Under the pieces are notes generated by a model. The model ran no database searches, was not told the origin of the DNA, and saw only the letters and a program-made list of their open reading frames with translations. Of a stretch of DNA of 64,000 bases, positions 1 through 64,000 are shown in pieces. The stretch is from a virus: positions 1 to 64,000 of the IMG/VR virus record IMGVR_UViG_3300042868_005520. One strand, given 5' to 3'. Numbering within the stretch: position 1 is the stretch's first letter; every line of letters begins with the position of its first letter. The position numbers were made by a program, and so were the translations under genes.

Positions 1-510
1 ATTCTTCACGATGAATTGGAATACGACAATATCATTTATGTTTCCATGCAGGGACGCAAAGGTCAGGTGGTGAACGGCGGCTTTGGAGCCAAAGGATCTT
101 CCATTAACGGGGTAAAGACCTCCACAGCGGTAAAGCGTATTGGCTGTTCCATTTTGAAAAATTTGATTGAAGACACCAAACTCATTGTGGAAGACTTTAA
201 TACGGTGGACGAACTCACCACCTTTGTGGCAAAGGGAGACTCGTTCGAGGCAGAAGACAACCATCATGATGACCTTGCAATGACACTTGTGCTGTTTTCG
301 TGGCTGACCACCCAAGCCTATTTTAAGAGCATCACAGGCAGCGATATCCGAAAAGACCTGTACGAAGAACAAATTAAAAATTTAGAAGAAGAAATGACCC
401 CCTTTGGCTTTGTGGATGACGGTGACGCTCCCGCTGCTATTGTGGATAATCACGGCACAGTTTGGCGCGGCGGAACCAACGAAAACCTAGATATGGGGTG
501 GACATTTTAA
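1..510 (+). CDS. 17: Terminase large subunit, C-terminal part (gp17-like)
   Basis: The frame is open from base 1, so the gene starts upstream of the window. About 169 residues are visible. They match the nuclease end of T4-like gp17: a stretch on substrate handling, an acidic NHHDDLAMTLVL segment of the RNase H-fold nuclease where Asp residues bind metal, and a C-terminal tail ending GWTF. The large terminase drives ATP-dependent DNA packaging into the prohead and cuts the concatemer. The sheath gene follows 84 bp downstream, which is the T4 order 17-18-19-20. The ATPase half cannot be judged because it lies outside the window. Confidence 0.9.
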   Translation: MLHDELEYDNIIYVSMQGRKGQVVNGGFGAKGSSINGVKTSTAVKRIGCSILKNLIEDTKLIVEDFNTVDELTTFVAKGDSFEAEDNHHDDLAMTLVLFSWLTTQAYFKSITGSDIRKDLYEEQIKNLEEEMTPFGFVDDGDAPAAIVDNHGTVWRGGTNENLDMGWTF

Positions 511-594
511 TCCATCTGTGAATCCTTCAGAATAATACATACAATCAGAAGCGCAGTCACCACGAATTGACTTCTTCACGAAGGAGAACCCAAA
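511..594 (+). other. Leader between terminase and sheath genes
   Basis: An 84 bp gap. It holds an AT-rich AATACATA at about 534-541, which resembles the late-type boxes seen elsewhere in the window, and an AAGGAG ribosome binding site at about 581-586 before the sheath ATG. No gene or clear hairpin is visible. Confidence 0.4.
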
Positions 595-2598
595 ATGGCA
601 TTTAGAGTAAGTCCTGGCGTAAGTATCAAAGAAATCGACCTGACCACAGTTGTTCCTGCTGTCGCAACCACTCCTGGTGGTTTTGCTGGCTACTTCCACT
701 CTGGTCCTGCGGACGAAATCGTTACCGTAACAAACCAAACGGAACTTGTCAGTATCTTCGGCAAGCCGCAGAACGACAACTATGTGGACTTCTTTACGGC
801 AGCAAACTTCCTGTCGTATGGAAACAATATGCAAGTGGTTCGTGTGCTTGGATCTGCTTCCAGAAACTCTTCGGTTGGTAAGGGTGGCACAGCAGGTTTT
901 GCCACAGGCACCTTGCTTATCACCAACTCAACACAATTTGGAGCAAGCGCAGGTCTTTCTGCATCCGCTCCTGCTGAAGCAGGAGCCTTGTTTGCTTCCA
1001 AGTATCCTGGTGTTATTGGAAACAGCGTGAAAGTTGTTGTTACAACTGGATCAGGAACCACCACAGGAGGACTTTCTGCTGCTGCTCTTATGGGAGCCAG
1101 TTCATTAACAATTAAGGCACCTGGTACCACTTATGGATTTAGTGTGGGTGACGAAATTACATTTGCAGACGGAACATCAGTCACTGTAAGCGGTGTGTCT
1201 GGAAGAAGTGCAACTGCTGGAGACATTTTTGGTGTTACTGGTACTGTGGCTTCGGGAGTTTCGGTTACACTGCAAACACTACTGCCCACGGCTCAACTCA
1301 TCAACGCAACATATACGCACAAGAGCGTTTACGCAAAGTCGATTGGTTCCACCTCTTTCACCACTCCATATGCTTTTGACGCAGGTGGATCGGGAGATCA
1401 GATCAATGTGCTTGTTCTTGACAAGGACGGCACATTATCAGGAACAGTAAACACTGTGCTTGAGAAGTTTGAAGGCTTGTCTCGCGCAGAGGACGCAAAG
1501 AAGTTTGACGGCAGTAGCAATTACTACCGCACAGTAATAAACGAGCAGTCCAAGTATGTCTGGGCACTATCACGCGATATGGCATCCAACACAGGATTTA
1601 CTGCTACCAAGACAAATTGGAATACGCTTGGTGTTTCGCTTGCATCTCAAACCCACTTGGCAGATAGTGTAAACTCTTTCCATCTATCGGGAGCCGTTTC
1701 TGCTGCACCAACTGTATCCGAACTGTACGCAAACGGATGGAACAAGTTTGCCGATGCGGATGCAGTGGATGTGTCTCTGCTTCCAATGGGTGGGGCTTCA
1801 GCCACTCTTGCTCAACTAGTTGTGCAGAATGTCTGCGAGAAGCGTCTTGACTGCATGGCATTCGTTTCTCCAGCACAGAGTGATGTTGAAAATAAATTGC
1901 CGTATGAAGCCTTGAACAACCTCAAGACTTTCCGCGACAGCACCTTCAACATTAACTCATCCTACGCAGTCATTGACAGCGGTTGGAAGTACCAGTTGGA
2001 CACCTACAACAATGTGCTTCGGATTATGCCTCTGAACGCAGACATTGCAGGATTGGTTGCTCGTACCGAGTTCACCAACGAAGCGTGGTTCTCGCCAGCA
2101 GGATTCAATCGTGGTCAACTGAAGAATGTTGTTAAGTTGGCGTACAATCCATCTGCGGAAGCACATCGTGACGAGTTGTACACCCGTCAGGTAAACCCTG
2201 TGGTATCTTTCCCAGGCGAAGGGGTAATCCTGTTCGGTGACAAAACCGCTCAGTCCCGTCCAAGTGCGTTTGATCGCATCAATGTGCGCCGTCTGTTCAT
2301 TATTCTTGAGAAGGCAATTGCCACGGCTTCAAAGTTCTTCCTGTTCGAGCAGAACGATGCGTTCACTCGCTCTCAGTTCAAGAACCTTGTTGTTCCGTTC
2401 CTCAAGACTGTTCAGCAGCGTAGAGGCATCACCGATTTCAAGGTGGTGTGTGACGAAACCAACAATACGGGTGAAGTAATTGACCGCAACGAGTTCGTGG
2501 CTGATATATTTGTAAAGCCAACCCGCAGCGTCAATTTCATCTCTCTTAATTTTATTGCAACAAAGACAGGCGTTAGTTTCACCGAAGTCGGAGCGTAA
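595..2598 (+). CDS. 18: Tail sheath protein gp18
   Basis: A 667-residue contractile tail sheath subunit. The N-terminus (MAFRVSPGVSIKEIDLTTVV) is the typical start of myovirus sheath proteins. The C-terminal part contains the conserved region with DRINVRRLFIILEKAI and the closing GVSFTEVGA-type end. A variable Gly/Ser/Thr-rich insert (about residues 85-230) probably forms the outer protruding domain. The sheath surrounds the tube and contracts on infection. AAGGAG precedes the ATG at good spacing. It is similar in length to T4 gp18 (659 residues) and is followed directly by the tube gene, as in T4. Confidence 0.95.
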   Translation: MAFRVSPGVSIKEIDLTTVVPAVATTPGGFAGYFHSGPADEIVTVTNQTELVSIFGKPQNDNYVDFFTAANFLSYGNNMQVVRVLGSASRNSSVGKGGTAGFATGTLLITNSTQFGASAGLSASAPAEAGALFASKYPGVIGNSVKVVVTTGSGTTTGGLSAAALMGASSLTIKAPGTTYGFSVGDEITFADGTSVTVSGVSGRSATAGDIFGVTGTVASGVSVTLQTLLPTAQLINATYTHKSVYAKSIGSTSFTTPYAFDAGGSGDQINVLVLDKDGTLSGTVNTVLEKFEGLSRAEDAKKFDGSSNYYRTVINEQSKYVWALSRDMASNTGFTATKTNWNTLGVSLASQTHLADSVNSFHLSGAVSAAPTVSELYANGWNKFADADAVDVSLLPMGGASATLAQLVVQNVCEKRLDCMAFVSPAQSDVENKLPYEALNNLKTFRDSTFNINSSYAVIDSGWKYQLDTYNNVLRIMPLNADIAGLVARTEFTNEAWFSPAGFNRGQLKNVVKLAYNPSAEAHRDELYTRQVNPVVSFPGEGVILFGDKTAQSRPSAFDRINVRRLFIILEKAIATASKFFLFEQNDAFTRSQFKNLVVPFLKTVQQRRGITDFKVVCDETNNTGEVIDRNEFVADIFVKPTRSVNFISLNFIATKTGVSFTEVGA

Positions 2599-2601
2599 GG
2601 T

Positions 2602-2608
2602 CTAAATA
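2602..2608 (+). promoter_or_regulatory. Late-type box CTAAATA before gp19 gene
   Basis: CTAAATA lies 20 nt before the tube gene ATG. It is close to the T4 late promoter core TATAAATA read by gp55. The predicted start, 6 nt past the box, is an A. The box sits inside a small inverted repeat (GGTCT ... AGACC, 2599-2616). Confidence 0.45.
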
Positions 2609-2628
2609 ATAAGACCAAGGAGTAATCA

Positions 2629-3240
2629 ATGCCAGTAGATCCAACAAACAATATTTCAGGATTCGTAAACGCCTTTGCTGGCGGTGGTGTTCGTACCAAC
2701 CTGTTCCTAGTCACAGGAAATATTCCTGGCTACCAGAACAACCGCGCAATCTCTTTCTTGTGCAAGGCTGCACAGATTCCTGCGTCCTCGCTTGGAACTA
2801 TTGAAGTTCCGTATCGTGGTCGCAGAATCAAACTTCCAGGAGATCGCACATTCCAAGACTGGACAATCACAGTTATTTCCGATGCGAACATGAGTCTTCG
2901 CTCAGGATTTGAGTTTTGGAGTGCAACCTTTAATTCTCATGTCAGCAACATTACCTCAAACAACTTCATGCAGTTCATGCCTACATGGTCTGTTACGCAA
3001 CTGCTTCGTGATGGTGAGCCGCTTCGCACATACAATTTCATTGGATGCTATCCAAGTGAAGTTGGAGCAATTGATCTCTCATACGAGAACAATGACTCTA
3101 TTGCAGAGTTCCCTGTTACCCTGAACTACTCTTGGTGGGAGGCTGCTCAAGGTGGTGCTGTTCCTGCTACGGGTACTGGTCAGGAAAACATTCAGGCTCT
3201 ATTGCAGCAGTCGGGGATCAATATCGGTCAAGGTTTCTGA
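2629..3240 (+). CDS. 19: Tail tube protein gp19
   Basis: A 203-residue protein of the T4 gp19 family, the subunit that stacks in rings to form the inner tube of the contractile tail. The sequence shows the family pattern: hydrophobic start (NNISGFVNAFAGGGVRTNLF), GTIEVPYRGRRIKLPGDRTF, then WTITVISD and the C-terminal LNYSWWEA segment. AAGGAG lies before the ATG. It sits between sheath and portal genes, as in T4. A shorter paralogue lies at 8819-9343. Confidence 0.95.
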   Translation: MPVDPTNNISGFVNAFAGGGVRTNLFLVTGNIPGYQNNRAISFLCKAAQIPASSLGTIEVPYRGRRIKLPGDRTFQDWTITVISDANMSLRSGFEFWSATFNSHVSNITSNNFMQFMPTWSVTQLLRDGEPLRTYNFIGCYPSEVGAIDLSYENNDSIAEFPVTLNYSWWEAAQGGAVPATGTGQENIQALLQQSGINIGQGF

Positions 3241-3267
3241 TACTCTTTTTGACAGGATTCTTTATTT

Positions 3268-4908
3268 ATGGCTATCAAACTTTTTGGCTTTTCTATTGGT
3301 AAAGAAGAGAAGGAGACTTCCAAGGATGAACTTCCAAAGAAGTCTCTTTCTTTTGTAGCACCTGATCAGGATGACGGCGCGATTCCACTAGAAGTGGGTG
3401 GTTACTTTGGAACCGCTGTTGACTTTGACGGCGCAATCAAAACCGATCTAGACCTTATCAAGAAATATCGTGACATGGCAATCCACCCTGAAGTGGAGTC
3501 TGCTATTGCTGATATCTGTAATGAGTCTATTGTGTATGACGATACTTTTACTACGGTAAAGATCGACACCACAAACATTAAGTACAGCAAGTCTATTAAA
3601 GACAAAGTGGAATCGGAGTTTGAAGAAGTCCTGAAACTCATGAATTTCTCTCGCCGTGGTTTTGAGATATTCCGCAAATGGTATGTGGACGGACGAATTT
3701 ATTACCACATCATTATTGATGAAGCCAACAAGAAGAAGGGCATTCTTGAAATTCGTCCTATTGATCCCACGAAGATTCGTAAGATTCGTAAGATTCACAA
3801 GAAGCCCATGTCACAGCAGTCTCCCCTTGGTGTTCAAATAGTAACATCGGTGGAAGAGTTCTATGTGTACAACGAACAAGAGCCTGGTTCCACTGCGCTC
3901 TCGATTGAAGGGTTAAAGATCTACCCTGATTCCATCTGCTTTGTTCACAGCGGACTGTATGACGGATATCGCAAGAAAGTAATTGGATATCTGCACAAGG
4001 CTATCAAGGCTTTGAATCAACTTCGCATGATTGAAGACGCAGTGGTGATTTATCGCATTACTCGCGCACCAGAACGCCGTGTGTTCTATGTGGATGTTGG
4101 TAACCTGCCCAAGCAGAAGGCAGAAGAGTATGTGCGTGGACTCATGCAGAAGTACCGCAACAAACTCATGTACGATCCACAGACAGGTGAGATTGCAGAT
4201 TCCCGCAAGCATATGTCCATGCTTGAAGACTTTTGGATGCCTCGCCGCGAAGGTGGTCGTGGCACAGAAATCTCAACGCTTGAAGGCGGACAGAATCTTT
4301 CGGAAATGGAAGATGTAAAGTACTTCCAAAAGAAACTCTTTCAATCGCTTAATGTTCCCACCTCTCGTATGGAAGAATCCACTGGATTCAACATGGGCAG
4401 GTCTTCAGAGATTTCACGCGATGAAGTGAAATTCTTTAAGTTCATTGAACGACTCCGCATGAAGTTCTCTGAAGTATTCCTTGAACTGCTGCGTGTGCAG
4501 TTGGTTCTCAAGGGAGTTATTCGTGAGGACGAGTGGGCAGATATTGAAAGCCGTCTAATATTCAAATTTGCAAAGGATTCGCATTTCTCCGAACTCAAGG
4601 AAAGCGAAGTTCTCAAAGATCGTCTTGCCAGTGCACGGGAAGCAGAGGATTTTGTTGGCAAGTACTATTCTCGTGAATGGGTACGCAAGATGATTCTGCG
4701 TCAAACCGAAGACGATGTGGAGCAGATCGACAAGCAGATCAAGGAAGAAAAGGCTTCAGGAGTTATTGCTCCACCTGAAGGTGCTGTTCCTCCTGAAGCG
4801 CAGCAAGCCCAACCTCCTGCTCCAGCCCCTGCTGCGGGTGGGGACGGACAACCACAGGTAACTATTGGTGAAATCGTCCCTGATGACGAAAAGGAGTGGA
4901 ACTCGTAA
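3268..4908 (+). CDS. 20: Portal protein gp20
   Basis: A 546-residue portal (head-tail connector) subunit, close to the 524 residues of T4 gp20. Conserved segments include YFGTAVDFDGAIKTDLDLI near the N-terminus, the ERRVFYVDVGNLPKQKAEEY region at about residue 270, and the TLEGGQNLSEMEDVKYFQKK tunnel-loop region. The last 50 residues are Pro/Ala-rich and look disordered. The dodecameric portal starts prohead assembly and is the DNA channel for the terminase. Its stop overlaps the next small gene by one base. Confidence 0.95.
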   Translation: MAIKLFGFSIGKEEKETSKDELPKKSLSFVAPDQDDGAIPLEVGGYFGTAVDFDGAIKTDLDLIKKYRDMAIHPEVESAIADICNESIVYDDTFTTVKIDTTNIKYSKSIKDKVESEFEEVLKLMNFSRRGFEIFRKWYVDGRIYYHIIIDEANKKKGILEIRPIDPTKIRKIRKIHKKPMSQQSPLGVQIVTSVEEFYVYNEQEPGSTALSIEGLKIYPDSICFVHSGLYDGYRKKVIGYLHKAIKALNQLRMIEDAVVIYRITRAPERRVFYVDVGNLPKQKAEEYVRGLMQKYRNKLMYDPQTGEIADSRKHMSMLEDFWMPRREGGRGTEISTLEGGQNLSEMEDVKYFQKKLFQSLNVPTSRMEESTGFNMGRSSEISRDEVKFFKFIERLRMKFSEVFLELLRVQLVLKGVIREDEWADIESRLIFKFAKDSHFSELKESEVLKDRLASAREAEDFVGKYYSREWVRKMILRQTEDDVEQIDKQIKEEKASGVIAPPEGAVPPEAQQAQPPAPAPAAGGDGQPQVTIGEIVPDDEKEWNS

Positions 4909-5075
4909 TGCTGCATTCATTTGAAGAATTCAAGACCGCTGTGCTGTGCTCCCTACAGGACAAGATTGCCGAACGGATCTCCCAAGAGCGGGAATCGCTT
5001 TCAAATAGTCTGCTTCGGGGTGAAAATGTGGACTCGGATGAAATAGATACCGAGTCAAGCACCAAAGAAAACTAA
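4908..5075 (+). CDS. Small acidic protein in the gp67 position
   Basis: A 55-residue ORF beginning MLHSFEEFKT and ending in an acidic, Ser/Thr-rich tail (DSDEIDTESSTKEN). Its ATG shares one base with the portal stop, which indicates translational coupling. In T4 the genes between portal and protease encode the small prohead core proteins gp67 and gp68, so position suggests a core or scaffold role. Sequence similarity is too weak to prove it. Confidence 0.65.
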   Translation: MLHSFEEFKTAVLCSLQDKIAERISQERESLSNSLLRGENVDSDEIDTESSTKEN

Positions 5076-5078
5076 ATA
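5072..5078 (+). promoter_or_regulatory. Late-type box CTAAATA
   Basis: CTAAATA overlaps the stop of the small acidic gene and lies 25 nt before the next ATG (5104). That ATG has its own AAGGAG, so a short leader is expected. Confidence 0.4.
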
Positions 5079-5103
5079 ATTAGTCGCAAAGGAGTAGACA
5101 CAT

Positions 5104-5391
5104 ATGGACACAAATAAACGAATCGCTCGCGCAATGTTGAAGAAGAGTTTTGCTGAAGCCAAGGAATTGGTTTTCAAGTCGCTCTACGCCAAGGCATCAC
5201 TTGCTTTGGACGAGGCTCGTTACGCCGTGGCTAATGCTATATTCAATGAAGCCAAGAAGTCTCCCGCCACAAGCGTTCCTGCTGGTGCTTCTGAAGAAGA
5301 ACACGCCAAGGCTCGTGCCGCCAATCCGTACCGTGTTCGTCTTGGAAAAGGCAAACCTGCTGGTGCAGTTGACAAGGCGGAAAAGAAGTGA
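5104..5391 (+). CDS. Small Ala/Lys-rich protein in the gp68 position
   Basis: A 95-residue protein, rich in Ala and Lys, with an amphipathic helical N-terminal half (RIARAMLKKSFAEAKELVF) and a basic tail. It lies between the portal and the prohead protease, where T4 carries gp68, a prohead core component. That role is inferred from position and composition. It has a good ribosome binding site (AAGGAG at about 5089) and a 4 bp overlap with the protease gene. Confidence 0.65.
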   Translation: MDTNKRIARAMLKKSFAEAKELVFKSLYAKASLALDEARYAVANAIFNEAKKSPATSVPAGASEEEHAKARAANPYRVRLGKGKPAGAVDKAEKK

Positions 5392-6029
5392 AACTAATCA
5401 CTGAAACAACCCAAAGCGTTCAATGGCTCACCGAAGAAAAGAACGGTCAGAAGCACTATTTCATTGAAGGCGTGTTCATGCAGTCGGAGATGAAGAACCG
5501 CAATGGTCGTATGTATCCTTCTGCCGTCATGGATAAAGAGGTTGATCGCTACAACACCGAATATGTAAAGCAGAATCGCGCAATGGGCGAACTTGGTCAC
5601 CCTGAAGGACCAACGGTTAACCTTGAGCGTGTGTCCCATATCATCAAGGACTTGCGTATAGAGGGAAAAGACATCTACGGCAAGGCTAAGATTCTCGATA
5701 CTCCATACGGAAAGATTGTCAAGAACCTCGTGGAAGAAGGAGCCAAACTTGGCGTTTCTTCCCGTGGTATGGGCAGTCTTAAAGAACAGGATGGAGTGAA
5801 TGTTGTTCAGGAAGATTTCATGTTGGCGGCAGTTGATGTGGTTGCAGATCCGTCTGCACCCAACGCTTTCGTGAACGGAATCATGGAAGGTCGGGAGTGG
5901 ATTTGGAACAACGGGATTCTCAAGCCTGTTGTGATTGAGGAATACAAGAAAATCATTGAGAAAACACCGTCACGAAAACTAGAAGAACAAACGATGCGTT
6001 TGTTCGCGGACTTCATTTCAAAACTCTGA
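5388..6029 (+). CDS. 21: Prohead core protease gp21
   Basis: A 213-residue serine protease of the T4 gp21 family that cleaves the scaffold, the capsid protein and itself during head maturation. The family signatures are visible: the His-containing GELGHPEGPTVNLERVSH (about residues 65-82) and the Ser-containing GVSSRGMGSL (about residues 122-131). The N-terminal NGRMYPSAVMDKEVDRY is also typical. Length equals T4 gp21 (212). The ATG overlaps the previous stop, which indicates coupling, and the scaffold gene follows as in T4. Confidence 0.95.
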   Translation: MKLITETTQSVQWLTEEKNGQKHYFIEGVFMQSEMKNRNGRMYPSAVMDKEVDRYNTEYVKQNRAMGELGHPEGPTVNLERVSHIIKDLRIEGKDIYGKAKILDTPYGKIVKNLVEEGAKLGVSSRGMGSLKEQDGVNVVQEDFMLAAVDVVADPSAPNAFVNGIMEGREWIWNNGILKPVVIEEYKKIIEKTPSRKLEEQTMRLFADFISKL

Positions 6030-6034
6030 GTAGT

Positions 6035-6041
6035 CTACATA
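6035..6041 (+). promoter_or_regulatory. Late-type box CTACATA before gp22 gene
   Basis: CTACATA lies 25 nt before the scaffold ATG. The predicted start, 6 nt after the box, is an A, and AAGGAG follows. This is the A-to-C variant of the CTAAATA box. Confidence 0.4.
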
Positions 6042-6066
6042 TTTCCAACGAAGGAGATTCACAGTC

Positions 6067-7251
6067 ATGGCAAGAGAAAATATCGAAGATGTCATCAAGA
6101 AGGTAATTCTGGGCGAAGGCTTTCTAGCCGAGACTGCACAGGATCCAGATCCAACTGAAGACGAGGACACCTCGGAAGAGGATGCTTCGGCTGATGAGGG
6201 TTTTGAAGTCGAGGAAATCGACGAAGCCAAGTGCGATGACAAGGAAGAGGACGAAGACGAATCCGAGGACGAAGAGTCCGAAGAGGAAGAAGAACCCAAG
6301 GGCAAGAAGAAGATGCCAGCATTCCTCAAGGGAAAATTTGGCAAGAAGGGCAAGTCCGAAATGGAAGAAGCCGTGTCTGACTACGCCAGCACCAATATCA
6401 CCCATGATGTAAACAAGAAGGGTGCTAAGATTGCCGAACCAACTGGCGATGCCAGTGGTAAGAACAAGGGCACCATCAAGGCTAAACCTTCTGCTGCCAA
6501 GGCTGAAACCAAGATCCCTGAGATCAAGCCCACCGTCAAGGAAGATATTGCTGCCATGCTGACAGGCGAAGACCTTTCAGAAGAATTCAAGACTTCTGCT
6601 GCCACTCTCTTTGAGGCTCACCTCGCAGAGCGTGTTTATCAGATCGAAGAGGAATTGAAGGGGCAATACGAAGATCTTCTTGAGCAGCACACCGTTGCTG
6701 TTACCGAAGAACTCGTTGAGCGCATTGACGATTACCTCAACTATGTGGTCGAAGAGTGGATGCAAGAGAACCGTCTCGCTGTAGAGAAGGGTCTTCGCAC
6801 CGAGATCACCGAAAACTTTATCTCGAACCTCAAGGGACTCTTCACCGAGTCGTACATTGAAGTTCCTGAAGACAAACTCGACTTGTTTGAATCCACTGTT
6901 GATCAGGCGGAAGCCCTCAACAGCGAACTTCAAGGACAGGTCGAGAAGAACATGGAACTCTCAGAAGAAGTCGAGCAACTCAAGTGCGAGATCATCTTCC
7001 GCGAGATTTCCGAAGGAATGACTGATACTGAAGTTGAAAAACTTCGCCGTCTCGCAGAAGACCTAGAGTTTGATACGATTGAGCAGTTTGCCGAAAAGAT
7101 TGGTGTTCTCTGCGAGAACATTGGATCCATCGGAACAGTAGCAGAAGAAGCATCATCGGAAGAAGGACTCGAAGAGTCCTACGAAGACGCTTCGGAAGCA
7201 ACCCCGCTCGTTGAAGCGTATGTGCGCTCCATGAGCAAGTCACGAGAGTAA
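6067..7251 (+). CDS. 22: Prohead scaffold protein gp22
   Basis: A 394-residue acidic protein. Residues 20-80 are almost all Asp/Glu/Ser, followed by a Lys-rich patch (GKKKMPAFLKGKFGKKGK). The rest is predicted coiled coil with many Glu and Leu. This fits T4 gp22, the main internal scaffold that gp21 degrades, though it is longer than T4 gp22 (269). The extended acidic/basic N-terminal region is the main difference. Its position between protease and major capsid genes is decisive. AAGGAG precedes the ATG. Confidence 0.88.
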   Translation: MARENIEDVIKKVILGEGFLAETAQDPDPTEDEDTSEEDASADEGFEVEEIDEAKCDDKEEDEDESEDEESEEEEEPKGKKKMPAFLKGKFGKKGKSEMEEAVSDYASTNITHDVNKKGAKIAEPTGDASGKNKGTIKAKPSAAKAETKIPEIKPTVKEDIAAMLTGEDLSEEFKTSAATLFEAHLAERVYQIEEELKGQYEDLLEQHTVAVTEELVERIDDYLNYVVEEWMQENRLAVEKGLRTEITENFISNLKGLFTESYIEVPEDKLDLFESTVDQAEALNSELQGQVEKNMELSEEVEQLKCEIIFREISEGMTDTEVEKLRRLAEDLEFDTIEQFAEKIGVLCENIGSIGTVAEEASSEEGLEESYEDASEATPLVEAYVRSMSKSRE

Positions 7252-7294
7252 ACCACAGTCACAGACTGTTTAACAGTTTCAAGGAGATACTAAC

Positions 7295-8749
7295 ATGGCA
7301 GAAGAAAAGTTTCTAACCGAGGCGGCTATCCGTAAGTGGAAGCCTGTTCTCGATCACAAGGACATGAGTCCTATCACGGACGCTCACAAGCGTGCAACAA
7401 TGGCAACTCTTTTGGAGAACCAAGAGAAGGCAATCAAGGAGCAAATGCTCGTTGAAGTCAGCCCAGGCAACGCAGTTGGTAACGGTATGTCCTCCACCAT
7501 CAGCGGCAATGCTTCGATGCAGGGTTACGATCCAATTCTTATCCAATTGGTTCGTCGCGCCATGCCAAATCTCATGGCATACGACATCTGCGGCGTTCAG
7601 GCTATGTCGGCTCCGACAGGCTTGATCTTTGCAATGCGTACCAAGTACGGTGCACAGTCTGGCACCGAGGCTCTGTTCCAGGAACCAATGACCACATACA
7701 GTGGTTCGTCCTCCGCTAACAGTAGCGGTGGTTCGGGTGCTGCTGCTGGTGGTGCAGCCGTTGGTAACACTGCTGCATTCGGTTCAAACATTGGTGTTGA
7801 TCCGTTTGCTGGTCTTCCAGGTCTTGGCGATCCAAACAGCGTCAGTGGTATCACCACTGGTTCGGGTATTCGTACTACGACTGGTGAAGGTGAAGCACCA
7901 AACGAGATGGCATTCAGTATCGAGCGCGTGGCTGTTCAGGCTGCAACTCGTATGCTTGCTGCCTCGTACAGCGTTGAACTTGCTCAGGATCTCAAGGCTG
8001 TTCACGGGCTTGATGCCGAGACTGAACTTGCGAACATTCTCAGCACGGAAATTCTTGCTGAAATCAACCGCGAAGTTGTCCGTACTGTGTACAAGACAGC
8101 CAAACTCGGTGCACAGCAGACCGACCTTTACTACAAGACCGTAGTTGGTGGTCTGTCCGCTGCTGGTACTGCCACAGTCGGTGGCGTGTACGATCTCATT
8201 CAGGACTCAGATGGTCGTTGGAGCGCGGAAAAGTTCCGTGGTCTGATGTTCCAGATTGAGCGTGAATGCAATCAGATCGCCAAGGATACCCGTCGCGGTA
8301 AGGGCAACTTCATCATCTGCTCCGCAGATGTTGCTTCAGCCCTCGCAATGGGTGGTTTCTTGAACATCTCACCTGCTCTTAACACCACCCTTGATGTTGA
8401 TGACACTGGCAATACCTTTGCTGGTACCCTCAACGGCAAGATCAAGGTGTACATTGATCCGTACATCGACACCACTGCAACCAGTGGCAGCAACTTTGTA
8501 CTCACGGGATACAAGGGCAGCAGCCCATACGATGCAGGTATCTTCTACTGCCCGTATGTTCCGCTTCAGATGATGCGTGCTGTTGATACTTCTACCTTCC
8601 AGCCAAAGATGGCATTCAAGACCCGCTACGGCATGGTCGCGAACCCCTTTGCAGAAGGCACAACCGTTGGTTTCGGCGGTATCAAGACTCGCGCAAATGT
8701 CTACTACCGTATCTTCCGCGTGGACAACCTCCACGGCGTGGCTTCGTAA
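7295..8749 (+). CDS. 23: Major capsid protein gp23
   Basis: A 484-residue HK97-fold major capsid protein of the T4 gp23 family. Conserved segments include LIQLVRRAMPNLMAYDICGV, the GPTGLIFAMRTKYG-like APTGLIFAMRTKYG, the FSIERVAVQAATRMLAASYS region and the C-terminal ANPFAEGTTVGFGGI. The N-terminal about 60 residues should be removed by gp21. It follows the scaffold gene and is ended by a strong terminator, which fits very high late expression. AAGGAG lies before the ATG. Confidence 0.97.
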   Translation: MAEEKFLTEAAIRKWKPVLDHKDMSPITDAHKRATMATLLENQEKAIKEQMLVEVSPGNAVGNGMSSTISGNASMQGYDPILIQLVRRAMPNLMAYDICGVQAMSAPTGLIFAMRTKYGAQSGTEALFQEPMTTYSGSSSANSSGGSGAAAGGAAVGNTAAFGSNIGVDPFAGLPGLGDPNSVSGITTGSGIRTTTGEGEAPNEMAFSIERVAVQAATRMLAASYSVELAQDLKAVHGLDAETELANILSTEILAEINREVVRTVYKTAKLGAQQTDLYYKTVVGGLSAAGTATVGGVYDLIQDSDGRWSAEKFRGLMFQIERECNQIAKDTRRGKGNFIICSADVASALAMGGFLNISPALNTTLDVDDTGNTFAGTLNGKIKVYIDPYIDTTATSGSNFVLTGYKGSSPYDAGIFYCPYVPLQMMRAVDTSTFQPKMAFKTRYGMVANPFAEGTTVGFGGIKTRANVYYRIFRVDNLHGVAS

Positions 8750-8774
8750 TAGACTGCTCACAAGCAAAGACATG

Positions 8775-8810
8775 GGGGAGGGCTTCACGCCCTCCCCTGT
8801 TCTTTTCTAC
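8775..8810 (+). terminator. Rho-independent terminator after gp23
   Basis: A 9 bp GC-rich stem (GGGGAGGGC pairing with GCCCTCCCC), 5 nt loop TTCAC, then a T-rich stretch TGTTCTTTTC. It lies 25 bp after the major capsid stop. Confidence 0.85.
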
Positions 8811-8813
8811 ATA
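8807..8813 (+). promoter_or_regulatory. Late-type box CTACATA, 5 nt before ATG
   Basis: CTACATA is followed by exactly 5 nt and then the ATG at 8819. No Shine-Dalgarno sequence is visible. If this is a gp55 promoter the mRNA would start at or next to the ATG. Confidence 0.45.
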
Positions 8814-8818
8814 CTTGT

Positions 8819-9343
8819 ATGGCAAACACATTCGAATTTGACATTCCCGCAGACATCAAGAACAGGTATCCTGAAAATATCAGTGCCTTGTTGCCCACAT
8901 ATTTTCGTTTCTCTATGGCGAGACTACCGAATACTACTTACTTCTGCCAAACCGCTTCCATACCGTCTGTAACACTCACGGATGTTTCAATGCCTACTCC
9001 GTTTGTGCCCATCAAGGCTCCATCCAAAATGGAATTTGATGACTTGACTATTACATTCATAGTGGACGAGGCTCTTTTAAATTGGCTTGAAATATACAAT
9101 TGGATGCGCTCTGTTACCAATGTGGAAAATTACGAGGAGTTCCGCTCTCCGAATACCCACCTCACCACAGCCAATATGGTTGTACTGAACAGCGGCAAGC
9201 AACCCAAAATCAATGTTACATTTGAAGGGCTGTATCCCAAGAACTTGTCCGCTATTGATTTTTCATCTACGATCATGGATCCTGAACCGATACAATCCAC
9301 CGTTACTTTTGGATACAGAAGTTACAGTATTGAGCGGTACTAA
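8819..9343 (+). CDS. Second tail-tube-like protein (gp19 paralogue)
   Basis: A 174-residue protein with the gp19 tail tube pattern: PSVTLTDVSMPTPFVPIKAP (compare the VPYRGRRIKLPG loop of gp19), LTITFIVDEALLNWLEIYNW, and a C-terminal VTFGYRSYSIERY beta-strand. Marine T4-like phages often carry such a gene near gp23. It may be a variant tube ring, a tail terminator or a baseplate adaptor. The start has no ribosome binding site, and a CTACATA box lies 5 nt upstream. Product family is fairly sure; the role is not. Confidence 0.8.
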   Translation: MANTFEFDIPADIKNRYPENISALLPTYFRFSMARLPNTTYFCQTASIPSVTLTDVSMPTPFVPIKAPSKMEFDDLTITFIVDEALLNWLEIYNWMRSVTNVENYEEFRSPNTHLTTANMVVLNSGKQPKINVTFEGLYPKNLSAIDFSSTIMDPEPIQSTVTFGYRSYSIERY

Positions 9344-9363
9344 TATTTGTTTGTGAATAGGGG

Positions 9364-9391
9364 TTGACTCTTAGTGGATATGGTGTAGACT
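9364..9391 (+). promoter_or_regulatory. Sigma70-like promoter before uvsY
   Basis: TTGACT (9364-9369), a 16 nt spacer, then TAGACT (9386-9391), followed by a GGAG site and the uvsY ATG at 9413. It closely parallels the promoter before the dUTPase gene at 34744-34771: both read TTGACTC and TA(G/T)ACTC at the same spacing. Confidence 0.65.
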
Positions 9392-9412
9392 CTCCCCTAC
9401 GGAGAACACATT

Positions 9413-9847
9413 ATGACCTTGGACGATATTAGAAAAGAAATTGAACGGGATGTGCGGTTGGACGAAACCGCATTGGACATTGAATCCCTGAAGATTCCAC
9501 AACTACACAGCAAGTACCTGAACTTCCTAATGGACGAGCGGTTGTCGTTGGCAAAGATTACAAGTGATTACGATATTACACTACGAAGCAAGTGGGAATA
9601 CTACACAGGTAAAATGTCACAAGAGGAGTTAACCGCTCGTGGATGGGAGCCGTTTGCACTAAAGATTTTGCGTAATGATCTTGATCTATATTTGAATGCA
9701 GATGCAGATATATCCAAGGCTCGTCAGCGAGTGGTGTATCAAAAGGAAAAGATTTCACTCCTAGAAGAGATTGTGAAGGAATTAAATAATCGCCATTGGA
9801 AAATTCGTAATGCCATTGATTGGCGTAAGTTTGTGAATGGACAGTAA
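9413..9847 (+). CDS. uvsY: Recombination mediator UvsY
   Basis: A 144-residue protein like T4 UvsY (137 residues), which loads the UvsX recombinase onto gp32-coated single-stranded DNA. It begins MTLDDIRKEIERDVRLDET, matching the T4 N-terminus in pattern, and keeps the basic SKWEYYTGK region and the closing HWKIRNAIDWRKFVNG, which resembles the T4 C-terminal helix. It has its own sigma70-like promoter, so it is probably early or middle expressed. The next gene overlaps by 11 bp. Confidence 0.9.
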   Translation: MTLDDIRKEIERDVRLDETALDIESLKIPQLHSKYLNFLMDERLSLAKITSDYDITLRSKWEYYTGKMSQEELTARGWEPFALKILRNDLDLYLNADADISKARQRVVYQKEKISLLEEIVKELNNRHWKIRNAIDWRKFVNGQ

Positions 9848-10379
9848 TTCCACAACTGCGCTTTGCGAAGACCCTGCCAATTGGTGGGTGGATCGTATGT
9901 ACCTGCAAGACGCATTTGCTGCCGCACGACACAGCACTGATCCTAGAACACAGGTGGGTGCAGTACTTGTAGTTCCTGTGGGTGGTGTGGTGCTGGCATC
10001 GTGGAACGCTATCCCCGAAAATTTATATGACTACGAGTGCACTCCTGAAACTAAAAATTACTGCACCGAACACGCGGAACGAGCAGTAGTATTCAAAGCA
10101 CTACAGAACGGACTCCCAACTCAGGGGTTAACCGTGTACTGCACATGGGGGGTGTGTGCTGAGTGCGCTCGTACACTTATAGAGTTCGGCATCAAGCGTG
10201 TGGTTACCCTTTACCGCCTCGTAGAAGCCTCTCCTGAGCGTTGGCAGGACGGTATGCACAATGGACTCCTAATGATGAAATGTAGCGGAATAAAGACGGT
10301 TGGGTGGAGAGGAGACTTGGGGACTAAATATAATATACGGTTCAACGGTCAGGTTGTGGGAAACGAGGACTTGTTGTAA
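9837..10379 (+). CDS. cd: dCMP deaminase
   Basis: A 180-residue zinc deoxycytidylate deaminase, turning dCMP into dUMP for dTMP synthesis. The zinc site is visible: HAE at residues 79-81 (CTEHAERAVVF) and Cys107/Cys110 in WGVCAEC. The usual Pro before the first Cys is Val here. T4 Cd is 193 residues. It works with the dUTPase (34792) and ThyX (45817) of this genome. It overlaps uvsY and is followed by uvsW sharing one base. Confidence 0.92.
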   Translation: MDSNSTTALCEDPANWWVDRMYLQDAFAAARHSTDPRTQVGAVLVVPVGGVVLASWNAIPENLYDYECTPETKNYCTEHAERAVVFKALQNGLPTQGLTVYCTWGVCAECARTLIEFGIKRVVTLYRLVEASPERWQDGMHNGLLMMKCSGIKTVGWRGDLGTKYNIRFNGQVVGNEDLL

Positions 10380-11881
10380 TGTTCGACCTTGATGTAAGCG
10401 AAATAGATTCGGTGAATGTTCGTGTGCATTGCGATAAAGGCATTGCCCATGAACTCTCTGATTATTTTACTTTCAAGGTTCCTGGTTACAAGTTCATGCC
10501 AGCGTATCGCTCTCGTATGTGGAACGGTGAAATCAAACTCTATAATATTCACACGCAGACCATCTACGCAGGACTAGTAGAGTACATTCAGAAATTCGCA
10601 GACGAACGCAAGTACACCATTACCCTGCCTTCACGCAATGCTTTCACCACTACCCCTGCTGATGTGCAGGGATTCATGGAAGACTTCTTGAATGTTCAAG
10701 TACACGGTAAAAAAGTCTCGCCCCACGAACATCAAATCAATGCAGTACAACACGCCATGCAGGAAGAACGATGCCTTTTGCTGTCTCCCACAGGCAGCGG
10801 AAAAAGTCTTATCATCTACGCACTACTGCGGTACTACCTGAGCAAGATTCCAAAGGATAAAAAGGTACTCATCATTGTGCCAACAGTGTCCCTAGTAGAG
10901 CAGATGTTCTCTGACTTTACTGACTACTCTTCGGCAAACGGATGGGATGTGCAAACTAATTGCCACAAGATTCTTGCAGGAGCGGACAAGGCAACACAAA
11001 AGCGTGTGGTGATTTCCACATGGCAATCCATATACAAGCAAACGGAAAAGTACTTTGAGCAGTTTGGTGCTGTGGTTGGAGATGAAGCCCACCTGTTCAA
11101 GTCCAAGTCTCTCACCGCAATACTCACCAAACTAAAGCGTTGTCCTTTCCGCGTTGGTACTACAGGAACCTTGGACGGCACTGATACCCATCGCCTTGTG
11201 CTTGAGGGGCTGTTTGGTCGTGCCTATGAGGTCACCAAGACCAAGGCACTCATGGAAAAGAAAATACTCAGTGATCTAAAAATTGACTGCATACTGCTGT
11301 CATATCCCGATATTGATAGAGAATCGGTCAAGCGAGCGAAGTATCCTGATGAAATCAAGTGGATCATTGGATCCACTCGCCGAAATCGTTTTATTGCTAA
11401 TCTTTGTAAATCACTCAAGGGCAACTCGCTTATACTTTTTCAATTCGTAGAAGATCACGGCAAACTGCTAAATACTATGGTTAGGGCTTGCATTCCAATG
11501 GAGCGCAAGGTATTCTTTGTCTATGGCGGTACAGAAGCATCAGAACGAGAAGAGATACGCAAGATTGTAGAAACAGAATCCGATGCCGTCATCATTGCTT
11601 CGTATGGAACATTCAGCACAGGCATTTCCATCCGAAGACTGAACAACATTATATTTGCTTCACCATCCAAGTCACGGATACGAGTATTGCAGAGTATTGG
11701 AAGACAATTGCGAGTTTCACAAGACAAGACCACAGCGCGGCTTTATGATCTAGGTGATGACCTTTCGTGGAAGACTTGGAAGAATCACACACTTCGCCAT
11801 ATGAATGAGCGTATGAAACTGTACGAAGCCGAAGGTTTCGAGTACAAGGTAGTAAAAATACAGTTAGGAGAAGACACATGA
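10379..11881 (+). CDS. uvsW: DNA/RNA helicase UvsW
   Basis: A 500-residue superfamily 2 helicase, the same length as T4 UvsW (503). It removes R-loops and remodels stalled forks and recombination intermediates. Walker A is SPTGSGKS at about residues 137-144, the DEAH box at about 234 (GDEAHLFKS), and motif VI ends as SIGRQLRVS near residue 443. The N-terminal domain that precedes the helicase core matches the UvsW double-stranded DNA binding domain by position. ATG overlaps the preceding stop. Confidence 0.95.
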   Translation: MFDLDVSEIDSVNVRVHCDKGIAHELSDYFTFKVPGYKFMPAYRSRMWNGEIKLYNIHTQTIYAGLVEYIQKFADERKYTITLPSRNAFTTTPADVQGFMEDFLNVQVHGKKVSPHEHQINAVQHAMQEERCLLLSPTGSGKSLIIYALLRYYLSKIPKDKKVLIIVPTVSLVEQMFSDFTDYSSANGWDVQTNCHKILAGADKATQKRVVISTWQSIYKQTEKYFEQFGAVVGDEAHLFKSKSLTAILTKLKRCPFRVGTTGTLDGTDTHRLVLEGLFGRAYEVTKTKALMEKKILSDLKIDCILLSYPDIDRESVKRAKYPDEIKWIIGSTRRNRFIANLCKSLKGNSLILFQFVEDHGKLLNTMVRACIPMERKVFFVYGGTEASEREEIRKIVETESDAVIIASYGTFSTGISIRRLNNIIFASPSKSRIRVLQSIGRQLRVSQDKTTARLYDLGDDLSWKTWKNHTLRHMNERMKLYEAEGFEYKVVKIQLGEDT

Positions 11882-12768
11882 GCCGAAAGAAAAAAACAGA
11901 ACTCAGGATCTTCAAACTCCGTAGTGGCGAAGAGATTATTGCAAAGGTTGCAGGTAAGACCAAAGACAAGATCAAGTTGCAGCGTCCCATGCGGATCATG
12001 AATAATATTCAGAGTGATCCCTATACGGGCGCAAAGCGTCAGGTGATCTACTTTTCTGATTGGCTTGGCAGCACTTCTGAAATAATTGCAGACATTCCAC
12101 TAGACTTTATTGTTGTTGAACTGCAACCCGATCCCGATATTGTGTGTCTGTATGATCGCCAAACCGAAGCAGATGATCGTGGTGCAGCACTTCCTCTGCC
12201 ACCTTCCTCTACTGCTCCCGCTGAACTTCCCTTGTTTGATGAAGACGAAATGCTTGAACTCAGCGATGATGTGGATAAAAAGTTAGAGGAATTGCTCAAG
12301 CGTATGGCGCAGGAAGACGCACCACCACAGGCAACAGACTATAAGAATCCACTTCAGTCGGTGTTTGACCAATTAAGTCCTGTGTTTCCCCCATCGTTTC
12401 CCCCTTCGTTCCCTCCACGAGTAGAAGGCATTGTGTTTTCTGTGAGTATTCCCAAAGACATTCTTGCTAGTTGGGTGGAGACAGGCTTTATTGACTATTT
12501 GAAAGATTGTATTTCTGATTTTACGAGTACAGACTTTCTTGAACAGATGATGAATGAGGAGGAAGAAGAGGAAGAAGAAGAAGTTGAAGACAAGCCAAAG
12601 CGAGCAAAGCGGCAGAAAAGAGAGAAGACTTCCAAGGACGATTGGAAGGAACCTGCCGATGAACACAAGGCAAAACCCGAATACGGAAACACATCGGGAG
12701 ATTGGTCGCCATTTTTAAAAGACTACTTGCCAGAACAAGAGCCTCCAAAAAATACAGATAAGGGTTGA
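11878..12768 (+). CDS. LSm-like N-terminal domain protein with acidic/basic tail
   Basis: A 296-residue protein not matched to a T4 gene. Residues 6-85 (LRSGEEIIAKV, then ADIPLDFIVVELQPDP) look like the small beta-barrel (Sm/LSm-like) fold and resemble the stand-alone 106-residue protein at 41873-42193 (LTGEEIIAMI). The middle has a proline-rich repeat (FPPSFPPSFPP), followed by a run of Glu, a Lys/Arg block and an ending DWSPFLKDYLPEQEPP. It sits directly before the gp55 gene, whose promoter overlaps its stop. An RNA- or protein-binding role in late transcription is a guess. Confidence 0.6.
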   Translation: MSRKKKTELRIFKLRSGEEIIAKVAGKTKDKIKLQRPMRIMNNIQSDPYTGAKRQVIYFSDWLGSTSEIIADIPLDFIVVELQPDPDIVCLYDRQTEADDRGAALPLPPSSTAPAELPLFDEDEMLELSDDVDKKLEELLKRMAQEDAPPQATDYKNPLQSVFDQLSPVFPPSFPPSFPPRVEGIVFSVSIPKDILASWVETGFIDYLKDCISDFTSTDFLEQMMNEEEEEEEEEVEDKPKRAKRQKREKTSKDDWKEPADEHKAKPEYGNTSGDWSPFLKDYLPEQEPPKNTDKG

Positions 12769-12793
12769 CACGGAGTTGATTATGATTCATAAT
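12765..12793 (+). promoter_or_regulatory. Sigma70-like promoter before gp55 gene
   Basis: TTGACA (12765-12770), a 17 nt spacer, then CATAAT (12788-12793), with AAGGA before the ATG at 12811. It overlaps the stop codon of the upstream gene. It would let the host polymerase express the late sigma factor. Confidence 0.6.
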
Positions 12794-12810
12794 GTACATA
12801 AAGGAATGTG

Positions 12811-13428
12811 ATGGCTAAGAAAAAGAGTGACCACTATATCGACAACCAACAGTTTTTTGCTGAGATATCAGCATGGAAACTACTTGTTACTGCCGCAAAC
12901 GAAAAGGGAGAAAAGCATCCTCCCGTAACGCATTACATTGGCGAATGCTTTATGAAGATTGCGGAGCATTTATCCCGCAAGCCCAACTTCATAAACTATC
13001 CGTATCGTGATGAAATGATGTCTGATGGAATTGAAAATTGTCTGCTGTACGCATACAACTTTGATCCTGCAAAATCAAGCAATCCATTCTCGTATTTCAC
13101 TCAGATTACCTACTACGCTTTTCTTCGCCGCATACAGAAGGAGAAGAAGCAAGCGTATATCAAACTCAAGAAGATTGAGATGTCCAATGTGGATTCTTCT
13201 GTGCGCCGATGGTTCCGCGAAAACTACCTAAAGGTTGGCGAGAATTTTGAAACACTTCCTACCTTCCTGACCGAAAACGATATTGCTTCGTTTGAAAAGA
13301 AAACAGGTGAAGCGAAGGAAGAGGTTTCTGAAGTTAAACCCAAGCCCAAGAAAACGAAGAAGAAGGCGGCGGCAAAGCCAAAGACCCCACCTGTAGCAAA
13401 GAAGAAATCGAAAGGCAAGAAGAAGTGA
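12811..13428 (+). CDS. 55: Late-promoter sigma factor gp55
   Basis: A 205-residue sigma factor of the T4 gp55 family (T4: 185). It contains the region 2-like helices: DGIENCLLYAYNFDPAKSSN, then FSYFTQITYYAFLRRIQKEK, which recognise the -10 element of late promoters. The C-terminal 45 residues are Lys/Pro-rich and probably flexible. A GTG just before the ATG could start two residues earlier (12808), but the AAGGA spacing favours ATG at 12811. It implies T4-type late transcription with gp45 as mobile enhancer; no gp33 was recognised in the window. Confidence 0.92.
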   Translation: MAKKKSDHYIDNQQFFAEISAWKLLVTAANEKGEKHPPVTHYIGECFMKIAEHLSRKPNFINYPYRDEMMSDGIENCLLYAYNFDPAKSSNPFSYFTQITYYAFLRRIQKEKKQAYIKLKKIEMSNVDSSVRRWFRENYLKVGENFETLPTFLTENDIASFEKKTGEAKEEVSEVKPKPKKTKKKAAAKPKTPPVAKKKSKGKKK

Positions 13429-14492
13429 AGATTGCATTGGTGACGGATACCCATTTCGGTGCGCGAAACGATTCGCCATTGTTCCTAGAGCATTTCATGC
13501 GGTTCTTTGACCGCGTGTTCTTTCCTCGGATTGAAGCAGATGGCATCGACACCATTATTCACTTGGGCGATTTTCTTGATCGCCGCAAGTTTGTTAACTT
13601 CTTGACGCTGAATGCAGTACAGACAGGATTCGTTAAGCGGCTTGAGAAGAGCGGAGCAAAGATGCACTGCATCTTGGGCAACCACGATATCTTCTTTAAG
13701 AACAAGAGCGAAGTAAACTCACTACAGGAGTTGTTCTCGGATCGCTTTATTGTTCACGACAAGCCAACTGTTCTAAACTTTGATGGGCTTCCCATTGCAA
13801 TGCTACCGTGGATCAACAAGGAAAACGAAGCAGAGTCTCTGCAATTCCTGAAGGACGCACCCGCAGACATACTGATGGGTCATCTTGAACTCAACGGATA
13901 TCATGTTCTCAGAAATACTCCATTCGATGGTGGTATGGATGCGAATCTGTTCCAACGGTTCAAGGCGGTGTACACAGGACACTTTCACTCCCGCCATTCT
14001 CGCGACAACATTCATTATTTGGGATGCCCTTATCAGATCACGATGAGTGACTACGGAGAGAAAAAGGGATTCCATATATTTGATACCGAGACACAGGACT
14101 TGGAGTTTGTCAAGAATCCACACACAATCTTTACTCAGATTCGTTACGATGACTCGCAGAGTAGTGATACGGTTCCTCTATCGGTTGATGAGGATAGAAC
14201 ACGAAGCAAGTATGTTCGTATCATTGTAGAGAAGAAGACAAAGCCGTATCTGTTTGAGAAGTTTGTGGATTCGGTGTACAGTAGCAGCCCACACGGTGTT
14301 ACTATTATTGAAGACTTCCAACAGGAAACCGCAACTGATACGGCTACTGATGAGTTGGGAGAGGATACTATTTCAATCATTAATCGAGAAATTGATTCGC
14401 TGAAGCAGGACATTGGAGACTGCAAGGCTATCAAGGAACTTATTCGTGAACTGTACGGGGAGTGCATGGCAAACGAGATTGGAAAACCATGA
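13425..14492 (+). CDS. 47: Recombination nuclease subunit gp47 (Mre11-like)
   Basis: A 355-residue metallophosphoesterase, T4 gp47 (339 residues) family, the Mre11 part of the gp46/gp47 DNA end-processing complex. All phosphoesterase motifs are visible: DTHFGARND (residues 6-14), HLGDFLDRRKF, LGNHDIFF, and GHFHSR near residue 187. The C-terminal part is the DNA-binding cap and gp46-binding region. It overlaps gp55 by 4 bp and gp46 by 4 bp (ATGA). Confidence 0.95.
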   Translation: MKIALVTDTHFGARNDSPLFLEHFMRFFDRVFFPRIEADGIDTIIHLGDFLDRRKFVNFLTLNAVQTGFVKRLEKSGAKMHCILGNHDIFFKNKSEVNSLQELFSDRFIVHDKPTVLNFDGLPIAMLPWINKENEAESLQFLKDAPADILMGHLELNGYHVLRNTPFDGGMDANLFQRFKAVYTGHFHSRHSRDNIHYLGCPYQITMSDYGEKKGFHIFDTETQDLEFVKNPHTIFTQIRYDDSQSSDTVPLSVDEDRTRSKYVRIIVEKKTKPYLFEKFVDSVYSSSPHGVTIIEDFQQETATDTATDELGEDTISIINREIDSLKQDIGDCKAIKELIRELYGECMANEIGKP

Positions 14493-16207
14493 TCACATTC
14501 AACAAGATTAAGTGGAAAAATCTACTAAGCACGGGAAATGTGTTTACCGAAGTGGCTCTAGATAAATCCGCAACCACTCTTGTGTGCGGCGAAAACGGAG
14601 CAGGTAAAACTACCATGCTTGACGCTATAACCTTTGTTCTATACGGCAAGCCGTTTCGTAACATCAATATTCCACAAATTGTTAACTCTATCAACGGTAA
14701 GGACTGTGTGGTAGAGATTGAATTCACAGTTAACGGCAGCACATACAAGGTGACTCGTGGTCTAGCACCAAAGGTGTTTGTTATTGAAAAAGACGGCAAG
14801 GCAATAGACCAAACTGCTAATGTGAAAGACTATCAAGCAATTCTTGAGGGTCATATTCTAAAGATGAACTACAAGACATTCTGTCAAGTAGTCATATTGG
14901 GTTCCACCAACTATGTTCCGTTCATGCGCCTTGCTGCTGCGGATCGGCGTGGTGTGGTAGAGAACCTGTTGGATATTGATGTGTTCTCCAAGATGAATGA
15001 TCTCCTGAAGACTCGTCTATCCGAAACCAAAGAAGCACTCCGAGAAGTGGATACGGAAATCAATACTCTCAAACTTCGAATAGAGCATAAGGCAGACTTG
15101 ATCAAAAAAATCGAGGACAAGTCTGACTCACAGTTGGACTCTTATGCTGCATCCTCTGCCGAAGAGCAGAAGACTCTTGACGAACTACTTCAGAAGAAGG
15201 CAGTTCTACAGGAAGAACTACTTGCTATTGGTGCGTCTCCTGATGCTGTTAATAAGGGTCGGGAAGCAGTGAATCAACTTGCTGCACTTCGCAAACAAAT
15301 GATTAGTGGAATAAAAAAGGCAAACGAAGAACGCGAGTTCTATCAGCAGAATGAAGACTGCCCTGTATGCAAGCACGATCTTCCACAAACATTTCGTGAT
15401 GACATGATTGTAAAGAAGCAGAGCCGTCATACAGAATTAGAAACAGCACTCGCCCAACTAGAAGTAATGATTGCAAAAGAAAAAAGCAATCTTGAGCAAT
15501 TGCTATCGGGTGTTGAATCTGCGGACAAGAAGAAAACAGAAATCACTAAATCTGATTCTGCTATTGCGTCTTCCAAGAAGTACCTGAAGCAGTTGCAGGA
15601 TCTTGCGGACAAAGTGCAGCGGGAGAAGGCTTCTATCAAAACCGAACAGGACGATATGACCGTGCTTCGCGGACAAGAAGACGGAGCAGAGGCAAACAAG
15701 AAGTCACTAGTGGAAGATCTGCACACAATGGAGATTGCCACGGTGCTGCTGAAGGACAGCGGTATCAAGCGAAAGATTATTCGGAAATATATTCCTGCAC
15801 TAAATAAAATCATTAACAAGTATTTGATTTCAATGGACTTCTTTGCTCAATTCACTCTCAACGAAGACTTTAATGAAATAATCAAGAGCCGCCACCGCGA
15901 TGAGTTCTCGTATGACAACTTTAGCGAAGGTGAAAAATTGAGAATCGACCTTTCTCTCTTGCTTGCGTGGCGAGATATTGCTAGAATGAAGAACTGTGCC
16001 AACACGAACCTACTTATTCTTGACGAAGTATTTGACTCTTCGCTTGATGCCGTTGGTACGGAAGAGGTGATCAAGATTCTTCAAAGCATGGGAAGCAGCA
16101 ATAATATATTTGTCATCTCCCACAAGTCCGATCAGTTACTAGATAAGTTTCAGAACATATTGACCTATAAGAAGGTTAACAACTTCAGCAAACTATGCCT
16201 CCCATGA
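14489..16207 (+). CDS. 46: Recombination ATPase subunit gp46 (Rad50-like)
   Basis: A 572-residue SMC-type ATPase. Walker A is GENGAGKTT at about residue 38. Long coiled coils flank a zinc hook CPVC at about residues 291-294. The ABC signature is FSEGEKLRIDLSLLLAW, and Walker B is LLILDEVFDSS. With gp47 it resects DNA ends for recombination-dependent replication. The chosen ATG overlaps the gp47 stop as ATGA and gives the MITFNKIKWKNLLS start seen in this family; an in-frame ATG 27 bp upstream (14462) is less likely. Confidence 0.95.
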   Translation: MITFNKIKWKNLLSTGNVFTEVALDKSATTLVCGENGAGKTTMLDAITFVLYGKPFRNINIPQIVNSINGKDCVVEIEFTVNGSTYKVTRGLAPKVFVIEKDGKAIDQTANVKDYQAILEGHILKMNYKTFCQVVILGSTNYVPFMRLAAADRRGVVENLLDIDVFSKMNDLLKTRLSETKEALREVDTEINTLKLRIEHKADLIKKIEDKSDSQLDSYAASSAEEQKTLDELLQKKAVLQEELLAIGASPDAVNKGREAVNQLAALRKQMISGIKKANEEREFYQQNEDCPVCKHDLPQTFRDDMIVKKQSRHTELETALAQLEVMIAKEKSNLEQLLSGVESADKKKTEITKSDSAIASSKKYLKQLQDLADKVQREKASIKTEQDDMTVLRGQEDGAEANKKSLVEDLHTMEIATVLLKDSGIKRKIIRKYIPALNKIINKYLISMDFFAQFTLNEDFNEIIKSRHRDEFSYDNFSEGEKLRIDLSLLLAWRDIARMKNCANTNLLILDEVFDSSLDAVGTEEVIKILQSMGSSNNIFVISHKSDQLLDKFQNILTYKKVNNFSKLCLP

Positions 16208-17322
16208 CACAAAAAATATCAAAAGAACGCGCTCGTACTATTCTCTCTGGTGGTTCTGAGCCGCAAGTCAACGCCACTGTGGCAAAAGAAGATATTGATA
16301 TTGCCATTGAGAAATCCCTGTATTGGTACAGGCAAAACTTCAAGCCAACAGAGTCCAAGGGGTGGATAGTTAAATATCTACGAGATCACGGACGCGCAGA
16401 GGATGCAGCGGTGGTTGGTCGAGCAGAAAAGTCTCGTCTGCGTTTGGTGGCTCCGTACTGCCGTATGGTGACCCGTGGGTTTCCGTTTGCGGATGTACAC
16501 AAGGCTCTTATTGAGAAGACTCTAGGGGAACTGCTTGACCATGCACGGGGTGTGGCAGACGCTATCCCCATTGAGCGAGTAAGTGTACAGGATCGTGTGG
16601 TTGCAAAGGCAGATGTTCTGCTGTCTGATTTGGAGCCTGTGATTGATGAAACCACCGAGTCTGTTCTCAAGGGAAAGCGAAAAGATAATGCCCTGCTTGA
16701 GTGGATTTCTCGCACCGAACTAACCCGCCCACTTGCTGTTATTGTGCGTGATCGCTTGGCGAAAACCCTAGAGGAAATGCTTTTAGCACAAGCAGGAACC
16801 GATCCCGATCTTGTTGAGGGGTACTCTCATTTTAAAAAGACAGCATTAAAGAACATGGTGGACACGCTGACATCTGCTGTTCAAAATTTAAATGATCGTA
16901 TTGGTATTCTTAAATCTAGTAAGAAGCCGCGAAAGCAGAAGCGCAAGTCTCCAGAGTCTCAAATAAAGAGACTCAATTTCTTGCAAAGAAGTGATGCCTT
17001 TGCTATTGACTCCATCAATCCAGTGGATATCATTGGGGCACAGAGACTGATCATGTACAACACAAAGAACAAGAAAGCCACTCTGCTTATTGCAGTTGAA
17101 CCAAAAAGCGGACTTGCCGTAAAGGGATCAACCATTATTGGATTTGATTCAGCAAAGTCTTTTGAGAAGACTGTTCGGAATCCTGATGAGTTCCTGAAGA
17201 ATCAGAATGACTGCCGAAAGACAGTTGTGTCTGCTATTCGTTACCTTACGGGATTGAAGACTAAGAGTAGCGAACCCACGGGTCGCGTAAACAGTAATTG
17301 CCTCATTCTACAGGTACAGTAA
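16204..17322 (+). CDS. Conserved basic protein between gp46 and RNase H, unknown
   Basis: A 372-residue protein that I do not recognise. The N-terminal 60 residues contain AIEKSLYWYRQNF and KGWIVKYLRDHGRAEDAA. The middle is mostly helical. Residues about 240-265 are strongly basic (KSSKKPRKQKRKSPESQIKR). The C-terminal third looks like a small alpha/beta domain. Its place between gp46 and rnh in the recombination/replication operon, with ATGA overlap upstream and a TAATG overlap downstream, suggests a DNA-linked job. The ATG three codons upstream (16195) is an alternative start. Confidence 0.8.
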   Translation: MTQKISKERARTILSGGSEPQVNATVAKEDIDIAIEKSLYWYRQNFKPTESKGWIVKYLRDHGRAEDAAVVGRAEKSRLRLVAPYCRMVTRGFPFADVHKALIEKTLGELLDHARGVADAIPIERVSVQDRVVAKADVLLSDLEPVIDETTESVLKGKRKDNALLEWISRTELTRPLAVIVRDRLAKTLEEMLLAQAGTDPDLVEGYSHFKKTALKNMVDTLTSAVQNLNDRIGILKSSKKPRKQKRKSPESQIKRLNFLQRSDAFAIDSINPVDIIGAQRLIMYNTKNKKATLLIAVEPKSGLAVKGSTIIGFDSAKSFEKTVRNPDEFLKNQNDCRKTVVSAIRYLTGLKTKSSEPTGRVNSNCLILQVQ

Positions 17323-18170
17323 TGATTCTCGTTGACAACACGCAGGTATTGATGTCGTCTATCTTTGCACAACACAGAGATGTTGCAGCCATTGATGAAG
17401 ACCTAGTTCGACACATGGTACTGAACACATATCGCATATATCGCAAGAAGTTTTTCCGCGAATACGGCGAACTAGTGATCTGTGAAGACTCAGGCTCTTC
17501 TTGGCGGCGGCAGTTCTTTTCTCACTACAAGGGAAAGCGCAGACAAGACCGTAAAGAGAACGAGGCTCAATGGACTCGGTTCTATGAGATAATGAATAAG
17601 ATTAGGGATGAGGTTGCTCTGCATATGCCTTATCGAAATCTAGCAGTTCAAGGCTGTGAAGCCGATGATCTTATTGCCTATCTTGTGAAACGATTTGCCC
17701 CCACAGAGAAGATGCTTGTGTTGAGTGGAGACAAGGACTTCTCTCAACTGCTTATTCATCCAAGTGTGCGGCAGTACGCTCCCCTTCAGAAGAAGTTTGT
17801 TGAAGTAGACAACCCCAAGCAGTTTTTGCTTGAGCATATTGTCCGAGGAGACTCGTCTGATGGAGTTCCAAATATTCTATCGGATGATGACTGCTTCATG
17901 GTGGAAGACAAGCGACAGAAGCCCATCACAAAGAAGCGTATGGATGAATTGCTAAACTATTACGCGGAGCATGGAGTGGTACAAGAAAAGCACCAAGCGA
18001 ATTGGAATAGAAACAAGACACTCATTGATCTGCTTCATATCCCATCCGAGTACGAAGAAAAAATTGAAGTGAATTGGAATACACCTTTTACACCCTCTCG
18101 TAGCAAGATTCTTGGCTACATGATAGAGAAGGGTTTGCGTAACCTTATTTCTGATATTGAGGACTTTTGA
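17322..18170 (+). CDS. rnh: RNase H / 5'-3' exonuclease
   Basis: A 282-residue FEN-family nuclease like T4 RNase H (305 residues), which removes RNA primers from Okazaki fragments. Acidic metal-binding segments are present: MILVDNTQVL at the start, ICEDSGSSWRR, QGCEADDLIAYLVK and LSGDKDFSQLL, followed by a helix-hairpin-helix-like part around RGDSSDGVPNILS. The ATG overlaps the upstream stop. An upstream in-frame ATG exists at 17298, but family alignment starts at MILVDN. Confidence 0.94.
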   Translation: MILVDNTQVLMSSIFAQHRDVAAIDEDLVRHMVLNTYRIYRKKFFREYGELVICEDSGSSWRRQFFSHYKGKRRQDRKENEAQWTRFYEIMNKIRDEVALHMPYRNLAVQGCEADDLIAYLVKRFAPTEKMLVLSGDKDFSQLLIHPSVRQYAPLQKKFVEVDNPKQFLLEHIVRGDSSDGVPNILSDDDCFMVEDKRQKPITKKRMDELLNYYAEHGVVQEKHQANWNRNKTLIDLLHIPSEYEEKIEVNWNTPFTPSRSKILGYMIEKGLRNLISDIEDF

Positions 18171-18171
18171 T

Positions 18172-18354
18172 ATGTTTGAGCGCAACAACCGTGACTACGA
18201 CAGTAGCGACCCGAACGCAAAGAAGGCTCGTAAGAGTGTGGAGCGAAAGCATAAGAGCAGCCGCCGCCACGATCAGAAAGAAATTTTGAAAAGATTTGTG
18301 GAAGACTCTAATGCAGGAAAGCGAGAAGATTATGACAACGAAGACCAAGACTAA
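18172..18354 (+). CDS. Small highly charged protein, unknown
   Basis: A 60-residue protein (MFERNNRDYDSSDPNAKKAR start, DNEDQD end), rich in Arg, Lys, Asp and Glu and probably unstructured. It lies 1 bp after rnh and overlaps the sliding clamp gene start by 23 bp. No family was recognised. Position alone suggests a small accessory of the replication genes. Confidence 0.6.
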   Translation: MFERNNRDYDSSDPNAKKARKSVERKHKSSRRHDQKEILKRFVEDSNAGKREDYDNEDQD

Positions 18355-19033
18355 TGTGGTGAAGATTTCCAAGCGAACACTTGATATACTCAAGAACTTT
18401 GCTAGTATTAATTCAGGAATTCTAGTGAACGAGGGTAACAAGTTGAATACCCTGTCGTCCACTAAGAATATCCTTGCCGAAGCAAAGGTGGATGAAACCT
18501 TTGCCAAGTCGTTTGCTATTTGGGATTTGAACAAGTTCTTGGGAACCGTGAGTCTGTTCAAGGATCCTGAGTTCGTGTTTGAGGACAACTATATCACCGT
18601 GAAGTGCGGAAACTCAAGTGTTCGCTACTACTATTGTGATCCTCGTCTAGTGACTTCCACAAGCAAGAAGATCAGTATGCCGTCCCCTGTGGTGCAGTTT
18701 GATCTGAAGTCGAAGGACTTTGCTGAGATCATCAAGGCGGCTTCGGTGCTTCAGGTAACCCATCTGTGTGTGCGATCATCGGCAGACGGCAAGCACATCG
18801 AACTTGCAGCCACAGACAAGGCAGATAAGACCTCTAACTTCTATTCGGTGATTGTGGGGGAGAATGCTTCGGGTGCCACATTCGACTTTATCTTTGATGT
18901 GGATAATCTAAAGATTCTTCCAGGTGATTACGCTGTTGCGATTTCGGAGAAGGTGGTCAGTTCCTTCACGAATAAGAATGAACCTCTGACCTATTGGATT
19001 GCCCTGAACGCAGACTCAACATACAAGGCTTAA
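18332..19033 (+). CDS. 45: Sliding clamp gp45
   Basis: A 233-residue DNA polymerase processivity clamp, T4 gp45 family (228 residues). The N-terminal KISKRTLDILKNFASINSG and the middle DLNKFLGTVSLFKDPEF are typical. The trimeric ring holds gp43 on DNA and also activates late transcription with gp55. The start at 18332 is chosen because the preceding 12 residues are not family-like and an AGCGAGAAG site sits before it. gp44 follows 1 bp later. Confidence 0.93.
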   Translation: MTTKTKTNVVKISKRTLDILKNFASINSGILVNEGNKLNTLSSTKNILAEAKVDETFAKSFAIWDLNKFLGTVSLFKDPEFVFEDNYITVKCGNSSVRYYYCDPRLVTSTSKKISMPSPVVQFDLKSKDFAEIIKAASVLQVTHLCVRSSADGKHIELAATDKADKTSNFYSVIVGENASGATFDFIFDVDNLKILPGDYAVAISEKVVSSFTNKNEPLTYWIALNADSTYKA

Positions 19034-19034
19034 A

Positions 19035-19988
19035 GTGATCTCAACAGAAACCGTGAAGGGATTGTGGTGCGAAAAGTATCGACCACAAACCGTTGCTGAT
19101 TGTATTCTTCCATCTGAAACGCATGACCTGTTCCTGCAAATGGCGGAGCGAGGCGAACCGCAGAATCTACTACTGAGTGGAGGAGCGGGTTGTGGCAAGA
19201 CTTCTATTGCTAGAGCCTTGTGTAATGATTTGGGTTGTGACTATATTGTGGTGAACTGCTCCGAGGACGGAAACATTGATACTCTCCGTACCCGAATCAG
19301 AAACTTTGCGTCCACGGTGTCTCTTACCGAAGGCGTAAAGAAGGTGGTGATATTGGATGAGTTTGACTACTCCAATGCACAGTCCACACAGCCAGCACTT
19401 CGGGGTTTCATTGAGGAGTTCTCGACCAACTGTCGGTTCATTCTTACCTGTAATTTCAAAAATAGAATCATTGAGCCGCTGCACTCCCGATGCACCTGTA
19501 TAGATTTTCGTATACAGCAGAAGGAGAAGGCTCAGATTGCGGTAAAGTTCCTGAAACGAGCCACCGAGATTCTAGAAGCCGAGAGTATTGAGTACGAACC
19601 CAAGGTGGTGGCTCAACTCATTACAAAGTACTTTCCTGACTTTCGGCGTACCCTGAACGAACTTCAGCGGTATTCCGTGAGTGGAAAGATTGATGTGGGC
19701 ATTCTTCAGACCCTTGGGGATGTGCAGATCCGCGACTTGGTGAAGCACATGAAGGCAAAGGAGTTTGCCAATGTTCGTAGGTGGGTGGTGGACAACCTAG
19801 ACAACGATCAGACACGGGTGTACCGCGCAATTTACGATAGCCTGTGTGATACGGTTGAGGGTGGGTCTATTCCCCAAGCCATTCTTATTCTTGCAGACTA
19901 CCAGTACAAGGCGGCGTTTGCTGCGGATCACGAGATTAATCTCACGGCTTGCCTTGTGCAACTAATGATGGAGATTAAGTTCAAGTAA
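19035..19988 (+). CDS. 44: Clamp loader large subunit gp44
   Basis: A 317-residue AAA+ ATPase (T4 gp44: 319). Walker A is GAGCGKTS (about residues 50-57), Walker B with VVILDEFDYS near residue 110, and the arginine-finger region HSRCTCIDF near 155. Four copies with one gp62 open and load gp45. It starts with GTG, 1 nt after the gp45 stop. Confidence 0.95.
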   Translation: MISTETVKGLWCEKYRPQTVADCILPSETHDLFLQMAERGEPQNLLLSGGAGCGKTSIARALCNDLGCDYIVVNCSEDGNIDTLRTRIRNFASTVSLTEGVKKVVILDEFDYSNAQSTQPALRGFIEEFSTNCRFILTCNFKNRIIEPLHSRCTCIDFRIQQKEKAQIAVKFLKRATEILEAESIEYEPKVVAQLITKYFPDFRRTLNELQRYSVSGKIDVGILQTLGDVQIRDLVKHMKAKEFANVRRWVVDNLDNDQTRVYRAIYDSLCDTVEGGSIPQAILILADYQYKAAFAADHEINLTACLVQLMMEIKFK

Positions 19989-20233
19989 TGGCACGGAATC
20001 GCAGCGTAAAAAAAGGCAGAGTCTTCAAAGATTTCAAGGACAGGCGTGAGTATCAGACTGCGTTGACCCCTGATGATTTTCCTGATCCCCCGTATTACTC
20101 CATAATGCCTAAAGAAATACGGCAAATGATGAAACAGGATATTACCCGTTTGACAAGGGTTCAACTAGATGAACTGTTCCGCATCAGCAAGCAGTACAGA
20201 AAAGAATATAACCGCAGAAAGAGTAGCCGATGA
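19988..20233 (+). CDS. Small basic protein between clamp loader genes
   Basis: An 81-residue basic protein (MARNRSVKKGRVFKDFKDRR start, KEYNRRKSSR end), inserted between the genes of the two clamp loader subunits. Both ends overlap the neighbours by 1 and 4 bp, so it is part of the same translational chain. No family was recognised. In T4 genes 44 and 62 are adjacent, so this is an insertion relative to T4. Confidence 0.7.
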   Translation: MARNRSVKKGRVFKDFKDRREYQTALTPDDFPDPPYYSIMPKEIRQMMKQDITRLTRVQLDELFRISKQYRKEYNRRKSSR

Positions 20234-20622
20234 CTCACACCCTGAGTGATTATTTAAATGCCATCAATGTTTCAAAGGATCCGCTACTAGACAGTAGCGA
20301 GTCTTACACGAAGCAGTCGTATCCACCGTTCGTGGTTACCCGTTGCCTGTCGTATTTCCCCGATACCCTGTTCGCGGCAAACGAGATGAATACTCGTCCC
20401 CTTATAGATTCAAAAATGCACTTTGACTTCCTGCGGGGAGCAGTTCGTCCCCGTAAGCGGTTCTCCAAATGGCTAAAGCGGGAAGACGATAGTCGTGTGG
20501 CGGCTCTAGTGGAGTACTACGGTATATCTTCCCGCAAGGCGCGAGAAGCCCTGTCTGTGCTGTCCGAAGCCGATCTAGAGGAGATTGTTGCCGCTGTGGA
20601 TAAAGGTGGACGAAGCAAATAA
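20230..20622 (+). CDS. 62: Clamp loader small subunit gp62
   Basis: A 130-residue protein of the gp62 family (T4: 187, so shorter here). Family features are the PPFVVTRCLSYFPDTLFAAN segment and the FDFLRGAVRPRKRFSKW segment, followed by a helical C-terminus. It forms the clamp loader with gp44. It precedes regA, as in T4. Confidence 0.9.
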   Translation: MTHTLSDYLNAINVSKDPLLDSSESYTKQSYPPFVVTRCLSYFPDTLFAANEMNTRPLIDSKMHFDFLRGAVRPRKRFSKWLKREDDSRVAALVEYYGISSRKAREALSVLSEADLEEIVAAVDKGGRSK

Positions 20623-20623
20623 T

Positions 20624-20630
20624 CTAAATA
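20624..20630 (+). promoter_or_regulatory. Late-type box CTAAATA before regA
   Basis: CTAAATA with 5 nt to an ATG at 20636 that opens only a 27-codon frame, and 40 nt to the regA ATG. The mRNA would start near 20636. Confidence 0.35.
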
Positions 20631-20670
20631 CTTCCATGTGCGGTTCCGAATTATCAGGAGTGAGCAGAAC

Positions 20671-21108
20671 ATGGAAGCAGATGAACGATATATTGATCTT
20701 GAAACCACTGATCTGCTAGAGATCAGTCTACAGAAACCCGATGACTTTCTTAAAGTCCGTGAAACCTTGACGCGTATTGGCGTGTCGTCTCGCGCAGAAA
20801 AGAAGTTGTGGCAATCATGCCATATTCTGCACAAGAAGGGTAAATATTACATTGTGCATTTCAAGGAAATGTTTGCCCTAGACAGTTTGCCTACCTCCAT
20901 AAATAGTGAGGACATTGGACGGCGTAACACCGTTGCGTGTCTCCTTGAGGAGTGGGGGCTGATTAAGATCGTGGACAAAACCAAGATTACAGAAAAAGTG
21001 CCACTCAACAAAATAAAGATCCTTCCATTCAAGGAGAAGGGTGAGTGGGAATTGTGTCCTAAATATCACATCGGTCGTTCCAAGAAGAACATCAAGACCG
21101 AAGAGTAG
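20671..21108 (+). CDS. regA: Translational repressor RegA
   Basis: A 145-residue protein of the RegA family (T4: 122) that binds start regions of early phage mRNAs and blocks translation. Recognisable parts are LLEISLQKPDDFLKVRETLTRIG, KLWQSCHILHKKGKYYIVHFKE and the LEEWGLI segment. It lies after gp62, as in T4, where it regulates that operon. The ATG at 20671, with AGGAG upstream, was chosen over an earlier GTG at 20638 that would add 11 residues. Confidence 0.9.
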   Translation: MEADERYIDLETTDLLEISLQKPDDFLKVRETLTRIGVSSRAEKKLWQSCHILHKKGKYYIVHFKEMFALDSLPTSINSEDIGRRNTVACLLEEWGLIKIVDKTKITEKVPLNKIKILPFKEKGEWELCPKYHIGRSKKNIKTEE

Positions 21109-21126
21109 ACAACGGAGATTTATATT

Positions 21127-21834
21127 ATGAGCAGACTTGTGATCAAGTTCCCTACGCGGAACCGACCTGAAAAATTCAAAACCGTCTTTTCCCGCTACCT
21201 CACCTTCTTGAGTGGACGGCATGATGTTCGTTTCATCCTGTCAATGGATGAGGATGATCTCACCATGAATAATCCTGAAATGCACCAGTGGATTTCCACT
21301 CGTGCAGAGAACGCACAGATTGAGTGCTTCTACGGGAACTCTAAGTCCAAGATTGAGGCTTGCAATGCCAACCTAGAGGGTGTTGACGGCGATGTACTGC
21401 TGTTGGCATCAGATGACATGGTGCCCGTGCAGATGGGATACGATGATATAATCTTTGGTGCTTTCTCTCAAGCCTTTCCTGACTTTGATGGTGCAATCAA
21501 GTTTTGGGATGGTCTGCGTCCAAAGGAAGACCCGCTGATGACTCTCACAGTCATGGGCTTCCCCCTGTACAAGCAGTTCGGATACATTTACAATCCTGAG
21601 TACAAGTCTCTGTACTGCGACAACGAGCAGACACAGGTTTGTGCTGCGCTGAACAAGTTGCGCCGTTGCGACCTGTGCATTATTCAGCACCAGTGGACGG
21701 GTGAGCCATTCGACACCCTCCACGCTCGTAACGAAAACGCGGAGATGTACGGGGTGGACGGTGAAACATTCAAGCGCAGAGGCGCAAATAAATTTGATAT
21801 GGAGGAAATGTTCAATGCCAGTATCAGCAAGTGA
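21127..21834 (+). CDS. Glycosyltransferase-like protein (GT-A type)
   Basis: A 235-residue protein with a GT2-like nucleotide-sugar fold: VIKFPTRNRPEKFKTVFSRY at the N-terminus, and the acidic VLLLASDDMVP (about residues 93-103) in the DxD position. It starts the accessory glycan block just after RegA. The substrate is unknown. Its C-terminus overlaps the next glycosyltransferase. Confidence 0.7.
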   Translation: MSRLVIKFPTRNRPEKFKTVFSRYLTFLSGRHDVRFILSMDEDDLTMNNPEMHQWISTRAENAQIECFYGNSKSKIEACNANLEGVDGDVLLLASDDMVPVQMGYDDIIFGAFSQAFPDFDGAIKFWDGLRPKEDPLMTLTVMGFPLYKQFGYIYNPEYKSLYCDNEQTQVCAALNKLRRCDLCIIQHQWTGEPFDTLHARNENAEMYGVDGETFKRRGANKFDMEEMFNASISK

Positions 21835-22453
21835 AATCAAGTTCAGCATCCTGATGCTGTCCATTCCCGAACGCATCGAATCCATGACCGCTGCGGTGAA
21901 GCATCTACAAGAGCAAGCCGATGCTGTAGGACAAGGCAAGGCGGTAGAGATTCTTGTGCTGTTGGACAATCGCTCCAAGAGCATTTCCGAGAAGCGTAAT
22001 GACCTCCTGCAAATGGCACGGGGTAAGTACATTGCGTTCTTGGACGATGACGATGCAGTCAGCAAGGACTACATGAGTAAGATCCTGACCGCTATTGACC
22101 AAAACGATGTTGACTGCATCTCATTCAACCAGTGGTGCAGCATCAACGGCGAACCAATGGATGTGGAGTTCGGCATCGGAAATCCCCACGGGCAGTTGTG
22201 GCGGGACGAAGACGGCTTCCTTGGTGACATCAAGCGTCCACCGTACCATATGTGCCTGTGGCGCAGTGATATTGCCAAGAGTGAATCTTTTAATCCTGTA
22301 TATGGAGCCAACGGGCAGTCTTCGGAAGACATTGATTGGCTCATGCGCCTGTACCCCAAGATTCAGACGGAACATCACATTGATGACTCGTTGCACGGGT
22401 ACATCTATAGTTCCGAGACAACCACCTCCCTTGTTCCACAGGAGCAGCAATGA
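21815..22453 (+). CDS. Family 2 glycosyltransferase
   Basis: A 212-residue GT2-type enzyme. It has the N-terminal IKFSILMLSIPERIESM, a VEILVLLDNRSKSISEKRN stretch, and a clear DxD-type metal/nucleotide motif in YIAFLDDDDAVSKDY (about residues 69-83). The C-terminal GQSSEDIDWLMRLYP resembles the ED catalytic-base region. It probably adds a sugar to a phage or host acceptor. The start at 21815 has GGAGG 9 nt upstream. Confidence 0.8.
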   Translation: MPVSASEIKFSILMLSIPERIESMTAAVKHLQEQADAVGQGKAVEILVLLDNRSKSISEKRNDLLQMARGKYIAFLDDDDAVSKDYMSKILTAIDQNDVDCISFNQWCSINGEPMDVEFGIGNPHGQLWRDEDGFLGDIKRPPYHMCLWRSDIAKSESFNPVYGANGQSSEDIDWLMRLYPKIQTEHHIDDSLHGYIYSSETTTSLVPQEQQ

Positions 22454-23142
22454 AAGTAATATCGTTCAGCCTGTGGGGCGACAAGCCCACATACACCGTT
22501 GGTGCGGTCAAGAATGCCGATCTTGCGGCTACGCTGTTTCCTGATTGGACTTGTATGTTCTACTGCTTTAGTTCTGTTCCAAAAGAAATAATTGCAGAAC
22601 TACAATCCCGTAAGAATGTGATTGTACGGATGATAGACGGTGATTATAATTCGGAAGACAGCCGTGGTATGTTCCACCGATTCCTTCCCGCTGATGAAGA
22701 AGGCGTAGAGTACATGATGTCCCGTGACACAGATTCCCGTCTATCCGAGCGTGAGCGGCTTGCTGTTGAAGAGTGGTTGGCTAGTGGAGCCGATCTCCAT
22801 GTTATGCGTGATCATCCGTATCACGGTGCGCCAATACTTGGTGGTATGTGGGGGGTTAAGGGCGGAAAACTCAAGGGTATTGCTCGTGACATGGAAGAGT
22901 TTCAGCCAAGCAGCGATAAGGGACAAGACCAGTCTTTCCTGTGGGAATGGGTGTGGAGCAAGGTTACTGATGATGAAATCACCTGCTGTGTACACGATCC
23001 ATTTTTTCAGAAGGCTCCGTTCCCTACTGGTGCTACTCGTGGAGAAACCAATGGTGGAGTGTGGTTCGTAGGACAAGTCTTTGACGAGAACGACAAATAC
23101 AATAGTGAACAGGACACAAATTTGGTTAGAGATATCCTATGA
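22450..23142 (+). CDS. Glycosyltransferase-like protein
   Basis: A 230-residue protein beginning MKVISFSLWGDKPTYTVGAV, a start seen in many capsule and LPS glycosyltransferase-like proteins. YMMSRDTDSRLSERE carries a DTD motif in the DxD position. The donor and acceptor are not known. It has 4 bp overlaps on both sides, so it is translated with its neighbours. Confidence 0.65.
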   Translation: MKVISFSLWGDKPTYTVGAVKNADLAATLFPDWTCMFYCFSSVPKEIIAELQSRKNVIVRMIDGDYNSEDSRGMFHRFLPADEEGVEYMMSRDTDSRLSERERLAVEEWLASGADLHVMRDHPYHGAPILGGMWGVKGGKLKGIARDMEEFQPSSDKGQDQSFLWEWVWSKVTDDEITCCVHDPFFQKAPFPTGATRGETNGGVWFVGQVFDENDKYNSEQDTNLVRDIL

Positions 23143-23510
23143 AAATTGAAGTATCAAATGGTGAAATAGCAGACAAGGTTTCTATTTTGATGATAAAGAA
23201 AGAACGCCTTATTGACGACAGCAAGATCATAAATGTATCAAAAGAACTAGAGGAGATTACTCCTGATTTTTTGATAATAATGAATTTTGATCACCCTCTG
23301 TATCTTGAACTCAAACAAGTAAATTCTTCTCTTTGGGATATAGAAGATCAAATTCGTGATAAAGAACGAGTAAAACTTTTTGACGATGAGTTTGTCTCTC
23401 TTGCTAGAGCAGTATACTTTATAAACGACAAAAGAGCAGAAATAAAGAAGACAATAAACACTATTACGGGATCTTCTTTGACTGAAGAAAAGTCCTATGC
23501 CAAATATTGA
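23139..23510 (+). CDS. DUF6165-like protein
   Basis: A 123-residue helical protein that starts MKIEVSNGEIADKVSILMIK and resembles the DUF6165 family, short proteins in polysaccharide gene clusters with unknown role. From here to about 25250 the DNA is visibly more AT-rich than the core genes. Overlaps both neighbours. Confidence 0.6.
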   Translation: MKIEVSNGEIADKVSILMIKKERLIDDSKIINVSKELEEITPDFLIIMNFDHPLYLELKQVNSSLWDIEDQIRDKERVKLFDDEFVSLARAVYFINDKRAEIKKTINTITGSSLTEEKSYAKY

Positions 23511-24192
23511 TGTGAATCCAAATACACTATATGTTCACCATCATCTTGGTCTAGGTGACCATATCATTTGCAATGGTCTTGTCCGATTCCTGTTGAAACA
23601 AACCAATGCTAATGACCTTTGGTTGGTGGTGAAACGCAAAAACTTCAATAATGTCTCTAGAATGTTTTTGGACGATTCTCGCATCAAGTTTATACCCGTT
23701 GACGAGGATAAGAATTTCTACGAACTTCCATTAGAATGGTCTAATGTTCGTTTGGCTAGAATTGGATTTGAGCGATGCCGAGAGACAGATTTTGATGTTT
23801 CATTTTATGACTCCACAGGAATCCCTTTCACGGAAAGATGGAATTCTTGGTACTATCAGCGAGATTTAGAATGTGAACAAACGATGATGCAGGAATTGTT
23901 ATTGCCTGAAAAGTTTGTGTTGGTTCACGATACTTCTAGTGTTGGTATTTTTGATCTAAAGATCAATACCAATTTACCTGTGATTCGTGTTTCGCGTTTG
24001 AACAGTGAGAAAACCATGTTTGATTGGATTGGTGTTATAGAACGAGCAACTGAAATACACTGCATAGATTCGTCTTTCATTCATCTAGTGAATTCTGTTG
24101 ATTTGGTAACCGACTCTTTGTTCTATCACAAAATAAAGTCAAGCAAGATGCAGATTTGTTTTCGTAAAAATTGGTCTGTAATAGAATATTAG
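23497..24192 (+). CDS. Glycosyltransferase-like protein (GT-B / GT9-like)
   Basis: A 231-residue protein. The VHHHLGLGDHIICNGLVRFL segment near the N-terminus matches the GDxxxxxxxxR pattern of heptosyltransferase-like (GT9) N-domains. It is shorter than a full GT-B enzyme (about 350), so one domain may be reduced. AT-rich codons. It belongs to the glycan block. Confidence 0.55.
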   Translation: MPNIDVNPNTLYVHHHLGLGDHIICNGLVRFLLKQTNANDLWLVVKRKNFNNVSRMFLDDSRIKFIPVDEDKNFYELPLEWSNVRLARIGFERCRETDFDVSFYDSTGIPFTERWNSWYYQRDLECEQTMMQELLLPEKFVLVHDTSSVGIFDLKINTNLPVIRVSRLNSEKTMFDWIGVIERATEIHCIDSSFIHLVNSVDLVTDSLFYHKIKSSKMQICFRKNWSVIEY

Positions 24193-24204
24193 GAATATGT
24201 TTTT

Positions 24205-24948
24205 ATGAATAGTAGAATCAATGTATTGATCCCTATGGCTGGTCGTGGAGAACGATTTTCTTCCGTGGGTTATGATCTTCCAAAACCATTAATAGAAATT
24301 AATGGACGACCCATGATAGAATGGGCATTGCGTAGTTTAGATGTGGATTTTTACCTACACAATTTTATTTTTGTTGTACGAGACTATCAGAATGATGAAA
24401 TCAACAATCGGATTGCATCAGTTCTAACCTGTCTTGTGCCAAACAATAAAATTGTAAAAATTGATTATGTCACGGAAGGACCAGCGTGTACTTGCTTGCT
24501 TGTTCGTGATATGATTGACAACGATTCTCCTCTTATGGTTGGAAACTGCGATCAAATTATGAGATGGAATGGATCATACTTTGTAAGCAGTTGTTTAAAT
24601 TCTCCATATGATGGAGTAGTGGTTACCTATGATGAAAGCACTCCAAAAAATAGTTACGCCAAATTGAATTCTCGTGGAGATGTGATTCGAATCGAAGAAA
24701 AAAATGTCATAAGCAATGTGTCTTTGAATGGTATACATTTTTGGAAACACGGTTCGGATTTTGTTAGTTCTGCGGATTCCATGATAGAAAGTAATGAGCG
24801 GTATAACAATGAATTTTATGTTGGACCAACATATAACCACATGATCAAGACGGGAAAGCGAGTTGGCATTTTTCACATACCACGCGAATGTCATAATCCA
24901 GTCGGTGTTCCGAGTGATCTTGGAGACTTCTTGGAAAAAAATAAATGA
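24205..24948 (+). CDS. Sugar nucleotidyltransferase
   Basis: A 247-residue NTP_transferase family enzyme that would join a sugar phosphate to a nucleotide. IPMAGRGERF (residues 9-18) and LPKPLIEINGRPMIEW give the Gly-rich/Arg nucleotide motif and the PKPL motif. The acidic metal residue is probably in VGNCDQIM near residue 115. With the cupin and RuBisCO-like protein downstream it could supply an uncommon NDP-sugar. AT-rich. Confidence 0.82.
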   Translation: MNSRINVLIPMAGRGERFSSVGYDLPKPLIEINGRPMIEWALRSLDVDFYLHNFIFVVRDYQNDEINNRIASVLTCLVPNNKIVKIDYVTEGPACTCLLVRDMIDNDSPLMVGNCDQIMRWNGSYFVSSCLNSPYDGVVVTYDESTPKNSYAKLNSRGDVIRIEEKNVISNVSLNGIHFWKHGSDFVSSADSMIESNERYNNEFYVGPTYNHMIKTGKRVGIFHIPRECHNPVGVPSDLGDFLEKNK

Positions 24949-25274
24949 AGAAATATAAACTTAAAGATATGCATAGAGGATGGTTAATTGGTGATTTTGA
25001 ACCGTCTGTGCTAAGGACGCAAGATTTTGAGGTGGGTGTTCTCACTCACAAAAAAGGCGAACATTGGGATGAACACTATCACAAGATAGCAACCGAAATC
25101 AATGTGTTGGTTGAAGGAAGTATGACGATAAACGGCATACATATAGAGGTTGGAGACATCTTTATCATTGAGCCAAACGAATCCTCTGCTCCAATTTTTC
25201 TAGAGGATTGTAGAGTGCTGTGCGTGAAAACCCCTTCTGTGATTGGAGATAAATATGCAACTATTCGTGAATGA
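24945..25274 (+). CDS. Small cupin-fold protein
   Basis: A 109-residue single-domain cupin. The metal-binding pattern is visible as EHWDEHYHKIATEINVLVEG, with the second motif GDIFIIEPNESSAP. Cupins of this size act as isomerases, dioxygenases or sensors; the sequence does not decide which. It lies between the nucleotidyltransferase and the RuBisCO-like gene, overlapping both. Confidence 0.75.
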   Translation: MKKYKLKDMHRGWLIGDFEPSVLRTQDFEVGVLTHKKGEHWDEHYHKIATEINVLVEGSMTINGIHIEVGDIFIIEPNESSAPIFLEDCRVLCVKTPSVIGDKYATIRE

Positions 25275-26448
25275 GTCTGCACTTGACAGCGAAAAGTATT
25301 TCGTAGTCACCTACAAGTTGGAGTCCGACAAGAACCTACGCGATGCCGCTTGGAACATTGCCATCGGTCAGAGTGTTGGTAATCCAAATGTGCGGAACCG
25401 TTGGGAGACAGAGGATTTGTTTAAGAATCACTCTTGTCTAATACTCGCTGACGAGATTGAACTACAGAACAAGACATCAGGAGAAGTCAAGATTGCGTTC
25501 CCCGTGATCAACACTGATTGGGAAACAGATGGAATCAGCCATCTGCTGTGTCAGATCATGGGTGGTCATGTTGATATTGACTTGGTGAAGAAGTGCCGCG
25601 TAGTCAAGTTGGATCTTCCACAAAGTGTTACCAAGCACTTCGCAGGACCAAAGTTTGGCATCAGTGGTATGAGGAAGTTCACGGGTCAGTACGAAAAGCC
25701 ACTGCTTGGCGCGATCATCAAGCCCAAGATCGGTATCACTCCAGAAACCCTGTTGGACATGGTTAAAGAACTCGTTGATGGCGGAGTTGACTTCATCAAG
25801 GAAGACGAGATCATGTCAAATCCGTCTTTCTGTCCACTAGACAAGCGTGTGCACATGATTTCAAATTATCTGCGCTCACAATCTCGTAATGTAGTATTTT
25901 GTCATACCATCAACTGTGATCCGCACATTCTTGCGGGTCGTGTTTGCAGAATCCACTCCCTTGGCGGAAACGGTGTACACATCAATGTGTGGAGCGGATA
26001 TGGTGCTTACAACAGCATTCGAAAACTAGATCTTCCAATCTACCTGCATTTCCAAAGCAGCGGTGCAAAGGTTGCGACAAGCGTAAACAATCAGTTCAGT
26101 ATTAGTTGGTCTGTGATTTGTCAGTTGGCTACTCTCATGGGTGTAGACACCATTCAGACAGGAATGGTGGGAGGTTACAGCAATGACGATCCTCAAGAAA
26201 TACTTGAGTGCATCAAGGTGCTACGAGAAGGAAACACAGTTCCTGCACTCAGTTGTGGCTTGCATCCAGGATTGGTTGACAAGATTACATCTCTTGTCGG
26301 AAATGACTATCTTGGGAATGCGGGTGGAGCCATTCACGGTCATCCAAACGGAACATTGTCTGGTGCGAAAGCGATGCGACAATCCGTTGATAAGACATAC
26401 GGAACAGAATATACACACGCAATTGAAAAGTGGGGAAAGATACTATGA
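25255..26448 (+). CDS. RuBisCO-like protein (form IV type)
   Basis: A 397-residue protein of the RuBisCO large-chain superfamily. The N-terminal domain (to about 130) precedes the TIM-barrel. In spinach numbering, Lys175/Lys177 correspond to K156/K158 (IIKPKIG) and the Mg2+-binding Lys201/Asp203/Glu204 to K182/D184/E185 (GGVDFIKEDE). His294 corresponds to H265 and Ser379 to S333. Asn123, Arg295, His327 and Lys334 are replaced (Gly, Phe, Gln301, Tyr308), so it probably does not fix CO2. RuBisCO-like proteins act as enolases, isomerases or decarboxylases on sugar-derived substrates. It lies between a cupin and a methyltransferase gene in the glycan block. ATG has GGAG 6 nt upstream. Confidence 0.88.
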   Translation: MQLFVNESALDSEKYFVVTYKLESDKNLRDAAWNIAIGQSVGNPNVRNRWETEDLFKNHSCLILADEIELQNKTSGEVKIAFPVINTDWETDGISHLLCQIMGGHVDIDLVKKCRVVKLDLPQSVTKHFAGPKFGISGMRKFTGQYEKPLLGAIIKPKIGITPETLLDMVKELVDGGVDFIKEDEIMSNPSFCPLDKRVHMISNYLRSQSRNVVFCHTINCDPHILAGRVCRIHSLGGNGVHINVWSGYGAYNSIRKLDLPIYLHFQSSGAKVATSVNNQFSISWSVICQLATLMGVDTIQTGMVGGYSNDDPQEILECIKVLREGNTVPALSCGLHPGLVDKITSLVGNDYLGNAGGAIHGHPNGTLSGAKAMRQSVDKTYGTEYTHAIEKWGKIL

Positions 26449-27065
26449 AGTGGAAAGAAGATTTGACTCACGACATTAGATTTGGTTCGGTTGTAGACGA
26501 TATTGACCACCCAATTCCTGAATTGGGATTGAAACCAGCAAGCCCTCCTGCTGAATTCACAGATGATAATCATGCGGCTATTCAAAAGGCTATAGATCGG
26601 TGCAAGAATAAGCCAAAGACATTCCTAGAAATAGGTGTCTGTAGAAACGGTCATCATTCATCGACACACACCATATTTAAGAATCTTCCGAGTGATGGAG
26701 TTTATCTTGGAGTTGATCTTGATGATAAAACCTTCCTAGACAACAAAGAAAATGGAATTCATACTATAAAAACATCTTCTTCCAACTACGAAGAAGTAGT
26801 ATCTAAATTGAAATCTCTTGGTGTGGATAAGTTGGATTTTATATTTATAGACGGATGGCACAGTATCAATCAGGTTTTATCTGATTGGGAATACACCAAT
26901 CTTCTTTCTGATGGCGGTGTTGTTGCTTTACACGATACTACTGCTCATCCTGGTCCTTTCTTCTTTATGAAATTTTTGAATAGATCCACATGGGAAGTGC
27001 ACCCTAATCTGTGTCCAAACGATCACGGTTTGGGGTATTGCTTGAAGAATCAGGATACAAAATGA
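26445..27065 (+). CDS. Class I SAM-dependent methyltransferase
   Basis: A 206-residue protein with the Rossmann methyltransferase pattern: TFLEIGVCRNGHHSSTH for SAM motif I, GVDLDDKTF, KLDFIFIDGWHS for motif post II and VVALHDTTAHPG. This is the type used for sugar or small-molecule methylation in polysaccharide clusters (Methyltransf_24-like). Its ATG overlaps the stop of the RuBisCO-like gene as ATGA, which suggests the two act together. Confidence 0.75.
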   Translation: MKWKEDLTHDIRFGSVVDDIDHPIPELGLKPASPPAEFTDDNHAAIQKAIDRCKNKPKTFLEIGVCRNGHHSSTHTIFKNLPSDGVYLGVDLDDKTFLDNKENGIHTIKTSSSNYEEVVSKLKSLGVDKLDFIFIDGWHSINQVLSDWEYTNLLSDGGVVALHDTTAHPGPFFFMKFLNRSTWEVHPNLCPNDHGLGYCLKNQDTK

Positions 27066-28060
27066 TAAAGGTTCTATTTGTTACTGCGGTTGGAAATGCC
27101 AAATCATATGACTACTTAACAGATGGTATTCTTCACGGACTGAAGACTCGAAAAGATAAGTTTGATGTATATGAGTGCTTTGGTATGAAGCATCTGTATA
27201 AAAATTATCCAACTGATGATAGTCCTGCTTTGTTCGGTAGAAGAAATCTGAATGGTGGACCAAACGAACTAGGTTTGGGTCTGTGCATCAAGATGGTTGC
27301 TGACAAATTTTTTGATGTGATTGTTTTTGATTGGAGAACATCGAGCAATTTTTGGAACAATCATGGGCATTGTCCGTATTGGAAAGAAACAGTTGCAATA
27401 CAAAATGTTGCATTCTCTGCATATCCAAAAGAGAAGATTGTATTCTTGGATAGTAGCGATGACAATGTTGGGAAGTATGAGATGTTTACTCAACCGTTTG
27501 TTGGTAAATCAACATACTTCAAACGAGAATTGTATATTGATGATCCATACTTTCATCCCATAGACATACCTTTTGCTGCGGAAAAGGGAAGCCCTTTGAT
27601 TTTGTCTAATTCTAAAGACAAGTATCTATCCCATGTAATACCAGAAAAAAAAGATACCTATATTTTTAAAGATGAATCTTCTTATTATGGAGATTACGCA
27701 AAGTCTTATTTCGGGGCAACATGGAAAAAGATTGGTTGGGGATGCTATCGCCATTCCGAGATCGTGTTTGCTTCATGTGTTCCTTTGTTTCCAGATATTA
27801 CTCACTGCCCTATGCGAACACTGACTTTTTTTCCAAAAAGCCTTTTTCAAGAGGTTCTTAATCGCGGTGTGTTGCGTAATACCGCCACAAAGGTACAGAA
27901 GTATTCGGATATGTACACTTATGAAAACATTGAAATTAACGAATCTGCTATTGACAAGTCCTGGTATGATGATATTCTTTACCAAGTATATGATCACGCT
28001 CACAAAAATCTCACCACTACAGCAATGGCAGATTATGTTCTGTCTAAACTAGACATATGA
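27062..28060 (+). CDS. Putative glycosyltransferase, GT-B-like
   Basis: A 332-residue protein beginning MIKVLFVTAVGNAKSYDYLTDGIL, typical of GT-B N-domains. The C-terminal half (GCYRHSEIVFASCVPLFPD) resembles the donor-binding loop. I cannot name its family. The DNA is AT-rich with several long A/T stretches, unlike the core genes. Overlaps neighbours by 4 bp. Confidence 0.55.
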   Translation: MIKVLFVTAVGNAKSYDYLTDGILHGLKTRKDKFDVYECFGMKHLYKNYPTDDSPALFGRRNLNGGPNELGLGLCIKMVADKFFDVIVFDWRTSSNFWNNHGHCPYWKETVAIQNVAFSAYPKEKIVFLDSSDDNVGKYEMFTQPFVGKSTYFKRELYIDDPYFHPIDIPFAAEKGSPLILSNSKDKYLSHVIPEKKDTYIFKDESSYYGDYAKSYFGATWKKIGWGCYRHSEIVFASCVPLFPDITHCPMRTLTFFPKSLFQEVLNRGVLRNTATKVQKYSDMYTYENIEINESAIDKSWYDDILYQVYDHAHKNLTTTAMADYVLSKLDI

Positions 28061-28878
28061 AACAATCAATTGTATTTCGCGGTAGTATATGCAATGACCG
28101 ATACAAGACTAATTTTTTGAAAGACTCTGTTTCGGAACTGCGTAAATGGTTTTTTGGTGAAATCATAATTTCTACATGGCATGGTCAAGAAGAAAATGCC
28201 AATTGTATCAGTGGTGTTGATAAGATTGTTTACACTCAAGACCCCGAATCGGGATTGGTTGCACATAATCGGAGGCAGCATATTTCGTTCAGAGAAGGAG
28301 TAAAGGCTAGTTCTGGCGATGTTGTTTTTGTGACACGAACAGATTGTCTTCTGACGAAGGATCCATTTTATTTAATGGACTGCAATCAAGATCATGATAC
28401 TCGTTTTCGTTTTGTTAGCAGAAGAATGGTTGCTGGAAACATGATGACATTTTCCCCAAACCAAGGTTCTTCTTCTAGTGAAAAGTGGGACGGCTATTTT
28501 AGACTGGGAGATTGGTTTCATATGGGAATGCGTAAAGACATTCTTTTGTGGGGAGATGTTTTAGAATTTTCAGAACAGTTAAATGCAGATGTGAATGGAA
28601 TACAGACACCGAATCGTTCGGTTGAACAGTTGTGGCTGATGTCTGCCATAAATAAATACAGCAAAGACAAGATAGATTTGCAGAAATATCAGTTTATGGA
28701 TGTATATGATGCATGGGCTGGAATTCTAAATAATTTTAGAGTAGTCAATACCCGATCCACTGCGGGAGTACACAACTTAAACTGGAATCATAAGTCCGAG
28801 TTTCATCCTCTGTATGTGACAGAGGATGAATACAATACTGCTTTTTTAAATCGTTATGGAACTATCATAAAAGGATAA
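28057..28878 (+). CDS. WavE-like LPS synthesis protein
   Basis: A 273-residue protein like WavE, a family tied to LPS core synthesis in Vibrio. The pattern IIISTWHGQE, then GVDKIVYTQDPES, LVAHNRRQ and a RTDC motif (VTRTDCLLTKDPF, about residues 92-104) fits a GT-A-type acceptor domain. C-terminal EQLWLMSAINKY is also typical. The presence of this gene suggests Gram-negative cell envelope glycans. Confidence 0.65.
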   Translation: MKQSIVFRGSICNDRYKTNFLKDSVSELRKWFFGEIIISTWHGQEENANCISGVDKIVYTQDPESGLVAHNRRQHISFREGVKASSGDVVFVTRTDCLLTKDPFYLMDCNQDHDTRFRFVSRRMVAGNMMTFSPNQGSSSSEKWDGYFRLGDWFHMGMRKDILLWGDVLEFSEQLNADVNGIQTPNRSVEQLWLMSAINKYSKDKIDLQKYQFMDVYDAWAGILNNFRVVNTRSTAGVHNLNWNHKSEFHPLYVTEDEYNTAFLNRYGTIIKG

Positions 28879-28880
28879 TC

Positions 28881-29801
28881 GTGGAAACCAAAGACTTCCT
28901 GTTTTTCAACTATTCGTGGGTGGTTAACTCTACTTTCTACTTTGAGTCCTTTGCCAAGAAAGGACACAGCATAGACATTGTTACAGAAAAAGATCTCCAT
29001 TCTTTTGTTCCGCAGAACAAGTACAAAAATGTTGTGCTATATCTCCATGAACCGTGGAGTCTTCCTATAACTGATCACCTAATAAACACATACTTCAACG
29101 ATGCTGTTTTGATTCAGCATGATGATACGGATTTTGAAGATGTTCAATATTGGAGCACTCGCGTTCCTGATCTGGTGATGCAGAGGGAATATACAGACAA
29201 TACTAAAAATCCTCGTGGTTCTGCTATGGGTGCTTTCCATTTCCCCATTCATTCGTGGTACAATCCGTCCATAACAGAAAAACCGTATGATCTGTGCTTC
29301 CTGGCAAACATGACGCATCCTAGACGAGTCATGTTTGCCAGGAAGATGATGGAGTTGATGAACGGTAGACTAAATCATTTGGTTTGGAAAGTAAACATAG
29401 AACCTCATGTGAATACATCTTCTCAGTTCTACAATAAGAATGCCTTCAGTGAGCAGAAGGAAGACACAAAGATAATTGTTAACAAGACCAAGATTGGACT
29501 GAACGATTTTGGAAATTCTTATGAACAGTGGAGAACATGGGAATACGCAAGTGCTGGTACGGCAATACTTATGCCAAAGATGAAAACCAAGTGTGTATCA
29601 GAAGGCTTTATGCCTTTCAACGAATACACTGTATTTCGTGATGATTACTCTGATTTGGAGGAGAAGATACTTTTCCTGCTAGAAAACAATCGGTATATGG
29701 AATACGGCACGATGGCTAAAGAAGCCTATGATAAAAGACACAATCCCGAAAAGTGTTTTGAGTTTTATTACGAGCAAATTATGAGGTATGCCAAACAATG
29801 A
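28881..29801 (+). CDS. Glycosyltransferase, GT-B-like
   Basis: A 306-residue protein starting with GTG. The N-terminal part (FFNYSWVVNSTFYFESFAKKG) resembles a GT-B acceptor domain, and the C-terminal YEQWRTWEYASAGTAILMPK with later FRDDYSDLEEKI is the donor-binding domain of family 1-type enzymes (Glyco_trans_1_2-like). An actor in glycan assembly; specificity unknown. Confidence 0.65.
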   Translation: METKDFLFFNYSWVVNSTFYFESFAKKGHSIDIVTEKDLHSFVPQNKYKNVVLYLHEPWSLPITDHLINTYFNDAVLIQHDDTDFEDVQYWSTRVPDLVMQREYTDNTKNPRGSAMGAFHFPIHSWYNPSITEKPYDLCFLANMTHPRRVMFARKMMELMNGRLNHLVWKVNIEPHVNTSSQFYNKNAFSEQKEDTKIIVNKTKIGLNDFGNSYEQWRTWEYASAGTAILMPKMKTKCVSEGFMPFNEYTVFRDDYSDLEEKILFLLENNRYMEYGTMAKEAYDKRHNPEKCFEFYYEQIMRYAKQ

Positions 29802-30238
29802 ATATCATTTCTCATCGTGGAAATCTATATGGACGAGATCCTTCACAGGAAAACTCTACACAGTATATTCAAAAAGCACTTGAACACGGATTTGATGTTG
29901 AGATAGATGTTTGGTATAACACCGATCTAAAGCAGTTTTATCTTGGACATGATATGCCAACATATTCCGTGACAACTTCTTTTTTAAAAATTGATAGGTT
30001 GTGGTGTCATGCTAAAGATGAAGAATGTTTTTCTAAACTTCTTGATCTTGGGGTGAATTGTTTTTGGCATGAAAATGATAGATTTACACTTACATCACAC
30101 GGCATTGTTTGGTGCTATCCCAACAATTGGTGTGAGCGAGGAGTAACCGTGGTTTTTGATCCACCTTCATCTGAAATACTTTCAAAAAACATTTTTGGTA
30201 TATGTGTTGATGATCCTGTGAATTGGAGAAAAATCTAG
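29798..30238 (+). CDS. GDPD-like phosphodiesterase domain, short
   Basis: A 146-residue protein. It starts NIISHRGN, and residues 18-45 carry the ENS...DVEIDVWYN pattern, with LGHD further on; these are the His/Glu/Asp metal motifs of glycerophosphodiester phosphodiesterases. It is far shorter than the usual 230-300 residues, so it may be a reduced form. The substrate could be a phosphodiester in a surface glycan. 4 bp overlap upstream. Confidence 0.65.
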   Translation: MNIISHRGNLYGRDPSQENSTQYIQKALEHGFDVEIDVWYNTDLKQFYLGHDMPTYSVTTSFLKIDRLWCHAKDEECFSKLLDLGVNCFWHENDRFTLTSHGIVWCYPNNWCERGVTVVFDPPSSEILSKNIFGICVDDPVNWRKI

Positions 30239-30852
30239 TGAAACCATTTATAGTATCATCTCATTACAATGAGGATTTGTCTTGGATTGTGCATCAAACA
30301 GAGTACAATTATAAGATATACACAAAGAATCACAATCCATCAGATTTCATTCCGAAAGACAAGATTGTTTACATTCCCAATAAAGGGAACGAAGCGTCTT
30401 CTTATTTGTGGTATATCATAAACAACTACGATTGTCTTCATGAGAGCGTTGCTTTTGTTCATGGTCACTATACGGCATGGCATCAGAATATGGACATTCT
30501 GACCGCTATAAGAAAATACGATGGCTCGGATTACATGACTCTGAATGATCTTTCGCGGAGAAATGTGTTTCACGATAATTGTGGGATAGAAGGAAACGCT
30601 ATAGGAAATTGGAATTGGGCTAGGCAAGGCATGATTGAGATTGGTATGGAAGTTCCTATTCCAACAAGACTCGAATTTACTCAGTGTGCTCAGTTTGTTG
30701 TTACAGCCAGCAGGATACGGTGCAATAGTTTGAATTTCTATAAGCGTTGTATGGATTGGTTGATGAGGACTCCATTTCCTGACGCTATCTCTGGTAGAGT
30801 TTTTGAGCATATCTGGCATTACATAATGACACACAAGGAAATTGAAAAATGA
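30238..30852 (+). CDS. DUF3431-like protein, glycan cluster
   Basis: A 204-residue protein, likely starting at the GTG (TAGTG overlap) with GGAG upstream; a TTG five codons earlier is possible. The pattern IVSSHYNEDLSWI, then NKGNEASSYLWYIINNYD and AFVHGHYTAWHQN fits the DUF3431 family of putative GT-A-like proteins. It precedes UDP-galactopyranose mutase. Function unproven. Confidence 0.65.
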   Translation: MKPFIVSSHYNEDLSWIVHQTEYNYKIYTKNHNPSDFIPKDKIVYIPNKGNEASSYLWYIINNYDCLHESVAFVHGHYTAWHQNMDILTAIRKYDGSDYMTLNDLSRRNVFHDNCGIEGNAIGNWNWARQGMIEIGMEVPIPTRLEFTQCAQFVVTASRIRCNSLNFYKRCMDWLMRTPFPDAISGRVFEHIWHYIMTHKEIEK

Positions 30853-31943
30853 TGTATGACTATATGATCGTTGGTTCTGGTCTATTTGGGGCAATATTTG
30901 CCAGACAGATGACTGATGCGGGTGCACGGTGTCTTGTTGTAGACAAACGCAAGCATATTGGTGGAAACTGCTATACCCGTAACGAAGGTGGAATTCATGT
31001 TCACGAATACGGTCCACATATATTTCATACGAGCAGTGACCGCGTATGGGAATACATGAATCGGTGGACTCGGTTCAATCATTTTGTGTATCGCCCCCGT
31101 GTCATTCATGGAGACAACCTATACTCGTTCCCCATCAACCTGTTTACACTATATCAGTTGTGGGGGGTAAAGACACCTCAAGAAGCACAAAACAAATTGG
31201 CTCAAGTGCGGCTCACCATTCCATCCCCGTCAAACCTAGAAGAATGGGTACTGTCCCAAGTGGGAGAAGAAATTTACGAGAAGTTCGTGAAGGGCTACAC
31301 CATGAAGCAGTGGAACCGCGATCCCAAGGATCTTCCTGCGTCCATCATCAAGCGACTTCCCATTCGGCTCACTTATGATGACAATTACTTTGATGACAAG
31401 TATCAAGGTATACCTGTCGATGGATACACGCCCATCTTTGAAAAACTATTGAGTGATATTCCCGTTGAAACAAGTGTAGACTATCTTAAAGATCGTGAGC
31501 GTCTTGAGAATATGGCAAAAAAGATTGTATACACGGGAGCCATAGACGAATTCTTTGGCTGCGATCTAGGCAATCTTGAGTGGAGAAGTCTGAGGTTTGA
31601 ACATCAGACACTTCAGATTCCTGACTATCAGGGAGTAGCAGCAATAAACTACACCGATGCCACGATCCCATATACTCGCGTGGTGGAACACAAGCATTTC
31701 ATATTTGGAAAACAGGATCATACTGTCATCACCCACGAGTACCCACAGAATTGGGATAACACAAAGGAAAAGTTTTATCCAGTGACTGACGATAGAAATA
31801 ATGAACTGTATATTCAGTATAAGAATAGGATTGACACCGAGAGATACATATTCGGTGGTCGTTTGGCGGATTACAAATATTACGATATGCACCAAGTTGT
31901 AGGGTCTGCCCTAACACGCAGTGAAAAGGAAATTGAAAGATGA
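30849..31943 (+). CDS. glf: UDP-galactopyranose mutase
   Basis: A 364-residue FAD enzyme that turns UDP-galactopyranose into UDP-galactofuranose. The FAD Rossmann motif is VGSGLFGAIFARQ (residues 8-20) and VDKRKHIGGNCY follows. EYGPHIFHTSS, KGYTMKQWNRDPKDL and the C-terminal FGGRLADYKYYDMHQV match this family closely. Galactofuranose is used in LPS and capsule. Length is normal (about 370). ATGs at 30849 and 30852 are both possible starts. Confidence 0.93.
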   Translation: MMYDYMIVGSGLFGAIFARQMTDAGARCLVVDKRKHIGGNCYTRNEGGIHVHEYGPHIFHTSSDRVWEYMNRWTRFNHFVYRPRVIHGDNLYSFPINLFTLYQLWGVKTPQEAQNKLAQVRLTIPSPSNLEEWVLSQVGEEIYEKFVKGYTMKQWNRDPKDLPASIIKRLPIRLTYDDNYFDDKYQGIPVDGYTPIFEKLLSDIPVETSVDYLKDRERLENMAKKIVYTGAIDEFFGCDLGNLEWRSLRFEHQTLQIPDYQGVAAINYTDATIPYTRVVEHKHFIFGKQDHTVITHEYPQNWDNTKEKFYPVTDDRNNELYIQYKNRIDTERYIFGGRLADYKYYDMHQVVGSALTRSEKEIER

Positions 31944-32881
31944 AAGCATTAGTAACAGGTGGAGCGGGTTTTATTGGATCGAATTTGGTTGATCGGCTAA
32001 TTTTGGAAGGTCACGAAGTCACAGTGATAGACAACGAATCATCTGATGCCCATGATCACTTCTATTGGAATTCAGCAGCAAAAAACTACAAGTACGATAT
32101 CAATGATTACACGATGGTTCGTGAATTGTATGAAGGAATAGACATGGTGTTCCATTTTGCTGCTGAGGCTCGTATTCAGCCGTGCATTGTTGATCCACTA
32201 AAGGCTGTGAAATCCAATATGCTTGGTACTGCTAGTGTGTTGCAGTGCGCTCGTGTATGCGGTGTAAAGCGTGTCATCTATTCATCCACATCATCCGCTT
32301 ATGGACTGAAGAATACTCCTCCTCTTGTTGAGACAATGCCAAACGATTGCCTTAACCCATACTCGGTGACCAAGACAGGTGGTGAGGAATTATGTAAAAT
32401 GTTCTCCAAACTGTACGGCTTAGAGACAATCATATTTCGATACTTCAATGTGTACGGAGAGCGTCAGCCACTGCGTGGACAATATGCTCCAGTGATTGGC
32501 ATCTTCTTGCGTCAACGGGCAGCAGGAGAATCCATGACCATTGTTGGTGACGGAGAACAGAGGAGAGACTTCACCCATGTTAGCGATGTGGTTGAAGCCA
32601 ATATCAAGGCTTCTCAGTTTATTGCTCCTCGTTATAATATTACCGACAATGGCTCGTGTCAGACTTATCGAGGATGGGAATGGGGTCAGATTTACAATAT
32701 TGGAACAGGAACCAATCATTCAGTGAATGAGATTACTGCATTTATGGGTGGTCAAACTGTAAATATTCCTCCACGCGCAGGGGAATCCCGAATCACTCTT
32801 GCTAATGCAAATAAAGCAAAGGAACATCTTGGATGGATTCCCCAAGTTCGTCTTGAAGAGTGGATTGCCAAGCATAAATAA
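31940..32881 (+). CDS. NAD-dependent sugar epimerase/dehydratase
   Basis: A 313-residue short-chain dehydrogenase of the extended type. The NAD motif is GGAGFIGS (residues 7-14), and the catalytic site is the SSTSSAY...YSVTK region (about residues 115-145) with Tyr and Lys. The family includes UDP-glucose/GlcNAc 4-epimerases. It overlaps glf by 4 bp and would make UDP-galactose, a feed for Glf, if it is a 4-epimerase. Substrate not shown by sequence. Confidence 0.88.
   Translation: MKALVTGGAGFIGSNLVDRLILEGHEVTVIDNESSDAHDHFYWNSAAKNYKYDINDYTMVRELYEGIDMVFHFAAEARIQPCIVDPLKAVKSNMLGTASVLQCARVCGVKRVIYSSTSSAYGLKNTPPLVETMPNDCLNPYSVTKTGGEELCKMFSKLYGLETIIFRYFNVYGERQPLRGQYAPVIGIFLRQRAAGESMTIVGDGEQRRDFTHVSDVVEANIKASQFIAPRYNITDNGSCQTYRGWEWGQIYNIGTGTNHSVNEITAFMGGQTVNIPPRAGESRITLANANKAKEHLGWIPQVRLEEWIAKHK
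32874..32880 (+). promoter_or_regulatory. Late-type box ATAAATA
   Basis: ATAAATA overlaps the stop of the epimerase gene and ends 21 nt before the next ATG (32902). The predicted start, 6 nt after the box, is an A, and AAGGAG follows. Confidence 0.45.
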
Positions 32882-32901
32882 CCGTACAAGGAGATCGTGA
32901 A

Positions 32902-34110
32902 ATGTCTACAGTATGCCTCTCAATGATCGTTAAGAATGAAACGCACATTATCCATGAATGCCTCAATTCAATGTGGCAAAACATTGACTATTGGGTGATC
33001 GTGGACACAGGATCCACAGACGGAACCCAAGACCTTATCCGCACCTTCTTTGCAGAGAAGGGAATTCCTGGCGAACTCATTGAGAAGCCGTGGGTAGACT
33101 TTGGCTACAACCGTAGCGAAGCCCTTGCTCTCTGTGATGGCAAGGCAGACTACGCTTGGATGATTGATGCCGATGACAAGATCACAGGCAATTTTGTGTA
33201 TCCCAACGGCAAGAATCTCGTGCACGATGCGTATGCTCTCAAGTGTGGACGAGACGGATGCGTGTGGTGGCGTAATCAAATCTTTAAAACGGGTATTGGT
33301 TGGAAGTATGTCGGCGTTCTCCACGAGTACGCCCATTGCGAAAAGCAGCCACTAAATCAATTCCGTATTGAGGGTGATTATGCTCTTGAGGCGCGTACAC
33401 TTGGTGCGCGTAATGTAAATATTACACAGGTAGAGAAGTACACAAAGGACGCAGAGATGCTGCTCAAGGCTCTAGAAACAGAGCCAACGAATTCTCGCTA
33501 CCAGTTCTACCTTGCTCAGTCGTACTTTGACTCACAGCAGTGGGACAACGCCATTGCAGCGTACTACAAGCGCGTAGAGATGGGTGGATGGGAAGAAGAG
33601 TGCTACTACTCCTTGTTCCGCATTGCCCTGTGTGAAATCTCAAAGAATTCTGATTGGTCAATTGTTCAGCAGAAATTCCTTGACTCGTATGACTACCGTC
33701 CGTGCCGCGCAGAACCGCTTCACGCCATTGCCAGATTCCTTCGCATGAACGGTCGTCCACGCGCTGCGTACCTGTTTGCGAAGGAAGCCGCGCAGTTGCC
33801 GTACCCACAGCAGGACATTCTCTTCATTGATACAAATGTGTACAAGTGGATGGCATTGGATGAACTAGCCGCTACGGCATTCTTTACCCACGATTTCAAG
33901 ATTGGCTACTCCGCTTGCGAAACCCTGCTAAAGCAGAGCCGCTTGCCAGAGAGTGAAATTGAACGAGTTCAGAAGAACCACGCTGCGTACCTTGAGAAAG
34001 TCAAGGAAGTGGATGCACTGACACAGAAACTCGCCAAAGACACCAAGATGCCCCCGCTTGCTCCCGTGCTAAATACAAAGCAGCACACCTTTAAAAAGCG
34101 GAGAAAGTAA
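32902..34110 (+). CDS. Family 2 glycosyltransferase with TPR-like repeats
   Basis: A 402-residue protein. The N-terminal GT2 domain (about 1-170) shows VCLSMIVKNETHIIHECLNS, VIVDTGSTDGTQ and the metal motif WMIDADDKI. The rest is helical with TPR-like signatures (YQFYLAQSYFDSQQWDNAIA). Such fusions glycosylate proteins or LPS. The base composition is core-like, unlike the preceding genes. The next gene overlaps by 1 bp. Confidence 0.82.
   Translation: MSTVCLSMIVKNETHIIHECLNSMWQNIDYWVIVDTGSTDGTQDLIRTFFAEKGIPGELIEKPWVDFGYNRSEALALCDGKADYAWMIDADDKITGNFVYPNGKNLVHDAYALKCGRDGCVWWRNQIFKTGIGWKYVGVLHEYAHCEKQPLNQFRIEGDYALEARTLGARNVNITQVEKYTKDAEMLLKALETEPTNSRYQFYLAQSYFDSQQWDNAIAAYYKRVEMGGWEEECYYSLFRIALCEISKNSDWSIVQQKFLDSYDYRPCRAEPLHAIARFLRMNGRPRAAYLFAKEAAQLPYPQQDILFIDTNVYKWMALDELAATAFFTHDFKIGYSACETLLKQSRLPESEIERVQKNHAAYLEKVKEVDALTQKLAKDTKMPPLAPVLNTKQHTFKKRRK
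34069..34075 (+). promoter_or_regulatory. Possible late-type box CTAAATA
   Basis: CTAAATA lies inside the end of the glycosyltransferase gene, 34 nt before the ATG of a virion-type gene (34110). It may be chance, since it is coding sequence. Confidence 0.25.
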
Positions 34111-34535
34111 TGGCATCAGGATACTACGATATTAACGCACAGCAGTACTCCACATTTAATTTTCATGTGGAGTATTACGACGAGAACGGCAATCGCGTAG
34201 ACTTAACCAATTACACCGCACGATTCCATGTGCGTCCGTTTGCCAATAGTTCGGTGAAGTACATGGAGATTAGTACTTCGGGTGTTACTAGTGGTGGTAT
34301 CACAGGTGAGTACACAGGCACTGCTGGCATTAGCGGAGCGGGTCGAGTCTACATGAACAAGGGCGAGACGGGTGCGGCTCTCACGGGAGGCATTCTTATT
34401 ACTGCCGATGCCACCACAATGGGATACATTCGAACAGGCTCGTGGAAGTACTCTATTGATCTTGTTCAAAGCGGTGTAACTACCGATGAATTGCTGTACG
34501 GTCAATTCATTGTTACTCCCAAAGCCACGAGATGA
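34110..34535 (+). CDS. Virion beta-sandwich protein (BppU-N-like)
   Basis: A 141-residue protein. The pattern YDINAQQYSTFNFHVEYYDE, then GNRVDLTNYTARFHVRP and LLYGQFIVTPKATR is the beta-sandwich found at the N-terminus of baseplate or fibre proteins in many phages. A structural role is therefore likely, but it stands apart from the tail block. No signal peptide. Confidence 0.6.
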   Translation: MASGYYDINAQQYSTFNFHVEYYDENGNRVDLTNYTARFHVRPFANSSVKYMEISTSGVTSGGITGEYTGTAGISGAGRVYMNKGETGAALTGGILITADATTMGYIRTGSWKYSIDLVQSGVTTDELLYGQFIVTPKATR

Positions 34536-34747
34536 GAATAAAGGTTTTTGAAACTGCCTACACAGTAAAGCCCAAACAAAAAAAGGGTAAACTTGTGGCT
34601 CCTGCGTATACGGTGGGGGTTAAACCAAAACCTGGTGGTGTGGTTTTGAATTTATCAAAATACGACCGCGTGGTAAAGACAGATCGTAGTCTTGGTGTGA
34701 TTATTCAAAAAATCAAGAACACCAAAATTATCAAGCAGTGGGATTGA
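34532..34747 (+). CDS. Small basic protein, unknown
   Basis: A 71-residue basic protein with a duplicated YTVKPKQKKGKLVAP / YTVGVKPKPGG-like stretch and a closing KIIKQWD. It overlaps the preceding gene by 4 bp. No family recognised. Confidence 0.6.
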   Translation: MRIKVFETAYTVKPKQKKGKLVAPAYTVGVKPKPGGVVLNLSKYDRVVKTDRSLGVIIQKIKNTKIIKQWD

Positions 34748-34771
34748 CTCCTCTCTGAGTTGTGCTATACT
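34744..34771 (+). promoter_or_regulatory. Sigma70-like promoter before dUTPase gene
   Basis: TTGACT (34744-34749), 16 nt spacer, TATACT (34766-34771), then a GGAG-type site and the ATG at 34792. Same layout and near-identical boxes as before uvsY. It overlaps the preceding stop codon. Confidence 0.7.
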
Positions 34772-34791
34772 CCTCTCTAGGAGATTTCATT

Positions 34792-35298
34792 ATGAGTACT
34801 GAGACGCTAGGCATTTATATTATTCCCGATTCGGGAGCAGAACTTCCTCAATTCTCAACCGAAGGGTCTGCTTGCTTTGATGTGTGCGCTCGTCTGTGGA
34901 AATCAACAATTGCATATGGTCCTCAAAATGTTCGTGTAGAGATTGACTGCACGGATGGATATGTTGATATTCCTTGTGGATGGCGTGTGCTTGTCCCCAC
35001 AGGGATTGTAATGGACATCCCCAAGGGATTCTCTGTGCGTCTACACTCTCGTAGTGGACTTGCCCTGAAGGAAGGGCTTATCCTTGCAAACGCAGAAGGT
35101 GTAATCGACTCAGACTACACAGATGAACTCATGGTTATGGTTACCTCTATTAGTGGAGGAATCATTACTGTTAATGATGGAACTAGAATTTGTCAAGGCG
35201 AACTAGTTCGTAATCAACCCGTTGCCTTTACTCGCAGTGAATTCCCACCCCAACAAAAAACCGACCGCGTTGGCGGATTCGGTAGCACAGGAGTATAA
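34792..35298 (+). CDS. dut: dUTPase
   Basis: A 168-residue dUTP diphosphatase that makes dUMP and lowers dUTP. Four of the five motifs are clear: motif 1 STEGSACFDVCA, motif 2 RLHSRSGLALKEG, motif 3 GVIDSDYTDELMV, motif 5 RVGGFGSTG at the C-terminus. It has its own sigma70-like promoter, so early expression is expected. An earlier in-frame TTG/ATG at 34762 lies inside the promoter and is not used. Confidence 0.95.
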   Translation: MSTETLGIYIIPDSGAELPQFSTEGSACFDVCARLWKSTIAYGPQNVRVEIDCTDGYVDIPCGWRVLVPTGIVMDIPKGFSVRLHSRSGLALKEGLILANAEGVIDSDYTDELMVMVTSISGGIITVNDGTRICQGELVRNQPVAFTRSEFPPQQKTDRVGGFGSTGV

Positions 35299-35299
35299 C

Positions 35300-35701
35300 A
35301 TGACACGAGACGAACTACTAGCATTTCACGCAGAACTCTGCACCGAAGCCCGTGATCTGATGAGCCTAAAGAACCGCGACTACGCTGGCAAGGAAGGCAC
35401 AGAGCCGTTTGCCAACTTTACCCGCGTGGAGTCAATGGGCATCTGCAAGACCGAACAAGGTTTCATGGTGCGCCTTACCGACAAGATGAGCCGCCTGTCT
35501 TCCTTTGTACACGCAGGAAAAATGAATGTACAGGACGAGTCATTTATGGACACCTGTGTGGATGTAATTAATTATATGGTTTTACTTGCTGCATACTTAA
35601 AGGATAAAGAAGCGCAGAAGCAAGACGCTCCCACAATCAAATATACAAGCACACCGATTCCTGTTGATTTAAATATAGGTGGTGGTAAACTAGGGGCATG
35701 A
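35300..35701 (+). CDS. DUF1599-like protein (Nmad1 type)
   Basis: A 133-residue protein. KNRDYAGKEGTEPFANFTRV and RLTDKMSRLSSFV with DTCVDVINYMVLL match DUF1599, an all-alpha family linked to phage nucleotide metabolism or DNA modification. It starts 1 nt after the dUTPase stop, with AGGAG upstream, and ends overlapped by the UV endonuclease gene. Confidence 0.65.
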   Translation: MTRDELLAFHAELCTEARDLMSLKNRDYAGKEGTEPFANFTRVESMGICKTEQGFMVRLTDKMSRLSSFVHAGKMNVQDESFMDTCVDVINYMVLLAAYLKDKEAQKQDAPTIKYTSTPIPVDLNIGGGKLGA

Positions 35702-36630
35702 TACGACACCTTGGCTACGCCTGTATGAATCTGTCCTTGTCAGAAGGACAGAAAAAAGTAGATCGGTTCTTCACAGATCGAACTCTACGGATGGATCGCT
35801 TTACCCTTGAGCGTGTGGGAGAACTCGGTACGCGGAACGCCGCCGATCTTCTTCCCATCCTCAAGTGGAATGTCGCCAACGGCATCCACTTCTTCCGCAT
35901 TGGCAGTGGGATGTTTCCGTTCATGGATCATCCCACGCTTGGGTACGGGATGGGTGCGCTATCCCCAAAACACAGCGATTCTATTGTTAACAGCCTTGCA
36001 GCAGCGGGTGCGTATGCCAAGGAACACGGCATACGCTTGTCATGCCATCCTGGTCCATACACTTGCATTGCTTCACCTGACCACGATATAGTAGACAAAA
36101 GCATTTTATGTTTGCGGATGCACTCCCTTATCGCCGACCTGTTGGGCTGCGGCGATGAGTTTGCCATTAATATTCATGTGGGTGGTGTGTACGGCGACAA
36201 GACAGACACAGCAAAACGATTCACTGATGCTTTTAATTCCCTACCGCTAAACATTCAAAATCGTTTAACAGTTGAGAACGACGACAAAGCGTCTATGTGG
36301 AGTATGAGCGATCTGTATGAACTACTGTGGTCGCGATGCCAACGCTTAAAGTTGGTGTTGGATGTGCACCACCACCGCTTCTGCAAACGAGAGTTGCTGC
36401 ACCACGCAGCAGACATGGCGTTCACCACATGGGACGGCTTTTGTGAAATTCCAAAGGTTCACTACTCGGAATCAAAAGCAGGTGCTAGACCCCAAGCCCA
36501 CTCGGACTACATTAGTGAAGAAATTCCTGTACTGTCGGATACCGTTGAGTACGATGTAATGATTGAAGCCAAGGCAAAGGACTTGGCACTTCTCCAATAC
36601 CGAAAGGCTTACGCCCCATGCTTGCTGTGA
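35698..36630 (+). CDS. uvdE: UV damage repair endonuclease (UvdE-like)
   Basis: A 310-residue TIM-barrel endonuclease that nicks DNA 5' of UV lesions. Family marks are HLGYACMNLSL at the start, FFRIGSGMFPFMDHP, SCHPGPYTCIAS, NIHVGGVYGDK, TVENDDKASMW and LVLDVHHHRF. It is a dedicated alternative excision repair for the phage, in place of T4 DenV. The end overlaps the lysozyme gene. Confidence 0.93.
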   Translation: MIRHLGYACMNLSLSEGQKKVDRFFTDRTLRMDRFTLERVGELGTRNAADLLPILKWNVANGIHFFRIGSGMFPFMDHPTLGYGMGALSPKHSDSIVNSLAAAGAYAKEHGIRLSCHPGPYTCIASPDHDIVDKSILCLRMHSLIADLLGCGDEFAINIHVGGVYGDKTDTAKRFTDAFNSLPLNIQNRLTVENDDKASMWSMSDLYELLWSRCQRLKLVLDVHHHRFCKRELLHHAADMAFTTWDGFCEIPKVHYSESKAGARPQAHSDYISEEIPVLSDTVEYDVMIEAKAKDLALLQYRKAYAPCLL

Positions 36631-37055
36631 TTCTTGCTACCGTAATTTGCTCTGCCGCCACCTTTAAGGATGTAACGGTTCGCCCCCGCGAGAATCCTGT
36701 GAAGATTATTGATTTTCACACCGTTGACCAATTGCTTGATGCCATGTACACTGTTGAGTCCAACCGTGGACTGATTCTTGTGGGAGATGAGGGTAAGGCG
36801 ATTGGTCCTTATCAGATTTGGAAGGCGTATTGGCAGGACGCTGTGGAGTTTGACAAGTCTATTGGTGGGGAATACCAAGACTGCATGAAAAAGGCGTATG
36901 CCGAAAAGATTGTTCGTGCGTATTGGAAGCGGTACGCTCCCAAGAGTGCAACGCTTGAGCAGTTGGCACGAATTCATAACGGTGGTCCGCGTGGACATCT
37001 GAACCCGAACACAATTAAGTATTGGAACAAGATCAAAAAGGAATTAGTCAAATGA
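36618..37055 (+). CDS. i-type (destabilase-like) lysozyme, probable endolysin
   Basis: A 145-residue protein. The first 16 residues are hydrophobic (MLAVILATVICSAATF), a possible signal peptide or anchor. Residues 43-140 resemble invertebrate-type lysozymes: YTVESNRG with Glu47, GDEG with Asp57 as candidate catalytic acids, IGPYQIWKAYWQDA, and the ARIHNGGPRG loop. This would cut peptidoglycan. T4 instead uses the E lysozyme. It overlaps uvdE by 13 bp and speD by 4 bp. Confidence 0.75.
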   Translation: MLAVILATVICSAATFKDVTVRPRENPVKIIDFHTVDQLLDAMYTVESNRGLILVGDEGKAIGPYQIWKAYWQDAVEFDKSIGGEYQDCMKKAYAEKIVRAYWKRYAPKSATLEQLARIHNGGPRGHLNPNTIKYWNKIKKELVK

Positions 37056-37447
37056 GTAAACCATTCGGATATTCGTATTACCTTGATATGTACACCTGTC
37101 GCATTGGTGCAGCCGATGACTTGGAGTTGCACTACCGCTTTCTTGAGCGCGTTGTGGACAAGATTGGCATGACTCGTATGTCACAGCCTGTGGTAATGCA
37201 TGGTCCAACTAAAAATGGACTTGAGATTTATCCCGACAAGGCAGGGGTAAGTGGTTGGGTTCCGCTTATTGAGAGCGGCATTCAGATTCACTCAATGGAA
37301 CCCAAGCGGTTCATTACCCTTGATGTGTACTCCTGCAACAAGTTTGATCAGAACATCATTTTTGAATACGCACGAGAATGCTTTGGCTTTGAAGAGTACG
37401 AAGAGAAATTCTTTGAGCGTGGTATGGGCTACGGCGATATTGCCTGA
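37052..37447 (+). CDS. speD: S-adenosylmethionine decarboxylase (SpeD) family
   Basis: A 131-residue pyruvoyl-enzyme proenzyme for the aminopropyl donor in spermidine synthesis. The cleavage site Glu74-Ser75 is in LIESGIQIH. His80 lies 5 residues and Cys95 lies 20 residues after the Ser, as in Thermotoga SpeD (Ser63, His68, Cys83), but the usual His right after the Ser is Gly. Cyanophages also carry speD genes. ATG overlaps the lysozyme stop. Confidence 0.85.
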   Translation: MSKPFGYSYYLDMYTCRIGAADDLELHYRFLERVVDKIGMTRMSQPVVMHGPTKNGLEIYPDKAGVSGWVPLIESGIQIHSMEPKRFITLDVYSCNKFDQNIIFEYARECFGFEEYEEKFFERGMGYGDIA

Positions 37448-37460
37448 TGTGAGGTGTGCC

Positions 37461-38060
37461 TTGCCACAAGACAATGAAAAGAAAAAAGAACAGAAACGAA
37501 AATGGTGGAAGACTTTCTATCAAGAACACAAAGAACAGATACTTGCAGAAAAGCGTGAGTATCGTGAATCCAATAGACAGGTGATACGAGACACCCAAAA
37601 AGTCTACCGCGATTCTGAAAAAGGCAGATCAAAAAATGCTGAAGAGGCTAGAGAGCGCAGGGCATTAAAGAAAAACTGCACAATTCCATTGACGGAAAAT
37701 GAACGCGAACGGCTTATGCTTTTAGAAAAAACTCGCAGAGAACTATCTGTAGAAACAGGTAAAGAGTATCATATAGACCATATTCTCCCTCTTTCTCACG
37801 GTGGTATTCATCACCCCATGAATTTAAGAATACTTGATGGTGCAGAAAACCTTTTAAAAAATGCAAAACTAATTCCCGAAGCGATTGCACTTGCACCCGA
37901 ACACTTCCGCTTGTATAGTGAGCGTGTTAGTCCTGAACGCGCATGGGAGTTTGTGCGCCAACTTGCAGCAGGATTAGGATTGAGTGAAAAGGATTTGGAC
38001 GCGCTCATCACAGGCAAGCCGCTGAAGAACAAGCCCACACTAGAGGATTTCATGCTATGA
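37461..38060 (+). CDS. HNH endonuclease
   Basis: A 199-residue basic protein starting with TTG, chosen for the GAGG site 6 nt upstream; GTG at 37449 is an alternative. The long Lys/Glu-rich N-terminal helix precedes an HNH domain: YHIDHILPLSHGGIHHPMNL (about residues 97-116) with the His-Asn-type metal site. No clear DNA-binding specificity domain. It may be a free-standing homing endonuclease. It overlaps the methyltransferase gene by 4 bp. Confidence 0.85.
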   Translation: MPQDNEKKKEQKRKWWKTFYQEHKEQILAEKREYRESNRQVIRDTQKVYRDSEKGRSKNAEEARERRALKKNCTIPLTENERERLMLLEKTRRELSVETGKEYHIDHILPLSHGGIHHPMNLRILDGAENLLKNAKLIPEAIALAPEHFRLYSERVSPERAWEFVRQLAAGLGLSEKDLDALITGKPLKNKPTLEDFML

Positions 38061-39016
38061 ACACCCACCACATTATTCTTGGCGATTGTATTGAAGGCAT
38101 GAAAACGCTATCCGACAAATGCGTTCAGACTTGCATTACATCTCCTCCGTACTTCGGCTTGCGTGATTACCAAGGAGGAGAAGCCGAGATTGGTCAAGAA
38201 GACACCGTTGAGGGCTATGTGCAGAAGATGGTCGAGGTGTTCCGCGAGGTGCGCCGTATTCTTCGTAATGACGGTACGCTGTGGCTGAACCTTGGCGACT
38301 CGTACATGAGCGCAAAGAACTGTGCCCCACCACCGCAGACGGTAGCCAACGGCAACGCTCGTAGTATGCCCACTGATTTTATTCCTGCAAACCGTAAGGA
38401 TCAGGATGGGCTGAAGACAAAGGACTTAATTGGTATTCCGTGGCGGGTCGCTCTTGCGCTACAGGCAGACGGATGGTATCTGCGGCAGGACATTATTTGG
38501 AGCAAGCCCAATCCCATGCCTGAAAGCGTGGCAGACCGCTGCACGAAGTCGCATGAGTACATTTTCCTGCTGTCCAAGAAGCCCCACTACTACTACGATC
38601 ACGAAGCGGTAAAGGAACCTGCTCGTAATTGGGGAACCCGTGACCGCACCGAAATGCGGGACGGAACCACTGATCCCAAACTAAAGCACCACGGACTACA
38701 GGGCAAAGAGTGGGAGGAGAATCCACTGAAAAACAAGCGATCCGTATGGACGGTGAATGCGAAAGGCTACAAGGGCGCACACTTTGCGGTGTATCCTGAA
38801 GAACTAGTAACGCCGTGTGTGCTTGCAGGATGCCCCGCAGGAGGCACGGTGTTTGATCCATTCACAGGCAGCGGAACAACTGCTGTGGTGGCTTTGAAGA
38901 ACGGACGGAATTATATTGGGACTGAATTGAATCCCGAATATGTTAAGATTGCAGAAGCGCGTATTAAAGAATCAGTTCCACAAACTCTAGAGGGGATTTT
39001 AAATGAGCAAGTTTAA
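38057..39016 (+). CDS. DNA methyltransferase (beta class, TSPPY)
   Basis: A 319-residue site-specific DNA methyltransferase (adenine-N6 or cytosine-N4). The catalytic motif IV is TSPPYFGLRDY (about residues 31-41), with the SAM motif I at the C-terminal end, VFDPFTGSGTTAV (about residues 266-278). This order is the beta class. The target recognition part lies between. It may shield phage DNA from host restriction. No partner restriction gene is seen. Confidence 0.92.
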   Translation: MNTHHIILGDCIEGMKTLSDKCVQTCITSPPYFGLRDYQGGEAEIGQEDTVEGYVQKMVEVFREVRRILRNDGTLWLNLGDSYMSAKNCAPPPQTVANGNARSMPTDFIPANRKDQDGLKTKDLIGIPWRVALALQADGWYLRQDIIWSKPNPMPESVADRCTKSHEYIFLLSKKPHYYYDHEAVKEPARNWGTRDRTEMRDGTTDPKLKHHGLQGKEWEENPLKNKRSVWTVNAKGYKGAHFAVYPEELVTPCVLAGCPAGGTVFDPFTGSGTTAVVALKNGRNYIGTELNPEYVKIAEARIKESVPQTLEGILNEQV

Positions 39017-39266
39017 GCCGATTGGAAAATGGATTTGGGTGCAGTCTGAACTTGGTGGGCAAACCGAAACCGAAGCGGGAATCATTTACAATGAAGTAAT
39101 ACGATCTCGGAACATTTGGGCGCGGGTTGTCGCAATTGGTGATAAGATAACGGAAGACATTCGTGTAGGCGACCGTATTCTGTGGGACAGAACACTGAAC
39201 AAGGGTCAAGGACATGACGGCAAAGACATGGTTCATCAGGATTGGATTGCACTCGTAGAACGATAA
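39003..39266 (+). CDS. GroES-like co-chaperonin (gp31-like)
   Basis: An 87-residue protein in the GroES/Cpn10 pattern: KFKPIGKWIWVQSE, then TEAGIIYNEV, ARVVAIGDKITEDIRVGDRILWDR and a C-terminal HQDWIALVER. In T4, gp31 replaces GroES so that GroEL folds gp23. The mobile loop is short here. It overlaps the methyltransferase by 14 bp and the polymerase gene starts 8 nt later. Confidence 0.75.
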   Translation: MSKFKPIGKWIWVQSELGGQTETEAGIIYNEVIRSRNIWARVVAIGDKITEDIRVGDRILWDRTLNKGQGHDGKDMVHQDWIALVER

Positions 39267-39274
39267 GGACACCA

Positions 39275-41830
39275 GTGGACTTCTATACTTCCGTTGACAT
39301 TCGTGGTAAGAACATTCTCTATCGTGGTTGGAAGAACGGACAGCGGCAACACTTGCGCGTTCCGTTTTGCCCCACGCTCTATATTCCTGGCAAGGATAAG
39401 AGTGGAGAGTCTACGCTTACTACGATTCACGGACAGCCTGTACAGCCGATGCAGTTTGAGGATATGCAGGAAGCACGGGGGTTCATTGATCAGTTCAAGG
39501 ATGTTTCTAATTACGCAATCTACGGCAACACGAACTATGTGTACCAGTATCTTTACAAGGAGTTTCCCCACGAAGTCGAATACGATTTCAAAAGCCTCCG
39601 CGTAGCAAACTTTGACATTGAGACATCTTGTGACGGCGGTTTTCCCACGCCCGATTCTCCGACTGAAAGGATTATCGCGATCACAATCTCAATGGGTGAA
39701 AAGACCTATGTGCTAGGCTTGGGAGACTTTCACATTGAGGGAGAGGGAGTTCAGATCACCCCGTATGATGACGAGCGAGAACTTCTAGAAGGCTTTATTG
39801 CCATTTGGAAATTCCTCGACCCCGATATCGTGACAGGATGGAACATTCGCTTTTTTGATATTCCGTACCTTGTGGCGCGGATGAACTATCTTGAAGACGG
39901 GTGGGCGAACTCCCTCTCTCCTTGGGGGAAGATGCGGGAAATGACTGTGAACCGCATGGGGCGGGATCAACAAGCACACATCATTAGTGGTGTGGCTACG
40001 CTTGATTACTTTGAGTTGTACCAAACCTTTACTTATGTAAAGCAGGAATCGTATTCGCTCAACCACATTTCCAAGATGGAATTGGGTGAGGAGAAACTGT
40101 CCTACGGTGAATACGAAACCATTCAGGAGTTCTACACCAAAGACTTTCAGCGATTCATGGAGTATAACCTACAGGATGTGCGACTCGTAGACAAACTAGA
40201 ATCCAAACTAAAACTCATGGAACTAGCGGTGGCGTTGGCGTATTCCGCCCGTGTAAACTTTGAGGATGTGTTTTCTCAGGTTCGCACATGGGATGCCATT
40301 ATTCACCATCACCTGATGAGCAAGGGCATGGTGATTCCACAGAGAACAAGCAACAAGAAGGACGATCAGTACGCGGGTGCGTATGTGAAGGATCCACTTG
40401 TGGGCAAGCACGATTGGGTTGTGAGTTTCGACTTGAACTCTCTGTATCCAATGTTGATTGCGGGTTACAATATTAGTCCCGAAACAATGGAGCAGAATCC
40501 TGTTTGGAAACGCGGAAGCATTAGTCCTGATTCCATTTTGAGCAGGAACCGAGCAGAGCCTGTTTCGGAGTTCCTTGACCCTGCGGAATATTTGAGCGAA
40601 GCCAAGCGGTGCAATCTTTCTATTGCTGCTAATGGAGTTGCTTTCAGAAAAGACAAGCAAGGCTTTCTTGGAGAACTCATGGAGAAGATGTATGCGGAAC
40701 GCAAACACTTCAAGGGGTTGATGATCCAAGCGCAGAAGCGGCTTGTGGAATTGGATAAGTCTGCTCCCGCCGAAGAGCGGCAGCGGATTGAATACGAGAT
40801 TTCCAAGTACCACAATTTTCAATTGGTTCGCAAGATTCAATTGAACTCCATGTACGGCAGTCTTGGCAATCAGTACTCCCGATGGTTTGATGTAGCCCTA
40901 GCAGAAGCCATTACACTATCAGGTCAGTTAAGCATTCAATGGATTGGTGACGGTATCAATCGCTTTCTCAACAAGGTGTTGAAAACCGATGGGGAAGACT
41001 ATGTGATTGCTTCCGATACTGATTCCGTATATCTGCGTCTTGGTGGCGTGGTGGGGATGAGCAAGAAGCACCAAGCCCAAGATCAGGTAGACTTCCTGAA
41101 TGATTTCTGTGAGCGAGTTCTACAGCCGTACATCAACAAGCAGTTCGCCGAACTTTCATCTGTAATGAATGCGTATGCGAACAAGATGGCAATGGGACGC
41201 GAAGTTATTGCAGAGAGTGGCGTGTGGACTGCCAAGAAGCGGTATATGCTTTCTGTTTGGGATAGTGAGGGTGTTCGGTACAAGACTCCAAAGTTCAAGA
41301 TCATGGGCATGGAGACTGCTAGATCGTCTACCCCTGCGTATGTTCGTAAGGCACTAAAGACTGCCATTGAAATGGTTCTTGTTGGTGATGAAGTAACGCT
41401 TCAAAAGTTTGTTGTAAAGACCGAGAAGGAGTTCAAGTCATTGCCTGTGGAAGAAGTGGCTTCTCCCCGTGGCGTATCTAATATAGACGAGTACTCTGAC
41501 TCCCTGACTATTTACAAGAAGTCTACACCCATTGCTGTTAAGGCTGCGCTGCTTCACAACAACATGATCAAGCAATTAAAACTTGGTCGCAAGTATCGGC
41601 TTATTGGTGAGGGCGAGAAGATGAAGTTCATCTATCTGAAAACACCTAATCCTATTCACGAAGGTGTTATTGGATTTCCTGTTACCATGCCTAAAGAGTT
41701 TGATCTTCAAAAATACATTGACTACGATACTCAATTCAAAAAGACTTTCCTTGAGCCTCTACGCACAATCACCAATGCGGTGGGGTGGAGTCCTGAAGAA
41801 AGAAATAGTCTTGAGTCTCTGTTTGCTTGA
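39275..41830 (+). CDS. 43: DNA polymerase gp43 (family B)
   Basis: An 851-residue family B replicative polymerase (T4: 898). It starts with GTG, 7 nt after an AAGGA site, giving MDFYTSVDIRGKNI like T4 gp43. Exonuclease motif I is NFDIETSC, motif II GWNIRFFDIPYL and III YNLQDVRLVDKL. Polymerase motifs are DLNSLYP (A), KIQLNSMYG (B) and SDTDS (C). The C-terminal SLESLFA resembles a clamp-binding peptide for gp45. Confidence 0.96.
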   Translation: MDFYTSVDIRGKNILYRGWKNGQRQHLRVPFCPTLYIPGKDKSGESTLTTIHGQPVQPMQFEDMQEARGFIDQFKDVSNYAIYGNTNYVYQYLYKEFPHEVEYDFKSLRVANFDIETSCDGGFPTPDSPTERIIAITISMGEKTYVLGLGDFHIEGEGVQITPYDDERELLEGFIAIWKFLDPDIVTGWNIRFFDIPYLVARMNYLEDGWANSLSPWGKMREMTVNRMGRDQQAHIISGVATLDYFELYQTFTYVKQESYSLNHISKMELGEEKLSYGEYETIQEFYTKDFQRFMEYNLQDVRLVDKLESKLKLMELAVALAYSARVNFEDVFSQVRTWDAIIHHHLMSKGMVIPQRTSNKKDDQYAGAYVKDPLVGKHDWVVSFDLNSLYPMLIAGYNISPETMEQNPVWKRGSISPDSILSRNRAEPVSEFLDPAEYLSEAKRCNLSIAANGVAFRKDKQGFLGELMEKMYAERKHFKGLMIQAQKRLVELDKSAPAEERQRIEYEISKYHNFQLVRKIQLNSMYGSLGNQYSRWFDVALAEAITLSGQLSIQWIGDGINRFLNKVLKTDGEDYVIASDTDSVYLRLGGVVGMSKKHQAQDQVDFLNDFCERVLQPYINKQFAELSSVMNAYANKMAMGREVIAESGVWTAKKRYMLSVWDSEGVRYKTPKFKIMGMETARSSTPAYVRKALKTAIEMVLVGDEVTLQKFVVKTEKEFKSLPVEEVASPRGVSNIDEYSDSLTIYKKSTPIAVKAALLHNNMIKQLKLGRKYRLIGEGEKMKFIYLKTPNPIHEGVIGFPVTMPKEFDLQKYIDYDTQFKKTFLEPLRTITNAVGWSPEERNSLESLFA

Positions 41831-41838
41831 TCCCGTCC

Positions 41839-41845
41839 CTACATA
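41839..41845 (+). promoter_or_regulatory. Late-type box CTACATA
   Basis: CTACATA in the 42 nt gap after gp43, 27 nt before the next ATG, which has AAGGA upstream. The predicted start is an A. Confidence 0.4.
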
Positions 41846-41872
41846 CAGTAACCCCTAACAAAAGGATTCATT

Positions 41873-42193
41873 ATGGCTACAAAGATCGTGAAGGTGCTGA
41901 CTGGCGAAGAAATTATTGCAATGATTACGGAAAACTTTGAGGGCGACAAAGTTGTGTCGTATACTTTAAAGAATCCGTGCATGGTTGTGCCTGTGCCAAG
42001 CAAGGGCGGCGGTACAAATATTGCAGTCGTGCCGTGGATGGCATCAGTCAAGGATACAAAGGTTACAGTTCCTGCATCGTATGTAATGTTCACTGCTGAT
42101 CCTGCCACGGATCTTGCAAATGAATTTAATGGTGCATTCAATGGACTAGTTGTTCCGTCCACTGGCTCTTCAGGACTGAAACTCTCTACCTGA
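41873..42193 (+). CDS. Small LSm-like protein
   Basis: A 106-residue protein. LTGEEIIAMITENFEGDKVV and VPASYVMFTADP follow the small beta-barrel (Sm/LSm-like) pattern, and the layout matches the N-terminal domain of the 296-residue protein at 11878. It may bind RNA or be a regulator. Alone it is the size of an Hfq-like unit. Function not shown. Confidence 0.65.
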   Translation: MATKIVKVLTGEEIIAMITENFEGDKVVSYTLKNPCMVVPVPSKGGGTNIAVVPWMASVKDTKVTVPASYVMFTADPATDLANEFNGAFNGLVVPSTGSSGLKLST

Positions 42194-42378
42194 TGCAAAC
42201 CTTAAACATCGAATATTTGAAAGGTCTTCTCCAAAAAAGAAAAGACCTGCTTCGACATGAAGTAAAGCAGATGATCGTTGACAAACTCACTCCTCTTGAT
42301 ACAATTAGGAGTTGTGAGGCAGAGATGGAATTGATTGACACTCAACACAAGGCATTAAGACATTATGAAACTGAATGA
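42193..42378 (+). CDS. Small helical protein before uvsX, unknown
   Basis: A 61-residue helical protein (MQTLNIEYLKGLLQKRKDLL) that overlaps uvsX by 14 bp and the LSm-like gene by 1 bp. No family recognised. Confidence 0.65.
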   Translation: MQTLNIEYLKGLLQKRKDLLRHEVKQMIVDKLTPLDTIRSCEAEMELIDTQHKALRHYETE

Positions 42379-43414
42379 TATTTTGAAGGCGGCAAACAAC
42401 AAGTACGCAACCATTGCAGCAGATGGATTGGAGGGCAGCGATGTCAAGGGATTTATTTCCACGGGATCGTATTCTTTTAATGCTCTACTGAGTGGTTCTA
42501 TTTACGGCGGCATTCCCGACAACAAGATTATTGCTCTTGCGGGTGAACAAGCCACGGGCAAGACTTACTTTGCGCTGAATGTGGTTCGTGAATTTCTTGA
42601 TAGTGATCCCACCGCAATGGTGCTGTATTTTGATACAGAGCAAGCCATCACTAGTGAAATGCTTGACTCTCGCGGAATTGATCGTTCGCGGGTGGCTGTG
42701 CTGCCTGTTGCCACGGTGGAAGAGTTCCGTCACCAATGTGTTCTCACCGTGGACAAGTATTTGGAGACAGACAGCAAGTCTCGTCCTCGCATGATGATTG
42801 TGCTTGACTCTTTGGGAATGTTGTCCACAGAGAAGGAAATGAACGACACCGCCGAAGGCAAGGGAACCCGTGACATGACTCGCGCACAGGTTCTCAAGGC
42901 TACCTTCCGTGTGCTCACCATCAAGTTGGGCTACGCCCGTATTCCACTTATTCTTACGAATCACACTTACGATGTTGTGGGTGCGTATATTCCAATGAAG
43001 GAAATGGGTGGGGGCAGCGGTCTGAAGTACGCTGCGTCCACTATCATCTACCTGTCCAAGAAGAAGGACAAGGTTGACAACGAGGTGGTTGGCAATATCA
43101 TTCACTGCAAGACCAACAAGAGCCGTATGACGAAGCAGGACAAGATGATTGATGTGCAGTTGAATTTTGAAACAGGACTCAACAAGTACTACGGGCTATT
43201 GGATGTGGCAATCAAGTACGGCATCTTCACCAAGGTGTCCACGAAGATTCAGTTGCCCACAGGCAAGACGGCTTTCGAGTCACAGATTAATCGGGATCCT
43301 GAGAAGTACTACACTCCCGATGTGCTTGCAGCAATTGAAGTTGCCGTGAAGAAGGAGTTCTGCTACGGAACGGATGAGAAGCCTGAGCCTGAAGCCACAA
43401 CAGACGAGGAGTGA
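42365..43414 (+). CDS. uvsX: Recombinase UvsX (RecA-like)
   Basis: A 349-residue RecA/Rad51 family strand-exchange protein (T4: 391). Walker A is GEQATGKT (about residues 59-66), Walker B is MIVLDSLGML (about residues 142-151), and the DNA-binding loop region contains ILTNHTYDV and GGGSGLKYAAST. UvsY (9413) is its loader. The DnaB-like helicase gene follows by 1 bp. Confidence 0.95.
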   Translation: MKLNDILKAANNKYATIAADGLEGSDVKGFISTGSYSFNALLSGSIYGGIPDNKIIALAGEQATGKTYFALNVVREFLDSDPTAMVLYFDTEQAITSEMLDSRGIDRSRVAVLPVATVEEFRHQCVLTVDKYLETDSKSRPRMMIVLDSLGMLSTEKEMNDTAEGKGTRDMTRAQVLKATFRVLTIKLGYARIPLILTNHTYDVVGAYIPMKEMGGGSGLKYAASTIIYLSKKKDKVDNEVVGNIIHCKTNKSRMTKQDKMIDVQLNFETGLNKYYGLLDVAIKYGIFTKVSTKIQLPTGKTAFESQINRDPEKYYTPDVLAAIEVAVKKEFCYGTDEKPEPEATTDEE

Positions 43415-43415
43415 T

Positions 43416-44828
43416 ATGAGTCAGACGGAACGAACGATCCTATCGGGACTGCTTAATGATTCTGAATTCTGCAAGAAGACTATTCCATTCTTGCAAGAGG
43501 AATACTTTATTGATCGGGTAGACAAGACGGTTTTTCGTTCTGTTCAGAAGTTTGTGGAAGAGTACAAGGGGGTTCCAAGCAAAGAAGCCCTGCTGATTTC
43601 CATTGAGGGAGACAAGAGTATTAGTGAGGATGAATTCTCGCGATGCAAGACTCTTGTTGGAGAGATGTGCAAGTCTACAAAACAGGATACTGATTGGTTG
43701 GTAAAAACCACCGAGAAGTTCTGTCAAGACAAGGCTATCTACAATGCTATTCTTGAGTCAATTCAAATTATTGACGGCAAAGACAAGACACGCACCCCCT
43801 TGGCTCTTCCCGAAATTCTATCAAAGGCACTTGCTGTTTCCTTTGATACCGATGTGGGTCACGACTTTCTTGAGGACTACGAAGAGCGGTACGAGTTCTA
43901 TCACAGGGTAGAGAAGCGCATTCCGTTTGACTTGGAGATGTTCAACACCATTACCAAGGGCGGTATCTGCTCCAAGACCTTGAATATTTTCATGGCAGGA
44001 ACGGGTGTAGGTAAGAGTGCGTTCATGTGCCATCACGCTGCGGCGTGTCTCATGCAAAACAAGAATGTGCTGTACATTACTCTTGAGATGGCAGAAGAGC
44101 GAATTGCCGAACGCATTGACGCAAACATCATGGATATTTCAATGGAAGACATGACTGACTTGTCTTTGGAAATGTACAAGAAGCGGTTGCAAGCGCACAC
44201 ACGGGGAGTCAGCGGTAAACTCATTGTTAAAGAGTATCCCACATCGTCTGCGAATGCAAATCACTTTCGTATTCTGTTGGACGAGTTGCGAATGAAGAAG
44301 CAGTTTGTTCCCGATATTATATTCATTGACTATATTAATATCTGCTCGTCTTCCCGCTTCAAGAGCGGTGGCACAATTAATTCATACGGATATATCAAGG
44401 CTATTGCCGAAGAGTTGCGTGGCTTGGCAATGGAACGGGATGTTCCTATCATCTCTGCCACACAGACTAATCGTGGTGGCTTCTCGTCTACCGATGTGGA
44501 CTTGACTGATACTGCGGAATCGTTTGGACTTCCTGCAACAGCAGACTTGATGATTGCCCTGATCACCACCGATGAATTGGAAAAGTCGGGACACATCTTG
44601 GTGAAGCAGTTGAAGAACCGATACAATACAAAGGCAGCAAACAAAAAGTTTATTGTGGGGTTGAACTACTCCAAGATGAAGTTCTTTGATGTGGACAGCA
44701 GCGAGTCGGAAGACTTGATGGACGCAAACATCAACAAAAAGGAAACAGACGGCTTTGGAAGTGGTTACGGCAAGGACTTAAAGAGTAAGTTTGATACTAA
44801 GCGTGATACCTCTGATTGGAGTGTGTGA
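43416..44828 (+). CDS. 41: Replicative DNA helicase gp41 (DnaB-like)
   Basis: A 470-residue hexameric 5'-3' helicase (T4: 475). The N-terminal domain is followed by Walker A MAGTGVGKSA (about residues 193-202), ITLEMAEERIAERID and the Walker B IIFIDYINIC, then SATQTNRGG. It unwinds DNA ahead of gp43 and holds the primase gp61, whose gene overlaps by 1 bp. Confidence 0.95.
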   Translation: MSQTERTILSGLLNDSEFCKKTIPFLQEEYFIDRVDKTVFRSVQKFVEEYKGVPSKEALLISIEGDKSISEDEFSRCKTLVGEMCKSTKQDTDWLVKTTEKFCQDKAIYNAILESIQIIDGKDKTRTPLALPEILSKALAVSFDTDVGHDFLEDYEERYEFYHRVEKRIPFDLEMFNTITKGGICSKTLNIFMAGTGVGKSAFMCHHAAACLMQNKNVLYITLEMAEERIAERIDANIMDISMEDMTDLSLEMYKKRLQAHTRGVSGKLIVKEYPTSSANANHFRILLDELRMKKQFVPDIIFIDYINICSSSRFKSGGTINSYGYIKAIAEELRGLAMERDVPIISATQTNRGGFSSTDVDLTDTAESFGLPATADLMIALITTDELEKSGHILVKQLKNRYNTKAANKKFIVGLNYSKMKFFDVDSSESEDLMDANINKKETDGFGSGYGKDLKSKFDTKRDTSDWSV

Positions 44829-45820
44829 TGTCTGCCTACATCGACAAAAAATATATCAACATGGTGTCGCCGCAACTACAGCGGTTCAAGTGGAAGAGTG
44901 CAGAACTAGCCAATTGCCGATGTCCTCTTTGCGGAGACTCACAACGCAACAAGACAAAGGCTCGTGGTTTTTTCTTTCCGAAGAAGAACGACTACTTTTT
45001 TAAATGCCACAACTGTGGTATTGGTCACTCCATGTATCGGTTCTTGCAGTTCGTGGCTCCTGCTCTTGCACACGAGTACGCGCTTGAGCGGTGGCGCAAC
45101 GGCGAGAACGGAAAAAGTAATTATGTAAAGCCTGACGAGCAGATTCTTGCCCTGCCAAAAGCGGATATCCGTCTGCCAAAAATTGCATCGCTTCCCACCG
45201 ATCATCCCGCACAGAAATATTTGGAGTCTCGCAAGGTTCCACACCTTGACCGTTTCTATTTTTCAAATAGTTTTGGTGATTGGGTTAGATCCATTGACCC
45301 TACATACCTTACCGTTCCGAATGACGAGCGTATCGTTATACCGTTCGTGAACAAAGCAGGGGATCTCGTAGCAGCGCAAGGACGCAGCCTAAGTGGTTCC
45401 AAGAATGCCATCCGATACATCACCGTGAAGTTCTGCAAAGACGGCAGAGCCATTTACGGCGAAGATCGTTTGGACTACTCTAGGAGAGTCTATGCAGTTG
45501 AAGGTCCGATTGATTCTGTATTTTTGGATAATGGCATTGCTTTGGCAGGTTGCGAACTCGCCCACGCTACTAAACTCTTTAGTGATTGCGTTATTGTATA
45601 CGATAATGAGCCTCGCAACACGGAGATTGTCGCCAAAGTGCAAGAAGCCATCTCCGCAGGGTACACCGTATGCGTGTGGTCTGACAGCGTAGACGAGAAA
45701 GACATTAACGACATGGTGCTTGCAGGACGCACACCACAAGAAGTTCAGAAGTTGATTGACGAGTGTTCGTGTAGTGGTCTTGTTGCCCATGCACGGTTTT
45801 CACAATGGAGGATGCGATGA
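44828..45820 (+). CDS. 61: DNA primase gp61
   Basis: A 330-residue DnaG-type primase (T4: 342). The N-terminal zinc finger is CRCPLCGDS (about residues 29-37) with KCHNCG (about residues 59-64). The Toprim part contains VYAVEGPIDSVFLD and VIVYDNEPRN. It makes primers within the gp41-gp61 primosome. Start at the ATG overlapping the gp41 stop. Confidence 0.94.
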   Translation: MSAYIDKKYINMVSPQLQRFKWKSAELANCRCPLCGDSQRNKTKARGFFFPKKNDYFFKCHNCGIGHSMYRFLQFVAPALAHEYALERWRNGENGKSNYVKPDEQILALPKADIRLPKIASLPTDHPAQKYLESRKVPHLDRFYFSNSFGDWVRSIDPTYLTVPNDERIVIPFVNKAGDLVAAQGRSLSGSKNAIRYITVKFCKDGRAIYGEDRLDYSRRVYAVEGPIDSVFLDNGIALAGCELAHATKLFSDCVIVYDNEPRNTEIVAKVQEAISAGYTVCVWSDSVDEKDINDMVLAGRTPQEVQKLIDECSCSGLVAHARFSQWRMR

Positions 45821-46500
45821 AAGAAGTAAAGGTTCTTGATAACGGATTCGTGCAGTATGTTTCTCATATGGGAAATGATTTAACTGTTGCAAATGCAGCG
45901 CGTGTATCGTTTCACAAGATTAGCGAAGAGTTCACCGACAAGGACGGTAAACTTATTAACTATCTTGCCAAGCACAAGCATTGGACTCCGTTCGCCCATC
46001 CACAAATCACACTGCGGATCAAGGCTCCCATCTTTGTTCGCACCCAACTCTTTAAACATAAAGTTGGCATGACTGAGAATGAAGTAAGCCGCCGCTATGT
46101 TTCCGATCCACCCGTGGTGTACCTTCCTCGTTGGCGTGGCAAGCCTACAGGTGGAGCCAAACAAGGCTCCGAAGACTTTATGCCTATAGATGACGAGTAC
46201 AACACTGTGAATCGACACTACGAAATAACGGTGCGGGAATGCCTACTAACCTATGATGAACTCCTGAAGCGGGGCGTGGCTCCCGAACAGGCTCGTGCGG
46301 TGCTGCCACAGGGAACCTATACCGAATGGTGGTGGACGGGATCGCTCTCGGCATTCGCAAGAGTGTACTCACAACGCAGTGATTCTCATGCACAATGGGA
46401 ATGTCAAGAGTACGCCTCCGCAATAGCAGCAGTAATCTCTCCACTATTCCCCCATTCTTGGGGTGCTTTAACCGCCAAGCCACCCATCTCCCTCGCCTAA
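45817..46500 (+). CDS. thyX: Flavin-dependent thymidylate synthase ThyX
   Basis: A 227-residue ThyX, which methylates dUMP to dTMP with FAD and NADPH. The signature normally written RHR-X7/8-S is here KHK-X8-S in LFKHKVGMTENEVSRRY. The C-terminal EYASAIAAVISPLFP and PQGTYTEWWWTGS are typical. It replaces the Td synthase of T4. It overlaps the primase by 4 bp and its stop is close to the tail-fibre block. Confidence 0.9.
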   Translation: MKEVKVLDNGFVQYVSHMGNDLTVANAARVSFHKISEEFTDKDGKLINYLAKHKHWTPFAHPQITLRIKAPIFVRTQLFKHKVGMTENEVSRRYVSDPPVVYLPRWRGKPTGGAKQGSEDFMPIDDEYNTVNRHYEITVRECLLTYDELLKRGVAPEQARAVLPQGTYTEWWWTGSLSAFARVYSQRSDSHAQWECQEYASAIAAVISPLFPHSWGALTAKPPISLA

Positions 46501-46503
46501 ATA
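46497..46503 (+). promoter_or_regulatory. Late-type box CTAAATA, 5 nt before ATG
   Basis: CTAAATA overlaps the ThyX stop and is followed by exactly 5 nt, then the ATG of the collagen-like gene. No Shine-Dalgarno of normal spacing. Confidence 0.5.
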
Positions 46504-46508
46504 CGGGG

Positions 46509-48170
46509 ATGACCGATTCACCTAGTTCAAACTCACCCACAGAGCCGCGCCGAACTGCTGCCATTTCCAGTGGTAAGTATTCATCGGGTTCTGTATTTCG
46601 TTTAGTACGGGAGATCCGTGGTTCCGCGTACTCTGTGGGTGACGAGTTTATTCTTTCAGAAGAGCAGGACTGCTTTAATCCTAGCATTCTACGGCTTGGT
46701 GGCGTTGGCGAAAACTATTTTGCTGACCCAAGTGGTCGCCCTCTTAAAATTGAAGCGGGAGACAAGCAGATTGATTCTATTTTTCAATTGGTAGAACCCA
46801 CTGCTGTACCATTACTAGAAGAAATTAAAGTGGTTTCGCCTCCTGTACGAAATGTTTCAGAGACAGAGTTTTCTGCATTCCGTTCAGGGTTGGCTGATCT
46901 ACTCACTGAGATTTCTGCTGTTACGCCCACACAAGGTGAACGAGGCGAACGGGGTACTCGTGGATACACAGGTGTTCAGGGAGCAAAAGGCGATAAGGGT
47001 GACAAGGGAGATCAGGGAGAACAAGGACAAGCAGGAATCACTGGTGAACGGGGACAGCAAGGTGAGCAGGGAGTTGCTGGTGTTCAGGGTGATAAGGGAG
47101 ACAAAGGCGATACGGGTAGTAGTGGTGCTGATGGAGTGCAAGGAGTTCAAGGCAACAAGGGTGATAAGGGTGATCGCGGAGATCAGGGGCTGCAAGGAGT
47201 TCAGGGCAAGAAGGGCGACACGGGAGTTGCAGGTAAAAAAGGAGACAAGGGCGACAAGGGAGATCGCGGTGAGCAAGGACTTCGCGGTGTTAGTGGTGCG
47301 CGAGGCGAAGCAGGAGTAGCAGGAGTAGCAGGTAAACGCGGTGCTGATGGTGCTGACGGCAAGGCGGGAGTCAAGGGAGTCCGAGGAGCCAAGGGAGATA
47401 AAGGCAGCACTGGCGATTCAGGTATTGTTTCTGCTAAGTTTCCACTTGTTTATGACGCAGCCGAAAAAACCATCTCAATTGATGAGGCACGGCTAGACAA
47501 AATTCTCAAGAAGATTCTTGGCGGCGGCAAGGTGTCTCCACAAGACATGGGTTGGCTTGCGTCCACGGGTGGTGGCGGCAAGGTGGCTGTGCACATTAAC
47601 GGCTCCAAGATTACTCCTGATGTTCGCACACTAGACTTTACAGGCGCAGGAGTCACGGCTTCCAAGGTTGGTGGCAAGGTCACCATTAATTTTACAGGCA
47701 CAGGTGGTGGAACCGCCGCAGCAGGAACAAACTTCTACTATCGAGAAAATCCACCTGTTGCGATTGATGGAGTTACTATTGGTTCTCGTTGGATGGACTC
47801 CGACAACGGACAAGAGTACATCTACATTAATGACGGAAATACTCAGCAGTGGGTGCAGCCAGCAATTCCAAATGTAATATCAAGTGTTGTTCACACCGTT
47901 GTGACTATTAGTGCCGCAACTTACGAGGCAAGCAATCTAGACTATTACATTGGGGTTAGTTCTGGAGTTCCATCAACTATTACTCTGCCTGAAGGACCAG
48001 CATACGGGCGAGAGGTAATAATTAAAGATGAATCAGGGCAGTCAAACACCTACCCTATCACGGTGGTTGGTGCAGATTCCGCTCTCATAGATAATCAGGC
48101 TGGTGTTACTATTGATACCAACAATAGAGCAATTCATTTTATATACAACAGTGGATGGAGAATAATATAA
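46509..48170 (+). CDS. Collagen-like tail fibre/adhesin
   Basis: A 553-residue protein. A 140-residue head is followed by about 54 Gly-X-Y triplets (46935-47423), with many GDKGDKGD and GEQG units, a trimeric collagen-like rod. The C-terminal 250 residues are beta-rich (KVAVHINGSKITPDV, WRII at the end), probably the knob. It would bind the host surface. The in-frame ATG at 46395 lies inside thyX and is not favoured. Confidence 0.85.
   Translation: MTDSPSSNSPTEPRRTAAISSGKYSSGSVFRLVREIRGSAYSVGDEFILSEEQDCFNPSILRLGGVGENYFADPSGRPLKIEAGDKQIDSIFQLVEPTAVPLLEEIKVVSPPVRNVSETEFSAFRSGLADLLTEISAVTPTQGERGERGTRGYTGVQGAKGDKGDKGDQGEQGQAGITGERGQQGEQGVAGVQGDKGDKGDTGSSGADGVQGVQGNKGDKGDRGDQGLQGVQGKKGDTGVAGKKGDKGDKGDRGEQGLRGVSGARGEAGVAGVAGKRGADGADGKAGVKGVRGAKGDKGSTGDSGIVSAKFPLVYDAAEKTISIDEARLDKILKKILGGGKVSPQDMGWLASTGGGGKVAVHINGSKITPDVRTLDFTGAGVTASKVGGKVTINFTGTGGGTAAAGTNFYYRENPPVAIDGVTIGSRWMDSDNGQEYIYINDGNTQQWVQPAIPNVISSVVHTVVTISAATYEASNLDYYIGVSSGVPSTITLPEGPAYGREVIIKDESGQSNTYPITVVGADSALIDNQAGVTIDTNNRAIHFIYNSGWRII
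46935..47423 (+). repeat. Collagen Gly-X-Y repeat region
   Basis: About 54 triplets coding Gly-X-Y, rich in GDK, GEQ and GVQ. Nucleotide repetition (GGTGATAAGGGTGA-like units) makes it prone to copy-number change. Confidence 0.9.
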
Positions 48171-48174
48171 TTCC

Positions 48175-48606
48175 ATGCCACTAGATTTCCCCCCATCACC
48201 AAGCGTAAACAATACCTACTCCTTTGGCGGAAAAACATGGAAGTGGAATGGTGCTGCATGGGAGGTATTTTTCAGTATTGATAGCGGTGCTGCTGTCGTG
48301 GGCACTTCATTTGAAGTGGAAGTAACTGCTGGAGCAACTCAATACATTATTGGATTACCTAATAATGTGGTGATAGGCAGTGGAATCAGCACAAATTATT
48401 TGAATTTTGCTAATGGATCCACCTTTTCGGGAAACTCTTCAGGCGTAACTCTTTCTAATACTTTGAATGTTTCGGGTGATCTAAATATAGCAGGACGACT
48501 CCTCGTAGATGGGGTCATTGTCAGCAAATCAGGATTCAGTGGATTTACTGGAAACGGTATAGTTGAGCCAGTAACTGATGTAGACCTAGACGGAGGAGAA
48601 TTCTAA
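48175..48606 (+). CDS. Short tail fibre-like protein
   Basis: A 143-residue protein. FPPSPSVNNTYSFGGKTWKW then NGAAWEVF is a common phage-fibre N-terminal module. The end, TDVDLDGGEF, is a variant of the closing DGGxF/Y found in three other genes here. TAATATA lies 5 nt before the ATG and no good ribosome binding site is near (GGAG is 15 nt away). Confidence 0.75.
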   Translation: MPLDFPPSPSVNNTYSFGGKTWKWNGAAWEVFFSIDSGAAVVGTSFEVEVTAGATQYIIGLPNNVVIGSGISTNYLNFANGSTFSGNSSGVTLSNTLNVSGDLNIAGRLLVDGVIVSKSGFSGFTGNGIVEPVTDVDLDGGEF

Positions 48607-48607
48607 A

Positions 48608-50089
48608 ATGGCAATTATCCGTATAAAACGATCAACAGGAACCAATTTACCATCAGGTCTTACCTTTGGCGAGTTGGCGTTTGTGCAAGGCAGTGGAGCC
48701 ACCGCAAATCGTTTGTATATTGCAGGTAGTTCAGGTGGAACCGCATGGGTCGGCGCAGAGATTCTCAATTCTCCCATCTATTGGAGTGGACTAACTGCAC
48801 AAACCACTCTTGCAACCATTTCTGCAACCGAAAACCGAATTGTTGCTGGTGGTGGTGTAACATTTGCATCAGATATAACAGTAAATATTAGTGCAGGTAA
48901 ATATTTTGGAAAGTATACTCGCGGAGACATTATTCCCGCAACAGGAAAAACTGTTAAAGAAGTGGTAGAGTTGTCACTTAGTGAAGTGATTACACCCCTG
49001 ATAACTATTGTCCCATCAGGAACTATTGATTTTGGTCAGACATCTGGAAGCATCTCCCTTGCTGTTACCTACACCATCAAGACCGCAGGAGCAAGCGCAG
49101 CAGGTTCCACGCTAGAATTCCAGTATAACGGTGCTGCAAGTTGGACAACTCTATCTACTGCCCTAAAGGATGATGCCAAGGGAACGGATCAGCAATACAC
49201 TGGTTCATTCACGCATAACACATGGAATCGTGCGAGTGATGCGGGATCTGGTGGTACATACGGAACCACAGTATTCAACTACAGATACACCATTCACGAC
49301 ACATTCGGTGCAACCGCAACCATATCAACAACGAGAACTCCTGGAGGTGCATCTTCTCCAACTGTTGACACTTTTGTTGCTGCTGGAAATGTGTCTGCTC
49401 CCGAAACCAATACCGTGCGAGAAAAAGGAAATACTTACTCCACCATTACAGCCACTTTAAGAAGAGTGAATCAGTATGTTCCTCTGACATTCTGGAAACT
49501 CCAATACAGAGAAAATGGCATTGGTGCATACGCAGACACAAACACGCCTTCTGCTGGTTTTCAAGCAGTTAGCGGAAATCCTGGCACTGTTTCTATCAGT
49601 ACCAATCACGCCCCTGCTAACACAGTGAATCGGGTTGACTATCAAGTTGTGGTTCGTGATCAGTATAGAGACACGATAAACGCAAATGGTGTAGATGTCA
49701 CTCCAACACCTAATCCTGGTGTATCTTTTGGTTACAAGATATTCTACGGGGCAACCGCTTCCATTCCAACGAATTCGGCGGGTGTGCGTACTCTTCCTGG
49801 TGTAAGCATGGCAAGCGGAACCAATGCGTTCCCTAATCCATTCACACTGAACAGCGGAATTGCATTTAAAAACTTTGTTATTGCCTTGCCTACAAACATA
49901 ACCGTATTAACACAAGCAGATTTGGAAGCAATTAGCGCAAGTCCAGGCTACGCACTAAGCGGTTCGCTGACCGCTGTTAATGATGTAGCAGGAAACTCTA
50001 AAAATTATAATGTGTATACCCTGACGAACGGAAGTACCTATGCCGAAAATCACCGTCATGTCATAACAACCACAGGAACGGTAGCCTAA
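48608..50089 (+). CDS. Tail fibre/structural protein with Mtd-like N-domain
   Basis: A 493-residue beta-rich protein. The N-terminus (IIRIKRSTGTNLPSGLTFGE, then RLYIAGSSGGTAWVGAEI) is like the N-domain of phage tropism determinants and is shared with 52321, 53230 and 55908. The middle and end are Thr/Ser/Gly-rich with Ig-like strands. It has a strong GGAGGAG site 1 nt after the previous stop. Confidence 0.75.
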   Translation: MAIIRIKRSTGTNLPSGLTFGELAFVQGSGATANRLYIAGSSGGTAWVGAEILNSPIYWSGLTAQTTLATISATENRIVAGGGVTFASDITVNISAGKYFGKYTRGDIIPATGKTVKEVVELSLSEVITPLITIVPSGTIDFGQTSGSISLAVTYTIKTAGASAAGSTLEFQYNGAASWTTLSTALKDDAKGTDQQYTGSFTHNTWNRASDAGSGGTYGTTVFNYRYTIHDTFGATATISTTRTPGGASSPTVDTFVAAGNVSAPETNTVREKGNTYSTITATLRRVNQYVPLTFWKLQYRENGIGAYADTNTPSAGFQAVSGNPGTVSISTNHAPANTVNRVDYQVVVRDQYRDTINANGVDVTPTPNPGVSFGYKIFYGATASIPTNSAGVRTLPGVSMASGTNAFPNPFTLNSGIAFKNFVIALPTNITVLTQADLEAISASPGYALSGSLTAVNDVAGNSKNYNVYTLTNGSTYAENHRHVITTTGTVA

Positions 50090-50090
50090 T

Positions 50091-52055
50091 ATGCCACTTC
50101 ATCAATTCACAAGCGGTCTTCAATTAGGATACGGAATACAGCCCGTAAATCCTGTTCCTGTTGATTCATTTTCTGGTCCATATGCTGCGGGAACAACCAC
50201 TGCCGCAGTTGAATTGGCAAATGCCACCATTCCTGCTGCCCTGCGATTCTTGTCACTTGAAGTACGAATTTTGGCTCCTTATGAGGGTGCAACCCTTGCA
50301 TACAAGTACTGGTATCGTGGCAGTACAGCAGATAATGGACTTGTAGAATTTTCGTCTGCTTCCAATTCCACTGATTCTGGAGTAACACTAGCAGTCGCTG
50401 GCGCAGGAATTGTGCTGTCTCCCGCAGGAGGAACAGGAACAGTTACATTTATCAATAATGGTGTGTTGTCATTCAACGGCAATACTGGTGCTGTTAGTGG
50501 TGCTTCACTTGGTGCAAACACCTTTACGGCACTCAATACCTTTAATGCAGGTATCACCACATCATCTATTTACGCTTCGACAGGATCCACTTTTGGTGCA
50601 CGAGTTGATGTTGCTGGTGTTCTTGATGTTGCTGGTGGTGTCACACTAGAAGCAACTCTTGATGTAACTAGTGTTGCTAAATTCAATAGCAATGTTACTC
50701 TCGGCGATGAAGTTGCAGATATTATAACCGTAAATGGTCGGTTTATAGCAAATGCAGGTATTACAGCAAATGCAGGTATTACTACAGCATTCATCTACGC
50801 TTCCACAGGATCCACTTTCGGTGGAACCCTCGTAGTAAACGGTGGAGCAACCTTTGCCGCGACAGATCACTCTGGTGTTGCTAGATTTGCAGCAGGACTC
50901 ACCACAAGTACTCTTGATGTTGTGGGCATCTCCAGGTTTGCAGGTGGTTCAACCTTCTCAGGCATCGCTACATTCACTTCTGGTATTACTACTTCATTCG
51001 TCTACGCTTCGACTGGTTCTACCTTTGGCGCACGAGTCGATGTTGCAGGTGTTCTTGATGTTGTTGGTGGTGTCACACTAGAAAATACTCTTGATGTTAG
51101 TGGTGTAGCGCGGTTCACCGTAGGTATTACCACATCAACTCTTAATTCTTCAGGAGCAATTAGAGCCAACGGAGGACTGACTGCTTCCACTCTTGATGTT
51201 CAGGGTGTTTCCAAGTTTGCAGGTGGAGCAACATTCGCTTCCCCTGCTGATTTTGCTTCTGCTGCCAAATTTGCTGTGGGGTTGACCTCTAGCGGAGATG
51301 TGGTTGTTGGTTCTGCTGGTACCGTACTCAAGACAAACGGCGATGCCACCATTGGTGCAACTCTCACGGTGAACGGAAACTTCTTTGTTGCAGGAACACT
51401 GACCACTGTTAACCGAACCGATCTTTCCATTGACGATAAGACCATTACTCTTGGTAGAACTCTTGCAGATGATGCTCTTGCAGACGGTGGTGGACTGTCT
51501 CTCAATGGATCATCTCCTAGAACACTCACTTGGAGCAACAGTGCCGATGCGTGGACAAGCAACGACAACTTTAATGTTACTACTGGTTACGGCTACAAGG
51601 TAAACAACACCACAGCCCTTGCTTCAGGCATGGTTCACGGGTTGAGTGCTTCGACAGGAATAATTACTGGTGGTACATGGGCAGCAAACCTGATTGGTCT
51701 TACCTACGGGGGAACAAACAAGGATCTATCGGGAGCGGCTGCTTTTGGAGTTGTATACAAAGATGCCGACAGTATGGAAGTCACGGCAGCAGGAACTTCA
51801 GGACAAATTCTAAAGTCCAACGGTTCTGCTGCCCCAACATGGATAGATGTGACTTCTCTGTCTGGTCTAACAGCAGCAAAGGTCAAAACCACCGCCACGA
51901 ATACCGCAGGAACATACTTCCTTACATTCGTAACGGCTGCTTCAGACTCTACTGATCTGTTTGTTGATACCACCACAGGCGTAACCTACGATGCAAACAC
52001 AGGTTTATTGTCCTGCACAAAGTTAGAAGCACTTGTTGATGGTGGTACATTTTGA
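50091..52055 (+). CDS. Repetitive tail fibre protein
   Basis: A 654-residue fibre. It contains two full copies and a partial copy of a 34-codon module (STGSTFGARVDVAGVLDV) and many shorter GLTTS(T/L)LDV units that form a beta-solenoid-like shaft. A second block (NGNFFVAGTLTTVNRTDL, then IDDKTITLG and ADGGGLSLNG) is typical of marine T4-like fibres. It ends EALVDGGTF. No close ribosome binding site; a CCTAAT precedes ATG. Confidence 0.8.
   Translation: MPLHQFTSGLQLGYGIQPVNPVPVDSFSGPYAAGTTTAAVELANATIPAALRFLSLEVRILAPYEGATLAYKYWYRGSTADNGLVEFSSASNSTDSGVTLAVAGAGIVLSPAGGTGTVTFINNGVLSFNGNTGAVSGASLGANTFTALNTFNAGITTSSIYASTGSTFGARVDVAGVLDVAGGVTLEATLDVTSVAKFNSNVTLGDEVADIITVNGRFIANAGITANAGITTAFIYASTGSTFGGTLVVNGGATFAATDHSGVARFAAGLTTSTLDVVGISRFAGGSTFSGIATFTSGITTSFVYASTGSTFGARVDVAGVLDVVGGVTLENTLDVSGVARFTVGITTSTLNSSGAIRANGGLTASTLDVQGVSKFAGGATFASPADFASAAKFAVGLTSSGDVVVGSAGTVLKTNGDATIGATLTVNGNFFVAGTLTTVNRTDLSIDDKTITLGRTLADDALADGGGLSLNGSSPRTLTWSNSADAWTSNDNFNVTTGYGYKVNNTTALASGMVHGLSASTGIITGGTWAANLIGLTYGGTNKDLSGAAAFGVVYKDADSMEVTAAGTSGQILKSNGSAAPTWIDVTSLSGLTAAKVKTTATNTAGTYFLTFVTAASDSTDLFVDTTTGVTYDANTGLLSCTKLEALVDGGTF
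50550..50651 (+). repeat. 34-codon fibre module, copy 1
   Basis: A 102 nt unit beginning GGTATCACC and ending CACACTAGAA, coding SIYASTGSTFGARVDVAGVL. Copies 2 and 3 lie at 50982-51083 and 54349-54450, and a truncated one at about 50774-50824. Confidence 0.85.
50982..51083 (+). repeat. 34-codon fibre module, copy 2
   Basis: A 102 nt copy in the same gene as copy 1, coding SFVYASTGSTFGARVDVAGV and differing mainly at third codon positions. Confidence 0.85.
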
Positions 52056-52076
52056 TCACCTAGTTTGATCGCCTAG
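52051..52076 (+). repeat. Tandem 13-mer at a fibre stop codon
   Basis: TTTGATC(A/G)CCTAG occurs twice in direct tandem (52051-52063 and 52064-52076), with one mismatch. The first unit contains the fibre gene stop. It lies in the 41 nt gap before a small coiled-coil gene. Confidence 0.8.
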
Positions 52077-52096
52077 ATAGAGTGAAAGGCTTTACT

Positions 52097-52312
52097 ATGA
52101 ACGAACCAAATTACAATGAGACTGTTGTGATTCCGTTGCTTCAGAAGAAGTTTCAGGAACTCACTAACGCAAATCTAGTATTGGAGGCTAATCTTCTTGT
52201 GGAAAAGGAGAAAAATGCCTATTTACAAAAGCAGATAGCGTACATTCGTGGCGACACGCCACCAAAGAAAAAGAAAAAAGATGACTTGGTGATAGACGGC
52301 AACTCCGTCTAA
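52097..52312 (+). CDS. Small coiled-coil protein (paralogue of 55368)
   Basis: A 71-residue helical protein starting MNEPNYNETVVIPLLQKKFQ, with a basic end. Its first 45 residues match the N-terminus of the protein at 55368-55886 (NET(I/V)(L/V)IPLL pattern, AN, EA.LL). Each lies directly downstream of a fibre gene. A chaperone or fibre-assembly role is only a guess. Confidence 0.7.
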   Translation: MNEPNYNETVVIPLLQKKFQELTNANLVLEANLLVEKEKNAYLQKQIAYIRGDTPPKKKKKDDLVIDGNSV

Positions 52313-52320
52313 AATATTTA

Positions 52321-53178
52321 ATGGCAAAAATAATCACAAAATATTCAACGACTGGTGGCTCATCTCCAAGTGGTTTGACCACTGGCGAGTTGGCTGTGAA
52401 TATTTTAGACAAAAAACTGTATGTTGGTGGTGCAGCAGGACCTGTAAGTCTGTCTGATTCGTATGTAAACTCTTTTAATGGTAGAACAGGTGCAGTTCAG
52501 GGTGTGTCTGCCGCCAACGGACTTACAGGTGCGGTTACATGGGCAGCGGGTACAGGTCTAGATGTTTCCTCTGGTGGTGGAGCCATTACCTACGGAATTG
52601 GTGCGGGATTCGCACTACTACGCTCTGTTGGAAACACAGCCGCCTTGGATAATATATCTAATCCGAGCATTGGTGACTTGGTGTTTGTGCAGGATCGAGG
52701 AACTTACTACTACTGGGATTACTACGCCGCAGGAGGGACACTCGCGTGGATTAACATTAGTTTAATTTCAAATGCATTGCAAGGAGATCTGAACGGTGAC
52801 GGATCCGTTAATGGTGCAGACCTCGGCATTTTGCTTAATAGTTGGTCTGTACTATCTGGTAGCAATTCCTTGACTATCGGTGTTAAAGACGGCATAACAG
52901 GTGCTTTTAAAATATTTGCAGACGGAAGTGCCAATCCCAAGAAGCAAGAAATGGTTGTGGTGTCAACCCAAGGCACCACATCAGCATTCTCAGTAAACAC
53001 AGACACTCTGTATTTTACGGGATTAGTTGAAATAGACGGCGAGAATGTGGATAAGGTTGCGTTAACCGTCTACAACGGAAAAACAGAACTGTATGGCGAC
53101 ACCACCGTTAACGGAACCCTACAACTCCTTAACGGGGGAATTTCGGGTGGATTTATAGACGGTGGAACATTTGTATAA
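52321..53178 (+). CDS. Tail fibre protein with dockerin-like motif
   Basis: A 285-residue fibre-like protein with the Mtd-like N-domain (SPSGLTTGELAVNILDKKLY) and a SFNGRTGAVQG module. At about residues 156-172, GDLNGDGSVNGADLGILLNS is a dockerin/EF-hand type calcium loop (DxNxDGxxNxxD). It ends GGFIDGGTFV. TAAAATA lies 4 nt before the ATG and there is no Shine-Dalgarno. Confidence 0.78.
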   Translation: MAKIITKYSTTGGSSPSGLTTGELAVNILDKKLYVGGAAGPVSLSDSYVNSFNGRTGAVQGVSAANGLTGAVTWAAGTGLDVSSGGGAITYGIGAGFALLRSVGNTAALDNISNPSIGDLVFVQDRGTYYYWDYYAAGGTLAWINISLISNALQGDLNGDGSVNGADLGILLNSWSVLSGSNSLTIGVKDGITGAFKIFADGSANPKKQEMVVVSTQGTTSAFSVNTDTLYFTGLVEIDGENVDKVALTVYNGKTELYGDTTVNGTLQLLNGGISGGFIDGGTFV

Positions 53179-53182
53179 TTAC

Positions 53183-53189
53183 CTATATA
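53183..53189 (+). promoter_or_regulatory. Late-type box CTATATA
   Basis: CTATATA in the 51 nt gap before the fibre gene at 53230; an A lies 6 nt downstream of the box, and AAGGAA lies before the ATG. Confidence 0.35.
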
Positions 53190-53229
53190 GTAACAGCATA
53201 CTTTACTATTAACTTTTAAGGAACGTATC

Positions 53230-55281
53230 ATGGCAACTCAACTAACTTTCCGCAGAGGCACATCCGAACCAACTCAAGCATCAGGATTGACTCTTGGTGA
53301 ACCAGCGTTTAATACCTCGCTGAGTACTTTCCATATTGGAAGAGGTGCAGGTGTTACGGCTGCTTGGGTTGGTGCACAAATCAGTGGTCTGTCTACGGGC
53401 ATTGCTGCGGGACTTACCTTGCAGGTTCCAACCATGTCTGCGGTTAAAGACTATGTTGCAAGCACCACATCGGGTGTTGCCACTCTAAACAGTTTAACAG
53501 GCACAGTTACCCTTGCTGCTGGCACTAATATTGGAGTCACCACTGCTGGCAGTAGTATTACTGTTACGAACTTGGGTGTGCAAACCTTTAACGGACTCAC
53601 GGGTGCTGTTGGCGGTGTCACCACATCTGCTGCAAACACCTTTACCGCACTTAATACTTTCAACGCAGGTATTAGTGCTGCTGGTGGTGTGACTTTTGCA
53701 GGTGACATTGCAGTCAATGGTGGTGATATCACCACTTCAAGTGCTACTGCAACAGTATTTAACACAACTACAACTAACTTGAGTATTGGTAGTGCTGCTA
53801 CTACTTTGACAATGGGTGCTACTTCTGGTACTGCATCTATTAGAAACTCTAATATAATTTTGGGCACTTCGAGTAGCACCTTTATTGCAACACCTGTCAG
53901 TACTAATAATGACTTATATATTAGTCCATATGGAAATTTGTTATTAGCACCAAGTTCAAGTAGTGTAGGTGACGGTACATATGCATCAGTGGTTGTCACC
54001 AATAGTACTGATGCAGCAGGTCAAGTACAGATTGCTGGAGGTGATCTTTATCTTGGTACAAAATCTGTAGATGGAGCGGTGTTTACATCTGTCAATGTAA
54101 TATTTGAAGGTTCGGGGAATGCCGATTCCAACAAAACAACAGTAACTGTAGACAACCCAACAGCAAATCGTACAATCACCTTACCTAATGCTTCTGGTAC
54201 TGTTGCACTCACTAGTCAGTTAATGGGGGCAGTGAACGGCTCTACGGCTGCAACCAACGCAGTGACTTCTTTCAACGGACTCACTGGTGCAGTCACAGGT
54301 GCATCACTTGGTGCAAACACCTTTACTGGACTCAACACATTCAACTCAGGTATCACCACATCATTCATCTATGTTTCCACAGGATCCACCTTTGGTGCAC
54401 GAGTTGATGTTGCTGGTATTCTTGATGTTGTTGGTGGTGTCACAATGGAATCTACCAGTGATCATGCTGGTGCTGCCAGATTTGCTTCAACGCTTGTTTC
54501 CACAGGTTCAATAACCGCAAATGGTGGATTGACTGCTTCCACCCTTGATGTGAGTGGTACTGCCAGAACAACAGGCAACATGACTGTTGGTGCAACGCTC
54601 ACAGTCACGGGAAACTTACTTGTTAACGGCACAACAACCACGATTAACTCCACTACACTTTCAGTGGACGACAAAAATATTGTGCTTGCTGATGGTAATG
54701 TACTAGATGCATCCGCCGATGGTGGTGGTATTACTCTTAAAGGAGCCACAGATAAAACCTTTAATTGGGTGGATGGAACCGATTCGTGGACAAGCAGCGA
54801 ACACATGGATCTTGCCGCAACAAAGGTGTTCAAGATTGGAACAAGCACGGTTCTATCATCAAGTGCTCTTGGCAGTGGTGTTACTGGATCTAGTCTTACC
54901 GCAGTTGGAACACTCGCAACAGGCGTATGGCAAGCCACAGCGATTGGTGCAACCTACGGTGGTACGGGACTTACTTCATACACCATTGGTGATGTGATCT
55001 ACGCAAACGGCACAAGTTCTCTTGCTAAACTTACTACTACCACGGCAGGATATCTGCTGGCGGCAAACGGTGCTGGTGCTGCTCCTGAGTACAAGCAAGT
55101 ACTGATTAAAGACGCTGCTGCAAACTCTATTGCCACGATCCTATCTGGATCAGGAACTCTTACTGCTACTATTCAGAATGCTACCTCATCACTAAAGGGA
55201 GTTGCATCGTTTGATAACACAAACTTTACTGTTAGTACTGGAGCAGTTACGATTACAGGAGTAGACGGTGGCACTTACTGA
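53230..55281 (+). CDS. Long modular tail fibre protein
   Basis: A 683-residue fibre with the Mtd-like N-domain (LTFRRGTSEPTQASGLTLGE), two SFNGLTGAV / TFNGLTGAVGG modules, one copy of the 34-codon module (54349-54450), and the TINSTTLSVDDKNIVLADGN / ADGGGITLKGATDKTF module known from T4-like cyanophages. It ends ITGVDGGTY. It is the largest fibre here and may be the main receptor-binding fibre. Confidence 0.8.
   Translation: MATQLTFRRGTSEPTQASGLTLGEPAFNTSLSTFHIGRGAGVTAAWVGAQISGLSTGIAAGLTLQVPTMSAVKDYVASTTSGVATLNSLTGTVTLAAGTNIGVTTAGSSITVTNLGVQTFNGLTGAVGGVTTSAANTFTALNTFNAGISAAGGVTFAGDIAVNGGDITTSSATATVFNTTTTNLSIGSAATTLTMGATSGTASIRNSNIILGTSSSTFIATPVSTNNDLYISPYGNLLLAPSSSSVGDGTYASVVVTNSTDAAGQVQIAGGDLYLGTKSVDGAVFTSVNVIFEGSGNADSNKTTVTVDNPTANRTITLPNASGTVALTSQLMGAVNGSTAATNAVTSFNGLTGAVTGASLGANTFTGLNTFNSGITTSFIYVSTGSTFGARVDVAGILDVVGGVTMESTSDHAGAARFASTLVSTGSITANGGLTASTLDVSGTARTTGNMTVGATLTVTGNLLVNGTTTTINSTTLSVDDKNIVLADGNVLDASADGGGITLKGATDKTFNWVDGTDSWTSSEHMDLAATKVFKIGTSTVLSSSALGSGVTGSSLTAVGTLATGVWQATAIGATYGGTGLTSYTIGDVIYANGTSSLAKLTTTTAGYLLAANGAGAAPEYKQVLIKDAAANSIATILSGSGTLTATIQNATSSLKGVASFDNTNFTVSTGAVTITGVDGGTY
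54349..54450 (+). repeat. 34-codon fibre module, copy 3
   Basis: A 102 nt copy of the module in the 50091 gene, now in the 53230 gene. It codes SFIYVSTGSTFGARVDVAGI and shows module exchange between fibre genes. Confidence 0.85.
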
Positions 55282-55305
55282 TTGAAAATATTACAGTGGT
55301 TGGGT

Positions 55306-55327
55306 AGCAGAGCGTAAAGGCTCTGCT
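55306..55327 (+). other. Hairpin between fibre and coiled-coil genes
   Basis: An 8 bp stem (AGCAGAGC/GCTCTGCT) with loop GTAAAG. No T-run follows, so it is not a standard terminator. It may protect or shape the mRNA. Confidence 0.6.
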
Positions 55328-55329
55328 GT

Positions 55330-55336
55330 CCACATA
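55330..55336 (+). promoter_or_regulatory. Possible late-type box CCACATA
   Basis: CCACATA, with another ATACATA overlapping just after, 31 nt before the coiled-coil gene ATG. Weak match to CTACATA. Confidence 0.25.
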
Positions 55337-55367
55337 CATACTACAGCCTCTTGAAAGGAGATATATT

Positions 55368-55886
55368 ATGGAAAGCAAGAACCCGAACGAAACTATTTTG
55401 ATTCCCCTTCTAAACAAGCGACTCACTGATCTTGTTGTTGCAAATATTTTAACTGAAGCGAAGTTACTGTACTGCGAAGAAGAGAAAACAGAACTAAAAA
55501 CACTGTTGGAGAAAGAGCAGACTGCGGCAAAGCAGTTGGTTGAAGACAACTCATCTGCTTTCTCCAAAGCACTACAAGAGCAAACGCAGAGCATTCGTGA
55601 TACCTGTGAGCAGGAAAAAACTGCTGTGCAACAGGCTGCGGAGCACAGCAAGCAAGAAATTGCTAAAAATTGGGAGCAAGAACTTGCAACCCAAACAGGA
55701 AACCTTAATGCAAGGATTAATGCCTTAACGGCAGAACTCCAATCATCCAATCAAATGGTTAGTTCTCTCCGTAAAGAAATTCGGGAGTTAACGGTACCAG
55801 TCGTTGTTGTGGAGGAAAAAACTACCACACAACCGAAGCGAAACAGCAAGAAACTGGCTCCTGCAATGAGTAGTGATACCTACTAA
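55368..55886 (+). CDS. Coiled-coil protein after fibre gene
   Basis: A 172-residue, mostly helical protein (MESKNPNETILIPLLNKRLT start) with long Glu/Gln/Lys-rich coiled coil from about 30 to 140. The N-terminal 40 residues match the small protein at 52097. AAAGGAGAT is a strong ribosome binding site. Likely structural or an assembly helper for the fibre genes. Confidence 0.75.
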   Translation: MESKNPNETILIPLLNKRLTDLVVANILTEAKLLYCEEEKTELKTLLEKEQTAAKQLVEDNSSAFSKALQEQTQSIRDTCEQEKTAVQQAAEHSKQEIAKNWEQELATQTGNLNARINALTAELQSSNQMVSSLRKEIRELTVPVVVVEEKTTTQPKRNSKKLAPAMSSDTY

Positions 55887-55889
55887 ATA
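55883..55889 (+). promoter_or_regulatory. Late-type box CTAAATA
   Basis: CTAAATA overlaps the stop of the coiled-coil gene and lies 18 nt before the TTG start at 55908. An A follows 6 nt after the box, and AGGAGA is next. Confidence 0.45.
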
Positions 55890-55907
55890 GGGGTAGGAGA
55901 ATTTACA

Positions 55908-57581
55908 TTGGCAACACAAATTCAAATCAAGCGTGGCTCTACCACTCCAGCAGGACTAACTGTTGGCGAAAGTGCCATGAACACAAGCACCAACCAAATC
56001 TACTTGGGTGGAACGGGTGGAACTGTTTTGGTTGGTGGAGAAGTCACGGGTGGTGTAGACATGGGTGCAGGTTCGGCTGTTTCTGCCAATCGCATTCCCA
56101 CACAGAGTGGTGTCTACAACTATGTTCGCAATAGTACCGTTACTTCGTTTAATGGACTCACAGGAGCCGTGGGTGGTGTTACCACATCTGCTGCAAACAC
56201 CTTTACGGCACTCAATACTTTCAATGCAGGTATTAGTGCAGCAGGATCCACTTTCTCGTCCACCACAAACACACTTGATGTGATTGCGTCAACAGAAGGC
56301 GCAGGGCTTCGCATCGCAAAGGCTGTTACAGGAACAAACAGCAGAGTTGGTGGAATTCGTCTAGGCAGATCGGGTACTACTGCAAGCAACACATATCTTG
56401 AAGGTAGTGCTGGTACATTTACTATTTACAACGGAGTAGACAACACAGCCAATGCTTTTGCATTATTCTCTAGTACAGCATTCACTATTGGTGCTACTAC
56501 AGCCTCTCAAATGAACCTGAACTGTCCAGGGACAGTGCAGATTGGTGATGCTACTGGTACTGTTACACTACACGGTCAAAAGTTCACACTTGACGGTTCA
56601 ACACGCTTCTTTACTTTTGGTGATAATAGTGGTACTACCGCAGGATTCGTGGGCATAAACCGCGCATACAACGGTCTGTGTGCAGACTACGCCCTTGAAG
56701 TAAACAGCCCCACTGGCAAGGGCTTGCAGTTAATCTACAACGATAACACGGGGGCTGCGTCCAACTGGGTGAACATGGATGTGAGCAGCGGTGGTAACTA
56801 CACACTGCGTCCAAGCGGTGGCTTGGCTACGGTTACGGGAACGCTGAATGTGTCTGCTGGTGTTTGTGCTGCTGGTGCAACATTCTCAGGTAATGTGACA
56901 GCCCAAAGTACATTGTATACTGATAATATACAAGCCATAGGAAATCAAATAAATATTGCTAATGTAGCAAGTGGTAGAGTTGCTTTTGGTGACTACGATG
57001 GTGCTGGCAACTCTACTTTTGTGTTTATAAGAGATGCTACATCTAGTCTATTAATTTCAAATCCAAATGGGGTTGTCGGAATTGGTGATCCTAACAATGT
57101 GGGCAGCGGATATGCCCTATTATATGATGCTGCTGTTGGATCCTTGGACGGTAATAATTCTTCTCTTACTAATTTTAGTAGTGGAGATTTCAATGGTCGT
57201 CTTGATATGAATGGTGGGTACTCCGAACGGGGTGCCACGGCTTCACAGGCAACAAACACCATAACATTCAATGCTGCTTCAGGAAACACACAGAAGTTTG
57301 TTCCTAGTGCAGTGGTCAACACCGTTAATTTTACTAATATAAACACCGCCTCAACACAATGCACATCCGCAACTCTAATATTCCTTCACGGTGCAACTCC
57401 TTACGGACTTACTACGGGAACATTCTCTGTGCAACTAGCGGGAGTAACCAAAACTGTGAAGTGGTCTGGCGGATCTGCACCAACGCTAACAAACACTGCA
57501 AACAAAACAGATATTCTTAACTTCCTGACATATGATGGTGGAACTACTTGGCTTGGATTTGTTGGAGGTCTGAATTTCTAA
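55908..57581 (+). CDS. Tail fibre protein
   Basis: A 557-residue fibre. The start is TTG (AGGAGA 7 nt upstream; the next in-frame ATG would cut the conserved MATQIQIKRGSTTPAGLTVG). Modules: Mtd-like N-domain, SFNGLTGAVGGVTTSAANTF, then a long beta-rich region. The C-terminus lacks the DGGxF ending. It overlaps the next gene by 1 bp. Confidence 0.78.
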   Translation: MATQIQIKRGSTTPAGLTVGESAMNTSTNQIYLGGTGGTVLVGGEVTGGVDMGAGSAVSANRIPTQSGVYNYVRNSTVTSFNGLTGAVGGVTTSAANTFTALNTFNAGISAAGSTFSSTTNTLDVIASTEGAGLRIAKAVTGTNSRVGGIRLGRSGTTASNTYLEGSAGTFTIYNGVDNTANAFALFSSTAFTIGATTASQMNLNCPGTVQIGDATGTVTLHGQKFTLDGSTRFFTFGDNSGTTAGFVGINRAYNGLCADYALEVNSPTGKGLQLIYNDNTGAASNWVNMDVSSGGNYTLRPSGGLATVTGTLNVSAGVCAAGATFSGNVTAQSTLYTDNIQAIGNQINIANVASGRVAFGDYDGAGNSTFVFIRDATSSLLISNPNGVVGIGDPNNVGSGYALLYDAAVGSLDGNNSSLTNFSSGDFNGRLDMNGGYSERGATASQATNTITFNAASGNTQKFVPSAVVNTVNFTNINTASTQCTSATLIFLHGATPYGLTTGTFSVQLAGVTKTVKWSGGSAPTLTNTANKTDILNFLTYDGGTTWLGFVGGLNF

Positions 57582-57982
57582 TGTTTCCATCAAAGGTAGG
57601 TTTTCACTCCTCTATTCTTACTCCGAGGCTGACCAGTACTCTTGGGGCTTTGAGCAGAGGCGTAGGCAATTACGGTACGATGGGGTATGTTCTCATGGGT
57701 AACATAAACAAGCGTGAAAGATTTTTCGTAACAACAACGAATGCTAACATTACAGTTCAAATAGAAACTACAAGCACATCAGCAAATCCTTTTTCTGTGA
57801 TTACAGGAACAAATGCGTTTGCTACTCCTATTGAATTAAAAATCAACAATGGAGAGTATATTCATATTGGTATGAAGGGATCCGTTGTAGGTACTGGAAC
57901 TTTATCCTTGCGTTCAAATAGTTCTACAGGAACAATTTTGGCAAGCGTTGCATACCAAGTTATCACTGGTGGCAGAGGCTAA
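57581..57982 (+). CDS. Small beta-rich tail-associated protein
   Basis: A 133-residue beta-rich protein (MFPSKVGFHSSILTPRLTST start). The ATG overlaps the fibre stop, so it is translated with it. It may cap the fibre tip or join it to the baseplate; no family recognised. Confidence 0.6.
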   Translation: MFPSKVGFHSSILTPRLTSTLGALSRGVGNYGTMGYVLMGNINKRERFFVTTTNANITVQIETTSTSANPFSVITGTNAFATPIELKINNGEYIHIGMKGSVVGTGTLSLRSNSSTGTILASVAYQVITGGRG

Positions 57983-58006
57983 ACCAAATAATCATCCGAA
58001 TACTTT

Positions 58007-58031
58007 AGAGGGGCGAAAGCCCCTCTTTTTG
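58007..58031 (+). terminator. Rho-independent terminator after tail-fibre block
   Basis: Stem AGAGGGGC / GCCCCTCT with a GAAA tetraloop, followed by TTTTTG. It ends the plus-strand fibre block, 25 bp after the last stop. Confidence 0.92.
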
Positions 58032-58043
58032 TTATGATTTGCT

Positions 58044-58050
58044 CTACATA
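58044..58050 (+). promoter_or_regulatory. Late-type box CTACATA before nrdJ
   Basis: CTACATA just after the terminator, 28 nt before the nrdJ ATG; an AGGAG site follows. A sigma70 promoter is not clear here. Confidence 0.35.
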
Positions 58051-58078
58051 CTCTACCTAATCAACACAGGAGTTCGCT

Positions 58079-59998
58079 ATGAAATCACTTCCCACGCTGT
58101 ACCAATCTTTCATTCACCTTTCACGCTATTCTCGTTGGCTTGACACCGAAGGACGGCGTGAGTCATGGGAGGAAACAGTTGACCGCTATTTCCGCTTCTT
58201 TGATGAACACTTTGCGGAAAAGGGTGTAAAACTAAATAAGACTATACGCGATGAGTTGCGTGATGCAGTTTTAAATTTAGAAGTAATGCCTTCTATGCGT
58301 TCACTAATGACCGCAGGAGAAGCACTGAAGCGTGACAACACGGCAGGATACAACTGCTCGTATGTTGCCGTAAACAAGGTTCGTGCCTTTGATGAGATTC
58401 TGTATGTTCTCATGTGTGGCACAGGAGTTGGCTTTAGTGTAGAAAGGCAGTATGTTGAAAAACTTCCTACAATTGCTGAAGAGTTTACACAAAGCGATAC
58501 GCTCATTGTGGTCAAAGACTCCAAAGAAGGTTGGGCAAAAGCCTACCGCGAGTTGGTGTCCCTACTTATTGGAGGTCAAATCCCCCGATGGGACACCTCT
58601 AAAATTCGTCCTCTTGGTGCGCGTCTCAAAACTTTCGGTGGACGCGCAAGTGGACCGCAACCACTGGAAGACCTCTTCCGATTTACCGTCAGTACTTTTA
58701 AGAAGAGTGCTGGCAGAAAACTCACATCTATCGAATGCCACGACATTATCTGTAAGATTGCGGAAATTGTCGTGGTCGGCGGAGTGCGTAGATCTGCTCT
58801 TATCTCTCTCTCGAACCTCACCGATGAGCGAATGCGTGATGCTAAAGTGGGGCAGTGGTGGTTGGAAAACCCACAGCGAGCGTTAGCAAACAATTCGGTT
58901 TCATACAAAGAGAAGCCAGAGATTGGCGTGTTCATGGAAGAGTGGCTGTCACTCTACAAGTCCAAGAGCGGAGAACGGGGCATCTTTAATCGTCAGGCTG
59001 CACAGAAAACTGTGGAGAAACTTGGTGATCGCCGTGATGCCACTTACGAGTTTGGTACGAACCCCTGCTCCGAGATTATTCTGCGTGACAAGGAGTTCTG
59101 CAATCTGAGCGAAGTCATTGTTCGTGCAGACGATACCCCCGAAACTCTAAAGCGCAAGATTCGTCTTGCCACCATTCTTGGCACATGGCAAGCCTCGCTC
59201 ACGAATTTCCCGTACCTGTCAAGTGAGTGGAAGAAGAACTGCGAAGAAGAGTGCTTGCTTGGTGTTTCACTCACAGGCATTCTTGACAACAAACTCATGC
59301 GTGATCAGGGTGCTGAATTGGAAAGACTGCTTGCTGGTCTTCGTGCCACTGCTGTTGAAACGAACAAGGAGTGGGCAAAGAAGATTGGTATTAATCCTGC
59401 TGCTGCGATTACTTGCGTGAAGCCTAGTGGAACGGTGTCTCAGTTAACTGATTCCGCAAGCGGTATTCACGCTCGTCACAACGAGTACTACATTCGTACT
59501 GTTCGTGCAGATCGCAAGGATCCCATGTGTCAGTTTATGATTGACAAGGGATTCCCTGCTGAACCGTGTGCCATGCGCCCTGATCACACAATGGTGTTCT
59601 CGTTTCCGCAGAAGGCAGTGGGATCTGTCACGCGCACAGACTTGACTGCTATTGCTCATCTAGAGTTGTGGCTCACCTATCAGCGGCACTTCTGTGAACA
59701 CAAGCCGTCCATCACCGTGACTGTCAAGGAGTACGAGTGGATGGCGGTGGGTGCGTGGGTGTACGATCACTTTGATGAAGTGTCAGGTGTGAGTTTCTTG
59801 CCCCACTCCGATCACTCCTATGTTCAGGCTCCGTATCAGGACTGTACAAAAGAAGAGTACGAAGCAGCAGCAGCAAAACTGCCCCTGTCTATTGACTGGA
59901 GCGAGTTGACGAAGTACGAGAAGGAAGACACTACCAAGGGCACACAAACCTTTGCGTGTAGTGCTGGCTCGTGTGAAGTAGTAGATTTGACTAATTAA
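58079..59998 (+). CDS. nrdJ: B12-dependent ribonucleotide reductase, class II
   Basis: A 639-residue adenosylcobalamin-dependent ribonucleoside triphosphate reductase (monomeric NrdJ; Lactobacillus enzyme 739). Key parts: NTAGYNCSYVAV with one redox Cys, GTGVGFSVERQ, then NPCSEIILRDKEFCNLSEV with the catalytic Cys and Glu, KPSGTVSQLTDSASGIHARH, and a C-terminal CSAGSC Cys pair. It needs no oxygen and no small subunit, but needs host B12. It makes dNTPs for phage replication. T4 uses class I and III enzymes instead. Confidence 0.94.
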   Translation: MKSLPTLYQSFIHLSRYSRWLDTEGRRESWEETVDRYFRFFDEHFAEKGVKLNKTIRDELRDAVLNLEVMPSMRSLMTAGEALKRDNTAGYNCSYVAVNKVRAFDEILYVLMCGTGVGFSVERQYVEKLPTIAEEFTQSDTLIVVKDSKEGWAKAYRELVSLLIGGQIPRWDTSKIRPLGARLKTFGGRASGPQPLEDLFRFTVSTFKKSAGRKLTSIECHDIICKIAEIVVVGGVRRSALISLSNLTDERMRDAKVGQWWLENPQRALANNSVSYKEKPEIGVFMEEWLSLYKSKSGERGIFNRQAAQKTVEKLGDRRDATYEFGTNPCSEIILRDKEFCNLSEVIVRADDTPETLKRKIRLATILGTWQASLTNFPYLSSEWKKNCEEECLLGVSLTGILDNKLMRDQGAELERLLAGLRATAVETNKEWAKKIGINPAAAITCVKPSGTVSQLTDSASGIHARHNEYYIRTVRADRKDPMCQFMIDKGFPAEPCAMRPDHTMVFSFPQKAVGSVTRTDLTAIAHLELWLTYQRHFCEHKPSITVTVKEYEWMAVGAWVYDHFDEVSGVSFLPHSDHSYVQAPYQDCTKEEYEAAAAKLPLSIDWSELTKYEKEDTTKGTQTFACSAGSCEVVDLTN

Positions 59999-60030
59999 AA
60001 AATCTAGACATTTTTACTCGACAGCCTCTT

Positions 60031-60037
60031 CTAAATA
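60031..60037 (+). promoter_or_regulatory. Late-type box CTAAATA, 5 nt before ATG
   Basis: CTAAATA, 5 nt (ATAGT), then the ATG of the protease gene. No Shine-Dalgarno is visible upstream of the ATG. Confidence 0.5.
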
Positions 60038-60042
60038 ATAGT

Positions 60043-60807
60043 ATGAAGAGGCGCGTAGTCCAATCTCTTCTGATGGCTCTAGCACTCGTCTTGCTGCAAG
60101 CCTGTGTTCAAGATATAACTGCCGCTGCGCCGAAGAGCGTGGAGCCGCCGAAGAGCGGGGCAGTCGATCCAATGGCAGAAGCCCCTGTGGAGACTCAGTT
60201 CTTCATGAGGGGTTTCTCGCCGTTGGCGGCAGACGAGGAAGCCGCTGTGGGGCATCTAGAGGGCGAGAACGGGGAGGTAATAGGTAGTGCCGTTCTCATT
60301 GCTCCCGATGAAATCCTTACAGCAGGACACTGCCTAGACGATACGGGGGCAGCGTGGTTCTCCACTGGCAACCACTGCTACAGAATAATTAAACACACCA
60401 CCCATCCGTTTTATAAAATTGGTGACACCATGCTGTACGATGTGGCAGTGGCGTGGCTAGAGGAACCGTGCGGTGTTCAACCCCTTCGGGTGGTGACAGC
60501 ACCCCATTATTTCACTCGTACCGAACCACTCACCGTTATAGGATTTGGTGGGGGCATTAAGCGTAGAAGCAATCCCAACACATTCCACTACTTTGGAACG
60601 GTGGTGGAAGACCCCACATACTTTAAGTTTATTCCCTTTGAGGGCACCGTTTGGTTTGGTGACTCAGGTGGTGCAGTCATAGATGCCAACGGAGTACTTG
60701 TAGGGATTGTGTCTTCATTTACTATATTCAACGGTCACTTGTACGAAAATTCCGCAACTCGTTTGGATCTCGTAAGCGATTGGATCGCAGAACAGAAGGG
60801 CAAATGA
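60043..60807 (+). CDS. Secreted lipoprotein serine protease, trypsin fold
   Basis: A 254-residue protein. The first 21 residues are a lipoprotein signal (MKRRVVQ, hydrophobic core, LLQAC lipobox with Cys21). Then comes a trypsin-like (S1-type) domain with His in LTAGHCLDD (about residue 96), Asp in YDVAVAWLE (about 133) and Ser in FGDSGGAV (about 208). It would be anchored in the cell envelope and cut proteins outside the cytoplasm. Likely used at lysis, or to block superinfection or remove receptors; none is proven. Confidence 0.88.
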   Translation: MKRRVVQSLLMALALVLLQACVQDITAAAPKSVEPPKSGAVDPMAEAPVETQFFMRGFSPLAADEEAAVGHLEGENGEVIGSAVLIAPDEILTAGHCLDDTGAAWFSTGNHCYRIIKHTTHPFYKIGDTMLYDVAVAWLEEPCGVQPLRVVTAPHYFTRTEPLTVIGFGGGIKRRSNPNTFHYFGTVVEDPTYFKFIPFEGTVWFGDSGGAVIDANGVLVGIVSSFTIFNGHLYENSATRLDLVSDWIAEQKGK

Positions 60808-60890
60808 AACTCACCCAAATTCAGCGTGTGCTTCTTGGTGCTTGCAGTTTTTTAGTTGGTGTTTTACTGGCTCGCGCAGTAGGTTTCTAG
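60804..60890 (+). CDS. Tiny membrane protein
   Basis: A 28-residue peptide, MKLTQIQRV followed by LLGACSFLVGVLLARAVGF, a single transmembrane helix. Its ATG overlaps the protease stop as ATGA, so it is likely translated with it. Holin-, pinholin- or protease-linked anchor is possible. Confidence 0.5.
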   Translation: MKLTQIQRVLLGACSFLVGVLLARAVGF

Positions 60891-60899
60891 TATTGCACC

Positions 60900-60906
60900 A
60901 TAAATA
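60900..60906 (+). promoter_or_regulatory. Late-type box ATAAATA, 5 nt before ATG
   Basis: ATAAATA, 5 nt (CTTAC), then the ATG at 60912. No ribosome binding site is visible. Confidence 0.5.
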
Positions 60907-60911
60907 CTTAC

Positions 60912-61490
60912 ATGATACTAGCGGGAATAGATTACTCATTGTGTGGACCAGCCGTGTGCCTGTTCAAGTCGAACGCCACGGGGAAATTTTCATACAGTGG
61001 ATGCTCATTTTTTTTCCTTACTGAGAACAAGCGGCAATCGGAAATTCGTTGCATGAATGTGTTTGGTGAGCGGCTGAGTGATTGGAACTCAGACGAACAC
61101 CGCTACGAAAGCATTGCAGATTGGGCTGTGGACATTGTAATGGGCTGCTCCCATGTGGCTCTTGAAGGCTACGCGTACTCCGCTAGTGGCAGGGTGTTTC
61201 AGATTGCCGAGAACACAGGCATCTTAAAATATAAACTGTACCTGTTAAGCATTCCTGTTACGGTGATTCCTCCCACCGAAATAAAGAAGTTCGCCACAGG
61301 CAAGGGCAATGCAGACAAGAACGCCATGTACGCGGCGTTCTCGCATGAAACAGGAGTTAATCTAAAGTCGGTGCTGACACCAAAACGAGCAGACTCAGTG
61401 AGTCCTGTTTCGGATATTGTTGACTCGTACTACATCTGCAAGCGAATGTTTGAATCGCTTCCCGAAGAATTACGCTGCGAAACCGATTAA
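60912..61490 (+). CDS. RuvC-like nuclease
   Basis: A 192-residue RNase H-fold protein of the RuvC type. The catalytic acids are seen at Asp7 (AGIDYSLCG), Glu about 82 (VALEGYAYS) and Asp about 175 (SDIVDSYYI). KKFATGKGNADKNAM is the basic loop. It could resolve Holliday junctions, replacing T4 endonuclease VII. The end overlaps a minus-strand gene by 4 bp. Confidence 0.78.
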   Translation: MILAGIDYSLCGPAVCLFKSNATGKFSYSGCSFFFLTENKRQSEIRCMNVFGERLSDWNSDEHRYESIADWAVDIVMGCSHVALEGYAYSASGRVFQIAENTGILKYKLYLLSIPVTVIPPTEIKKFATGKGNADKNAMYAAFSHETGVNLKSVLTPKRADSVSPVSDIVDSYYICKRMFESLPEELRCETD

Positions 61491-61789
61491 GGAGTCGGCA
61501 GGTCTACGGTGTTGGGAGTTGATACGGGAGCAGCCTTTGGAGTTTTGGGGGCAGCGTTGTCTCGCTTGCGACCAAAGAATTCCTTCCACGCCCACGCCAC
61601 AACCAAGAACACAATGGGAAGATACCACAGTATCCATCCCCAATTGCCGACAATCTTGTCGCCGCTCAGGATGTCGTGCTTGAGTTTCAGCATGACAGGA
61701 CTGTCTGATGTGGTATCAGGAATAATAATGGGGGAGGTGTTGCATCCCGCAAGGAAGAGCAAACAAAGAATATAGTTTAGTTTAGACAT
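61487..61789 (-). CDS. Small lipoprotein with transmembrane segment (spanin-like?)
   Basis: A 100-residue protein. The N-terminus is a lipoprotein signal (MSKLNYILCLLFLAGC, Cys16). A short periplasmic stretch is followed by a transmembrane helix WILWYLPIVFLVVAWAW (about 51-70), a basic FFGRKR and a Pro-rich tail. A lipobox plus later transmembrane helix is the layout of unimolecular spanins, though the linker (about 35 residues) is short. Start chosen at ATG with AAGGAGAA upstream. Confidence 0.65.
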   Translation of the reverse strand: MSKLNYILCLLFLAGCNTSPIIIPDTTSDSPVMLKLKHDILSGDKIVGNWGWILWYLPIVFLVVAWAWKEFFGRKRDNAAPKTPKAAPVSTPNTVDLPTP

Positions 61790-61799
61790 GGCTTCTCCT

Positions 61800-62237
61800 T
61801 TAAGACTTGTTTGAAGCAGCGGCTGAACCAAAGTAGAAGCCTACAATGCTCACCAAGATTTGACGAGTTTCAGACGCAAACAAGAATCCGTTGATCTCAA
61901 CAAAATACTTGCGGGTTGATTGCGGAATAAGTCCAAACAGCCCTTCGGGTGTGGTAGCGTCTACTTCAACGAATGTGGGCAGACCAAAGAACGGCAGAAT
62001 GAACGGAGCCAGCATAGTAGCAAACAGCACTGCAAGAACAATGAGTTGGCGAATGCCCCTACCCACATCCATAGGAACACGCTGTGCTGCCTTGTCTTGG
62101 TTCTCTGTGGTCTGCTTGTTGGCAGCAATAAGCCGCTCAAAGATTTCTTTTTGATCCTGACTCTTCTGAGCCATGTAACGAAACAAGAATCCTGTAGCCG
62201 CTCCTCCAACCAATGAAATCAATTCGGTACTAATCAT
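61800..62237 (-). CDS. Three-helix membrane protein, candidate holin
   Basis: A 145-residue protein with three hydrophobic segments: 5-22 (LISLVGGAATGFLF), about 63-88 (IRQLIVLAVLFATMLAPFIL) and 122-141 (ILVSIVGFYFGSAAA). This fits a class I holin, the pore former for lysis. It lies upstream of the lipoprotein in the same direction, 11 nt apart, so they form an operon. Confidence 0.6.
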   Translation of the reverse strand: MISTELISLVGGAATGFLFRYMAQKSQDQKEIFERLIAANKQTTENQDKAAQRVPMDVGRGIRQLIVLAVLFATMLAPFILPFFGLPTFVEVDATTPEGLFGLIPQSTRKYFVEINGFLFASETRQILVSIVGFYFGSAAASNKS

Positions 62238-62274
62238 TTCAATCTGCCTTTCTATAGCACAACTGCACTACTGT

Positions 62275-62457
62275 TTATTTAGGCTTCATCTTCTTCCTAC
62301 GAGCAATATTTGATTTGAGTCTTGGGTTGCCAGGCGGCATATCAGGAGGCAAACCTGCAATGCTGCCGCCTCCTGCGGTATTTGTTGGTGGTGGCGATGC
62401 CATTGGGGGTGGAATTTCTTCGGAAATAAACTTTGAGAATTTTTTGATTGTAGACAT
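62275..62457 (-). CDS. Small Pro-rich protein, unknown
   Basis: A 60-residue protein starting MSTIKKFSKFISEE, then proline-rich and ending in a basic ARRKKMKPK. The FSKFISEE start is frequent in T4-like phage proteins. AAGGAAA precedes the ATG. No function. Confidence 0.6.
   Translation of the reverse strand: MSTIKKFSKFISEEIPPPMASPPPTNTAGGGSIAGLPPDMPPGNPRLKSNIARRKKMKPK
62276..62282 (-). promoter_or_regulatory. Late-type box CTAAATA (minus strand)
   Basis: On the minus strand CTAAATA overlaps the stop of the Pro-rich gene and lies 38 nt before the ATG of the three-helix protein. Confidence 0.35.
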
Positions 62458-62465
62458 GGTTTCCT

Positions 62466-64000
62466 TTATACGATGGTGTAAACAGGTGGAACTGCGGACT
62501 TGGTGAGTAGCCATGCTCCTCTTACTCCGTTTGGAGCCACACCATGATAGTCAGTAGCAATATCGTCTATCGTGATGGTGAGTGGAATATCTGAGCGAGC
62601 ACTTTGAGCCAACACGATTCTTTCTCCAATAAGACCAGGACGAACCGTGAGTCTCCATGCGTACAGTCCTGCGTTTGCGCCAGATAGCAATGGAGCACCC
62701 GAAACAATCACTTGATCATTTAGTTGTGGATAGTCTATGATACGCGGAGGACCGCATTTACTATTACCTGATATAATTCTCCAATTGTTCAATGCAGTAT
62801 GAACCAATTTAGCATCGCCGTCCAATTTTCCTCTAGGATCAGGAGAAAGTGCAGCGTAGGTGGAATCACACCATACAGCAAGAGGACCTGCTCCTGCTAG
62901 TATAAGATGATAATTCAGTTCCCACCAATATCTACGATCATCGGCAAATCCACCATCTGTCCAATACGGAGTGGTTATCCACGGAGTAAATCTCTTCCAC
63001 AAATCAGGAGACGCTCGTTGTGCACTTCGTATAGTTCTCATTTCGATCATGAATCCCAAGAAGCCCATGTTGTTTCGGGCTTCTTCCACCTCAATGGCGG
63101 CTCCTTCTACTCCTGAAACACCAATAGGTCCGTGTAGACGAATATACACCTTTCCACCAACACCAAGATTTCCTGCCGTTACATACGATGCAATCGTAAT
63201 TCCTCTTCCACCTACCCATAGAATATCGGTAGGAGAATATCTAAAGCCCTTCCATGCAGTAATTCCTGTATCTGTAGCAGAGAAAGCGGCTGCGGCAGAG
63301 CGTCCCTCACCAAGTGAGAGTGTTACTCCGTAATCGTACTTTGATACTCCTGCCAATCCTGTTTTGTGATAGAATCGCACAGTATCATTAACGGGAGTGT
63401 AGTCGTAGCCTGTTCGGTTACCATCATACGAATTTCCATTGAAGAAATATTTTTGTAAAAAGTTTGTTGGGTTGGGGTAATACGCTGCCAACTTTCCAGG
63501 ATTAGCCCCTGCACTGTCTGCTTTAGAACCAACATACGCGTAGAAGTTTGGGCAAATAAGATCTTTAGGACCAGGAGGAGGACTGTAAGTTGGATCGGAG
63601 TTTCCACTTGAATTAAACAGAATGTCTCCTATAGTACTGTGCTGTCTATAGTAATTTCCTGCACTCAGTCCCATATCGCGTAGGGTGTTGTACACTAGAT
63701 TTCTGTAGTGTCCACTCTCAGTTAGTTCTCGCATTGTGCCATCCCATGCCATTTGAACATAAATTTGAGAGATATTTTCAGGATTTAGTTGTCCTAAATC
63801 TCCACCAAGGTATGAAGTAGGCAAGTAATTGGTTGCAGAAGCAGAAAGCCGTGAGTCTTTGTATTTTCCGCCTCCACCGAAACAAGCACCAGCAACATAC
63901 GCAATTTCTATTGCTTCAGAAACAGATCCCACGGTTGATCCTACACCTTTATATTTTCCAAAAGTTGATAAGAGTCCGTTGTATATCTCCATGAAACGAG
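62466..64000 (-). CDS. Large unknown protein, probably virion, 5' end outside window
   Basis: At least 508 residues; the frame stays open to the window edge (an ATG at 63992 has no ribosome binding site and may be internal). Gly/Tyr/Trp-rich, globular, with no recognised domain: YVAGACFGGGGKYKDSRLS, NNMGFLGFMIEMRTIRSAQR and WWELNYHLILAGAGPLAVWC. The C-terminus ends YTIV 8 nt before the Pro-rich gene. It may be a tail-associated hydrolase or structural protein, without clear proof. Confidence 0.75.
   Translation of the reverse strand, partial: RFMEIYNGLLSTFGKYKGVGSTVGSVSEAIEIAYVAGACFGGGGKYKDSRLSASATNYLPTSYLGGDLGQLNPENISQIYVQMAWDGTMRELTESGHYRNLVYNTLRDMGLSAGNYYRQHSTIGDILFNSSGNSDPTYSPPPGPKDLICPNFYAYVGSKADSAGANPGKLAAYYPNPTNFLQKYFFNGNSYDGNRTGYDYTPVNDTVRFYHKTGLAGVSKYDYGVTLSLGEGRSAAAAFSATDTGITAWKGFRYSPTDILWVGGRGITIASYVTAGNLGVGGKVYIRLHGPIGVSGVEGAAIEVEEARNNMGFLGFMIEMRTIRSAQRASPDLWKRFTPWITTPYWTDGGFADDRRYWWELNYHLILAGAGPLAVWCDSTYAALSPDPRGKLDGDAKLVHTALNNWRIISGNSKCGPPRIIDYPQLNDQVIVSGAPLLSGANAGLYAWRLTVRPGLIGERIVLAQSARSDIPLTITIDDIATDYHGVAPNGVRGAWLLTKSAVPPVYTIV

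Follow-up and report, generated by a model that had tools for sequence, protein, structure and literature searches.

A RuBisCO-like protein from a phage glycan gene block belongs to a separate, largely viral branch and is a candidate sugar-phosphate isomerase

RuBisCO-like proteins (RLPs) are few in function. In RuBisCO itself, enolization is the work of carbamylated K201 and its metal, and the steps that involve K334 and H294 are carboxylation and hydration. MtnW (YkrW) is a DK-MTP-1-P enolase with a RuBisCO-like fold, and both OiaX, a catabolic enzyme, and the RLPs found with four-carbon acid sugar kinases act on phosphorylated sugar-derived substrates. The RLP of R. rubrum is a ketose-phosphate 1,3-isomerase that converts 5-methylthioribulose-1-phosphate in MTA metabolism and is paired with a cupin (PMC4958253; PMC6302742). 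In the 2007 Global Ocean Sampling (GOS) survey, 65 marine homologues of RuBisCO could be assigned to none of the known forms, and changes in the active site, for example at N123 and H327, were noted (PMC1821046). We found no report of phage-encoded RLPs in the open-access papers searched.

The window, i.e., the whole stretch of 64,000 nucleotides analyzed here, is part of a 113-kb virus record. A preliminary description made from the sequence had placed an RLP gene inside a phage glycan block, and the surroundings agree with this. T4-type replication genes flank the block: those for gp44-like and gp62-like clamp loader proteins lie upstream, the gene for a regA-like repressor immediately precedes it, and a DNA polymerase gene of the gp43 type is found downstream at 39242. 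The identity of its product to cyanophage polymerases is only 47%. The RLP gene, its partners, and the accessory genes are as follows.

24205 to 24948, plus strand: nucleotidyltransferase (NTase) of the NTP_transferase fold, core partner (PF00483, 1.7e-6; phrog_3980, 2.2e-57)
24945 to 25274, plus strand: small single-domain cupin, its gene overlapping those of the NTase and the RLP (phrog_24762, 2e-36; cupin motif 1)
25255 to 26448, plus strand: RLP, 397 aa, with the signature GQS[VI]GNP / KPK / KEDE / Q-[KS]-S-G / GMxGGY / SCG
26445 to 27065, plus strand: class I methyltransferase (Methyltransf_24), accessory (PF13578, 3.7e-6)
28057 to 28878, plus strand: WavE-type LPS synthesis protein, accessory (PF07507, 1.4e-11)
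28881 to 29801, plus strand: glycosyltransferase-like protein, accessory (PF13524, 2.6e-6)
29798 to 30238, plus strand: short GDPD-like phosphodiesterase, core partner, 3.3 kb downstream of the RLP gene (HRG, EN, ExD, and GHD motifs)
30849 to 31943, plus strand: UDP-galactopyranose mutase, accessory, in the glycan block (PF03275, 1.1e-74)
31940 to 32881, plus strand: NAD-dependent sugar epimerase/dehydratase, accessory (PF01370, 1.4e-55)

The RLP gene starts with the ATG at 25255, with GGAG ahead of the start codon, and shares 20 bases with the end of the cupin gene. ATGA overlaps are found at two further junctions, between the NTase and cupin genes and between the RLP and methyltransferase genes. 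Because these gene ends and starts overlap, the four genes are probably translated as one unit. The NTase scored 28.2 bits against PF00483 (cut-off, 21.2), which places it in the NTP_transferase family. The cupin drew no call from Pfam and has no close solved relative (best match 3d82, E = 0.028); it carries cupin motif 1 (G-x5-HxH-x4-E-x6-G) as GEHWDEHYHKIATEINVLVEG, and the motif is seen in the cupin alignment. PF03009 was not called for the GDPD-like protein of the window, but the HRG, EN, ExD, and GHD motifs are invariant in the alignment of its family, and the positional equivalent in two other loci (L095 and L096) is a full-length PF03009 GDPD (1.2e-21 in L096). The glycan block also holds a DUF3431 protein (7.2e-33) at 30223 to 30852. 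Two glycosyltransferase-type open reading frames (ORFs) (phrog_14945; PF00535), at 21127 to 22453 directly after regA, overlap in different frames, the start of the second being uncertain.

The RLP is a RuBisCO-superfamily protein, with homology far beyond chance. The preliminary description had seen the RuBisCO barrel pattern in the 397-residue ORF and had proposed a search with RuBisCO profiles; PF00016 (RuBisCO_large) matched at 4.6e-37 and PF02788 at 2.5e-4, both above the cut-offs. Among PDB sequences, the matches were solved form III RuBisCOs and RLPs (form III 8dht, 1e-37). An AlphaFold model built from a 16-sequence alignment reached a pLDDT of 89.9, and its best solved match in Foldseek was the form III RuBisCO of Pyrococcus, 2d69 (TM, 0.88/0.83). 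The protein thus combines the two features that define the superfamily, a two-domain fold (PF00016, PF02788, and the Foldseek match) and the K201-D203-E204 metal site, represented by K182, D184, and E185.

Residue equivalences were taken from a 67-sequence alignment that includes 39 family members (16 viral and 23 cellular). K156, K158, K182, D184, and E185 of the window protein correspond to K175, K177, K201, D203, and E204 of RuBisCO, and all five are invariant in the 39 sequences. The equivalents of S379, G381, and G403 are likewise invariant wherever readable, and that of G404 is kept with few exceptions. Other positions are replaced in the window protein: N123 by G104, H294 by Q267, R295 by S268, H327 by Q301, K334 by Y308, and T65/W66 by N43/P44. 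Within the family, H294 is Gln and N123 is Gly in 39/39 members, K334 is Tyr wherever readable, and the changes of T65-W66 to Asn-Pro and of D202 to Glu occur throughout. Position 268 is Lys in most relatives and Ser in the window protein. Gln at the H327 position is shared by the window protein and some viral relatives; because His is retained in 9 of the 16 viral relatives and in every one of the 22 cellular relatives that can be read at this position, Q301 is, on this alignment, not a family trait. The metal-site residues and the losses at H327, K334, N123, and R295 had all been read in the same way in the preliminary description, whose list did not contain the replacement of H294 by Q267.

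Form III RuBisCOs (Pyrococcus 2cwx/2d69 and Thermococcus 1geh/3a12) give the best fold match of the RLP and are among its best sequence matches, and they share with it K175, K177, the K201/D203/E204 site, and the Ser and Gly positions listed above. It could be asked, then, whether the phage uses a functional CO2-fixing RuBisCO. However, K334, H294, N123, T65, and W66 are replaced family-wide, the 60s loop reads GQSVGNP, KEDE stands in place of KDDE, and the family forms a clade of its own outside forms I to III, and we give a carboxylase practically no chance. These same residues favor the earlier prediction that the protein does not fix CO2. The pattern would rather suit an enolizing, non-carboxylating enzyme.

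A maximum likelihood tree was built from 16 viral representatives and 23 cellular relatives together with forms I, II, and III, MtnW, and OiaX-type RLPs. The viral and cellular sequences formed one group (support, 100/99), apart from all reference forms. The group was again separate (99/97) in a second tree, to which Chlorobia-type and Bacteroidota RLPs had been added; both trees were computed without the R. rubrum (DeepYkr) RLP and the GOS sequences. The two Chlorobia-type (IV-Photo) rows of the second tree, assigned to Chlorobia from their sample, grouped elsewhere. One Chlorobia row (L241) of that tree, a wrong-frame ORF, was an outlier and left the RLP group unaffected. The preliminary description had called the protein form IV-like. 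It fits form IV in the broad sense, as a RuBisCO homologue without the carboxylase residue set and a predicted non-carboxylase, but this label is only a catch-all, and the RLP belongs to a distinct group (99 to 100% support). A position inside carbon-fixing RuBisCO, or a failure of K182/D184/E185 to fall at a metal site, had been named as what would speak against the form IV reading. The trees keep the protein outside forms I to III, and fold and alignment put the three residues at the metal-ligand columns, which answers these points in part, the second at the level of columns rather than of an atom-level overlay. The group may be the same as the unassigned GOS homologues, which also lie outside all known forms.

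In both trees, the RLP also fell outside the MtnW and OiaX clades, and it scored far under the cut-off of every NCBIfam equivalog for RuBisCO or RLPs. MtnW shares the fold and metal site, the expected class of substrate carries a single phosphate in both cases, and acireductone dioxygenase is a cupin, which would make the RLP a methionine-salvage enolase with the dioxygenase next to it. Against this, the two MtnW models gave 161.5 bits (NF007095; cut-off, 409) and 132.9 bits (cut-off, 513.6), the RLP keeps K177, which MtnW lacks, and has Q267 where MtnW keeps the His of H294, and its clade and neighbors differ, with no other salvage gene seen. A salvage enolase is extremely unlikely.

Strict patterns retrieved at least 168 confirmed viral relatives from IMG/VR, of which 80 were kept for analysis. 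In contrast with this abundance, cellular genomes yielded only 23 RLP loci, from Pelagibacteraceae and Pelagibacterales (SAR11), other Alphaproteobacteria including Azospirillum, Bacteroidota, Patescibacteria, Elusimicrobia, Verrucomicrobia, Legionella, and DPANN archaea, including nanoarchaea. A tblastn search of the 50,697 named phages of INPHARED returned no RLP match, and PHROGs holds no family for the protein. The preliminary description had named no characterized phage case in this setting, which agrees with the named phages searched.

Partners were counted by HMM searches within 5 kb of the RLP gene; the sampling of loci is biased by the queries, and most viral records are fragments, which makes absences weak. 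The NTase was found in 78/81 viral loci, the GDPD-like protein in 69/81, and the cupin in 55/81, nearly always on the same strand, and all three accompany the RLP in 43/81, including the window. The corresponding figures for the cellular loci, several of which are on short contigs, were 18/23, 13/23, and 5/23; some loci, cellular ones above all, lack the cupin and the GDPD-like gene. The NTase and the GDPD-like protein accompany the RLP across widely separated phyla, among them Pelagibacteraceae, Patescibacteria, and nanoarchaea. The core of the cassette is therefore the NTase, the RLP, the GDPD-like phosphodiesterase, and the cupin. The coupling to a cupin and an NTase noted at the outset stands; the methyltransferase that had been grouped with them is not core, as its homologue occurs in about 30 of 82 loci, and the GDPD-like gene had been overlooked. 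The accessory genes for the methyltransferase, WavE, the UDP-galactopyranose mutase, and the epimerase differ from locus to locus and look like users of the cassette product.

These partners bear on two readings of the cassette. The RLP-cupin pair has its precedent in R. rubrum (PMC4958253), where an MTA-isoprenoid shunt operates; by analogy, an RLP 1,3-isomerase and the cupin would yield a deoxy-ketose phosphate for an IspD-like cytidylyltransferase, and the NTase does show weak similarity to IspD (25.2 bits; cut-off, 27). But no reductoisomerase was seen, the genes lie in a glycosyltransferase block that includes a GDPD, and the cupin, besides having no close solved relative, is missing from about one-third of the viral loci; such a shunt is very unlikely. 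The same weak IspD-like similarity, together with the frequency of the GDPD family and the true PF03009 members in L095 and L096, would also suit a cassette whose product is a nucleotide-activated polyol phosphate, used to decorate glycans through phosphodiesters, and in which the RLP only sets up a ketose phosphate to be reduced and the GDPD edits or recycles the phosphodiester. The LicD-family genes near the RLP-NTase pair in Legionella point the same way; yet they represent one syntenic locus, no LicD was detected in the viral loci by motif and BLAST searches, and no dedicated reductase is conserved. We consider the polyol phosphate route improbable.

LicD was also considered as a general partner and was rejected, since it occurred in Legionella only and on the opposite strand. 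The genes concerned (PF04991, 1e-42) are at 6636 to 7487 of L101, 6946 to 7785 of L102, and 6761 to 7612 of L103, in three Legionella species.

The strongest clue to the function of the RLP lies outside the window. Named cyanophages carry the homologous NTase without an RLP. The NTase of Synechococcus phage Bellamy carries a fused LacAB_rpiB domain (PF02502, 3.9e-32) and is followed by a homologous cupin (41%); cassettes of this type have homologous NTase, cupin, and GDPD genes in the same arrangement as ours, whereas the isomerase step falls to the fused RpiB/LacAB domain and not to an RLP. The Bellamy gene (7835 to 8992 of L105) is annotated only as "phosphatase," and its relatives (L154 to L186) are fusions followed by cupin and GDPD genes. 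In phages S-CAM9 and B23, the fusion partner of the NTase is a HAD phosphatase. In Synechococcus phage S-SKS1, the partner is DHBP synthase (PF00926, 5.4e-65; 5001 to 6428 of L150), and the fusion is annotated only as the latter. Ribulose 5-phosphate is a substrate or product common to RpiB and DHBP synthase. A stand-alone DHBP synthase gene was also seen about 1.4 kb downstream of the RLP cassette of one viral contig (10565 to 11173 of L006).

IMG/VR was scanned with the Bellamy NTase, and domains were assigned to the resulting 85 NTase loci. An RpiB domain was present in 32 of them, 25 of which also had the cupin and most the GDPD. HAD domains were found in 49, with a cupin in only 1, a locus that also carries RpiB. 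None of the 85 NTase loci contained an RLP, and none of the 104 RLP loci an RpiB domain. Searches of whole records found no case of both together, a weak negative, as they returned nothing or one genome. In L053 to L055, an RLP is present together with a HAD-NTase fusion. The RpiB domains of the fusions keep the DHSG, Cys, and RHN motifs, which we take to be typical of active RpiB. In a tree of the NTases, the RpiB-fused proteins formed one clade (99/93), and repeated swaps between RLP and RpiB were not seen. Because of this single clade, RLP and RpiB were probably exchanged only once, and the nucleotide sugar of the RpiB-fusion cassettes could differ from that of the RLP cassettes.

Because an RpiB isomerase replaces the RLP beside a homologous NTase, the RLP is most likely an isomerase or epimerase that performs enolization-type chemistry on a ketose phosphate and feeds a nucleotide-activated sugar into glycosylation. 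As a counterweight, alternation with RpiB does not prove an identical reaction. We propose that the RLP would be a metal-dependent enzyme with a carbamylated lysine, having kept the enolization half of RuBisCO chemistry and lost the carboxylation half, and that it would isomerize or epimerize a small ketose or aldose phosphate of the pentulose or tetrulose class. The cupin could catalyze a second isomerase-type step, and the substrate supplied by both would be joined to a nucleotide by the NTase, giving an activated sugar or polyol. Within the same pathway, a phosphodiester would be the target of the GDPD-like enzyme, and the transferases encoded nearby would place the product on a glycan built during infection. 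The R. rubrum RLP and its cupin offer a precedent for a ketose-phosphate isomerase, likened to ours by context and not by sequence, and they serve MTA metabolism rather than a sugar-nucleotide cassette with an NTase and a GDPD.

The RLP might instead work in the manner of OiaX-type RLPs, by decarboxylation or hydrolysis of a sugar acid that carries a phosphate; it would then shorten or cleave a 3-oxo sugar acid phosphate, and the resulting ketose phosphate would be activated. OiaX represents a characterized reaction class among RLPs, its step would likewise give a ketose phosphate, and OiaX also has Gly at the N123 and Gln at the H327 position. The NCBIfam OiaX model, however, gave 151.2 bits against a cut-off of 700, and the tree groups are separate. 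The residue pattern of OiaX-type RLPs is the opposite of ours: they have H294, R295, and K334 but not K177, whereas our family keeps K177 and has Tyr for K334. Four-carbon acid sugar kinases, among the named neighbors of OiaX-type RLPs, were not seen in the cassette, whose setting is biosynthetic rather than catabolic, and the alternating partner is an isomerase, not a decarboxylase. We therefore regard an OiaX-type step as unlikely and favor the isomerase.

More tentatively, this separate and largely viral branch of the RuBisCO superfamily may carry out a reaction so far unknown among RuBisCO relatives, a biosynthetic isomerization or rearrangement of sugar phosphates. Its product would be the precursor of a new nucleotide-activated sugar, destined for glycans that the phage directs, and in the same cassette the branch may have displaced an RpiB-type isomerase or been displaced by it. 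A conserved viral branch with an intact enolizing site, fixed sugar-activation partners, and an isomerase stand-in has a directly testable function, which bears on RuBisCO homologues like those that the 2007 marine metagenomes left without an assignment. The cassette points to phages that draw on sugar phosphates of the host to remodel glycans of the surface or the virion.

The Bacteroidota RLPs of the second tree were considered as members of the group and rejected, since they fall in a different clade. These proteins (L254 to L263, e.g., 3931 to 5034 of L255) have KDDH for KDDE and thus lack E204, and in many genomes their gene lies downstream of purA and is followed by the gene for a 150-aa cupin, forming another RLP-cupin pair.
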